38,723 bases of DNA from Candidatus Woesearchaeota archaeon (GTDB lineage: Archaea; Nanobdellota; Nanobdellia; SCGC-AAA011-G17; ARS1403): positions 1-38,723 of the forward strand of contig JAGVZI010000009.1 of NCBI GenBank assembly GCA_018302705.1. Direction: 5' to 3'. Positions within the stretch are counted from its first letter, which is position 1. Each line of letters begins with the position of its first letter. The notes beneath the pieces are model-generated. The model was not told the origin of the DNA. It saw nothing but the letters and a program-made list of their open reading frames with translations, and did no database searches. The translations under genes were made by a program, and so were the position numbers. This document shows positions 1-38,723 of this stretch, one piece after another.

Positions 1-32
1 AAGAATTCTTTCCTTATTTCTTCTTTCTTCAT
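1..32 (-). CDS. Start of a leftward gene cut by the window edge (tentative)
   Basis: On the minus strand an ATG at 32 opens a frame reading MKKEEIRKEF that runs off the left edge; an in-frame ATG two codons upstream (38) is an alternative start. A TTAAAT-like element around 63-71 could be its TATA box, divergent from the next gene. Only ten codons are visible, so no family can be named. Confidence 0.35.
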   Translation of the reverse strand, partial: MKKEEIRKEF

Positions 33-117
33 GAACATCACCAAGATTCATGAAAAAACCCATGAATTTAAGTGGTGACATATGTCATGATACTACACAA
101 ATTGAAAAAAATCGAAG

Positions 118-131
118 GATTTATATATCCG
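118..131 (+). promoter_or_regulatory. TATA promoter of the 144-536 gene
   Basis: The element ATTTATATAT lies about 20-25 bp before the ATG at 144, the spacing expected for a leaderless archaeal mRNA. This argues for a start at 144 and against the ORF-track start at 72, which lies upstream of the promoter. Confidence 0.6.
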
Positions 132-143
132 CTAATTATAAGC

Positions 144-536
144 ATGGATATGGCAAAAAAGAGTGATATAAAAACTGATGCTAACAGAAACCACAATGAA
201 AAGCTTTTGATTGTGACGATTTCTTTGCTAAGCGCCTTGCTGATTTTGAATATAGTTACATTGACTGGGTTCTCGACGAAGTTTACTACTGATTATAGAG
301 TAGTGCAAGGAGAAAGCGCATGCAGCAGAATCGGCGGAGTACTTTTCAGAGAAGGGGTGACTGCAAATCACAACGGGAATAGCGTCATGTTAGAAGCTAC
401 TTCAGAAGACGCTGTTGGTGTAGAAGTCAATGGTCAAAGCAGGTCAGTATTATCCGGTCATGAAGTGTGGATAAACGGCGTGACTGTGAAAAATTTCGCA
501 AGCAATGAAAATGATGCTTGCTTGGTTTTAAGTTAA
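144..536 (+). CDS. Small membrane-anchored extracytoplasmic protein, unknown function
   Basis: I do not recognise a named family. From the chosen start (MDMAKKSDIK) the product has about 130 residues. A charged cytoplasmic N-terminus is followed by one hydrophobic helix (LLIVTISLLSALLILNIVTL) and a beta-rich outside domain with two cysteines, one near its start (ESACSR) and one near the C-terminus (NDACLVLS), which could form a disulfide. The segment around 'VEVNGQSRSVLSGHEVWINGVTV' has the alternating polar/hydrophobic pattern of a small beta domain. A second in-frame ATG two codons later is an alternative start. It is monocistronic and followed by T-rich sequence. The role is likely at the cell surface, by topology only. 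Confidence 0.65.
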   Translation: MDMAKKSDIKTDANRNHNEKLLIVTISLLSALLILNIVTLTGFSTKFTTDYRVVQGESACSRIGGVLFREGVTANHNGNSVMLEATSEDAVGVEVNGQSRSVLSGHEVWINGVTVKNFASNENDACLVLS

Positions 537-577
537 TTGTTTTGTTTTTAATTGTTTTTTATTTTCCTTAAAAGAAA

Positions 578-590
578 TATTTATAAAACT
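578..590 (+). promoter_or_regulatory. TATA promoter for the structured RNA candidate
   Basis: ATATTTATAAAAC is a strong archaeal TATA box. Transcription would begin about 25 nt downstream, at 607-610, exactly where the terminal stem of the RNA candidate begins. No open reading frame starts there. Confidence 0.55.
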
Positions 591-607
591 GCTTTTCTTT
601 AAAATAG

Positions 608-690
608 GTGGTGACTCGGGGTTCTTCCTTTTAGACACCGTTCTAAAGGATGTCCAACTAATAACTTAAACGCCTCGCAGTCACCTCTGA
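608..690 (+). ncRNA. Candidate small structured RNA, unclassified
   Basis: GGTGACT at 610-616 pairs perfectly with AGTCACC at 679-685. The stem continues as CGGGG (617-621) with CCTCG (673-677), with one bulged C at 678 and one G-U pair. Inside, CCTTTTAGA and TCTAAAGG form a second hairpin. The stem starts at the predicted transcription start of a TATA promoter and is followed by a T-run (ATTTTTAG). There is no ATG-led ORF, no T-arm and no tRNA-type loop, so it is not a tRNA. Clear C/D or ACA boxes were not found. It may be a guide or regulatory RNA; the class is unknown. Confidence 0.45.
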
Positions 691-711
691 ATTTTTAGAA
701 GTAAATTAAAA

Positions 712-1038
712 TTATTCTCTGTAAACCTTAAACAATTTTTTATAAGTAAACACAGCTATCGGCAAAGAAATGATCAGCATCGCAATAGAATCTGCCAATA
801 TTCCTTTAGTTCTGTTATAATCTACTTTGCATTCTTGCTCAGGAATTTTAGATGTTTCCTCGTCAGCTCTTAAAGGCGGCAGCGGCTTGTACTCGCAAGT
901 TTCTACTTTCAGAACATAATTTTTCGTAGCCTCGGATATTCCTCTCGAGGCTGAAACCACCGACATTACTGAAGTAATCAAAAATAAAACAGCGATTGTA
1001 ACTAACAATACTGTCTTGACGATTTTTGACGGATCCAT
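712..1038 (-). CDS. Small two-helix membrane protein, unknown function
   Basis: 108 residues with a hydrophobic helix at about 6-30 (IVKTVLLVTIAVLFLITSVM) and a second at about 80-98 (ILADSIAMLIISLPIAVFTY). They are separated by a roughly 50-residue loop containing two cysteines (C48, C70) and a proline-rich stretch (KPLPPLRADE). With the basic C-terminus (KKLFKVYRE) inside, the loop would lie outside and could be disulfide-bonded. It is transcribed divergently from the endonuclease III-like gene, with under 50 bp between the starts. No family recognised; lineage-specific small membrane proteins of this type are common in DPANN genomes. Confidence 0.6.
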   Translation of the reverse strand: MDPSKIVKTVLLVTIAVLFLITSVMSVVSASRGISEATKNYVLKVETCEYKPLPPLRADEETSKIPEQECKVDYNRTKGILADSIAMLIISLPIAVFTYKKLFKVYRE

Positions 1039-1081
1039 ATCCTGGAATAGATTTTTAATGTTTATTAACTTTTCTAAACTG

Positions 1082-1726
1082 ATGAAAGAAAAATTAAAAG
1101 AGATTTATGACAAACTAGAAAAAGAATATGGAGAACAGAACTGGTGGCCGACAATATCCTCCAATAAGAGATTTGAAATAATTATTGGAGCAATTTTAAC
1201 GCAGAACACTTCTTGGAGCAATGTGGAAAAGGCAATCAAGAATTTAGATAAATTTAATTTTCTAAGAAAGGATGCAATTAGGCAGCTGGGAGAAGAGGAA
1301 TTGGGGCAGCTAATCAAAAGCTCCGGTTACTTTAAGCAGAAAGCCAAAAAACTGAAGAAGATTGTTGAATTTTTAGATTCAAAGAAAGAAATAAACAGGG
1401 AAAATTTATTGCAAGTCTGGGGCATTGGAAATGAAACTGCTGACTCAATTTTATTATATGCATATGATATGCCTGTTTTCGTTATCGATAATTACACCAA
1501 AAGAATTTTTTCTAGAATAGGAATCATTAATGAAGAACTTGAATACGATGAATTGCAGAAAATATTTACAGGAAATTTGAAAAACTATGTTGGATTATAT
1601 AAGGAGTATCATGCTTTGATTGTTAGATTAGGAAAAGAGATTTGTTTGAAAATGAGTCCAAAATGCAGTGGATGCTGCCTAAGAGAAAAATGCAAATATG
1701 AGATTAATAACCGGGATGAGAAATAG
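1082..1726 (+). CDS. Endonuclease III-related DNA glycosylase (HhH-GPD, iron-sulfur)
   Basis: A base-excision repair enzyme of the Nth/MagIII-like group (COG2231 type), 214 residues. Visible parts: an N-terminal HhH-GPD fold with the substrate-pocket motif GAILTQNTSW (about 36-45), the helix-hairpin-helix WGIGNETADSIL (113-124), the catalytic-type Asp136 in VIDNYTKR, and a C-terminal [4Fe-4S] loop with exact C-x6-C-x2-C-x5-C spacing (C188, C195, C198, C204). The lysine of bifunctional Nth in the HhH (GVGRKTA) is replaced by Glu (GIGNETA). This is usual in the COG2231 branch and suggests a monofunctional glycosylase rather than an AP lyase. The ORF track adds 22 residues; ATG 1082 is chosen because family homology begins there. 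Exact substrate unknown. Confidence 0.85.
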   Translation: MKEKLKEIYDKLEKEYGEQNWWPTISSNKRFEIIIGAILTQNTSWSNVEKAIKNLDKFNFLRKDAIRQLGEEELGQLIKSSGYFKQKAKKLKKIVEFLDSKKEINRENLLQVWGIGNETADSILLYAYDMPVFVIDNYTKRIFSRIGIINEELEYDELQKIFTGNLKNYVGLYKEYHALIVRLGKEICLKMSPKCSGCCLREKCKYEINNRDEK

Positions 1727-1735
1727 AAGTTAAGA

Positions 1736-1850
1736 CGCCGCGACTGGGATTTGAACCCAGATATCCCGAAGGAAACAGGATTCTTGCATGACCTATAGCA
1801 ATCCCACGCTAGCACACTAACTGCGCAATACCAGGTTATGCGATCGCGGC
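1736..1850 (-). tRNA. tRNA-Ser (GCU) with one clear intron and one probable extra insertion
   Basis: Acceptor GCCGCGA pairs with TCGCGGC, discriminator G (serine-type). The T-arm is CTGGG-TTCAAAT-CCCAG and the long variable arm TCC-TTCG-GGA marks a type II tRNA. The anticodon stem TGGGA/TCCTG carries the loop TTGCTAA (anticodon GCT, 1799-1797) once a 14-nt intron (1795-1782) is removed at the canonical 37/38 position. Its bulge-helix-bulge is visible: TTGC of the loop pairs with GCAA near the intron 3' end, flanked by 3-nt bulges. The D-arm (GCAT..CCTGGTA..TTGC) is complete. However, 17 more nucleotides (about 1824-1808, junction ambiguous by 3 nt) separate it from the anticodon stem, probably a second intron near 25/26. 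A TATA box lies at 1871-1880. Confidence 0.88.
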
Positions 1851-1925
1851 TTGAGGATAGCGAGGATATTTTGTTTTATAAATGTTATCAAAAGTTTTAA
1901 AAGGAAGGAATTGAAATAAAAGTTC

Positions 1926-2091
1926 AGCGCGGTAGAACAGTTAGGAGTGTTCGTTGAATTGTTGATGTGAAAATACTAGATGCGAAAGGCCCATAAATAA
2001 TGGGAAATCACTCCTGTGTTTTGGACACCCAAAAGTTATCAGATAATCTGATTCTGGTTAAAGGTCGCTGGTTCAAATCCAGCCCGCGCTA
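1926..2091 (+). tRNA. tRNA-Gln (UUG), probably with two introns in the anticodon stem
   Basis: Acceptor AGCGCGG pairs with CCGCGCT and is followed by discriminator A. The D-arm is GAAC..TTAGG..GTTC and the T-arm GCTGG-TTCAAAT-CCAGC. A1-U72 with A73 fits archaeal tRNA-Gln. The loop TTTTGGA (2019-2025) is the typical Gln(UUG) loop and is closed by GTG/CAC. The outer anticodon-stem pairs come from flanking exons: TT at 1954-1955 with AA at 2060-2061. This implies two introns, about 1957-2016 (60 nt, position 28-30, ambiguous) and 2028-2058 (31 nt, 40/41). At the second, TGGA pairs with TCTG and a 3-nt bulge precedes a TTT/AAA inner helix, a relaxed splicing motif. Removal leaves a 75-nt tRNA. 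TATA box at about 1891-1900. Less likely reading: a single intron with a GUU loop. Confidence 0.72.
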
Positions 2092-2151
2092 TTCTGAATT
2101 TTTATTTTTATTATCGTCAGTTTTATATAATCCTAAATCAAAACTAAATCG

Positions 2152-2706
2152 ATGAGAATAACAACATCAAGAAAAGAAATAATAGATATAACAAAAGCTT
2201 GGCTTGCCATTACTGTTGCATTTGCAATCGTTTTAAGGAGCGGCATTGGAATTCTTGAATCGCTACTTGTTTCAGCAATTGCAGTCGGCTTGGGATTTTT
2301 GCTGCATGAGCTCGGCCATAAAATTGTTGCTCAATACTATCGCTGTTTTGCAGAATTCAGGAGCTTTGATTCCATGTTGCTACTTGCGATTGCAATGAGC
2401 TTTTTTGGATTCGTGTTTGCTGCTCCCGGCGCTGTAATGATCCATGGATATGTTAACAGAGAAAGGAACGGGAAAATTTCAATTGCTGGCCCCTCTATTA
2501 ATATTGCCTTGGCTTTAATTTTTCTTTTTTTAACTTTTATATTCGGGAGCAACATTGTTTTATTATACGGATTCAGGATAAATGTCTGGCTTGCTTTGTT
2601 TAACTTGATCCCGTTTGGAAACTTTGATGGAAGCAAGATCTTTAGATGGAATAAAAAAATATATTGGATATTTGCAGCTTTATGCATCGGGCTGTTTTTA
2701 ATATAA
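2152..2706 (+). CDS. M50-family (site-2-protease-like) membrane metalloprotease
   Basis: 184 residues and mostly hydrophobic, predicted to cut substrates within the membrane. The zinc motif HELGH is at 52-56 inside a transmembrane helix (GLGFLLHELGHKIVAQYY). The third zinc ligand motif is the family N-x-x-P-x-x-x-x-D-G pattern, NLIPFGNFDG at 151-160. A further conserved-looking block, ISIAGPSINIALAL (109-122), matches the 'AGP..N' element of M50 proteins. It lacks PDZ or CBS domains, so it is a minimal core form. A TATA box (TTTTATATAATCC, about 2122-2134) gives a nearly leaderless transcript starting at this ATG. Substrate unknown. Confidence 0.82.
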   Translation: MRITTSRKEIIDITKAWLAITVAFAIVLRSGIGILESLLVSAIAVGLGFLLHELGHKIVAQYYRCFAEFRSFDSMLLLAIAMSFFGFVFAAPGAVMIHGYVNRERNGKISIAGPSINIALALIFLFLTFIFGSNIVLLYGFRINVWLALFNLIPFGNFDGSKIFRWNKKIYWIFAALCIGLFLI

Positions 2707-2754
2707 TGATAGATAAGCACAAGATTTAAAAATTAGAGGCGCTGATTATTTATT

Positions 2755-4155
2755 ATGAAAATTGAGGTGAATATAGAAAGATTATTGCTGCTATTTACTT
2801 TTTTTATTTTAATTAATTCTGCAGCAGCGCAAGAAGAAATTGGGGAAGCTGAACTGACAGATGAAGATAGCGGCATTACTCCTGATTCATTTTTATGGGG
2901 ACTGGACAAATCTATAGATAGGCTATCTCTGCTACTGACTTTTGACGATGGGAAAAAAGCAAGAAAGGGATTGAAGATTGCGAGAGAAAGGCTGCTTGAA
3001 GTCAAGGCCATGGCAGAGGAGAATAAACTTGAGCACGCTGAAAAAGCTAAAGAAGAGCATGGGAATATCCTGGATAGAGTAAAACAAAATATTGAAAACA
3101 TTAAGAAAGATAATTCTGAAGACGAGATTAAGGAAGTGATTGAAATTGAGAACGAAGTTGAGATGTATGATGACGAGGTTGAGCAGACTTTTGACGAGTT
3201 AAAAATTAGGATCGAGGTTAGAGGGGATATTACTGAGGAGCAAAGAGAGATGATCAATTCTATATTAAACAGCTTGAAGGGACAAACTGGAGACGTTGAA
3301 ATAAGTGTTAAAAATAAAAAGGACAGGACAAAAACAAGAATAAAGGAAGAGACTGGAAAAGATGATGCTGAAATAGAGGAAGATATTGAAGATATTGAAG
3401 AAAGCGCTGATGTAAAAGGGAGAGAAGGGTTAGAGAAGGCCCTGGAATTAAGAATCGAGCATGTTAAAAGAGAGATTGAAAAATCTGAAAGCTATCTTGA
3501 AGAGCGCAACAGGGAGGAGCTTAAAAAACATCTTGAACTAGCGAGGGAAATTCTTGATGAGGCTGCTAATGCTATCGACAAGAATGAGGTTGAGCATGCT
3601 AAGGAATTAATCCTGAGGGCATTGAAATTGGCTGTTTCTGTCAGAGGGGAAGATTCAAAAGTAAAACTGGAAGCTAAGAAAGAAAAATTTAAAGAAATAA
3701 TAGAAAAGAAAGATGTTGCTGAGGAAAGAAAAGAGCTACTAAAGCGAGAGAGAGAAGAATTAAAAGAAAATGAAGATGAAGACAGAGAGGAAGAGGAGAT
3801 AGATGAAGGAGCTTATTTCACTGAAAAAATGGAAAATGAAGTGATAAACAAAAAAGGAAGACCTATTGAAGGATTTACCCCTTCGATGTTTTTAGATGTA
3901 TTTCCAAAACTTGAAAAGAAAGACTTTCATAATGTTGAGGCATTTGGCGGCATATATCATTATACTGAGGGTGAATTAAAGTTTGAAATGTCACCTGACA
4001 GATTTTCAGAAGGAGGCGGCATTATGGTTAGCTCTGCAGATGGAACTATTGGAGAAGAAGATATGGAAAAGTTATTGGAGAGCTTATCACAAAAATTTGG
4101 TATTAGAATAAATGGGAAGGGATCAGTAGATAGTGTTATGGAAAATTTAAGATGA
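2755..4155 (+). CDS. Secreted coiled-coil protein with DUF5667-like domain
   Basis: 466 residues. The N-terminal signal segment (LLLLFTFFILINSAAAQ) suggests export with cleavage after AAA. It is followed by 'ITPDSFLWGLDKSIDRLSLL' and a lysine/glutamate-rich helix, the pattern of DUF5667 (a P-x-S-x-x-Y/W-x-L-K start and long amphipathic helices). Residues about 100-360 are almost entirely charged E/K/R and should form long coiled coils. A non-helical globular tail (about 365-466) contains glycine-rich 'FSEGGGIMVSSADG'. Its stop overlaps the next ORF by ATGA. DUF5667 proteins are abundant in DPANN and Gram-positive bacteria; function is not established. A structural or envelope-associated role is inference. 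Confidence 0.7.
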   Translation: MKIEVNIERLLLLFTFFILINSAAAQEEIGEAELTDEDSGITPDSFLWGLDKSIDRLSLLLTFDDGKKARKGLKIARERLLEVKAMAEENKLEHAEKAKEEHGNILDRVKQNIENIKKDNSEDEIKEVIEIENEVEMYDDEVEQTFDELKIRIEVRGDITEEQREMINSILNSLKGQTGDVEISVKNKKDRTKTRIKEETGKDDAEIEEDIEDIEESADVKGREGLEKALELRIEHVKREIEKSESYLEERNREELKKHLELAREILDEAANAIDKNEVEHAKELILRALKLAVSVRGEDSKVKLEAKKEKFKEIIEKKDVAEERKELLKREREELKENEDEDREEEEIDEGAYFTEKMENEVINKKGRPIEGFTPSMFLDVFPKLEKKDFHNVEAFGGIYHYTEGELKFEMSPDRFSEGGGIMVSSADGTIGEEDMEKLLESLSQKFGIRINGKGSVDSVMENLR

Positions 4156-4355
4156 GGAAGTGGAGCTTAATGAAAAGACTGGTTAAAAAAATTATTACCA
4201 AGATTGGCAAAAACAAAGCAAGGTCCCTGAAGAAAAAAAGGAATTCCTTTCTGAAAGAAGAGTATTTTATATGCAGAGTCTGCAAGCAGGTATTACCAGC
4301 AGAGGAGATGGATGTTAAAGACAAGAGTGTTTGCAGAGAATGCTGCAGATCTTAA
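4152..4355 (+). CDS. Small basic zinc-ribbon protein, unknown
   Basis: 67 residues, starting inside the stop of the DUF5667 gene (ATGA overlap), so translation is probably coupled. The N-terminal 35 residues are strongly basic (MKRLVKKIITKIGKNKARSLKKKR). The C-terminus has two CxxC pairs (ICRVCKQ and VCRECC) separated by about 16 residues, a typical single zinc ribbon. Nucleic-acid binding is a reasonable guess from charge and fold, not demonstrated. No family recognised. Confidence 0.6.
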   Translation: MRKWSLMKRLVKKIITKIGKNKARSLKKKRNSFLKEEYFICRVCKQVLPAEEMDVKDKSVCRECCRS

Positions 4356-4388
4356 AAAATAAAATAAATATTCTTTGCTGGAGGAGGA

Positions 4389-4403
4389 TAAGATTTATAT
4401 ATC
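4389..4403 (+). promoter_or_regulatory. TATA promoter of the coiled-coil membrane gene
   Basis: GATTTATATATCTTT sits about 25-35 bp before ATG 4426, giving a short or absent leader. It separates this gene transcriptionally from the DUF5667 pair. Confidence 0.55.
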
Positions 4404-4425
4404 TTTCCTATTTTAAAGTGATAAA

Positions 4426-5220
4426 ATGGTTAGCAGTGGTTATTTTTGGCTTGAAATAGGCTCTTTACTATTATTAATAACGGCGTTTGTTATTTTGCTG
4501 AATGCGAAGAAAAGAGACATAACTAATTTTCTGAGAGATAAATTAACAAGCATATTCTTGCTGGTTGTTGTATTCTTAATTGTTTTCATTATAGGATTTT
4601 TTATCTCTGCCTTGTCTGTACTCGCCTTTTTAGTCAGCTTTGTTTTGCTCTTAACTGGGTTTGTGGTTAGTAGAAGTGTCGAGATAAGGAGGGGGATCAG
4701 GCTTTTCAAGAGCAAGCTTGAAGAGGAGAGTATAAATCCAAAGGTTGATGAGATAAAAAAGGAAAGAAACGATGTTGAAAAAGAGAGGAGCCAGATTGAA
4801 AAAGAAAGAAGCAAAGTAGAGGAATTTAGATTAAGGCTGGAGAGCGAGAAGAAAGCTATTGAGAGCAAAACAAGAGAACTAAATGAAATCGAGAAGAAAA
4901 TTAAAGAGGGCGAGAAGGAATTCAAGAAAAAGCAGGATGAGCTGCAGTTTGAGAATGAGAAGCTTGAAAGAGAGAAGCAGAAGATGAAGGAAAGAGAAGA
5001 CAAATTAAATGAGGAGCTGAGAAAAATTGACGAGAGAAAAAGGAGTTCTGAGAAATTAAAGGATGAAGCGAAAGCAGCTGAATTAAAAATAAGCGAAGAT
5101 AAAAGGAAGCTGCTGGAAGAGAAAAGAACTTTTGAATCTGAAAAAAAGAAATTCAGCAAGGAAAAGAAAGTCAAAGCCTTGCCAAGAAAAAAAGCTCCGA
5201 AAACAAAAAAGAAAAGGTAA
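4426..5220 (+). CDS. Membrane-anchored long coiled-coil protein
   Basis: 264 residues. Three hydrophobic segments lie near the N-terminus: about 7-24 (WLEIGSLLLLITAFVILL) and a double-length one at about 41-80 (IFLLVVVFLIVFIIGFFISA, then SVLAFLVSFVLLLTGFVV). From about residue 90 to 250 the protein is almost purely charged heptad-like E/K/R sequence, a long cytoplasmic coiled coil. The end is very basic (RKKAPKTKKKR). The layout (membrane anchor, rod, basic tail) suggests a tether or scaffold, possibly contacting nucleic acid, but this is inference. The antisense ORF 4440-5174 is a low-complexity shadow of it. Confidence 0.65.
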   Translation: MVSSGYFWLEIGSLLLLITAFVILLNAKKRDITNFLRDKLTSIFLLVVVFLIVFIIGFFISALSVLAFLVSFVLLLTGFVVSRSVEIRRGIRLFKSKLEEESINPKVDEIKKERNDVEKERSQIEKERSKVEEFRLRLESEKKAIESKTRELNEIEKKIKEGEKEFKKKQDELQFENEKLEREKQKMKEREDKLNEELRKIDERKRSSEKLKDEAKAAELKISEDKRKLLEEKRTFESEKKKFSKEKKVKALPRKKAPKTKKKR

Positions 5221-5261
5221 ATTTTAAATTATAAATCCAAATTTTTTTAACTTGAAGCTCG

Positions 5262-5666
5262 TTAAAATCCTAACTCTTTATCTAATTTTCTGCTTATCTT
5301 TTCCATCTCTTCCATGAATTCATTCATCTCCTCTTTCAATCTTGATATCATCGAGCTTATATTGGAATCGATTAATTCAAATTCATGATCCTTCTCAATT
5401 ACTATGTTTGATCCGGCTAGTTTGTCTAAGTGATGCAATACAGTAGCTCTTGAAAGATGCGACTTATCAGCTAAATCTTGAGAATTCATCAGCTCATTTT
5501 CTTTCTTCGCTTTTATTAATTCTATAAAGATCCTATGGCAAGACTTTTCCTTATCCCGCTCATTAAACAAGCCGAGTGCTTGAGAAATCCAATATAATTC
5601 TTCATTAGTATTTGATTCTGAAATCGGTTCTATAGGCCCTATGTTTAAGATTATTTTTCTAGCCAT
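5262..5666 (-). CDS. Winged-helix transcription regulator divergent from the heat-shock operon
   Basis: 134 residues. A winged helix-turn-helix occupies about 52-98: SQDLADKSHLSRATVLHHLD has the ArsR/MarR-type helix-turn-helix pattern. It is followed by a wing (IVIEKDHEFELI) and a C-terminal amphipathic helix rich in E/K (SRLKEEMNEFMEEMEKISRKL) suited to dimerisation. The first 45 residues are not recognised. It reads away from grpE, sharing an 82-bp intergenic region with two palindromes, one of which overlaps its own predicted start point. It therefore probably represses itself and possibly grpE-dnaK-dnaJ, in the manner of archaeal heat-shock regulators such as Phr. Sequence relation to Phr itself is not evident. 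Confidence 0.72.
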   Translation of the reverse strand: MARKIILNIGPIEPISESNTNEELYWISQALGLFNERDKEKSCHRIFIELIKAKKENELMNSQDLADKSHLSRATVLHHLDKLAGSNIVIEKDHEFELIDSNISSMISRLKEEMNEFMEEMEKISRKLDKELGF

Positions 5667-5669
5667 GCT

Positions 5670-5718
5670 TATTCTAGAATATAGAAATGTTTATAAATAT
5701 GTTGATGTCTGTTCAACA
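5670..5718. promoter_or_regulatory. Bidirectional heat-shock promoter with two palindromic operators
   Basis: TTTATAAA at 5690-5697 is itself palindromic and is correctly placed for both genes: 24-31 bp from the regulator ATG on the minus strand, and upstream of grpE on the plus strand. A perfect 12-bp palindrome TATTCTAGAATA (5670-5681) covers the regulator start point. A second inverted repeat, TGTTGA-N7-TCAACA (5700-5718), lies just downstream of the TATA on the grpE side. The placement allows a bound dimer to block transcription in each direction. Confidence 0.6.
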
Positions 5719-5748
5719 AATAGGGGGGTTGAGATTAGATAAATTAAG

Positions 5749-6204
5749 ATGAAAGAAGATTCTAAAATTAAAGAAAAAATCGAAATCATTGATGAATTAG
5801 AAGAAGGAAAAGAAGAAAGCAAGGAAAAAAATTTTCTTGAAGACCTTCAGAGGGTTCAGGCTGATTTTGAAAACTACATTAAACGTGTTGATAAAGAAAA
5901 AGATAGGATAAAAGAGATTGCAAAAGCTGAATTGCTGTTAAAATTGATTAGCATAAAGGATGATTTTGACAAGGCTGTTGATATTAACAATGAAGGTGTT
6001 AAAATAATACATAACAATTTCAAAAAATTTCTAGAAGAAGAAGGTGTGAAAGAAATCAAATCTCTTGGAGAAGAATTTAATCATAATCTTCACGAAGTTA
6101 TTAAAAAAAACGGAGATGGAAAGATAACTGAAGAAGTTCAGAAAGGCTACATGTTGAATGATAAAATATTAAGAATCGCAAAAGTCATAATTGGAGGTAA
6201 ATAA
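5749..6204 (+). CDS. grpE: GrpE nucleotide exchange factor
   Basis: 151 residues, the co-chaperone that releases ADP from DnaK. A long charged N-terminal helix (to about 40) leads into the family signature [22 protein letters not shown] (about 28-50), the four-helix dimer region, and a C-terminal beta domain with the typical G-D-G-K-I..V-x-x-G-Y ([19 protein letters not shown]). It is shorter than E. coli GrpE (197), mainly from a reduced N-terminal tail. First gene of the operon; its stop is immediately followed by dnaK, and GGAGGT inside its last codons is the dnaK ribosome site. Regulation by the palindromes upstream is likely. Confidence 0.93.
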
Positions 6205-6205
6205 A

Positions 6206-8098
6206 ATGAGTAAAATCGTAGGCATAGATTTAGGTACATCAAACAGCGCTGCTTCTTTTTTAGAGGCTGGAAAGCCAAAAATAATACCAAGTGCTGAAGG
6301 TGCTTCATTGTATGGAAAAGCATTTCCTAGCGTTGTTGCATTTACAAAAAATGGAGAGTTGTTAGTTGGAGAGCCAGCAAAAAGGCAGGCAGTAAGCAAT
6401 CCTGAAGGCACAGTCATAGCTGCTAAAAGGAAAATGGGAACTAGTCATAAGTATGAAATACATGGGAAAACATACACTCCCCAGCAAATCTCTGCTTTTA
6501 TACTGCAGAAAATAAAAAAAGATGCTGAAGAGTTTTTAGGAGAGAAGATAGAGAAGGCAGTCATTACTGTTCCTGCTTATTTCAATGATGATCAAAGACA
6601 GGCTACAAAAGATGCAGGCAAAATAGCAGGACTTGAAGTAGTAAGAATTGTCAACGAGCCAACTGCAGCTTCTCTTGCCTATGGTTTAGATAAAAAAGAC
6701 AAAGAGCAGAAAATTTTAGTTTTTGATTTTGGAGGTGGAACTTTAGATGTTACAATAATGGAACTTGGAGATGGGGTTTTCGAAGTCAAGTCAACATCAG
6801 GCGATACTCAATTAGGCGGAACAGATATGGATGAAGCTATTATTCGGCATTTGTTGCAAAAAGTTAAAAGAGAAAATGGGGTTGATTTGGAGGATGATTC
6901 TATTGCAATCCAAAGAATAAGGGAAGCAGCTGAAAAAGCAAAAATAGAATTAAGCACTGTTCTGGAAACAGACATACAGCTTCCTTATTTAAGCTCAGCT
7001 TCAAACAGGCCACTGCATTTCACCACAAAATTAACAAGGGCAGAGTTGGAGAATTTAGTAAGAAGTTTAATTGACAGGTGCAAAAAGCCAGTTGATCAAG
7101 CCTTAAGTGATGCAAAGCTAAAGAAAGAGAATATAGACAAGGTAATCCTCGTAGGAGGGCCTACAAGAATGCCGGTAATCCAAAAATTCATCGAGGACTA
7201 CATTGGAAAAAAACCAGAGCGCGGCATTGACCCTATGGAATGTGTTGCGCAAGGCGCTGCAATCCAGGCAGGTGTCTTGTCAGGAGAAGTAAAAGATGTT
7301 TTGTTATTGGACGTAACTCCTTTAACTCTTGGAATTGAAACTCTTGGCGGTATAAGAACTCCTTTGATCCAGAGAAATACTACAATCCCATCAAAGAAAA
7401 CTCAGATATTTTCAACAGCTGCAGACAGCCAGCCAAGTGTGGAAATAAATGTCTTGCAGGGAGAGAGGGAGATGGCTACTGATAATAAAAGCCTTGGAAG
7501 ATTTATCCTATCAGGAATACCGCCTGCTCCTCGTGGAATCCCACAGATTGAAGTTGCTTTTGACATAGATGCAAATGGAATCCTGGATGTTTCTGCTAAA
7601 GATTTAGGGACTGGAAAAAGGCAGAGCATAAAGATTACAGCGTCACAAAAGCTCGACGAGAAAGAAGTTGAGACTATGAGGAAAGAGGCTGAAAGATTTG
7701 CCGAAGAAGACAAGAAAAGAAAGGAAAACATTGAACTGAGAAATAATGCAGAAACAGTTATTTATTCTACTGAGAAAATGCTGCAAGAATACGGGGACAA
7801 AGCAGATCCAGAAACAAAAGAAAAGATAGAAAAATCTATTAAGGATCTGAAGGAAGCTGTTGAAAAAGATGACAGCGATTTAATTAAAAGAGAGCTGGAA
7901 AATGTAAACAAAGTAGCTCAAGAACTTGGGATGAAGATGTACCAAGAGGCTGCGAAGCAACAAACAGAGCAGCAAACAGAGCAGCAAACAGAAAGCAAGA
8001 AGGAGAAGAAAGATGATAATGCAGTTGATGCAGAAATTATTGAGGAAGAAACAGATAAAGGCAGCGGGGATAAAAGAAAGAGGGATAGATCTAAATAA
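6206..8098 (+). CDS. dnaK: DnaK (Hsp70) chaperone
   Basis: 631 residues from [16 protein letters not shown]. The ORF-track start five codons earlier lies in the grpE end; GGAGGT at 6194-6199 fixes ATG 6206. ATPase motifs: IDLGTSNS phosphate loop 1, [29 protein letters not shown] phosphate 2, [11 protein letters not shown] adenosine site. Then the interdomain linker [18 protein letters not shown], the substrate-binding domain, and a helical lid ending in a disordered tail. The tail contains a 12-bp tandem repeat (about 7957-7993) encoding QQTE units. This is a bacterial-type Hsp70; archaeal copies are generally regarded as horizontally acquired. It works with GrpE and DnaJ encoded alongside. 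Confidence 0.97.
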
Positions 8099-8345
8099 TC
8101 TTTATGATCTGCTAGAATCTGAATTGCCCCTTTTTATCGACGGTAATCTATTACACAGATTGCGTACATGCAAAGAAAGGCACTCTACTAATAGAGGAAG
8201 AAATGGTGTTAGATTTGAAGATGAAAATTATGACCCTGATGCAGTCCGTCTTTATGTAGAATACATGGAACCTCTTCTGCCAGGCAGAGATTATGATGAT
8301 AGAAAAAGAGTTGCTCTTCATTTTCTTTATAGAGGAAGGTCATGA
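8013..8345 (+). CDS. Overlapping small ORF embedded between dnaK and dnaJ, unknown
   Basis: 110 residues if begun at ATG 8013, inside the dnaK tail in another frame. AGGAG (8001-8005) is correctly spaced for that start, although those bases also encode DnaK Lys/Glu. The unique part after the dnaK stop (about 80 residues; for example [18 protein letters not shown] and [20 protein letters not shown]) has mixed composition like a real protein and no stop until an ATGA overlap with dnaJ. That overlap supports genuine, coupled translation. No start codon other than those within dnaK is obvious. Family not recognised; position hints at a chaperone-related role, as inference only. Confidence 0.55.
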
Positions 8346-9439
8346 CAAAAAGAGATTATTATGAAATTCTCGGGGTGAGTAAAAATTCAGGCAGAGATGA
8401 GATTAAAAGAGCCTACAAGAAACTGGCATTGCAATATCATCCTGACAAGGGAGGCGATGCAGAAAAGTTCAAGGAGATCTCTGAAGCTTACGCTGTTTTA
8501 AGCGACGACAATAAAAAAAGCCAGTATGACCAATTTGGGCATGCAGGCTTTGACCAGAGATTCTCGCAGGAAGATATTTTTAGGAATGCAGACTTTTCAA
8601 GCATCTTCGATGAAATATTTGGAAATTCGGGATTCAGCTTTGGCGGAAATATTTTTGACACATTTTTTGGCAGGCAGAGATACAGGGGAGAAGAAAGGGG
8701 AGATGATTTAAGCCATGAAATCTCAATAGAATTTGAAGACGCAGTAAATGGAATTGAAAAAGAAATTAAAATCCCGGTCACAGAAGCATGCAATGCTTGC
8801 AGGGGATCGGGAGCAGAGAATGATGACTTTGAAACCTGCAGCGAGTGCAATGGCATTGGCCAAGTAAGAAAAACAAAAAGGACAGTATTCGGGGTTTTTT
8901 CTTCAATAAGCGTTTGCAGTGAGTGCGAAGGCGAGGGGCATATAATAAAAAACAAATGCAGAGAATGCAAGGGAGCAGGCACTATTTCAGAAATGAGGAA
9001 GCTGAAAATAAAAATTCCTGCTGGCATTGATAATGGCAACCAAATAAGATTAAAAGGAAAAGGTAATGCAAACATAAAAGGAAAAAACCCGGGGGATTTA
9101 TACGTCATTGTCAAAGTAAAAAGCCATGAATTTTTCAGAAGAGACGGCTATGATCTTCATCTTGAAACTCCAATTAGCTTCTATCTAGCCGCTGCAGGAG
9201 GAGAAATTAAAGTCCCCATATTGAATGGAAGTGCAACGTTAAAAATCCCAAGCGGGACAAAAAGCGGAACAGTATTCAGGCTTAAAGAAAAAGGAATTAA
9301 GTATCTTAACGAAGATGAAATTGGAGACGAATACGTAAAAGTTGCAATTGAAGTCCCTAAAAGTTTGAACAGCAAACAGAAAAAATTGTTGCAGGAGTTT
9401 GATAGCAGCTTAGAGAAGAAGAGATTTGGATTGTTTTAG
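8342..9439 (+). CDS. dnaJ: DnaJ (Hsp40) co-chaperone, full-length type I
   Basis: 365 residues. J-domain at about 4-68 with the catalytic HPD (YHPDKGG), which stimulates DnaK ATP hydrolysis. A Gly/Phe-rich stretch (FGNSGFSFGGNIFDTFFG) follows. Then comes the zinc-binding domain with four CxxCxGxG repeats: CNACRGSG, CSECNGIG, CSECEGEG, CRECKGAG. The C-terminal substrate-binding beta domains follow (RLKGKGNANIKGKNPGDLYV). Start supported by GAGGAAGG just upstream and ATGA overlap with the preceding ORF. Last gene of the heat-shock operon. Confidence 0.96.
   Translation: MTKRDYYEILGVSKNSGRDEIKRAYKKLALQYHPDKGGDAEKFKEISEAYAVLSDDNKKSQYDQFGHAGFDQRFSQEDIFRNADFSSIFDEIFGNSGFSFGGNIFDTFFGRQRYRGEERGDDLSHEISIEFEDAVNGIEKEIKIPVTEACNACRGSGAENDDFETCSECNGIGQVRKTKRTVFGVFSSISVCSECEGEGHIIKNKCRECKGAGTISEMRKLKIKIPAGIDNGNQIRLKGKGNANIKGKNPGDLYVIVKVKSHEFFRRDGYDLHLETPISFYLAAAGGEIKVPILNGSATLKIPSGTKSGTVFRLKEKGIKYLNEDEIGDEYVKVAIEVPKSLNSKQKKLLQEFDSSLEKKRFGLF
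9364..9384 (+). repeat. 21-bp direct repeat, copy 1 (in dnaJ 3' end)
   Basis: A perfect 21-bp match to 10522-10542, beginning TTTGAACAGCAAAC. Both copies read NSKQK in frame, here in DnaJ and there at the start of the 104-residue ORF. The pair brackets the MNT-HEPN genes. Confidence 0.8.
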
Positions 9440-9510
9440 CTTTTCAGTTTTGTTAGGATTTTTGAATAATACAGCTCAGTAGAAATCCTCTACAGCTAAT
9501 AGAACGAAGA

Positions 9511-9519
9511 ATTTAAATA
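9511..9519 (+). promoter_or_regulatory. TATA box of the MNT-HEPN module
   Basis: ATTTAAATA lies 50 bp before the ATG, so transcription should begin near 9540, inside the tandem operator. Confidence 0.55.
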
Positions 9520-9561
9520 TTAGTTCATTATATGAACTAATTAGTCCACTATATGAACTGA
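9520..9561. promoter_or_regulatory. Tandem 21-bp operators of the MNT-HEPN module
   Basis: Two abutting 21-bp units. The first (9520-9540) is a perfect inverted repeat, TTAGTTCAT-TAT-ATGAACTAA. The second (9541-9561) is a degenerate copy, TTAGTCCAC-TAT-ATGAACTGA. They cover the predicted start point, so a dimer of the winged-helix protein encoded immediately downstream could shut off its own operon cooperatively. Confidence 0.72.
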
Positions 9562-9568
9562 CCTTAAA

Positions 9569-10159
9569 ATGGAAAAAGATACTATTTCATTTATTTTAAA
9601 CTCTGAAAACAGGAAAAAGATAGTCAAGATTTTATTTGAATATCCTAAAAGGCAATGGAGCTGCTCATCTATAGAAGAATTTACAAAGATTTCACATGCC
9701 ACTGTTTTTAGAACCTTACAAGGGTTAAAGGATTTTGGAATTTTGAAAAGTATTAAAATAAATAGGAAAGATATTATCTATGAATTTGTGGATTCCCCCT
9801 TTTCTAAAGAAATAAGAAAAATGCTTAATATTGAAAAAACCGCCATGAGAAAGATTGGGCGAGATTTCATAAATAAGATTAAATCAAAGGAGATTTATTC
9901 CGCAATTCTATATGGTTCCAGCATTAAAGGAGAAATAAAACCAGAAAGTGATATTGATATATTAATTATCCTCCATAAACATGATTCCATTTTAGAAAGC
10001 AGGATATTTGATTTTGCTTCTAAATCTTCATCAAAATTAAATAAAACAATATCTCCTGTTATTATGGATAGAAAAGAGATAAAAAAAGAAAAAAAAGGCC
10101 AATTTATTAGATCTGTTAAACAAAATATGGAGGTAATTCATGGAAAGGACCCATTTTGA
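9569..10159 (+). CDS. Winged-helix / MNT nucleotidyltransferase fusion, antitoxin-type
   Basis: 196 residues. N-terminal winged helix-turn-helix (about 10-75; CSSIEEFTKISHATVFRTLQ followed by GLKDFGILKS) fused to a minimal nucleotidyltransferase (about 108-185). The latter has the signature YGSSIKGEIKPESDIDILII, i.e. GS plus a DxD metal-binding pair. In MNT-HEPN systems the nucleotidyltransferase neutralises the HEPN RNase by AMPylating it. The fused DNA-binding domain suggests this protein also autorepresses through the tandem palindromes directly upstream. Its end overlaps the HEPN ORF by 20 bp, consistent with coupled translation. Confidence 0.82.
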   Translation: MEKDTISFILNSENRKKIVKILFEYPKRQWSCSSIEEFTKISHATVFRTLQGLKDFGILKSIKINRKDIIYEFVDSPFSKEIRKMLNIEKTAMRKIGRDFINKIKSKEIYSAILYGSSIKGEIKPESDIDILIILHKHDSILESRIFDFASKSSSKLNKTISPVIMDRKEIKKEKKGQFIRSVKQNMEVIHGKDPF

Positions 10160-10526
10160 ACAGGCTAAATTATGGTTGGAAGGAGCGAAATATATTGCTG
10201 GATATGAAAGTCAAGACAGGAGCAAGTATAATGTTGCGGTTGCTAAGTTGGTTCATTCGGTTATAAAGGCAAACGATGCTTTGACTTATAAATTTCTAAA
10301 TACAATTGCAAGAAAACACGATGATGCTAGGAGGTTATTTGAAGACCTTGTTAAAAGAAATTTTATAAAATCCGAAGATTCCAGTTATAAGGAGATAATA
10401 CAAGATGCTATAAATAACAAGGCTAAAGCAGAGTATAGGATCAGCTTTTTTAGTAAAGAGGATTTTGAAAGTTTTAAAAGGAAAGTTGAGAGATTCGTGA
10501 ATATGGCTAAAGGATACATAATTTGA
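10140..10526 (+). CDS. HEPN-like protein, probable toxin partner of the MNT gene
   Basis: 128 residues, all-helical by composition. Its order after an MNT gene with overlapping ends, size, and a helix carrying 'AVAKLVHSVIKANDALTYKF' agree with HEPN proteins, which often act as RNases. The strict catalytic R-x4-6-H motif is not convincing: candidates are ARKHDD and the His in LVHSV. It may therefore be a non-canonical or inactive HEPN. It overlaps the next ORF by TTGA. Assignment rests mainly on the neighbour and general helical pattern. Confidence 0.62.
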   Translation: MERTHFEQAKLWLEGAKYIAGYESQDRSKYNVAVAKLVHSVIKANDALTYKFLNTIARKHDDARRLFEDLVKRNFIKSEDSSYKEIIQDAINNKAKAEYRISFFSKEDFESFKRKVERFVNMAKGYII

Positions 10527-10542
10527 ACAGCAAACAGAAAAA
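10522..10542 (+). repeat. 21-bp direct repeat, copy 2
   Basis: Perfect match to 9364-9384 in dnaJ, 1158 bp away. It provides the TTG start and first codons of the third cluster gene. Confidence 0.8.
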
Positions 10543-10837
10543 TTTGGGCGGTTTTAAATTACATTCTATTTTATTAGGAAAAGCATTTTTTAAAGCAGAT
10601 TCTGAATCCCAAGAAGGTAATGAAGATGGGATTGTGGATAATGTAGAATGGAGCAAGGCTTTAAATCGAATGGGCTATAGAACTATGGAGCATGAGGTTA
10701 CAGAACTATCAGGCCATAATAATCCAAGAGAAGAATTAGAAAGATTAGTTGCAGATATGAGAACAAATCCGGATTATTTAAGTGTGTCGGATGTAATACC
10801 AATGTCAAGATTAGAAGCTTATTTTTCTGCTAATTAA
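10523..10837 (+). CDS. Third gene of the MNT-HEPN cluster, unknown
   Basis: 104 residues starting at TTG 10523, which overlaps the HEPN stop as TTGA. The first codons coincide with a 21-bp sequence duplicated from dnaJ (NSKQK). The remainder (FKLHSILLGKAFFKADSESQ, WSKALNRMGYRTMEHEVTEL) has no recognised motif. 'EDGIVDNVEWSKALNRMGY' resembles an EF-hand-like or helical segment, but a calcium site cannot be claimed. The TTG start could be wrong. It may be an accessory gene of the module or a gene whose 5' end was replaced by the dnaJ-derived sequence. Confidence 0.5.
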   Translation: MNSKQKNLGGFKLHSILLGKAFFKADSESQEGNEDGIVDNVEWSKALNRMGYRTMEHEVTELSGHNNPREELERLVADMRTNPDYLSVSDVIPMSRLEAYFSAN

Positions 10838-10948
10838 ACTATCTCTTGCTGAGTTCTGTGAAGTATAAACCCATCTAAAAATAAAAGATTTTTTACTTGA
10901 ATGAGGATAGTAGCTAAGAAATAAAATTATGTATCCATTTCTTCAGGA

Positions 10949-10996
10949 ATTTTTTCTTTGGACACGATTTCTTTTTCCAAAAAAGAAAGTGTGATA
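10949..10996 (+). repeat. 48-bp dispersed inverted repeat, copy 1
   Basis: A perfect reverse-complement match to 36792-36839, both intergenic. The unit contains an internal hairpin: ACAC-GA-TTTCTTTTT / AAAAAGAAA-GTGT. In this copy GGACACG (10960-10966) also pairs with CGTGTCC at 11017-11023, extending the possible structure. No ORF or known insertion sequence is present. It may be a terminator-like or MITE/REP-like element. Confidence 0.8.
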
Positions 10997-11092
10997 AGGA
11001 AGGCAAACGGAAACTGCGTGTCCGTGTTCCTAAAAAAAGCAAAAACAAAGGTTTAAAAACAGAAAATTATATTCTTGAAAATAGAGTTTAAG

Positions 11093-12427
11093 ATGATTGA
11101 AGTTTGCGCAGTGGGCGGTTACAGCGAAATCGGGAAAAATATGACTGCCGTCAAGATTGACGACGAGGTTTTAATTTTTGACATGGGTGTTTTTCTGCCT
11201 GCTATAATAAATTATGAAGAAGAGGGGAAGGATAGAAGCGCTTTAGATAGAGAGGGGATGATTGACCTTGGGGCTATTCCTGATGACTCTTGCATTGATG
11301 ACTGGAAGGATAAAGTCAAGGGAATTTTAGTTGGGCACTGCCATTTAGACCATATAGCTGCTATTCCTTATTTAGCTGAGAGATACAAAGCGCCTATATA
11401 CGGGAGCCCTTTTACAATTGAAGTAATAAAGCGGATGCTGAGTGATGAAAACAGGAAAATAAGGAACCCCCTGAAGGCTGTGAACATAAACTCAACTGTC
11501 AGGGTCTCTGACAAGATAACTGCGGAGTTCATCAATATAACGCATAGCACCCTGCATGCGACTATAATTGCAGTTCATTGCAGATACGGAACCATTGTTT
11601 ACACCAATGACTTTAAATTTGACAATCACCCTGTTCTTGGAAAAAAACCCAATTTAAAAAGGCTTAGGGAACTAGGGAAAGAGAATATGATTCTGCTGAT
11701 TTTAGACTCCCTGTATGCTGATATTGAAATGAAAACACCGAGCGAGAAGGTTGCCAGGGAATTGCTGAGGGATGTAATGCTGGACACTGAGTGCAGGGAT
11801 AGCTTGATTATTGTAACTACTTTCGCTTCCCACCTCCCAAGATTAAAAAGCGTAATTGATTTTGCACATGTACTGCGAAGAAAGGTTGTTTTTCTGGGAG
11901 AGAGCATGATGAAATATACAATGTCTGCTGAGAAATGCAAACTTGTAAACTTTAGCAAAAAAGTTGAAATAATCTCTTATGCAAGGCATATTAAAAGAAA
12001 ATTAAATGAGATTGAAAAGAATAGAAAAAAATACGTTGTTGTAGCTACAGGCAATCAAGGCGAGCCAGATTCTGTTTTGAGCAAGATGCTAGATGGAAGG
12101 CTACCGTTTAAATTCGAGCCAGCTGACCACGTTATTTTCTCAACTAAAGTGATTCCAGACCCGATTAATATAGCAAATAGGAATAGCATGGAAGAGAAGT
12201 TGAGGGAGAGAAGAGTAAGGATTTTTACAAACATCCACGTTTCAGGACATGCCAGCCGAGAAGACCATAGGGATATCCTGAAAATCTTAAAGCCTAAATA
12301 TATCATGCCTGCACATGATGGGAGAAAAAAACAATTGTTTATGAAAGAGCTTGCAATTGAAGAGGGCTGGAAGGAAGACAAGGTTTTGCTGATGGACGAC
12401 GGGAAAAAAGTTTCGTTAATTTTATAA
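11093..12427 (+). CDS. Archaeal RNase J (beta-CASP metallo-beta-lactamase)
   Basis: 444 residues from MIEVCAVGGYSEIGKN; the ORF-track start (a TTG at 11075) adds six residues. The metallo-beta-lactamase motif GHCHLDHIAAIPYL gives the two-metal site. Further motifs are the histidine in 'NITHSTLHATI', the aspartate in YTNDFKFDN, the beta-CASP insertion (about 180-370, 'VVATGNQGEPDSVLSKM'), and C-terminal 'HVSGHASREDHRDILKILKP' with 'PAHDGR'. This is an RNase J of the archaeal type, a 5'-3' exoribonuclease for mRNA decay and rRNA maturation. A TATA-like AT-rich stretch at about 11060-11072 precedes it. Exact in vivo targets unknown. Confidence 0.92.
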   Translation: MIEVCAVGGYSEIGKNMTAVKIDDEVLIFDMGVFLPAIINYEEEGKDRSALDREGMIDLGAIPDDSCIDDWKDKVKGILVGHCHLDHIAAIPYLAERYKAPIYGSPFTIEVIKRMLSDENRKIRNPLKAVNINSTVRVSDKITAEFINITHSTLHATIIAVHCRYGTIVYTNDFKFDNHPVLGKKPNLKRLRELGKENMILLILDSLYADIEMKTPSEKVARELLRDVMLDTECRDSLIIVTTFASHLPRLKSVIDFAHVLRRKVVFLGESMMKYTMSAEKCKLVNFSKKVEIISYARHIKRKLNEIEKNRKKYVVVATGNQGEPDSVLSKMLDGRLPFKFEPADHVIFSTKVIPDPINIANRNSMEEKLRERRVRIFTNIHVSGHASREDHRDILKILKPKYIMPAHDGRKKQLFMKELAIEEGWKEDKVLLMDDGKKVSLIL

Positions 12428-12502
12428 GATTATTTTGGAACAGCATCTGCCATAGCTGATTTGCAATAACTTTTTAAGTTATACTGCTTACTTGCATTTT
12501 AT

Positions 12503-13420
12503 ATGAAAGGATGGCATTATCAATATACCCAATTAAGTATTGATGCGAATGGCACGATAGACAGGGAGATGTATGAACAGTACCTCGTCCAATCTTTTTG
12601 GCCTAGCCAATTGGAACTAATTGTTATTGGGCCTTTAAATGACGCCATCAAGAAATCAGGCAAACTCGAGCATAATTTTAATGACTTTACAGTCAAGATT
12701 TCTAGCCAAAATAGATCCTCAACTAACTGGAGCGAGGTTTATGAAAAAGTTAAAACTTTTTTAGAGGTAAGAAGCGACGACAGCAAAGCAGCTAAGATGC
12801 CAGAATTAAAGTATGTAGAAGGAGTAGGCTATTGTATTTCGATTGAAAGCATATTAAAAGAAATAAAAGACAATGTTGATAGATTCACTTCAAAGTCAAG
12901 CTACCTTCAGGTTAATTGGCCGAAAAAGAAAAGGGACGAACCGCCTGTTAGAGACGTTATAATCCCTAATATTGATTATTCAAGGATTAGCAGAGAAGCA
13001 GCATTAATTGCGCTACTGGCAAAAAGATTTTGCAGCAGCCTTGAGGAAGAAGTTATAAAGGCTTACAAAACAGCCAATGAAATATGGATAGGAAGAGAAA
13101 CTGGCTATAGCAGGGAAACGATTCCGCCTAAAGAGGAAAGCCCGTTGAGAAGGGTAAGGCATGTTGGCGACCTAAGGTATATTGCAATAAATTTAGTCAG
13201 AGAAGACAAACATAATTACGGAACATTGATGAATACAATTGCTGCAGAATTAAGCGCTATTAAAGAAGGTGGAAGTGGTGAATTCTGGGAGCTTTACAGG
13301 CCAACAAGAGACGGCTTTGTTAATATAAAGAGATTACTTGAAAGACTAGAGAATCTTTATAATTCACCCGACAACCCCAAGATTTATAACCCCGATGTGA
13401 GATATGAGATTTTACCTTGA
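12503..13420 (+). CDS. Orphan soluble protein, unknown function
   Basis: 305 residues with no signal peptide or membrane helix and no recognised catalytic motif. The N-terminal third appears alpha/beta (LELIVIGPLNDAIKKSGKL). The middle contains a basic proline-containing stretch (NWPKKKRDEPPVRDVIIP). The C-terminal half looks helical (SREAALIALLAKRFCSSLEE, YIAINLVREDKHNYGTLMN). It starts at an ATG 75 bp after RNase J, with its own AT-rich upstream (TTTTTAAGTTATA), so it is probably separately transcribed. Confidence 0.6.
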   Translation: MKGWHYQYTQLSIDANGTIDREMYEQYLVQSFWPSQLELIVIGPLNDAIKKSGKLEHNFNDFTVKISSQNRSSTNWSEVYEKVKTFLEVRSDDSKAAKMPELKYVEGVGYCISIESILKEIKDNVDRFTSKSSYLQVNWPKKKRDEPPVRDVIIPNIDYSRISREAALIALLAKRFCSSLEEEVIKAYKTANEIWIGRETGYSRETIPPKEESPLRRVRHVGDLRYIAINLVREDKHNYGTLMNTIAAELSAIKEGGSGEFWELYRPTRDGFVNIKRLLERLENLYNSPDNPKIYNPDVRYEILP

Positions 13421-13461
13421 TAATTTCACCTTGATACTAACTTCATCTTTGAATTAGGTCC

Positions 13462-14298
13462 TCAATATCTCTTCTTATGCACTGCCAGATATCTTCTCAT
13501 AAGATAGTTTACAAAACCTTGCTCATCTCTGCTTAAGGCCTTATAATAAGATTTCCTTTTTTTGTATTCTATAATTATCATAGGATATTGATTGTGCCAA
13601 AGGATTTGATTCATTAATAATCTTCCAATCCTTCCATTGCCGTCTCCAAATGGATGAATTTTTTCGAACCTATAATGAGAAATTGCTGATAGCTCCACTG
13701 GATTTATTTTTGATTCATTTATGAATTTTATAAGTTGATTCATTAATTTTATAACTTCCTGCCAGTCTGGAGCCCGGTGGTTCCCAACTCTTACTAAGTA
13801 ATCACGATATTTCCCTGCTATGTCTTGTTTTGTTTCTCCAAATATCTGCTTATGCCATGTTAATAATAATTTATTTGACATCTTTTCTTTTTTCTTTATC
13901 ATCTCCAAAAATACTTTTGCATGATATTCAGCTTCTTTTACATCTCTTATAGGCTTGTTTGGAGATATTTTATCCTCTATAATTTCTCTAACCTCTTCCA
14001 GAGTTATTGTTGAGCCCTCTATTGCATTAGTATTGTAAGTAAATGCTATTGCAATTTCTTCCAGCTCTTTTTCTTTTACAGAATCAGGTATTTTCTTCCA
14101 TTCTTCTTGAAAAGAGATTTTTATTTTTCCTAGTTTATTGTATACTTCCTTTTTTTCCTTTTGTAGAATTTCTTGTTTTATCCCTTCTATGTCTTCAGGT
14201 ATAGTTTTGCCTAAATATCTCTCCAGCGTTATTACTTTGTTTCCCTTTCTATAAGAATGTTGAATATAATAGTAACTTTTTCTTTTTATTATCCTCAT
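13462..14298 (-). CDS. Fic-domain AMP-transferase with N-terminal inhibitory motif
   Basis: 278 residues. The Fic core motif HPFGDGNGRIGRLL is intact (catalytic His, phosphate-binding GDGNGR, Arg), so the protein should be an active AMPylator. The N-terminal part contains TNAIEGS, matching the S/T-x-x-x-E-G/N inhibitory helix of class II Fic proteins, which self-inhibit. The first 60 residues are basic with a short DNA-binding-like 'YYYIQHSYRKGNKVITLERYLG'. It has a TATA (on the minus strand, 14318-14330) enclosed by a perfect 11-bp inverted repeat, suggesting autoregulation. It may be a stress or toxin-type enzyme; target unknown. Confidence 0.9.
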   Translation of the reverse strand: MRIIKRKSYYYIQHSYRKGNKVITLERYLGKTIPEDIEGIKQEILQKEKKEVYNKLGKIKISFQEEWKKIPDSVKEKELEEIAIAFTYNTNAIEGSTITLEEVREIIEDKISPNKPIRDVKEAEYHAKVFLEMIKKKEKMSNKLLLTWHKQIFGETKQDIAGKYRDYLVRVGNHRAPDWQEVIKLMNQLIKFINESKINPVELSAISHYRFEKIHPFGDGNGRIGRLLMNQILWHNQYPMIIIEYKKRKSYYKALSRDEQGFVNYLMRRYLAVHKKRY

Positions 14299-14307
14299 GT
14301 TAAATTA

Positions 14308-14360
14308 ATACCATTACATTTATTTAAACTTTTCTATTTTTCTTTAATTTGTAATGGTAT
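14308..14360. promoter_or_regulatory. Inverted-repeat operator pair around the Fic promoter
   Basis: ATACCATTACA (14308-14318) and its exact reverse complement TGTAATGGTAT (14350-14360) lie 42 bp apart centre to centre, about four helical turns. They flank the minus-strand TATA element TTTAAATAAA of the Fic gene. The layout suits a dimeric or looping repressor. Confidence 0.65.
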
Positions 14361-14439
14361 ATTTAATTCTGAGAGAATCCACAATCACCATAAGGACTTT
14401 TCACCACGTTAAAATTCTTTGTTTCGCAATATAAAACTT

Positions 14440-14475
14440 AGGTGTCTACAAAACAATATGAAAATGTAGAGACCT
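14440..14475. repeat. 11-bp inverted repeat upstream of the small-RNA promoter
   Basis: AGGTGTCTACA (14440-14450) and TGTAGAGACCT (14465-14475) pair with one mismatch and a 14-nt AT-rich loop, directly before a TATA element. It could be an operator or a hairpin. The rest of the 14299-14612 gap holds the Fic operator, this repeat, the RNA candidate and the tRNA-His promoter; nothing else was seen. Confidence 0.5.
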
Positions 14476-14510
14476 ATATATTTAAATACCCCTAAATCGT
14501 GATTATTTCT

Positions 14511-14585
14511 ACAATGAACAGAGTTGATTATCTTCATTAAGAGTAATTCTGATTTTAATAGCTTTAGCTCTGTGAAAAGTTTTTT
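14511..14585 (+). ncRNA. Candidate short RNA upstream of tRNA-His
   Basis: A strong TATA (TATATATTTAAATA, about 14475-14488) predicts a start near 14511. ACAGAG (14518-14523) and CTCTGT (14568-14573) could close a terminal stem, followed by a T-run (GTTTTTTA). It contains CTGA (14548-14551, within TTCTGATTTT) and TTGATTA, loosely like C/D boxes, but the consensus is poor. The ORF-track entry 14524-14715 that crosses it and the tRNA is not a gene. It may alternatively be a leader of the tRNA-His/hisS transcript. Confidence 0.3.
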
Positions 14586-14612
14586 ATATATTCAACAAAT
14601 AGAGGAAAGCAT

Positions 14613-14685
14613 GATGGGTATAGTGAAAGGGTTATCACAGAGGCCTGTGGAGCCTCAGATCCGAGTTCAAGTCTCGGTACCCATC
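14613..14685 (+). tRNA. tRNA-His (GUG), intron-free
   Basis: Acceptor ATGGGTA pairs with TACCCAT. The histidine-specific extra G(-1) (14613) is encoded and pairs with discriminator C73 (14685). The anticodon arm is GAGGC-CTGTGGA-GCCTC (GTG) and the T-arm CCGAG-TTCAAGT-CTCGG. T8, A9 and G10 fit only when G(-1) is counted. TATA box TTTTTTATATATT at 14579-14591. No CCA is encoded. hisS begins 26 bp downstream on the same strand. Confidence 0.96.
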
Positions 14686-14711
14686 CTTTCCAAGAAAATA
14701 AGAGGTGAAAA

Positions 14712-16013
14712 ATGAAACTTCAAAACCCAAGAGGGATGAGGGACCTTAATCCTGAAGAAAGCATTTTCAGAAATCAAATAATCGGAATAATCAAGGAGAC
14801 TTTTGAAAGCTACGGCTTTTCTCCTCTTGAAACGCCCCTAATAGAAAGGTTTGATGTTCTTTCTGCAAAATATGCTGGTGGAGATGAAATACTAAAAGAA
14901 ACTTTCAAGTTAAAAGACCAGGGAAAAAGACAGCTCGGATTAAGGTATGATTTAACAGTGCCTTTAGCAAGATACATTGGTATGAATCTGCAAATAAAAT
15001 TGCCTTTCAAGAGGTATCAGATAGGAAATGTTTACAGAGATGGCCCGATAAAACTTGGAAGAACAAGAGAATTTGTGCAGTGTGATGCGGACATAATCGG
15101 GAGCTCCTCTCCGATAGCAGATGCAGAATTGTTGTTGCTAACTTCAAGAATTTTTGACAGGTTAAACCTCAAAGTTGAAATCAAACTGAATTCCAGGAAA
15201 ATATTAAATGCAATTATGGAAGCACTAAACATCCCAGAAAAAGACAAAGTTGAATTCATCCTTTCCTTGGACAAGCTGGATAAAATAGGGATTAATGGCG
15301 TTAGAGAAGAATTGAAAAGAAAGGGGATCAAAGAATACAAAGAGATTAATTCTTTATTATCAACTGCAAAAATAAAATCTCCTGGCGAATTAAAAGGCTA
15401 TACCAAAAAATTGTTTGATAAAAAAAAGAAAAGGTTTGAGAACACAGAATTCGAAAAAGGTTTTGACGAAATTGAAGAAATTTTAAATTACCTGAAGGGT
15501 TTGAGAATAAAAAATATCGGATTCAACGGAGCATTAGCAAGAGGTTTATCCTATTATACAGGGGCTGTATTCGAAGTTTTTTTGAAGAATTCTGAGATAA
15601 AAAGCTCTGTTGCTGGCGGAGGAAGATATGACGAGATGATTGGAAAATTTTTGGAAGGAAAAAATTACTATCCCGCTACAGGGATTTCATTTGGACTGGA
15701 GCCCATCATCAAATCTCTTAAAGTTGACAAGAAAGAGGTTAAGAAAACAGTCACTGAAATCTATGTAATCCCGATAAATACTTTAAAGGAGTCTTTGGAG
15801 ATTGCAGAGGAATTAAGAAAAAACAATATTAAGGTCGATGTTGCATTTGACAAGAAAGGCGTGGGTAAAAACTTGGAGTATGCTGACAAGATGGAAATTC
15901 CTTATGCAGCTATCATTGGAGAAGATGAGCTGAAGAAAAATAAAGTGAAATTAAAAAATATGAAAACTGGAAAAGAAAAATTTGTGAGCATAGAAGAAAT
16001 AAAGAAACTTTAG
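14712..16013 (+). CDS. hisS: Histidyl-tRNA synthetase
   Basis: 433 residues, class II synthetase charging tRNA-His. Motif 1 region (RNQIIGIIKETFESYGFSPL), motif 2 (RYQIGNVYRDGP..GRTREFVQCDADIIG), the histidine-specific 'ARGLSYYTGAVFEVF' loop, and motif 3 with AGGGRYDEM and 'ATGISFGLEPI'. A C-terminal anticodon-binding alpha/beta domain follows (about 340-433; EIYVIPINTLKESLEIAEEL). ATG 14712 is preceded by GAGGTG. It lies 26 bp behind tRNA-His and probably shares its transcript. Confidence 0.96.
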   Translation: MKLQNPRGMRDLNPEESIFRNQIIGIIKETFESYGFSPLETPLIERFDVLSAKYAGGDEILKETFKLKDQGKRQLGLRYDLTVPLARYIGMNLQIKLPFKRYQIGNVYRDGPIKLGRTREFVQCDADIIGSSSPIADAELLLLTSRIFDRLNLKVEIKLNSRKILNAIMEALNIPEKDKVEFILSLDKLDKIGINGVREELKRKGIKEYKEINSLLSTAKIKSPGELKGYTKKLFDKKKKRFENTEFEKGFDEIEEILNYLKGLRIKNIGFNGALARGLSYYTGAVFEVFLKNSEIKSSVAGGGRYDEMIGKFLEGKNYYPATGISFGLEPIIKSLKVDKKEVKKTVTEIYVIPINTLKESLEIAEELRKNNIKVDVAFDKKGVGKNLEYADKMEIPYAAIIGEDELKKNKVKLKNMKTGKEKFVSIEEIKKL

Positions 16014-16029
16014 AAATATTTAATAATTT

Positions 16030-19000
16030 TTATACAACAAACCTATTATCAAAATTACAGACACCATTTTCACAACCATTTTCACAGTTATATTTAGTTA
16101 TTCTTCCTATCACCCCATTACTGTCACAATAGCCTTCAAGTAAAAGATTCTCCTGTTCCGGCTGTCCTGGTGATGGAGATTGATTATCTTTTAAGCAAAT
16201 ATCTTCAAATACTCCAAAGAGAGGTTCATTTGTGATGGAACCCTTTTCATAATAATCCACACCTCCATCGCTATCACTGCATGTTTCACAACTACCGCAA
16301 TAATTACAATCTTCATATAAATCTAAATTTCCAGTAATCTCAATTAGATATTTATTAATTAATTTAACATTACCCACCATAATTCTACATTTGGCACTTA
16401 CATCTCCCATTATATCCCCATTAGAAATGAACTGAGCAACTACTCTTCTTCCTTTAGCAGAATTTATTGTGCTTAATGGTAGCAACTTTTGATCACCAAT
16501 ACTGATACTCTCCTTAACCTTTAAAGATATATTTTTAGACAAAATTACTAAGGTTGCAGAAGAACTTCTATCAGGATCATTGGGATCATAAAATGTTTCT
16601 CTATTTTCTATTTGAACACCATTAATAACTTTTGTTGATCTAGGGTATATTGTTTCAATAACACCATCAACATTTATAATAACAACCCCCCCTGACCCAA
16701 CTCTTTCTAACTTAACTATATTTTGCTCCCCAATAAATAAATCATATAAACCCAGATAGCAAGCCCCTTCAATGAACCCAAAGAATAAATATTCCTTTCC
16801 ATTTAATAAATTGACAATATTATCCTCAATTAGATTTTCTCCAGTAGCACATACCTCACTATAATCATTACAATCTCCTAAAAAGGTACCATCAACACAT
16901 GAGAAACCCGAAGGATTCCTTTCTCCAGGATGAACCCTATCTTTATTTATCCTTATGCCATTATTCTGTACATTTCTTTGAAACATAGGCCATTCTGAAT
17001 TATCTAAAGGATTATATGATGATTCCAAATCAAACATAAAAATATATCCGTCTCTTGTTCCAACAACTATTTCGTTATTTCCGTCTCCATCAATGTCATC
17101 AATTACAGGTGATGCAATGGCGCCATATTTATTATCTCTAACAACTTTTGGCCACCCATTAATTAAGCTTCCATCCAGATCCCACGCATAAATCTTATCT
17201 TTATTTGGAGGATATTGGATTATTTCTAATTCATCGTCATTATCAACATTCCCAGCAATAGGAGAAGACCTACCTGGCATAAAACTAATCAAAAGTACAC
17301 TCCTACCAGGTACATTCCATCTATTTAATATTCCATCATTACTAAAAACTAGAATTCCGTCCCCATGACTATCCCCAATAACAACTTCTAAGTTCCCATC
17401 TCTATCAAAATCTGCAACAGAAGGCGATGCATACTTGGAGTTTCCATTTCCAAAAGGACCATATTTAATACGCCCATTTTTATTTAACACATATGAATAG
17501 CCATCTACATTAGAGATAATCTCTAAATGCCCATCTTCATCCAAATCTGCTACAACTGACGAAGAGATATCACAAAAGGTAGTATCGATGGTAAATGGCC
17601 ATCCCCTCTTAACTGGCCCATTAGGATTATTCTTCCCGTCCCCATTGAATATGTATACTTTACATTTCTCTTCATTTTTATTATAAACACCGCCCAAAAC
17701 AATTTCCTTTAATCCATCATTATCTACATCAACAACATTAGGAGTGCCTTCAATAAAATCAGAGATGTAAACTGGCCATCCTTCTTTTATATTACCATTA
17801 TTTTCAAAAACATATATCCCTCCCCCTTTCAATCCTTCTTCATCATACCACCGAGACTCATAAGCAACAACTATTTCGTTATTTCCGTCTCCATCAATGT
17901 CATCAATTATAGGGTGTGAAGGATGGTCACCCTCGCTAACATCTAGATCTAATAAAACATCTCCATTATAATCAAGTATCTGTAATCCTCGGCTTGAAGC
18001 AACTAAGATTTCATTTTCTAAATCATCATCAAGGTTCCCTATAGAAACAAGAGTCTCTCCGACATTATGTTTCTTAGGCCATCCTGCCTTAATCTCTCCC
18101 TCGCTATCAAACACATAGACATATGTAAATGAAGTTACTATAACCTCTTTACTTCCATCTAAATCAAGATCGCTAACATGATTAGAATAGATGCTATCTA
18201 TACCGCCTTCTAATTTTTTGCCCCAGCCTTTATGAATTTCTGTATTTACAAATATTCGAGAAAAAGAATTAATAAGATTGCCATTTTTAGAAACCTCCAG
18301 TTTAAGGGTATATGTTGCACTTTCTAAATGTTCAGCATAAAATGTCGCCAAAATATCTTGCCCATCTGATTGACTACCAGAGCTTATTTCTATCCATGTT
18401 TCAGGATATAGCCCACTACCGTAATAAACCTTATAGCTATCACCATTTGCAATACCAGTAATTACAGTATTATCAACAACATACTCTCCATTTTGAGGGG
18501 ATGTTATTTCAGACACGGCATTAACAGGATTAAAATCTAAAGCACTTTTAACATTAATTCTTCCAACCCCGATATATTCCTCACTTATAGTCGGGTCAGA
18601 ACTCTGCGTCAGAATTTGCTTAATTTGTTCTGGATCATAATTTCCATTAGAAAGCAATAAACCAACAACACCAGCAACATAAGGAGCAGCCATTGAAGTT
18701 CCAGAATAAGATTCATAACTCCTCTTAATTCCATCAGAAACCTCTATTCTGTATCTATATGTTCCTTCTTTAAGACGGCTTTTAATAGAATCATAGAAAT
18801 CACTGCCCTCATAGAGTATAATTATCGGGATTTCAGAAATAACACCTGAAGGCCAACCCAATACCTCAAAGCTGACCCCTAAAATGACAATACCAACTGC
18901 TCCTTGATTAATCGCTATATTAGTCTTTTCATACAAACTTATTTCCCCTTCATCCAAAAAAACAATTTTATCTTTAGCATCTATTCCAGAATAATCTCCT

Positions 19001-20415
19001 AATCTCCCTAATCCCGCATATACTGCTTCAGATTCTTCTATCTTTATAGGAGAAAGATCTATATTTGGACATGAAAGGATATACTCAATATCCCCCCACC
19101 CCGTTCCACCTCTCTCCCTAAATTTACATTCCCTATTGACCGTAGTTGGGATTGTGCTTATTATATTAACACCGGGAGCAGCAATATCTACCCAATAGCC
19201 ATAACTTGAAAAGTCTGCTTTATCATCATTTAAATCAGTCGCAGCAACACTAATAACATTTTCATTGCCTGCAGGATATTCTATAGAGTCATGACCTAAA
19301 TTTCCAGCAGCTGCAATCAGAACAACCCCTCTTTCATGAGCATAATTAATAGCATCGTTAACAATGTCTGAATAACCTCCTCCAAAGCTCATACTGATAA
19401 TATCTGCTTCATTATCTGCAGCATATCGTATTGCATTAGCGATACTAACTATATCCAAAGAGCCCACTTTCCCTATATCGCCATTTTCATACTGTAATTT
19501 TAAAGAAAAACCAGCCCTCAAGGGCATTATTTTACAATCATGGCAAACTCCTGCTATCCCTATGTTATTATCTGCGACACCCGCTGCAATTCCGGCAACA
19601 TGCGTCCCATGACCATAAAAATCCGTAGGATCATTATCTATTATACTATAATCTTCTCCTTTCACCAAACAGCTTCCATCTAAACATAAATTATCTGTAT
19701 TTAAGTCGACAAAATCATATCCTACAATATCATCAATATAATTGTTGTTATCATCATCAAGATTATTATACGGAATTTCATCTGCATTTCTCCATATATT
19801 TTCAGCTAAATCCTCATGATTGTAATCTACTCCAGAATCAATTATGGCTATTACTACATTAGAATTTCCTTTTTCTCTATCCCACCCTAGTTCAGCATCT
19901 GTATTTTTATGGGCCCACTGCTCATTGTAACGAAGATCATTTGGAATAAAAGAGGTATAATAAAGAAAGTTAGGTTCAGCATATTCAACATCATCAATCA
20001 ATTCATATTCTCTAGCTAAAATCTCCAAGTCAACATCATTATCAAATTTAAGTTTATAAATTCCTCTGACTTCTTTCTCAGGATCATAAACTATCTTTAG
20101 CCTAACGCCCATTCTTTGGAAAAATCCTATTTCACTCGTTTCAAAAATAGGGGTTATGCTATCTACTTTATATTTTCTATTTAGCTCTTCAAATGGAGAA
20201 GCTCCAAAAATGGCGCCCCCAGTAATAGAGTTATCAATTTCACGCTTAAGTTTAACAATCAACTCCCCTTTTACATATTTTGGAAAATTATTTCCTATAA
20301 CCTCAGAATCTTCATCGAATTTTTGGGCTACAATACTCTCATTAAAACCTTGAGAAATAGCACTCTGAACAAATAAAAGTAATACTATTAAAATCAAACC
20401 TCTTTTTAAATACAT
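16030..20415 (-). CDS. Giant secreted subtilisin-like protease with PA insert and FG-GAP repeats
   Basis: 1461 residues. Signal peptide (GLILIVLLLFVQSAIS). Propeptide-like region to about 160. The S8 peptidase domain has the complete triad: D193 (AIIDSGVDYNHEDL), H269 (YGHGTHVAGIAAG) and S574 (SGTSMAAPYV). A protease-associated (PA) domain is inserted at about 430-560. After a short beta domain (about 640-730), a run of FG-GAP/VCBS-type repeats (about 735-1130; DDIDGDGNNEIVV, VADLDEDGHLEI) should form a calcium-dependent propeller. The C-terminal 300 residues include a cysteine-rich patch (CNYCGSCETCSDSDGG). It probably degrades or processes proteins outside the cell. No C-terminal membrane anchor is seen. 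Confidence 0.93.
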   Translation of the reverse strand: MYLKRGLILIVLLLFVQSAISQGFNESIVAQKFDEDSEVIGNNFPKYVKGELIVKLKREIDNSITGGAIFGASPFEELNRKYKVDSITPIFETSEIGFFQRMGVRLKIVYDPEKEVRGIYKLKFDNDVDLEILAREYELIDDVEYAEPNFLYYTSFIPNDLRYNEQWAHKNTDAELGWDREKGNSNVVIAIIDSGVDYNHEDLAENIWRNADEIPYNNLDDDNNNYIDDIVGYDFVDLNTDNLCLDGSCLVKGEDYSIIDNDPTDFYGHGTHVAGIAAGVADNNIGIAGVCHDCKIMPLRAGFSLKLQYENGDIGKVGSLDIVSIANAIRYAADNEADIISMSFGGGYSDIVNDAINYAHERGVVLIAAAGNLGHDSIEYPAGNENVISVAATDLNDDKADFSSYGYWVDIAAPGVNIISTIPTTVNRECKFRERGGTGWGDIEYILSCPNIDLSPIKIEESEAVYAGLGRLGDYSGIDAKDKIVFLDEGEISLYEKTNIAINQGAVGIVILGVSFEVLGWPSGVISEIPIIILYEGSDFYDSIKSRLKEGTYRYRIEVSDGIKRSYESYSGTSMAAPYVAGVVGLLLSNGNYDPEQIKQILTQSSDPTISEEYIGVGRINVKSALDFNPVNAVSEITSPQNGEYVVDNTVITGIANGDSYKVYYGSGLYPETWIEISSGSQSDGQDILATFYAEHLESATYTLKLEVSKNGNLINSFSRIFVNTEIHKGWGKKLEGGIDSIYSNHVSDLDLDGSKEVIVTSFTYVYVFDSEGEIKAGWPKKHNVGETLVSIGNLDDDLENEILVASSRGLQILDYNGDVLLDLDVSEGDHPSHPIIDDIDGDGNNEIVVAYESRWYDEEGLKGGGIYVFENNGNIKEGWPVYISDFIEGTPNVVDVDNDGLKEIVLGGVYNKNEEKCKVYIFNGDGKNNPNGPVKRGWPFTIDTTFCDISSSVVADLDEDGHLEIISNVDGYSYVLNKNGRIKYGPFGNGNSKYASPSVADFDRDGNLEVVIGDSHGDGILVFSNDGILNRWNVPGRSVLLISFMPGRSSPIAGNVDNDDELEIIQYPPNKDKIYAWDLDGSLINGWPKVVRDNKYGAIASPVIDDIDGDGNNEIVVGTRDGYIFMFDLESSYNPLDNSEWPMFQRNVQNNGIRINKDRVHPGERNPSGFSCVDGTFLGDCNDYSEVCATGENLIEDNIVNLLNGKEYLFFGFIEGACYLGLYDLFIGEQNIVKLERVGSGGVVIINVDGVIETIYPRSTKVINGVQIENRETFYDPNDPDRSSSATLVILSKNISLKVKESISIGDQKLLPLSTINSAKGRRVVAQFISNGDIMGDVSAKCRIMVGNVKLINKYLIEITGNLDLYEDCNYCGSCETCSDSDGGVDYYEKGSITNEPLFGVFEDICLKDNQSPSPGQPEQENLLLEGYCDSNGVIGRITKYNCENGCENGVCNFDNRFVV
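17061..17105 (-). repeat. 45-bp repeat within the FG-GAP region, copy 1
   Basis: Identical to 17865-17909 and encodes the repeat core DDIDGDGNNEIVV. Other FG-GAP units in this gene differ at DNA level, so this exact pair points to recent duplication or gene conversion. Confidence 0.85.
17865..17909 (-). repeat. 45-bp repeat within the FG-GAP region, copy 2
   Basis: Exact match of 17061-17105, 804 bp away in the same orientation and reading frame (804 is divisible by 3). Confidence 0.85.
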
Positions 20416-20504
20416 ATAGGAACAACAATCTTCAAAACTATAAAAACTTAACTCAAAACAATAAAATATAAAGAATAGTTACGCTATAAAAATAAAAAAG
20501 TAAT

Positions 20505-20786
20505 TTATTCCAATTCTATTTCAATGCCGCCCATTTTAGGCACGATTATCTTGTTATATATTGATGCCCCGATGTATCCTGAAACATAGCCGACTGCGCC
20601 ATATGCTATTGGAGAAAAAACTATTGTTAAAACTCCAAGTCCTGTTGCTAGTGGAATGCCCATCATTGATTCTGCTATGCTGCTGGTTAAAGAAAAGATT
20701 ATTCCTGAAACTAATCCTGAAAAAAAGCCAAACAAGCCAAGGATGTTTGCTAAAGATTTTTGGTTTACATAGGTTATTGTTTTCAT
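20505..20786 (-). CDS. Small glycine-rich two/three-helix membrane protein
   Basis: 93 residues, starting inside the scpA stop (ATGA overlap), so translationally coupled to scpA. Hydrophobic segments lie at about 13-36 (ILGLFGFFSGLVSGIIFSLT) and 45-75 (LATGLGVLTIVFSPIAYGAV), with many Gly pairs suitable for helix packing. The short C-terminal tail ends in acidic residues (GGIEIELE). The sequence resembles small archaeal DUF3566-type proteins in general pattern; that is not certain. Link to chromosome segregation is suggested only by the operon. Confidence 0.62.
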   Translation of the reverse strand: MKTITYVNQKSLANILGLFGFFSGLVSGIIFSLTSSIAESMMGIPLATGLGVLTIVFSPIAYGAVGYVSGYIGASIYNKIIVPKMGGIEIELE

Positions 20787-21505
20787 TCATTATCACCTCG
20801 TATTTTTATTTCAATGTCACCAAAATGCTCCTCCTGCAGCAGATCTATTTTTCTTTGGTGATCCAGATGCAGCAATGGAACAAATGCAGCTATTCTGTCC
20901 TCCCTCCTGCTGCTCTGCACAAGCTTATCAAATGTCAATTTCTTTTCTGTTTTAAATATGCTTATTATTTTATTATAAACATTGTCTATTAAATCATTTA
21001 TATTAACCTTCCTTTCTGGAGGCACAACTATAGGTATGTTTAATGCATACTCCCTTCTCAGCGCCCTCCTTTGGTCTACCTGCAATGCTTTTTGCAATGC
21101 TGAAAATAAATCTTGGATAGATACCTTCCTGCGCCTGGGCTGGGGCATTTTTGGAATTACAACAATCTTATTTTCTTCCAAGGCTTCTAGTGATTCCTGA
21201 TCAAGACCTTCTGGAATGAACTCTTCTTCAGGCGGATTTATTATGGATTCAAACCTTACTAGATCTTCCTCTACTAATTTTTGCGACTTTATTTTTAGCA
21301 GAATAGCGGAAGCAAGAATAACTTTTCCTGAGATTGCAAAGTTCATCTCTTGAAGCTTTTTTATAGTCTCAAGATATTTTTTAGCTAATAAAGAAATGTC
21401 AATGTCCCAAGGATCCATCTCTTCTGTCTTTACCAAGTCATAGAGAATTGTCTGCCAAGTTATCTCGTCCTCTTTTAAGAGCATTTCGAAGATACGATCT
21501 TGCAT
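20783..21505 (-). CDS. scpA: ScpA kleisin, SMC complex subunit
   Basis: 240 residues. ScpA bridges the SMC ATPase heads in chromosome condensation and segregation. The N-terminal signature is clear: ITWQTILYDLVKTEEMDPWDIDISLLAKKYLETI, then SGKVILASAILLKIKSQKL. The middle is variable and charged, and the C-terminal winged-helix-like segment (FDKLVQSSRREDRIAAFVPLLHLDHQRKI) contacts the SMC head. No scpB is in the window. A TATA box (TTTTATATATT on the minus strand, about 21519-21530) gives a short leader. Confidence 0.92.
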   Translation of the reverse strand: MQDRIFEMLLKEDEITWQTILYDLVKTEEMDPWDIDISLLAKKYLETIKKLQEMNFAISGKVILASAILLKIKSQKLVEEDLVRFESIINPPEEEFIPEGLDQESLEALEENKIVVIPKMPQPRRRKVSIQDLFSALQKALQVDQRRALRREYALNIPIVVPPERKVNINDLIDNVYNKIISIFKTEKKLTFDKLVQSSRREDRIAAFVPLLHLDHQRKIDLLQEEHFGDIEIKIRGDNE

Positions 21506-21670
21506 CTATAATGTAAAGAGAAGAGAATATATAAAACAATTGTTTTTACTGCGCATGACAAATACTAGCAAGCCAAGAATTAAGAAATTTCATGAAATTG
21601 TATGAAATCTTATGTAACTATTTTAAAGTAGTGTTATACCGAAAGCTTTATATATTAGTTGTAATTCGCT

Positions 21671-21751
21671 ATGCTATATCACCTCTTTTTCCCGGGATTC
21701 GGGCTTCGGCCTGGATTCTGGGTTTTGATGATTTTCTATTTACCACTATAA
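21671..21751 (+). CDS. Leaderless 26-residue hydrophobic micro-ORF overlapping a UUCG hairpin (candidate)
   Basis: ATG 21671 lies about 20-24 bp after the centre of a strong TATA (CTTTATATATTA, 21645-21656), ideal for a leaderless transcript. The frame reads MLYHLFFPGFGLRPGFWVLM and six more residues to TAA, a likely single membrane helix. The same bases (21691-21722) form a 14-bp stem, four pairs being G-U, closed by TTCG. So the locus might instead be a structured RNA or a 5' regulator. The rest of the 21506-21807 gap holds the scpA promoter and, near 21768-21806, short repeats of GTTTTAGCTAGT. Confidence 0.4.
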   Translation: MLYHLFFPGFGLRPGFWVLMIFYLPL

Positions 21752-21807
21752 GTTTATGCAAATAGCTGCTTTAGCCAGTTTTAGCTAGTGCTAGTTTTAG
21801 CTAGTTT

Positions 21808-22737
21808 ATGACTTATTATCTAAGACCAAGGTTCGCTAGGTTTAAAAACATTATTTTAGATAATAAATCTATGGCAGAAATTAAGCTAACTGGATATGAA
21901 GCTGTAGTCCCCAATTATGTATATAAAAGAAGTGTTGGTCTTTTTAAACTTCCTTATGGTTTTGGGGAAACCCCTTCTACTGAGATTTTGCAATTTTCAA
22001 GGATAAGGGCTCCTAGAGTGGGAGATGTTGTAAAATATGTGGGAGATGTTTCTAAGAAGGCGCCTCTTTTAAAAACCGGTTTACTGCTTCCTGTGCCTGA
22101 AGATGAGATGTTTCTTCTTAAGTTTATTTGCCAGCTTCCTAAGGGTGAATTGGAGGAAATTATCCATGAATCTGAGGACGCTATGGATCATTTAGCCAGA
22201 CATTATCCTGATGATAAATACCAAGAGGGAAGAGAATACTTATCTTTTGCCAGCGGAGTAGTGCCTGATATTGAATTGGAGCTGAATCTGGAAAGATGGA
22301 ACAAGGACCCGGATATATATGATACGGTAATAGACAAGATAGGGCTAAATGAGCTTCGCATTGATTTTTTGTTGTCAGAAGGAGGATATTTGCCAGACAA
22401 GAATAGGATGGACTATCTTATGAAGAGGAAAGCAAGAAACTCTAAGTTATTCTGGATTAGAGAATATGATAGTTATGGCCATGCTCTTAATGCAATTAAT
22501 CTTTTATATGATTCAACTAACGGCGATTTTAGCCCTGCTATTGATAAAAGCCATGATTTTTTTATGATTAGGTGCCTGCATACAGTTGGAAGGAGTGTGG
22601 CCTGCAGCAAAGTAAGATCTGGAATTTTTGGAATTATGGGTTTAACAAGCATAGAATTAAGTGGGAGAGGTGAACATCCTAGAGGAGTAAATAGGGGAGT
22701 AAAGAATTTCAATTTAAGAGACCTCAGCAAAAATTAA
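21808..22737 (+). CDS. Orphan protein, unknown function
   Basis: 309 residues, soluble, no signal peptide. No motif known to me. The N-terminal part is beta-rich with conserved-looking 'PRVGDVVKYVGDVSKK'; the centre is acidic and helical (EEIIHESEDAMDHLARHYPD). The C-terminal part contains 'FFMIRCLHTVGRSVACSKVR' and a glycine-rich, basic end (GRGEHPRGVNRGVKNFN). An in-frame ATG at codon 22 is an alternative start. The leader is rich in GCTAGT repeats. Codon use resembles neighbours. Confidence 0.55.
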   Translation: MTYYLRPRFARFKNIILDNKSMAEIKLTGYEAVVPNYVYKRSVGLFKLPYGFGETPSTEILQFSRIRAPRVGDVVKYVGDVSKKAPLLKTGLLLPVPEDEMFLLKFICQLPKGELEEIIHESEDAMDHLARHYPDDKYQEGREYLSFASGVVPDIELELNLERWNKDPDIYDTVIDKIGLNELRIDFLLSEGGYLPDKNRMDYLMKRKARNSKLFWIREYDSYGHALNAINLLYDSTNGDFSPAIDKSHDFFMIRCLHTVGRSVACSKVRSGIFGIMGLTSIELSGRGEHPRGVNRGVKNFNLRDLSKN

Positions 22738-22826
22738 TTTCCGTTTTCAATGCCAGACATGGTCTTTAAAATCTTATTTATAGCACAGTAAATTTTAAAA
22801 ATAAGCTGGGCTTGCAGGAAGCAACC

Positions 22827-23378
22827 ATGAAGCACGCAACCCCTGAGTTGAAAAATGGAGCAGGCATTAGAGAGCGGCTAAGAAATCAAAAAGCAGTTAT
22901 AGGAACTTATGTACCTGCTGATTTGTTTGAAAGAAGCTCATACTATTCTACTTACAGAAGGGCTAACAGGGAATTGGGAAACCTTGTCGATAAATTAAAT
23001 GGATTAAATGAATTAAATGGCGAAACGCCTAATGATAACATTTTTGTTTTTGAGAGAGCCATAGAGGTATTGAGCATTGATCAAGCCCTGGCCTATATAG
23101 TTACACTTGGAGTAGGGTTTGGATACGATGATAAAAGAGATGCAGGGAGAACCTTTAGACTCATCCTTGATTCCGGGCTTATGCTGAGATATAACCCTCC
23201 TTTCTTATCCAAAACTGTGCAAAAAATAGAGTTTGATGATGAGTTGAAGTATCATGTTAGAAGCTACGGGATAGACACCTTAAAATGGCTAGCAGGCAAA
23301 TTAAAAGCTGTGAACGTTCTTGAAGTTCGCGGAAGCGCTGGATTTGAATATCAATTAAGCACCGGGCTTTGGCCTTAA
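22827..23378 (+). CDS. Orphan helical protein, unknown function
   Basis: About 183 residues from ATG 22827 (the ORF track begins at an upstream TTG, 22812). A TATA-like TTATTTATAGC at about 22774-22784 precedes it. No signal peptide; mixed alpha/beta. Visible segments include a repeated low-complexity 'LNGLNELNGETPN' and hydrophobic helices (LSIDQALAYIVTLGVGFGYD). No family recognised. Convergent with the eS27 gene 20 bp downstream. Confidence 0.55.
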   Translation: MKHATPELKNGAGIRERLRNQKAVIGTYVPADLFERSSYYSTYRRANRELGNLVDKLNGLNELNGETPNDNIFVFERAIEVLSIDQALAYIVTLGVGFGYDDKRDAGRTFRLILDSGLMLRYNPPFLSKTVQKIEFDDELKYHVRSYGIDTLKWLAGKLKAVNVLEVRGSAGFEYQLSTGLWP

Positions 23379-23397
23379 GCGGATTATCTAAGGAGAG

Positions 23398-23589
23398 TTA
23401 TTTCTTTTCCACTGGCTTCATTTCTAGATACCTGCATTTCCCGCAGTAATACCTGTCTTTCATGTTTGCAAGAAAATAACCCTGGCCGCATTTAGGGCAG
23501 CATCTTTCTCTTTTTAAAGAACTTCCTTCTATCTTGTATTTTGCCCAGACCTTGCTTGGCACCTTATTTTTTTTCTTCTTTTTTACCAT
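23398..23589 (-). CDS. Ribosomal protein eS27 family (S27ae) zinc protein
   Basis: 63 residues matching archaeal S27ae (eS31 in the new nomenclature). A basic N-terminus (VKKKKKNKVPSKVWAKY) is followed by a zinc finger CCPKCGQGYFLANMKDRYYCGKC with two C-x-x-C pairs. A 30S subunit protein. Its start lies 26 bp inside the preceding eS24 gene in another frame, the last gene of the rpo7 operon. The family's usual His in 'A-x-H-x-D-R' is Met here (ANMKDR). Confidence 0.93.
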   Translation of the reverse strand: MVKKKKKNKVPSKVWAKYKIEGSSLKRERCCPKCGQGYFLANMKDRYYCGKCRYLEMKPVEKK

Positions 23590-23872
23590 CTTCTTTTGTT
23601 TTTTCTTTTGCTTTTTCTTTTTTACCCTTCCTGATTAGCCTCTGCAAGTCTTCTTTTGCATTATATACTTCTGCTATTACTTTTGTTTTCGATGTGCCGA
23701 AATTCGTGATTACTTTATGAAGATCTATTAGCTCCTCGCTTGTCTTTAATTCAGCTGCTATTTGGCTTTTGATAAATTCTTTTTTTGGAGTTGGCTGCCT
23801 GGCATGGTCTATCTCATAAACTACTTCAGTCCTGTTAAGCAGCGGCAGATATGTTTCTTTTATTTTTTTCAT
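23564..23872 (-). CDS. Ribosomal protein eS24
   Basis: About 102 residues from MKKIKETYLPLLNRTEVVYE; the ORF-track start adds 16 residues that would overlap the upstream gene. The family signature is NRTEVVYEIDHARQPTPKKEFIKSQIAAEL, then VITNFGTSKTKVIAEVYN, followed by a lysine-rich tail. A 30S subunit protein of archaea and eukaryotes. Order spt4 - orphan - eS24 - eS27 fits the conserved archaeal cluster. Confidence 0.95.
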   Translation of the reverse strand: MKKIKETYLPLLNRTEVVYEIDHARQPTPKKEFIKSQIAAELKTSEELIDLHKVITNFGTSKTKVIAEVYNAKEDLQRLIRKGKKEKAKEKTKEDGKKEEKK

Positions 23873-23873
23873 T

Positions 23874-24167
23874 TTAAAGAGATTCTTCTTCTCCTTCTGG
23901 GACAAAATATTCCACTCCAAATATTAATCCGAATCCAGTTTTTATTCTAACAGAATACCCATCCCATTTGTATATTTCAAATGTATTATATAATAATCCC
24001 CTCTTACGAGTGATTGTGAACCCCCTATCATTTATACCATAATGCATTTCACCGAGCAAAGATTCTAACTGCCTAATAACTTGCTGATCCGATCTTATAG
24101 TTCCTTCGACCAATGCATCGTATGGAATTTGCGTTGTTTCTGCTGTTTTTGTTTCTGTTTCTGTCAT
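23874..24167 (-). CDS. Orphan within the rpo7-spt4-eS24 operon
   Basis: 97 residues, start overlapping the spt4 stop by ATGA and stop 1 bp before the eS24 start, so part of one coupled operon. Composition is alpha/beta: a helix (DALVEGTIRSDQQVIRQLES) and aromatic beta strands (LLYNTFEIYKWDGYSVRIKT). In many archaea this slot holds a GTP-dependent dephospho-CoA kinase (DUF359). This protein is too short and lacks its motifs, so it is a different gene. Function unknown. Confidence 0.7.
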   Translation of the reverse strand: MTETETKTAETTQIPYDALVEGTIRSDQQVIRQLESLLGEMHYGINDRGFTITRKRGLLYNTFEIYKWDGYSVRIKTGFGLIFGVEYFVPEGEEESL

Positions 24168-24349
24168 CTTACTTTTATTGCATACTCTCCTGAATGCTTG
24201 ATTTCGAGCTTTTTTGCCACTTCGCTTTTATTTGCATCTGTTATGAACAATCTTCCTTGAAAATTTTCCGTGAACTCTGTTTTGTTGCAGATCGGGCAGT
24301 TATTTCCCTTGACGAATATCCTGCAATCCCTGCAGTATTTTTTCTTCAT
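24164..24349 (-). CDS. spt4: Spt4 (RpoE'') transcription elongation factor
   Basis: 61 residues. Zinc ribbon with YCRDCRIFV and NNCPICNKTEF (two CxxC pairs), then the family's F-x-G..I-D/T-P/A-x-x-S-E-x-A-x-x-L pattern (FQGRLFITDANKSEVAKKL). It binds Spt5 NGN domain and enhances RNA polymerase processivity. Three bp after rpo7. Length is typical of archaeal Spt4. Confidence 0.93.
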   Translation of the reverse strand: MKKKYCRDCRIFVKGNNCPICNKTEFTENFQGRLFITDANKSEVAKKLEIKHSGEYAIKVR

Positions 24350-24352
24350 ATT

Positions 24353-24967
24353 TTATTTTCCTTTAGCTTCCTTATTTCCTTTAGTTTCCTTATTTCCTTT
24401 AGTTTCCTTAGTTTCCTGTTGCTTGGCTTTTTCTTTTTCCTCTTTCATCCAGGAGATTGCTCCGAGGGCCGGTTGCCTCATTGTCAACCCTATCTTTGGA
24501 TTGTTCGGCTCCTTATAGCTTATTGCAATTATCCTTGCCCTGCACCTTTCCCCTGACTTTAATACCTTTTTAGTTTCCTTTCCTGTCAACACACCTGTTT
24601 TCGAGATGCTGACAAAATCGTCCATTGTTTGGGATAGATGAATCATGCCGTCAATTGCACCCATATTGAAAAAAACACCGAAATCAGTAATTTCAGTTAT
24701 GTCTCCGAGAACCAGCTCATGAATTTCCGGCCTGAAAACCAGCAAAGTAAAGGTTGTCTTGTAATAAGCTGCCCCATCTCCAGGGATTATTACTCCTTCG
24801 CCAACGTCTTTGATTTTTGAAACTGCAATTGCTATCCCTAGATCTTTCGAGATGAAGCTTTCAAATTTCTCATTTAACCCCTTCAAGATTATTTTCTTCA
24901 AATCGCCCTCGGTAAAATCTTTTGGAGGCACCCTTATATGACTTTCCAATTCCAGCTCGTAGTACAT
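24353..24967 (-). CDS. rpo7: RNA polymerase subunit Rpo7 (RpoE')
   Basis: 204 residues, the stalk subunit that with Rpo4 binds nascent RNA. N-terminal RNP-like domain (MYYELELESHIRVPPKDFTE, about 1-80), then an S1/OB domain (GDITEITDFGVFFNMGAIDGMIHLSQ). The last 20 residues are a low-complexity repeat tail (KETKGN units) not found in typical Rpo7, which ends near 185-190. Starts 45 bp after the 56-residue ORF. Rpo4 is not in the window. Confidence 0.95.
   Translation of the reverse strand: MYYELELESHIRVPPKDFTEGDLKKIILKGLNEKFESFISKDLGIAIAVSKIKDVGEGVIIPGDGAAYYKTTFTLLVFRPEIHELVLGDITEITDFGVFFNMGAIDGMIHLSQTMDDFVSISKTGVLTGKETKKVLKSGERCRARIIAISYKEPNNPKIGLTMRQPALGAISWMKEEKEKAKQQETKETKGNKETKGNKEAKGK
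24359..24413 (-). repeat. 18-bp tandem repeat at the rpo7 3' end
   Basis: About three units of an 18-bp sequence (TTTCCTTTAGTTTCCTTA on the plus strand), the last diverged. It encodes KETKGN repeats. Such slippage-prone tandem repeats extend only the disordered tail and probably vary between strains. Confidence 0.8.
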
Positions 24968-25012
24968 TATCTTGCTCCTATCTCCTGTTAATATGAAATA
25001 TAATTACCATAT

Positions 25013-25183
25013 TTAATTACCATACCTATAATCCCTATCTTCTGACCCCAATTCCAAAGGCAGCGGAGAAAACCCCTGGTACCATCTTGAATCTTTTTCT
25101 TTTATGCCTGAAAAATAATTTCCTTGGATGTTCCAGATATCCTTCCAGAGCAATGCTGAGATGCATCTTTTTTCAATAATCAT
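25013..25183 (-). CDS. 56-residue ORF between the PIN gene and rpo7 (missed by ORF track)
   Basis: ATG at 25183 overlaps the PIN gene stop as ATGA, and the frame runs 56 codons to TAA at 25013. The sequence begins MIIEKRCISALLWKDIWNIQ and ends near LELGSEDRDYRYGN. It is rich in aromatic residues (three Trp, four Tyr) and not low complexity. The gap between the PIN gene and rpo7 would otherwise be 212 bp in a tightly packed operon, which supports a real gene. A GGAGAT-type ribosome site for rpo7 follows it. No family recognised. Confidence 0.62.
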   Translation of the reverse strand: MIIEKRCISALLWKDIWNIQGNYFSGIKEKDSRWYQGFSPLPLELGSEDRDYRYGN

Positions 25184-25548
25184 TTTATTTCTTTTATGTA
25201 TTTTTTCTGCCTTATCACAAATATTTTTTTGTTTTTTAATTTCTTTTTTAAGTCCTTGTCTGCTGTTGCAATTGCATATCCTTCTGTGAATTGGTTGCTT
25301 GCCAGGATGGAATCGACGTCAACTTGAACTTGTTTATCTTCATCTGTTTTTATTATTTTGATTTGTTTCTGCCTTAAAATCTGCAGCGCAAGTTTAGCAT
25401 GCTTGGCTTTTTTTTGCTTTATAAGTTTTTCTAACTCGCCTATAACTGCGCCTAAAGTAAAAAGATGATGCTGCTTTAATTGATCTTCATAATCAATATT
25501 AAATTTTGCGCAGTCTATCAGGAAATTTGTATCGAGAATGACCTTCAT
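25180..25548 (-). CDS. PIN-domain protein, Fcf1/VapC9-like putative endoribonuclease
   Basis: 122 residues. PIN fold with acidic residues of the metal site: LDTNFLID near the N-terminus, a Glu in VIGELEKLI, and the C-terminal AIATADKDLKKKLKNKKIFVIR. This matches archaeal COG1412 proteins related to eukaryotic Fcf1/Utp24, which cut pre-rRNA. Genes of this group usually sit next to aIF2-gamma, rpo7, spt4 and eS24, as partly seen here. A TATA box lies in the divergent gap to gyrB (TTTATAAACTT on the minus side). Alternatively a VapC-type toxin, but the operon argues for rRNA processing. Confidence 0.83.
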   Translation of the reverse strand: MKVILDTNFLIDCAKFNIDYEDQLKQHHLFTLGAVIGELEKLIKQKKAKHAKLALQILRQKQIKIIKTDEDKQVQVDVDSILASNQFTEGYAIATADKDLKKKLKNKKIFVIRQKKYIKEIK

Positions 25549-25703
25549 TTAGCTAAAAACTGCTTTCATCATTTATAAACTTTGCTGTTATTTTTTTCTA
25601 GAATAGGTTTATACGGCCTGTAGTGGCTGAATTTTGGTGTTTTACAGGGGAAAGATTTTTAAATGAAATTTCGCTTTTACTCGAGGAAGAGGGTTTTTGA
25701 TAA

Positions 25704-27961
<2,258 letters not shown>

Positions 27962-27978
<17 letters not shown>

Positions 27979-30376
27979 AATTCAATTGATTGAGAATGAG
28001 ATGAAGAAGAGTTACATAGATTATGCTATGTCGGTTATTACAGCGAGGGCATTGCCTGATGTTCGAGATGGGTTGAAGCCAGTGCATCGCAGGATTCTAT
28101 ATGCCATGTATAAATCAAAATTATTCCATGACAAGCCCTTTAGAAAATCCGCTTACATAGTTGGAAGGATTCTGGGCAGCTTTCACCCGCATGGAGATGC
28201 TGCTGTTTATGATTCTTTAGTCAGGCTAGCTCAAGATTTTTCTATGAGATACAAGCTTGTAGACGGCCACGGTAATTTCGGCAGCATTGACGGATTCCCC
28301 CAGGCTGCTATGCGCTACACCGAATGCAGATTAGCCAAATTATCAGACGAGATGATTAGGCACATTGATGAAGACACAGTAAAATTTGTTCCCAATTATG
28401 ATGGCAGCACAAAAGAGCCGACTGTTTTGCCGAGCCTGTTTCCAAATCTTTTAGTTAATGGGAGCACTGGAATCGCCGTCGGGATGGCAACTAGCATTCC
28501 CCCGCATAATCTGAAAGAAAGCGTAAATGCAGTTATTGCAATGGTTGATAATCCAGATATGGCAATTGATGAATTAATAAAATATTTACCCGGCCCTGAT
28601 TTTCCTACAGGGGGGATAATTGCTGGAACTTCCGGGATAAAAGAAGCATATGAAACTGGAAAAGGCAGGATTATTGTATTAGCCAAAGCCCAAGTTGAGG
28701 AGCAGAAGGGAAATAAAAAAATAATTATTTCTGAAATCCCTTATCTAGTTAATAAAACGATGTTAATAGAAGAGATTGCTGATTTAATCAGGAATAAAAG
28801 GATTGAAGGGATCACTGACCTGAGGGACGAAAGCGATAGAAAGGGGATGAGGATAGTCATTGAAATTAAAAACGGGTATAGCCACGAGGTTATTTTAAAC
28901 CAATTGCAGAAATACTCTCAATTAAGAAGCACTTTCGGCGTGATTATGATTGCGCTAGTTGATAACGAGCCGAAGATCTTGAACTTGAAAGAATTAATCC
29001 AGTTTTATATAAAACACAGAAAGGAAGTTACTGTGAAGAGACTTGAGTTTGAGCTTGAGAAGAGCAGGATGAGAGCCCACATTTTGCTTGGGATCAAAGT
29101 TGCTCTGAAGCATATCGATGCTGTTGTTGCAACCATTAAAAACTCAAAAGACCCAGCTGTTGCCAAACAATCACTTATTGAGAAATTCAAATTAAGCGAG
29201 AAGCAAAGCGAAGCCATACTTGAAATGAGGCTGAGCAGATTAACATCACTAGAAACTAGCAAGATAATTGAGGAACATGATAATTTGGTCAAGAGAATAA
29301 ATGAATTAAAGGATATACTTGCAAGCGAGCAGAAGATATTTGGAATCATAAAAAATGAATTGACAAAATTAAGAGATGAATACGGGGATGAAAGAAGGAC
29401 AAGGATTGAAGGAGAGTATAAAGCGCTTGAAAGAGAAGACTTAATCGAGGAAGAGAACGTTGTAGTTACTGTTACTCACTCAGGCTATATCAAGAAACTC
29501 CCGCTAGATACTTATAGAAACCAGGCCAGAGGTGGGAAGGGGATGATAGGAACAGAGACAAAAGAAGAAGACTTTGCAGAGGAATTATTTGTAACCTCGA
29601 CGCATAACCACATTTTATACTTCACCAATTTAGGAAGATTATACTGGCTGAAGGCTTATGAAATACCGACTGCCAACAGATACAGCACTGGAAAGGCGAT
29701 TGTCAATCTGCTTAGATTGAAGGAAGGAGAAAAGGTAACTACAATGATGCCGATCAAAGACTTTGGCAAGGGCTATTTGATTATGATAACAAAAAAAGGG
29801 CTTATTAAGAAAACACAATTACATTATTTCTCCAACCCGAGAAGCAGCGGGATTAATTGCGTGAATTTGCGAGATAAAGACGAGCTGGTCAAAGTGCTGG
29901 CTACTGATGGCCATAAAAAAATGATAATTGCAACTAAGAAAGGGATGGCGGTCAAGTTTGACGAGATAAATGTTAGGCCGATGGGAAGAAATGCTGCCGG
30001 GGTAAGAGCAGTCAGGTTAAGGGGCGGAGACGAGGTTGTTGCAATGGATTTCGCAGAAGATAATTTGGCCTTGCTGACTGCATGCAGGAATGGCTATGGA
30101 AAGAAATCAAAAATAGGAGATTATAGGCTGATTAGAAGGGGCGGGAGCGGCGTGATAAATATTAAAAACCTCGTTAGAAACGGGGACGTCATCGGCGCCC
30201 TTGCCGTCGACGAGGAAGATGATGTTATCTTCATAACTGAAAAAGGAATTGTTATGAGAACCAAAGTAAAAAATATTTCTACAATCGGGAGGAACACTTC
30301 CGGGGTTAGGTTAATTAAATTAAACCCGGGAGATAAATTAAAGAGCATTGCAAAAGTTGCGAGCAATGGCGAATAA
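27962..30376 (+). CDS. gyrA: DNA gyrase subunit A
   Basis: 804 residues, DNA-cleaving subunit. YAMSVITARALPDVRDGLKPVHRR signature, HPHGDAAVYDSLVRLAQDF, and catalytic Tyr in QAAMRYTECRL (about 118-128). Coiled-coil gate domain in the middle. The C-terminal beta-pinwheel begins with a GyrA-box-like NQARGGKG, needed to wrap DNA for negative supercoiling, so this is gyrase rather than topoisomerase IV. Six blade-type repeats follow (for example MIIATKKGMAVKFDE, VIFITEKGIVMRT). Overlaps the receiver gene. Confidence 0.97.
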
Positions 30377-30433
30377 ATAAATAGATATCCTTCCATATAA
30401 TTCTTTAAATATAAGTCTGGATATAATATTATT

Positions 30434-30811
30434 ATGGAAAATCCTTATGGTGTAGATGAAAGTTATGGCAAAATTGCTGCAAATACATATACAGAGCAGC
30501 AACTTATTGATATGGGTTGTTTAAGATCTTCTACCGGACATTATCTTTTAATCTCGAGCAGATTATCTGGATTGGATTTGGTATTTGAAAAAAATGAAAG
30601 AGGATTGTGGGAACTTACCACAGATAATAAAGGACTTGTAATGAGGGTATTGTCCGGCATAAAAGATACCAAGATAATGTCTAGAGACGAAATACAGGAA
30701 GCAACTTATTTTATCCAAATAGATGAGAATAAAAGAAGAAGAAAAGAAAGAGAAATGAGGTTAAAGCCAGGGGAATTAATCCATAGAAGAAATAACCCTT
30801 ACCAGGATTAA
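30434..30811 (+). CDS. Orphan small protein, unknown function
   Basis: 125 residues; TATA (CTTTAAATATAAG, about 30403-30415) yields a leaderless transcript at this ATG. Starts MENPYGVDESYGKIAANTYT. The middle has alternating strands (GLDLVFEKNERGLWELTTDN) and the C-terminus is strongly basic (ENKRRRKEREMRLKPGELIH). No motif recognised; a nucleic-acid-binding tail is possible. Confidence 0.55.
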   Translation: MENPYGVDESYGKIAANTYTEQQLIDMGCLRSSTGHYLLISSRLSGLDLVFEKNERGLWELTTDNKGLVMRVLSGIKDTKIMSRDEIQEATYFIQIDENKRRRKEREMRLKPGELIHRRNNPYQD

Positions 30812-30912
30812 GTGTTTTCAGAATAAAATTTCATATCTGTATTTTGGACACCATTCCATATTCCAAATACTGTTGCCGATGGAGAATGATTTGCCCATAT
30901 TATTTAACCAGT

Positions 30913-30945
30913 TTATTCAATCAGCTCTCCAACGCCGATTAAATG
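30913..30945 (-). pseudogene. Displaced fragment of the aIF2-gamma 3' end
   Basis: 29 bp (30917-30945) are identical to 32273-32301, the last codons of the aIF2-gamma gene (HLIGVGELIE then stop), here with TAA instead of TGA. It sits without any upstream coding context, just downstream of the DUF2283 gene on the same strand. It marks a past duplication or recombination junction. The rest of the 30812-30957 gap shows a short unsupported minus-strand frame only. Confidence 0.8.
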
Positions 30946-30957
30946 AAAATAAAGGTT

Positions 30958-31185
30958 TCAGGAACTTATATTGACTTCAACTGGCAAAGGAACATTAATC
31001 TCTTTTTGCTTCATCCTTTTCCTGAAGCTAAAAACAGCAAATCCCTTTACTTCTTTAGTCTTTTCATCTATTCTTTCAAACACACCGTCATTTATCTCTT
31101 CATAGTATGAAAGCGTTGGTCCTCCTATTTGTATCTCTAAAAGATCTCCTTCTTCATCATAATATATATTTAGATTTCCTTTCAT
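30958..31185 (-). CDS. DUF2283 family small protein
   Basis: 75 residues. MKGNLNIYYDEEGDLLEIQIG is the typical DUF2283 opening (Y-D-x-E-x-D-x-L-x-I), followed by 'GVFERIDEKTKEVKGFAVFSF', the I-D-x-x-G-x-V/I-x-G-hydrophobic element. Function unknown; members are often paired with DUF4258 genes as toxin-antitoxin-like units. Divergent from the DUF4258-DUF2283 pair, with a shared 57-bp promoter region. Confidence 0.85.
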   Translation of the reverse strand: MKGNLNIYYDEEGDLLEIQIGGPTLSYYEEINDGVFERIDEKTKEVKGFAVFSFRKRMKQKEINVPLPVEVNISS

Positions 31186-31211
31186 CTTCTTATTCTAACC
31201 CTCACGCACCA

Positions 31212-31223
31212 GATTTATATACC
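31212..31223 (+). promoter_or_regulatory. TATA promoter of the DUF4258-DUF2283 pair
   Basis: GATTTATATACC ends about 20 bp before ATG 31243, giving a leaderless or near-leaderless mRNA. Confidence 0.55.
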
Positions 31224-31242
31224 TTTATGAATTTATAAGTTT

Positions 31243-31452
31243 ATGGAGGTTATATATTCAGATCATGCTGAGAAAAGAATTAAACAGAGAGGAATTGCAA
31301 AATGGGAGGTTGAGCATATTTTAGAATTCCCTTTTTATATCAAAAAATCATTTTCGGGTAGAAAGGAGGCTGTTGGAAAAATTAAAGGAAGAATGATAAA
31401 AATAAAATTTGTTGAAGAAGAAAACTATATAAAGATTATTACCGTTATGTAA
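31243..31452 (+). CDS. DUF4258 family small protein (RelE-like, putative toxin)
   Basis: 69 residues. SDHAEKRIKQRGIAKWEVEHIL is the DUF4258 signature (H-A-x-x-R-x-x-x-R-x-I), followed by strands ending in 'IKIITVM'. DUF4258 proteins are distant relatives of RelE/ParE-type folds and may act as RNases, with the His and Arg residues candidate active-site groups. It is followed after 3 bp by a DUF2283 gene, its usual partner. Confidence 0.85.
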   Translation: MEVIYSDHAEKRIKQRGIAKWEVEHILEFPFYIKKSFSGRKEAVGKIKGRMIKIKFVEEENYIKIITVM

Positions 31453-31455
31453 ACC

Positions 31456-31665
31456 ATGAAACTAGAATATGATAAAGAAGCGGATGCTGCATATATTTAT
31501 ATAAAATATCCTATTAAAGAAGGGGAAGCTGAGAAAACAATTGAGTTGAATGAAGACCTTATTGTAGATTTTGATAAAGATGGCAAATTAATAGGCATTG
31601 AAATTCTTAATGCAAGCAGGGTTATAGGAAAAGAAGTACTGAAGGAAAAATTAATTGCTGCTTAA
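31456..31665 (+). CDS. DUF2283 family small protein (putative antitoxin partner)
   Basis: 69 residues. YDKEADAAYIYIKYPIKEGE and VDFDKDGKLIGIEILNASR are textbook DUF2283 elements. It is co-transcribed with the DUF4258 gene 3 bp upstream, in the order toxin-like then antitoxin-like. It is only distantly similar to the other DUF2283 at 30958. Ends 1 bp from the convergent CYTH gene. Confidence 0.88.
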   Translation: MKLEYDKEADAAYIYIKYPIKEGEAEKTIELNEDLIVDFDKDGKLIGIEILNASRVIGKEVLKEKLIAA

Positions 31666-31666
31666 T

Positions 31667-32266
31667 TTATTCATCTAACTTCCTTTTCTTCTCCAGCCAT
31701 TTTGGTGTTTTAATGAAAGTTATGCTTTCCCATGAATCTATCTCATCTTCAGTAACATCGAAATCTTTTTGATACACATTTTCTACAGACCCGTGTAAGG
31801 CATCTTCAAATTTAAAACCAACCTTTTTGACAATTTTCTTTAAAGCCAATTCATCCTTGCTCTCAATTTCAACAAAATTAGGAACCCAAGGCCAAGTATC
31901 TATTGTGATCTCATTCCCTTCCAGACTCCATTTCTCTCTTTTAGTTTCTTGGTAAGATTTTTGTTTAAATCCGATATCAATTAAAAACTCGCAAGCCTTG
32001 TTAAAATCGCTAACACCGACGGTTATCTCTTTCGTTCCATGCAAACTCCGGTCATTTAACTGCTTATAACTCATAGTTACTTTCTTGCCTTCATCTCTAA
32101 CTCTTATCCATCCACCAATTTTCCTTAATCTATCATCAGAATAATCAAAAGTTCTTCTCTTCATAAAAACCTCAGGATGGACTAATTTTGCATTCAAAGA
32201 TTTTAATTTACTTCTAAATTTTTTAATATCAACATCCAAGAACTTAGCCTCAACTTCAGTTTCCAT
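31667..32266 (-). CDS. CYTH-domain protein (CyaB/ThTPase superfamily)
   Basis: 199 residues from METEVEAKFLDVD. The E-x-E-x-K motif (EVEAK) at the N-terminus defines CYTH tunnel enzymes. Other charged tunnel residues are visible in 'GWIRVRDEG', 'VTMSYK', 'ITIDTWPWVPNFVEIE'. Members act on triphosphates (adenylate cyclase class IV, thiamine triphosphatase, inorganic triphosphatase); the substrate cannot be told here. An upstream GTG (32272) overlapping the aIF2-gamma stop is an alternative start. The C-terminal 40 residues extend beyond the core. Co-transcribed with aIF2-gamma. Confidence 0.85.
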   Translation of the reverse strand: METEVEAKFLDVDIKKFRSKLKSLNAKLVHPEVFMKRRTFDYSDDRLRKIGGWIRVRDEGKKVTMSYKQLNDRSLHGTKEITVGVSDFNKACEFLIDIGFKQKSYQETKREKWSLEGNEITIDTWPWVPNFVEIESKDELALKKIVKKVGFKFEDALHGSVENVYQKDFDVTEDEIDSWESITFIKTPKWLEKKRKLDE

Positions 32267-32268
32267 CT

Positions 32269-33507
32269 TCACTCAATCAGCTCTCCAACGCCGATTAAAT
32301 GCCAGCGCGCTCCGACTCTTCTTGAGATTGCAAACCTGTCGTTATTTGATGCTACAACTGGAAGCCTTAAACTTAAAGTGATGATATTTTTTGAGGTGTC
32401 TGTTACTTGGCCAAGAGTTACTGCCGAGTTTACATTTATCATTAATAACTCCCCCTGCGTTATTGGAACAACCTCTACTTCTTCTTTAACTCCTACAACT
32501 CTCTTGATCAATTTTGGTTTCAGCCTTAGCTTTCGAAATGTTTTCGGCAATTTTCCTGAAGAACCTGCAAGATTTCCTGCCAGGTTATCTGATTTTACAA
32601 TTGCAGGGTCGAGCTCTGTCAGGATTCCTAAACTGCCTCCTGGAGTTATTTCCTTAAACTGCTCATTGCCAGACATGATGGCAACTATCTTTGTTTTTAC
32701 AGGCTTGTAATCGCTTTTTTCATCCAGCTTTATGCCCGGGGCTATTTCAATTTCTTGCCCCTGCTGCAATCTCCCCTGCTTTAATGCGCCTCCTAAAACT
32801 CCCCCGACCAATGCCTCTGGATTCGCACCCGGCCTGTTAATATCAAATGACCTTGCTATGAGCATGATTGGCTCTTTTTCCAGGTTCCTTTTAGGCGTCT
32901 TGAGATTTTCCTGGATTGCTTCCACCAGATAATTTATGTTAATATTGTGCTGCGCTGATACGGGAATTACCAGGGCATTTTCTGCAATTGTCCCCTTCAC
33001 AAAATTTTTTATCTGATTATAGTTTTTTACAACTTCTTCCTTGCCGACTAAATCAATCTTGTTTTGCACGATTATGATATCCTTTATTTCAATTAATTCT
33101 AAAGCCATAAGGTGCTCGCGGGTTTGGGGCTGGGGGCATTGCTCGTTGGCAGAGATTAATAACAGCGCTGCATCCATGATTGCTGCTCCTGAAAGCATTG
33201 TCGCCATTAATGTTTCATGACCTGGGGCGTCTATGAAGGAGACTTTTCTTAAGACTTCATACTTTTTATTTTCTTTTTTTGCTTGCAGCTCTGTCGAATA
33301 CCCATCTTTTGTCTTTACAAAAACTGCGTCTGCATACCCAAGCCTGATTGTAATGCCCCTCTTAATTTCCTCAGAATGAGTGTCTGGAAACTTTCCTGTT
33401 AAGGCCTGAACTAAAGTAGATTTCCCATGGTCTACATGACCTATCATCCCTATAGACATCTCCGGCTGCAGATGTTCTTTTTCTTTCTTTTCTTTATTTT
33501 CTGACAT
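32269..33507 (-). CDS. Translation initiation factor aIF2, gamma subunit (zinc knuckle lost)
   Basis: 412 residues, GTPase that brings initiator tRNA to the ribosome. G-motifs: GHVDHGKSTL, switch with ERGITIRLGYAD region (EIKRGITIRLGYA), DAPGHE, NKID (QNKIDLV), and SAQ. aIF2-gamma-specific 'SIGILTELDPAIVKSDNLAG' and C-terminal 'RVGARWHLIGVGELIE'. Unusually, the zinc-binding insert between GYAD and SFIDAPGHE, which normally holds four Cys, is here VFVKTKDGYSTELQAKKENK without cysteine. The gene is away from its usual rpo7-eS24 neighbours. Confidence 0.95.
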   Translation of the reverse strand: MSENKEKKEKEHLQPEMSIGMIGHVDHGKSTLVQALTGKFPDTHSEEIKRGITIRLGYADAVFVKTKDGYSTELQAKKENKKYEVLRKVSFIDAPGHETLMATMLSGAAIMDAALLLISANEQCPQPQTREHLMALELIEIKDIIIVQNKIDLVGKEEVVKNYNQIKNFVKGTIAENALVIPVSAQHNININYLVEAIQENLKTPKRNLEKEPIMLIARSFDINRPGANPEALVGGVLGGALKQGRLQQGQEIEIAPGIKLDEKSDYKPVKTKIVAIMSGNEQFKEITPGGSLGILTELDPAIVKSDNLAGNLAGSSGKLPKTFRKLRLKPKLIKRVVGVKEEVEVVPITQGELLMINVNSAVTLGQVTDTSKNIITLSLRLPVVASNNDRFAISRRVGARWHLIGVGELIE

Positions 33508-33555
33508 TAATTAAAGAAGAGAAATACTTGTTTTTTAAAACTTTGTTTTTACAGT

Positions 33556-34062
33556 TTAATTAAAAGGATTAGGAAAATGACCCCCGCCACCCCCGCACCC
33601 AGAATAGGAAGGCTTATTATCAATTTTCCTTATCCTTATTAATGATGAATAACTATCTTTCGCCTCATACCAATCCCTTATTTCATTTCCAGTATGCATA
33701 TGATATGCCCATTTTCTAAGAAAATCCTTGAACATCAGTAAATAATCTTTTGGACTTACCTTGGGATTCAAATGTTCACAAGAGGAATCTGTGAAAAGAG
33801 GCTCTCTTCCGACATACCCATAAGACTGGCCCCCCGGATAGAGGTTTCCAAGCTCCCTCCACATAGCTTGATATCCTGCTATAAAATCCGCGACATTTAG
33901 CAAAGATTCTTCAGTAGTTTTACCTGGGAATGCTTTAGCAGCGATATACTCCAAATCCCTCACCACGTCTCTTAAAGAATCATCCCTGGCAGCAACAGCA
34001 ATTAAAATTCCTCCACTCACACCAATCGGCCCTATCACTCCTGTTTTATCATACAGATTCAT
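33556..34062 (-). CDS. Orphan protein with glycine-rich C-terminus
   Basis: 168 residues. The N-terminus has a hydrophobic Gly-rich segment (TGVIGPIGVSGGILIAVAAR), perhaps a membrane-associated helix. The middle is helical (VVRDLEYIAAKAFPGKTTEE) and contains aromatic residues (WAYHMHTGNEIRDWYEAKD). The end is SGCGGGGGHFPNPFN. Cysteines and His in 'TDSSCEHLNP' and 'GCGGGGGH' are suggestive of a metal site but unproven. No family recognised. Confidence 0.55.
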   Translation of the reverse strand: MNLYDKTGVIGPIGVSGGILIAVAARDDSLRDVVRDLEYIAAKAFPGKTTEESLLNVADFIAGYQAMWRELGNLYPGGQSYGYVGREPLFTDSSCEHLNPKVSPKDYLLMFKDFLRKWAYHMHTGNEIRDWYEAKDSYSSLIRIRKIDNKPSYSGCGGGGGHFPNPFN

Positions 34063-34115
34063 AAATAAATAAAAATAGCTAAAATTTATATGTTTTTCTA
34101 ATCTTTGTTTCCGAC

Positions 34116-34143
34116 AAAAGTAGCTTATAAAAAGTAGCTTATA
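34116..34143. repeat. Tandem 14-bp duplication in the 34063-34270 gap
   Basis: AAAAGTAGCTTATA occurs twice head-to-tail. A second tandem duplication lies 107 bp away. No ORF of note is in this gap. Confidence 0.75.
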
Positions 34144-34250
34144 GATAGGTATACACTTTCCTCTCTTTTATGATATCAATGAAAGATGGAGACTAATTGT
34201 GAATAAGTTTATAATTTATTTGTGTCGTTGACTGCTTCTAAAAGAAAAGT

Positions 34251-34282
34251 AAATCTAAAACTTCTGAAATCTAAAACTTCTG
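34251..34282. repeat. Tandem 16-bp duplication crossing a stop codon
   Basis: AAATCTAAAACTTCTG occurs twice, perfect and adjacent. The second copy contains the stop codon of the minus-strand ORF at 34271; the first lies just after the stop. Confidence 0.8.
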
Positions 34283-34576
34283 CTTTCCTGTCACTATCAA
34301 ATGCCCTTCTTTGTCCTCTTTGAAATCTATTTCCTCAAGATTGTTTATTAAGATGTCATGGCCGGCCAGCAAATAATTTACCTCTAAATCTCTTAAAATT
34401 ATCTTGTGGACTCCATTTTTGAAATCAAACCTTTTTTTTGGCACTTTACTTGTTTTATGCGGATCGTTTATATCGAATAGGCTTATGAATATCGGGCGGT
34501 CCATCCCATCATAGTCAGAATTCTTTTTTGATTTCCCGATGATTACGCTTTTTGCTTTATATTTCAAGATTACCAC
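34271..34576 (-). CDS. Orphan following eS6, unknown function
   Basis: 101 residues, starting 1 bp after the eS6 stop and so in the aIF5B-eS6 operon. Alternating beta strands (VILKYKAKSVIIGKSKK, HKIILRDLEVNYLLAGHDIL) suggest an all-beta or OB-like small domain. It is basic in the first half. No signature recognised. The operon suggests a translation link, as inference. Confidence 0.6.
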   Translation of the reverse strand: MVILKYKAKSVIIGKSKKNSDYDGMDRPIFISLFDINDPHKTSKVPKKRFDFKNGVHKIILRDLEVNYLLAGHDILINNLEEIDFKEDKEGHLIVTGKQKF

Positions 34577-34577
34577 C

Positions 34578-35000
34578 CTAGCTTTCTTTTACTCCAGATT
34601 TAGTTTCTTCTGTTTTAGCTTCTTTTTCTTTTTTTCCAAATATCTCATCTAAAGAAGTTTTTCCTTGTTTTATCACAGCCAAATTTAATTGCGATGTCTT
34701 TTGATACACTGAATTCCCTGCTATTGTTTTTCTTATAAAATTCCCCTTGTGTTTTGTCTTTATCCCGATACCTTTTCTTGCGTATATTTTTTTCTTTCCG
34801 GCGAGATTTATTTCAGGGCGCATTGGAAAACCAGCATCATTGCTGCCGCCTGTTATTTTAAATTCATACCCAGAAATGCCGACTAGCTCCCCTTTTATTG
34901 CCTCCCCTAATTTTCTCCCGGCTAATGCAGAATTATCTTCTAACTTTTTTGAATAAGACCTGCCGTTTTTGTCACCAATAACTAAACTCAATTCTGGCAT
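34578..35000 (-). CDS. Ribosomal protein eS6
   Basis: About 140 residues from MPELSLVIGDKNGRSYSK; the six extra residues in the ORF track overlap the aIF5B stop. Signature FKITGGSNDAGFPMRP (the eS6 G-G-x-D-x-x-G-F-P-M motif) and KKIYARKGIGIKTKHKGNFIRK. The C-terminal acidic/basic tail is variable. A 30S protein. In archaea eS6 is commonly beside aIF2-gamma or aIF5B, as here. Confidence 0.96.
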   Translation of the reverse strand: MPELSLVIGDKNGRSYSKKLEDNSALAGRKLGEAIKGELVGISGYEFKITGGSNDAGFPMRPEINLAGKKKIYARKGIGIKTKHKGNFIRKTIAGNSVYQKTSQLNLAVIKQGKTSLDEIFGKKEKEAKTEETKSGVKES

Positions 35001-35005
35001 TGAAC

Positions 35006-36721
35006 TCAAACCCCCCACAAAGGATATTTTCTTCTCTTGATTAATGAGATTTCCTTCAAAAGCTGGATTTCTGATGGGTTTAAATAGTTTTTCATTTCCT
35101 TCAGCTTGCGAAAATCATCTTCAGGAATGTCTACATACAGTATTGAATTTTCAAATATCTGCCTACCGACTGTAACGCCGGGCAATGAAACCGCGGCCTG
35201 CTTCCCCTGCTCAACCCTCTGCATATTCTCCCCCTCAACCTGAATGCTTTTAATTTTTGTCAGCGGCCTTCCATTTTCATTCATCAACGGATAGTCTGCA
35301 AGAATACACCCCGAGAGAACTTCAACGCCAAGAATTGCGGGATTGCTCTGCCTGAAAACAGTCCCCGGCAGGACGATTATTTTTCCAGGGCGCACTGTAT
35401 TTTTTAATTTTTCCAGCTCAATTTTTTTTATTTCATTCCCCTTCCATTCCAGATAATCGTCTATTATTTTATAAATTATATTATGATTAATTATTTTTAT
35501 GCTGTTGCTTTCAAGCGCTTTGACATTAAAAGAGAGCACTGCTTTGTAGATGGAATTTTCCTCTGCTGATGCCTCAGCTATGTCTGTTTTGTTTACCCCC
35601 CCCAAAGATGCCTTCTTAATCGGGACTTTATTCTCCTTCAATAGGGAGGTGAGCGCTTCCAGGCTGCCGAGAGAATCTGCTTTAACTATAACCCCGTCTT
35701 TGCCTGTTTCAATCAGCACCTCTTCAACTTCTTTTTGGATCTCTTTTTTTATTCTGTCTTCATTGCCTTCATCTGCAACTTCAAATGGCATCCCTGCAAA
35801 AATTTCTTCAGCTTCCTTCAGGATTATTTTTACAGTGCATGCGGCTGTTACTTCGTCAACAGAAACCAGCTTTTTGTTATTTATTGACTGCTCCAGCAAG
35901 GTTCTCACTTTGGTTGTTATCGGCTTTTCCAGCCCTGCAATAATAACCTCGTCATTAACCCTTATCTTCCCGTCGTAAATAATGGCATCAATAGCTTTTC
36001 CAAACCCCTTCTCTTCTTTAATTTCCAATACAACCCCTTTTGCTGGCTTGTTCACATCGATGATGAGCTTGTCTTCCATGAATTTCTGCGCCAAGCCAAC
36101 TATAACTAATAACAACTCCGGAATTCCCAGCTTAAGCTTTGCTGATGTAGGGACTATTGCTATCTTTTTTGTATAGTCTTCAATGCGGTCAAACCTTTCC
36201 GAATCAAAATTATACTCTGTTAATTTCCCAACAATGCTATAAACCCTCTTATCTATCTCCTGCCTGACTTTTTCTGATTGCGAGCTTATTGTTTCCATTA
36301 ACTGCTTATCCTTTGGATTAAACCCAGGAACTAAATCTATTTTGTTTGCTGCGATTACAAATGGAGTTTTATTATGCTTCAGAATCTCGATGCACTCCAC
36401 TGTCTGCGGCTTTATCCCCTCATTAATATCAATAACAAGAACTGCAATGTCTGCCAGACTGCCTCCTCTTTTCCTTAAGTTTGTGAAGGATGCATGCCCA
36501 GGAGTATCGATTATCAATAATCCTGGAATCTTGATCTTGTGCTTGTAATTTCCTATTATGTCTTCAATCAAGGAAAATGGAACATTAATGGCATTAATGC
36601 ATTGAGTAATTCTCCCTGCTTCTTTCTCTACTATATTTAATCCTGTTATAGTTTCAACTATCTGGGACTTGCCGTGATCCACATGCCCGATTATAGTGCA
36701 AACTATGCTCCTCAATGTCAT
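35006..36721 (-). CDS. Translation initiation factor aIF5B (IF2-like GTPase)
   Basis: 571 residues, promotes subunit joining. G1 GHVDHGKSQIVE, G3 DTPGHASFTNLRKRGG, G4 ANKIDLVPG, G5 region PTSAKLKLGIPELL. Domain II beta barrel (GVVLEIKEEKGFGKAIDAII), domain III (VIVKADSLGSLEALTSLLKE, the eIF5B motif), and domain IV (ILGVEVLSGCI). It lacks the long N-terminal extension of eukaryotic eIF5B, as usual for archaea. First gene of the aIF5B-eS6-orphan operon. Confidence 0.96.
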   Translation of the reverse strand: MTLRSIVCTIIGHVDHGKSQIVETITGLNIVEKEAGRITQCINAINVPFSLIEDIIGNYKHKIKIPGLLIIDTPGHASFTNLRKRGGSLADIAVLVIDINEGIKPQTVECIEILKHNKTPFVIAANKIDLVPGFNPKDKQLMETISSQSEKVRQEIDKRVYSIVGKLTEYNFDSERFDRIEDYTKKIAIVPTSAKLKLGIPELLLVIVGLAQKFMEDKLIIDVNKPAKGVVLEIKEEKGFGKAIDAIIYDGKIRVNDEVIIAGLEKPITTKVRTLLEQSINNKKLVSVDEVTAACTVKIILKEAEEIFAGMPFEVADEGNEDRIKKEIQKEVEEVLIETGKDGVIVKADSLGSLEALTSLLKENKVPIKKASLGGVNKTDIAEASAEENSIYKAVLSFNVKALESNSIKIINHNIIYKIIDDYLEWKGNEIKKIELEKLKNTVRPGKIIVLPGTVFRQSNPAILGVEVLSGCILADYPLMNENGRPLTKIKSIQVEGENMQRVEQGKQAAVSLPGVTVGRQIFENSILYVDIPEDDFRKLKEMKNYLNPSEIQLLKEISLIKRRKYPLWGV

Positions 36722-36791
36722 ACAATTAAAAACAGGAATTTGATTTTTAAGGGTTGCGGTGAGAAAAAATTAAAACTTTTAACCGCTTCGC

Positions 36792-36839
36792 TATCACACT
36801 TTCTTTTTTGGAAAAAGAAATCGTGTCCAAAGAAAAAAT
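36792..36839 (-). repeat. 48-bp dispersed inverted repeat, copy 2
   Basis: Perfect reverse complement of 10949-10996. It lies between the start of aIF5B and the end of hicA. It includes the same internal hairpin but lacks the extra GGACACG/CGTGTCC arm of copy 1. Confidence 0.8.
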
Positions 36840-36907
36840 CAAGAAATATGAAACATTAATGATTTCTTAACTAATCCCTTAAGTATCGTGATCTGATTTT
36901 CATATTT

Positions 36908-37132
36908 TTATACTAGTTCCAGGAAACCTTCCCTTGTTAGCTTAGATTGACGAATAATTTCAAGGAGGGTCCCTCTATCAATCTCCTTATGTAATGGAAC
37001 CACCAAAGCGATGGTTCCTTCTGTTGTTTCTCTTTTCATAATAACATGACTTCCTTTCTGCCTTACAGAAATAAATCCAGCTTTAGAAAGAGCTTTAATC
37101 ACTTCTTTGCCCGATACCCTGGGGAGTTTCAT
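36908..37132 (-). CDS. hicA: HicA family mRNA interferase toxin
   Basis: 74 residues. SGKEVIKALSKAGFISVRQKGSHVIMKR is the HicA dsRBD-like fold with the catalytic His29 (GSHVIM). 'VVPLHKEIDRGTLLEIIRQS' is the conserved second half. HicA cleaves mRNA and tmRNA. Its start lies 38 bp inside hicB, in the antitoxin-first order, opposite to the textbook hicA-hicB order but common in many genomes. Confidence 0.93.
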   Translation of the reverse strand: MKLPRVSGKEVIKALSKAGFISVRQKGSHVIMKRETTEGTIALVVPLHKEIDRGTLLEIIRQSKLTREGFLELV

Positions 37133-37340
37133 ATCCTTTAACCTCGAAACTTGTAACTAAAATACCCTCAGAGCTAATTCCCTCAGGCAATCCCATCTCT
37201 TCTATATATAATTCTGTGGCTTCCTTAAGATTGGCTAATGCCTTTTCAATTGTGTGCCCCTGACTAACTACATCAAGTTCAGGACAAAGAGCTACAAATT
37301 GGTTTTCTCCTTTCTTTATTATCGCTGTCAGTGCTTTCAT
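37095..37340 (-). CDS. hicB: HicB family antitoxin
   Basis: 81 residues. Partial RNase H-like fold with FVALCPELDVVSQGHTIEKALANLKEATELYIEE. There is no C-terminal ribbon-helix-helix or HTH, so it is the minimal form and may not bind DNA itself. TATA (TTTATAAATT on the minus strand, 37361-37370) sits 21-30 bp before the ATG. First gene of the hicB-hicA operon. Confidence 0.92.
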   Translation of the reverse strand: MKALTAIIKKGENQFVALCPELDVVSQGHTIEKALANLKEATELYIEEMGLPEGISSEGILVTSFEVKGYETPQGIGQRSD

Positions 37341-37474
37341 GATATTATAGTCATTATTAGAATTTATAAACTTAATTGTTCAGCATTTATTAGGAAACTA
37401 AAAAAGGAGAAAGGAAAAAAATTTACTTAACAAGAAGGCAACATTTAAATATTTATTTTATCCAAATATTAACC

Positions 37475-37762
37475 ATGCCAGAAACCACAATTATCTTAGG
37501 AACCAGAAGATATGATATACCAAGAACGAATGTTCCAGCAGGGGGCCCTTCTGAAAGCATCGAGAAAACTGTTCAAGAAGGAGAGAGTGACAGGCTGATT
37601 ACTAGCAGAGAGGAATTAGAAGCAGAAAAAGCAACAGGAGGAGCACCCCTCCCTAGCCGAAGATTAGGCCACTTTGAAAACGTTCTTTACAGAAAAAACG
37701 GGAAGATATATAATGCAGCTGTGTGGACAACAGAAAGCAATTTAGTTGATAAAATTGTTTAA
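37475..37762 (+). CDS. Orphan small protein, unknown function
   Basis: 95 residues. TATA ATTTAAATATTTA (about 37442-37454) gives a short leader. The sequence is hydrophilic with low-structure Gly/Pro/Glu stretches (TNVPAGGPSESIEK, LEAEKATGGAPLPSRR) and a final beta-like 'VLYRKNGKIYNAAVW'. No family recognised. Confidence 0.5.
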   Translation: MPETTIILGTRRYDIPRTNVPAGGPSESIEKTVQEGESDRLITSREELEAEKATGGAPLPSRRLGHFENVLYRKNGKIYNAAVWTTESNLVDKIV

Positions 37763-37890
37763 TAACTGAGTGTAAACTATTTGCTTCGTATGCTGCTTTG
37801 CATTTAAATAATCAATGGATAAAAGATACTCTCAAGCTTTCGTGATACGTTTATTTCTAACATATCTAATAAATTAAGGAGATTAAAAAC

Positions 37891-38723
37891 TTACTGTCCT
37901 GTACCCTTGCCAGTAAGCCTTAGAAGGTAGTTGCCAATAGTGTTATATCGCCTTGCCGCTCTATCAAAAAGCATTCTACCTAGATTTTGCTCTGTAACAT
38001 CGGAAGTCCCTCTAAGTGTTTGAGGTGACAAATCACTCGGCTCACTACTTAATTGCTGTGCATGGTAGCCTTCGGCAAAACTATTACCTACCCTAATAAA
38101 TTTCCCATTGATGCCAACGAGACTAGCCCCGGCGCAGACACTAGACTTGAGGGGGATGGAATCTTCGATGTACCAAACTTGCGCCGCATATGTAGGATAT
38201 GCCCAAACAAAAAAGCCAAAAAACCCCATACCACCCTGCTCAGTTGGAATGCCTGGAATGTGACGGTATTCAATGCGAAAGCATCCCCGCTCTTTTGCTT
38301 CCTTAACATATCCTGAAAGCAGATCCCTAGCAAGGGCATAATCCTGTTCAGAGGAATTATTTTTTCCGACTGCAAGCTCAAGCCAGCCGTCATGGGATAC
38401 TATATCAGCAGGACCTAGCAGCCTACGTATCTTAAATCCGCCTGCATTCTCAAGCTCTGTTTTTTCTAATTTCCCTTTAGCTAGCTGTTCTCTGACAGAA
38501 GCATACTTGTCTGCCCGTATGGCAAAGTTACAATACCATCTGATATCTGAGCGGAGGATTACGATGAACTCAGTTCCGTGAGAATTATCGTATACAGTGG
38601 AATCAGGAAAGTGTAAGGTCCTGTTTCTTATAATATTTGCATTGACAAGCATACTTATATCAAATTCATGGTCAATCTTGAACCTGTGCCCTCCGTCTTC
38701 ATTAACTCCGCCATAAAGCTCGA
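37891..38723 (-). CDS. Orphan protein, 5' end beyond the window
   Basis: The ORF track starts at ATG 38652, but the same frame is open through to the right edge (38723) with sense codons (ELYGGVNEDGG, HRFKIDHEFDIS) that look like protein. The real start is therefore probably outside. At least 276 residues. Segments: FIVILRSDIRWYCNFAIRAD, GFFGFFVWAYPTYAAQVWYI (aromatic, possibly membrane-proximal), and a basic end (RRYNTIGNYLLRLTGKGTGQ). No family recognised. The 37763-37890 gap shows nothing else. Confidence 0.55.
   Translation of the reverse strand, partial: ELYGGVNEDGGHRFKIDHEFDISMLVNANIIRNRTLHFPDSTVYDNSHGTEFIVILRSDIRWYCNFAIRADKYASVREQLAKGKLEKTELENAGGFKIRRLLGPADIVSHDGWLELAVGKNNSSEQDYALARDLLSGYVKEAKERGCFRIEYRHIPGIPTEQGGMGFFGFFVWAYPTYAAQVWYIEDSIPLKSSVCAGASLVGINGKFIRVGNSFAEGYHAQQLSSEPSDLSPQTLRGTSDVTEQNLGRMLFDRAARRYNTIGNYLLRLTGKGTGQ

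Follow-up and report, generated by a model that had tools for sequence, protein, structure and literature searches.

The two copies of a perfect 48-bp inverted repeat lying 26 kb apart in a 38,723-nucleotide stretch of a Candidatus Woesearchaeota genome (hereafter, the window) belong to a multicopy family of structured intergenic elements of about 90 bp. The family is real, structured and so far undescribed, and it comes from a clade of archaea that has been little studied; as a repeat it is of an ordinary, known kind, and only the family is new. We hold with moderate confidence that the element is a clade-specific, dispersed, REP/MITE-like and probably formerly mobile structured repeat, which commonly marks the boundaries of accessory cassettes.

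The repeat pair and the element around it

The segment at 10949-10996 on the plus strand (copy A) is the exact reverse complement of 36792-36839 (copy B, minus strand), with 48 of 48 bases identical, a match for which a base-composition model gives an expected number of about 3e-19 in the window. Both copies lie between open reading frames; the original prediction was right about the inverted identity and about the non-coding nature of the two loci. The inverted match stretches to 54 bp at 96% identity (arms 10949-11002 and 36786-36839). The hairpin proposed within the repeat was borne out for the plus strand of copy A (-14.3 kcal/mol, z -2.65, with 2 of 200 shuffles folding as well), the reverse strand giving a weaker fold (-8.3, z -1.1), and copy B folds on the minus strand at -11.4. 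The features of the two copies, and the gyrase genes between them, are as follows.

10949..11002, plus strand: hairpin 1 of copy A, holding the reported 48 bp (10949-10996), with a U-tract, a GGACAC/GTGTGA internal loop and a TTTCTTTTT/AAAAAAGAAA stem
11008..11026, plus strand: hairpin 2 of copy A, ACGGAAACTGCGTGTCCGT, a double change relative to the usual ATGGA/TCCAT
10951..11039, plus strand: whole element of copy A, matching covariance model R1 with 96 bits
36786..36839, minus strand: hairpin 1 of copy B, holding the reported 48 bp (36792-36839)
36778..36793, minus strand: tail of copy B, TAGCGAAGCGGTTAAA, fused directly to hairpin 1
25710-27593: GyrB, between the two copies
27962-30376: GyrA, between the two copies

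The interval had been described as including gyrase and tRNAs; the gyrase genes are there, together with a single tRNA (tRNA-His). It also holds, at 16030-20415, a 1461-aa subtilase with FG-GAP repeats and a 49-bp internal repeat at 98%.

The initially reported 48 bp belong to hairpin 1 of the longer element. Besides this long hairpin and a U-tract, the element has a second hairpin (ATGGAAAACnnnGTTGTCCAT), and a tail, CAGCGAAGCGGTTAAA, is present in many copies. Its long form has the sequence TTTTTCTTTGGACACGATTTCTTTTTCCTAAAAAGAAAGTGTGAGAGGAAAGGCAAATGGAAAACnnnGTTGTCCAT, with the tail, where there is one, coming next; copy A in its full extent continues to about 11039. Hairpin 2 is missing from copy B and from some other copies, in which the tail joins hairpin 1 directly, and the copy orthologous to copy B in a congeneric genome (G005, locus L054) has it. 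Hairpin 2 occurs in variants with compensating changes, for example ATAAGA...TCTTAT and ACAAGA...TTTTTGT. In the alignment, 98.7% of cells are paired compared with 56-68% in slid controls, and double changes affect 6 pairs against 1.1 in shuffles; since the double changes are few and come partly from single sequences, they support the fold and do not measure its age. The sense strand is predicted to fold better than its complement in all 16 copies compared, with both RNA and DNA parameters, which suggests that the element works as a single strand, of RNA or of DNA, and not as a symmetric protein-binding palindrome. Some copies stand alone; others form tandems or inverted pairs that face outward. 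Some single elements have a weak GGACAC..GTGTCC terminal pairing, and composite units carry inverted element ends, one such 240-bp unit occurring twice in G005 with 92% identity. The tail was also considered as an independent, order-wide motif, an idea that we rejected, as it is enriched in G000 (the genome of the window), G004 (sister genus) and G005 only and elsewhere occurs at about the control rate.

Taxonomic range and conserved positions of the family

The genome of the window (G000) is a draft of 851 kb in 34 contigs, probably a metagenome bin, in which a DNA-level search recovered seven clear copies. A covariance model built from 16 long copies finds, at E<=0.01, 11 copies in this genome, 23 in its congener G005, which we infer to be JACPIN01 (NC_groundwater_441, Candidatus Woesearchaeota), and 16 in G004 of the sister genus, apparently JACOZQ01 (NC_groundwater_209, also Candidatus Woesearchaeota). 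Across the other 100 genomes of the order, matches were marginal or absent in almost every case, and in a class-wide sample only 5 of 281 genomes match at E<=1e-4 (G000, G003, G004, G005 and G058). The match in G058 falls within a stretch of 2.5 kb that has 99.6% identity to a G005 contig, and it is probably mis-binned. This shared stretch (L139 on contig C71 of G058, L168 on contig C1 of G005) measures 2518 bp between genomes of different families, the probable explanation being a mis-binned or chimeric contig.

Every copy examined is intergenic with a near-identical core, and the same core is found at 87-96% identity in another species and another genus, so that in copy number and placement the family is a multicopy short non-coding repeat, as MITEs are. 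What had been reported as a pair is thus two copies, as stated, of a dispersed family and not an isolated pair. The other possibility raised at the outset, many divergent copies of a known element, is half borne out: the copies are many and divergent, but they match no element already known. An Rfam search of the window returned a tRNA as its sole match and nothing at the elements even at E<=1, and a known structured RNA family was rejected on that result; the exact core had no match in IMG/VR, which speaks against a viral origin. The literature on DPANN MITEs, on Woesearchaeota intergenic repeats and on MITEs carrying toxin-antitoxin genes yielded general papers only.

For several copies the position is shared between two or three genomes, as would be expected of a functional sequence and equally of an old insertion. 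Upstream of RNase J the element is found in G000 and G005, with a remnant of hairpin 2 and tail in G004; the RNase J promoter region is recognisable in G003, G006 and G007 and the element is absent there, indicating that it is a lineage-specific addition and dispensable to that promoter. G000 and G005 have in common a copy upstream of aIF5B and tandem copies upstream of rpl21e, and G004 and G005 a copy upstream of a cold-shock gene. Filled and empty sites are also seen in the rpoA2-L30e gap, with the element in G004 and G005 and none in G000, and after SepF, where G004 has the element together with a response-regulator gene and G005 lacks the element. The RNA polymerase A'' gene itself is about 470 codons longer in G000 and G004 than in G005, matching the G005 gene in two pieces (L173 5105-7684 and L172 11144-13708, against L166 8739-9899), and the extra codons are a probable intein.

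These observations bear on the original prediction that perfect identity implied recent mobility, gene conversion or strong function. The kind of explanation broadly stands, as this is a multicopy structured element; "recent" does not, given the 87-96% identity of the core elsewhere and the orthologous copies. With a near-invariant core and copies at orthologous loci, the perfect 48-bp identity does not date the window copies; it reflects the conserved core and need not involve recent movement. More generally, perfect identity of two repeats within one genome can stem from a conserved family instead of recent movement. The suggestion that the pair could invert the intervening 26 kb found no support. 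Gene order in G000, G004 and G005 has no trace of inversion between the two window copies, the order DnaJ, variable segment, RNase J being the same in all three, and we therefore reject the inversion on the conserved order across the left copy. aIF5B and its downstream genes are collinear between G000 and G005. For homologous recombination to be efficient, 48 bp is a short length.

Mostly core genes on one side, accessory genes on the other

The genes flanking the two window copies are listed below.

9569..10159, plus strand: HTH-nucleotidyltransferase (MNT), half of a probable toxin-antitoxin module, 5' of copy A
10140..10526, plus strand: HEPN-like partner of the MNT protein, a weak match below the curated cut-off
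10523..10837, plus strand: orphan open reading frame between the MNT/HEPN pair and copy A
11093..12427, plus strand: RNase J (beta-CASP), core gene 3' of copy A
35006..36721, minus strand: aIF5B-like translation initiation GTPase, core gene 3' of copy B
36908..37132, minus strand: HicA toxin, 5' of copy B
37095..37340, minus strand: HicB-like antitoxin, a weak match below the curated cut-off

Core genes account for 18 of the 27 neighbours on the 3' side, where hairpin 2 and the tail lie, versus 4 of the 25 on the opposite, 5' side (Fisher p=3e-4), the classes having been assigned by us from annotations after seeing the data. Both window copies fit this polarity, copy A having RNase J on one side, with a TATA-like promoter between copy and gene, and the HTH-MNT/HEPN genes and orphan frame on the other, and copy B standing between aIF5B and HicA/HicB. 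The association of the repeat with toxin-antitoxin genes is suggestive: in G000, G004 and G005 together, 3 of the 5 HicA genes located away from contig ends have a copy within 1 kb, where about 4% of the genome is that close to one (p ~6e-4, from a small sample), and MNT nucleotidyltransferase genes show, in our reading, a weak enrichment around copies (a few of 41). Cassettes between outward-facing copies in G005 hold HicAB and DUF433-DUF5615, and in G004 a response regulator lies between such copies, the second end being diverged. In G000, contig C15 carries a HEPN-MNT pair between two direct copies.

Direct repeats also bound small modules in these genomes. The HTH-MNT/HEPN module of the window is bounded by a 25-bp direct repeat with one mismatch (9364-9388 and 10522-10546), a piece of DnaJ 3' coding sequence repeated after the HEPN gene. 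A 29-bp direct repeat of the aIF2-gamma 3' end (30917-30945 and 32273-32301) bounds a 1.3-kb module with a DUF4258 (BrnT-like) gene, two DUF2283 genes and a CYTH gene; it resembles an att duplication, and an integrase is absent. Further direct repeats of 22-46 bp (L167 6478/7604, L170 4147/4880, L173 9519/10873, L236 1140/2378) enclose modules that include an NYN RNase, a MazE-like antitoxin, HEPN-MNT and a nucleotidyltransferase gene. Among the direct-repeat pairs in the roughly 260 kb examined, 5 of 7 bound RNase or toxin-antitoxin modules, and none of 23 control loci has such a direct repeat of at least 18 bp.

Past mobility, rival readings and known systems

We hypothesise that the element, one strand of which is predicted to fold into the two hairpins, began and dispersed as a non-autonomous mobile element. 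A recombinase that can no longer be recognised here would have copied it in trans, and the element would now be largely fixed and vertically inherited, its copies commonly marking junctions between core genes (hairpin-2/tail side) and accessory, often toxin-antitoxin, genes (hairpin-1 side). The past mobility and the single-strand substrate are inferred; the data show directly the family with its structure, copy numbers and taxonomic limits, the orthologous positions held in common, the filled and empty sites and the neighbouring genes. Past transposition in trans would account for the dispersal, the intergenic bias, the composite 240-bp units and the lineage restriction. Y1 genes were considered as the source of the enzyme and rejected as partner: they occur in two of the three element-rich genomes (1 in G000, 2 in G005, 0 in G004), none is flanked by the element, their end hairpins are different, as in the IS200/IS605-type gene of G000, and the 16 copies of G004 occur there in the absence of any Y1 gene. 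The Y1 family was the one searched for a parent transposon with these ends, and it gave none. Neither a target-site duplication nor a fixed target tetranucleotide was seen by eye, the intergenic DNA being too diverged between species to fix exact junctions.

The second reading, appreciably less probable than mobility, is that selection maintains the element as a cis-acting RNA or a signal for transcription, a terminator or insulator halting read-through between accessory genes and core operons; the two readings may both hold. Such selection would account for the recurrent placement and for the sense-strand fold, and it is compatible with the U-tracts on both strands alongside hairpins, with a strand-specific structure rich in G-U pairs, with intergenic positions that are 5-75 bp away from stop codons or immediately precede TATA-like boxes, and with copies kept at orthologous loci while the genes on the 5' side change. 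However, orientation relative to 3'-side core genes is weakly biased (12 versus 5, p=0.07), RNase J does without the element in three genomes, and an exact common core of about 40 bp exceeds what a terminator needs. A more speculative variant of mobility, to which we give little weight, is that the element forms the end of a transposase-less archaeal cassette, its hairpins being recognised by a putative recombinase that would insert small modules such as toxin-antitoxin genes, hairpin-2 end outward, beside essential genes.

Slightly less probable still is an upstream promoter element (an activator site) of housekeeping genes forming an information-processing regulon. The element does lie upstream in sense, near the promoter, of 12 of 17 core genes on the 3' side (RNase J, aIF5B, rpl21e, rps8e, PGK, NusG, MCM, CspA, L7Ae, RpoH, psmB and L30e, some of these names being assigned by us from sequence), but about five cases are antisense, 0-17 bp past a core-gene stop codon (rps7, rpoA2, SepF, CCA enzyme), and most ribosomal genes lack it. 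We regard as improbable that copies act as portable homology, landing sites for circular toxin-antitoxin cassettes that integrate by homologous recombination and leave direct repeats. This would suit the HEPN-MNT pair on C15, flanked by direct copies (a 46-bp repeat) between rps7 and aCPSF1, and the other toxin-antitoxin modules, at whose edges neighbouring sequence recurs as direct repeats of 22-34 bp; against it, many copies are solo or in inverted pairs, and 46 bp is short for such recombination.

Integron attC-like recombination sites are very improbable. The element resembles attC in its single-strand folding and its position beside small accessory genes, with scattered small cassettes holding toxin-antitoxin genes, and archaeal integrons are on record (PMC9668308), but it has no R''/R' core pair at its ends, its start TTTTTCTTTGG not being complementary to its end GCGGTTAAA, and copies are scattered in both orientations without an array. 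An assembly artefact, conceivable in a draft bin of 34 contigs, has a negligible chance of being the explanation, as flanks differ for all copies and independent genomes carry orthologous copies.

In small DPANN genomes the accessory genes, and toxin-antitoxin modules above all, change although recognisable mobile elements are few, and a clade-specific structured repeat at core/toxin-antitoxin junctions offers a handle on that change or on the transcriptional separation of core operons from their neighbours. As a REP/MITE-like repeat, the element can be set beside several known systems. Bacterial CGTC-tagged palindromic repeats are dispersed palindromes without a dedicated transposase (PMC3733652), of which none was found here either, whereas the element is archaeal, longer, of other sequence and without CGTC at an end. 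TIMEs are Tn3-derived inverted-repeat miniature elements, of which composite forms have inverted ends around small passenger genes (PMC4133298). Our family differs from MITEs and TIMEs in that the single element is polar, not symmetric; no target duplication was seen by eye at the flanks, and no parent transposon was found among the Y1 genes; like them it would be non-autonomous, and its inverted ends around small passenger genes recall composite TIMEs. From REP/REPIN sequences with their RAYT (Y1) transposases it differs in its length of about 90 bp, its two distinct hairpins, the lack of an element-flanked Y1 gene and the lack of a terminal GTAG, a tetranucleotide conserved at neither end in alignments A2 and A3, while it shares with them the short, palindromic, intergenic multicopy hairpins that occur singly or as inverted pairs.
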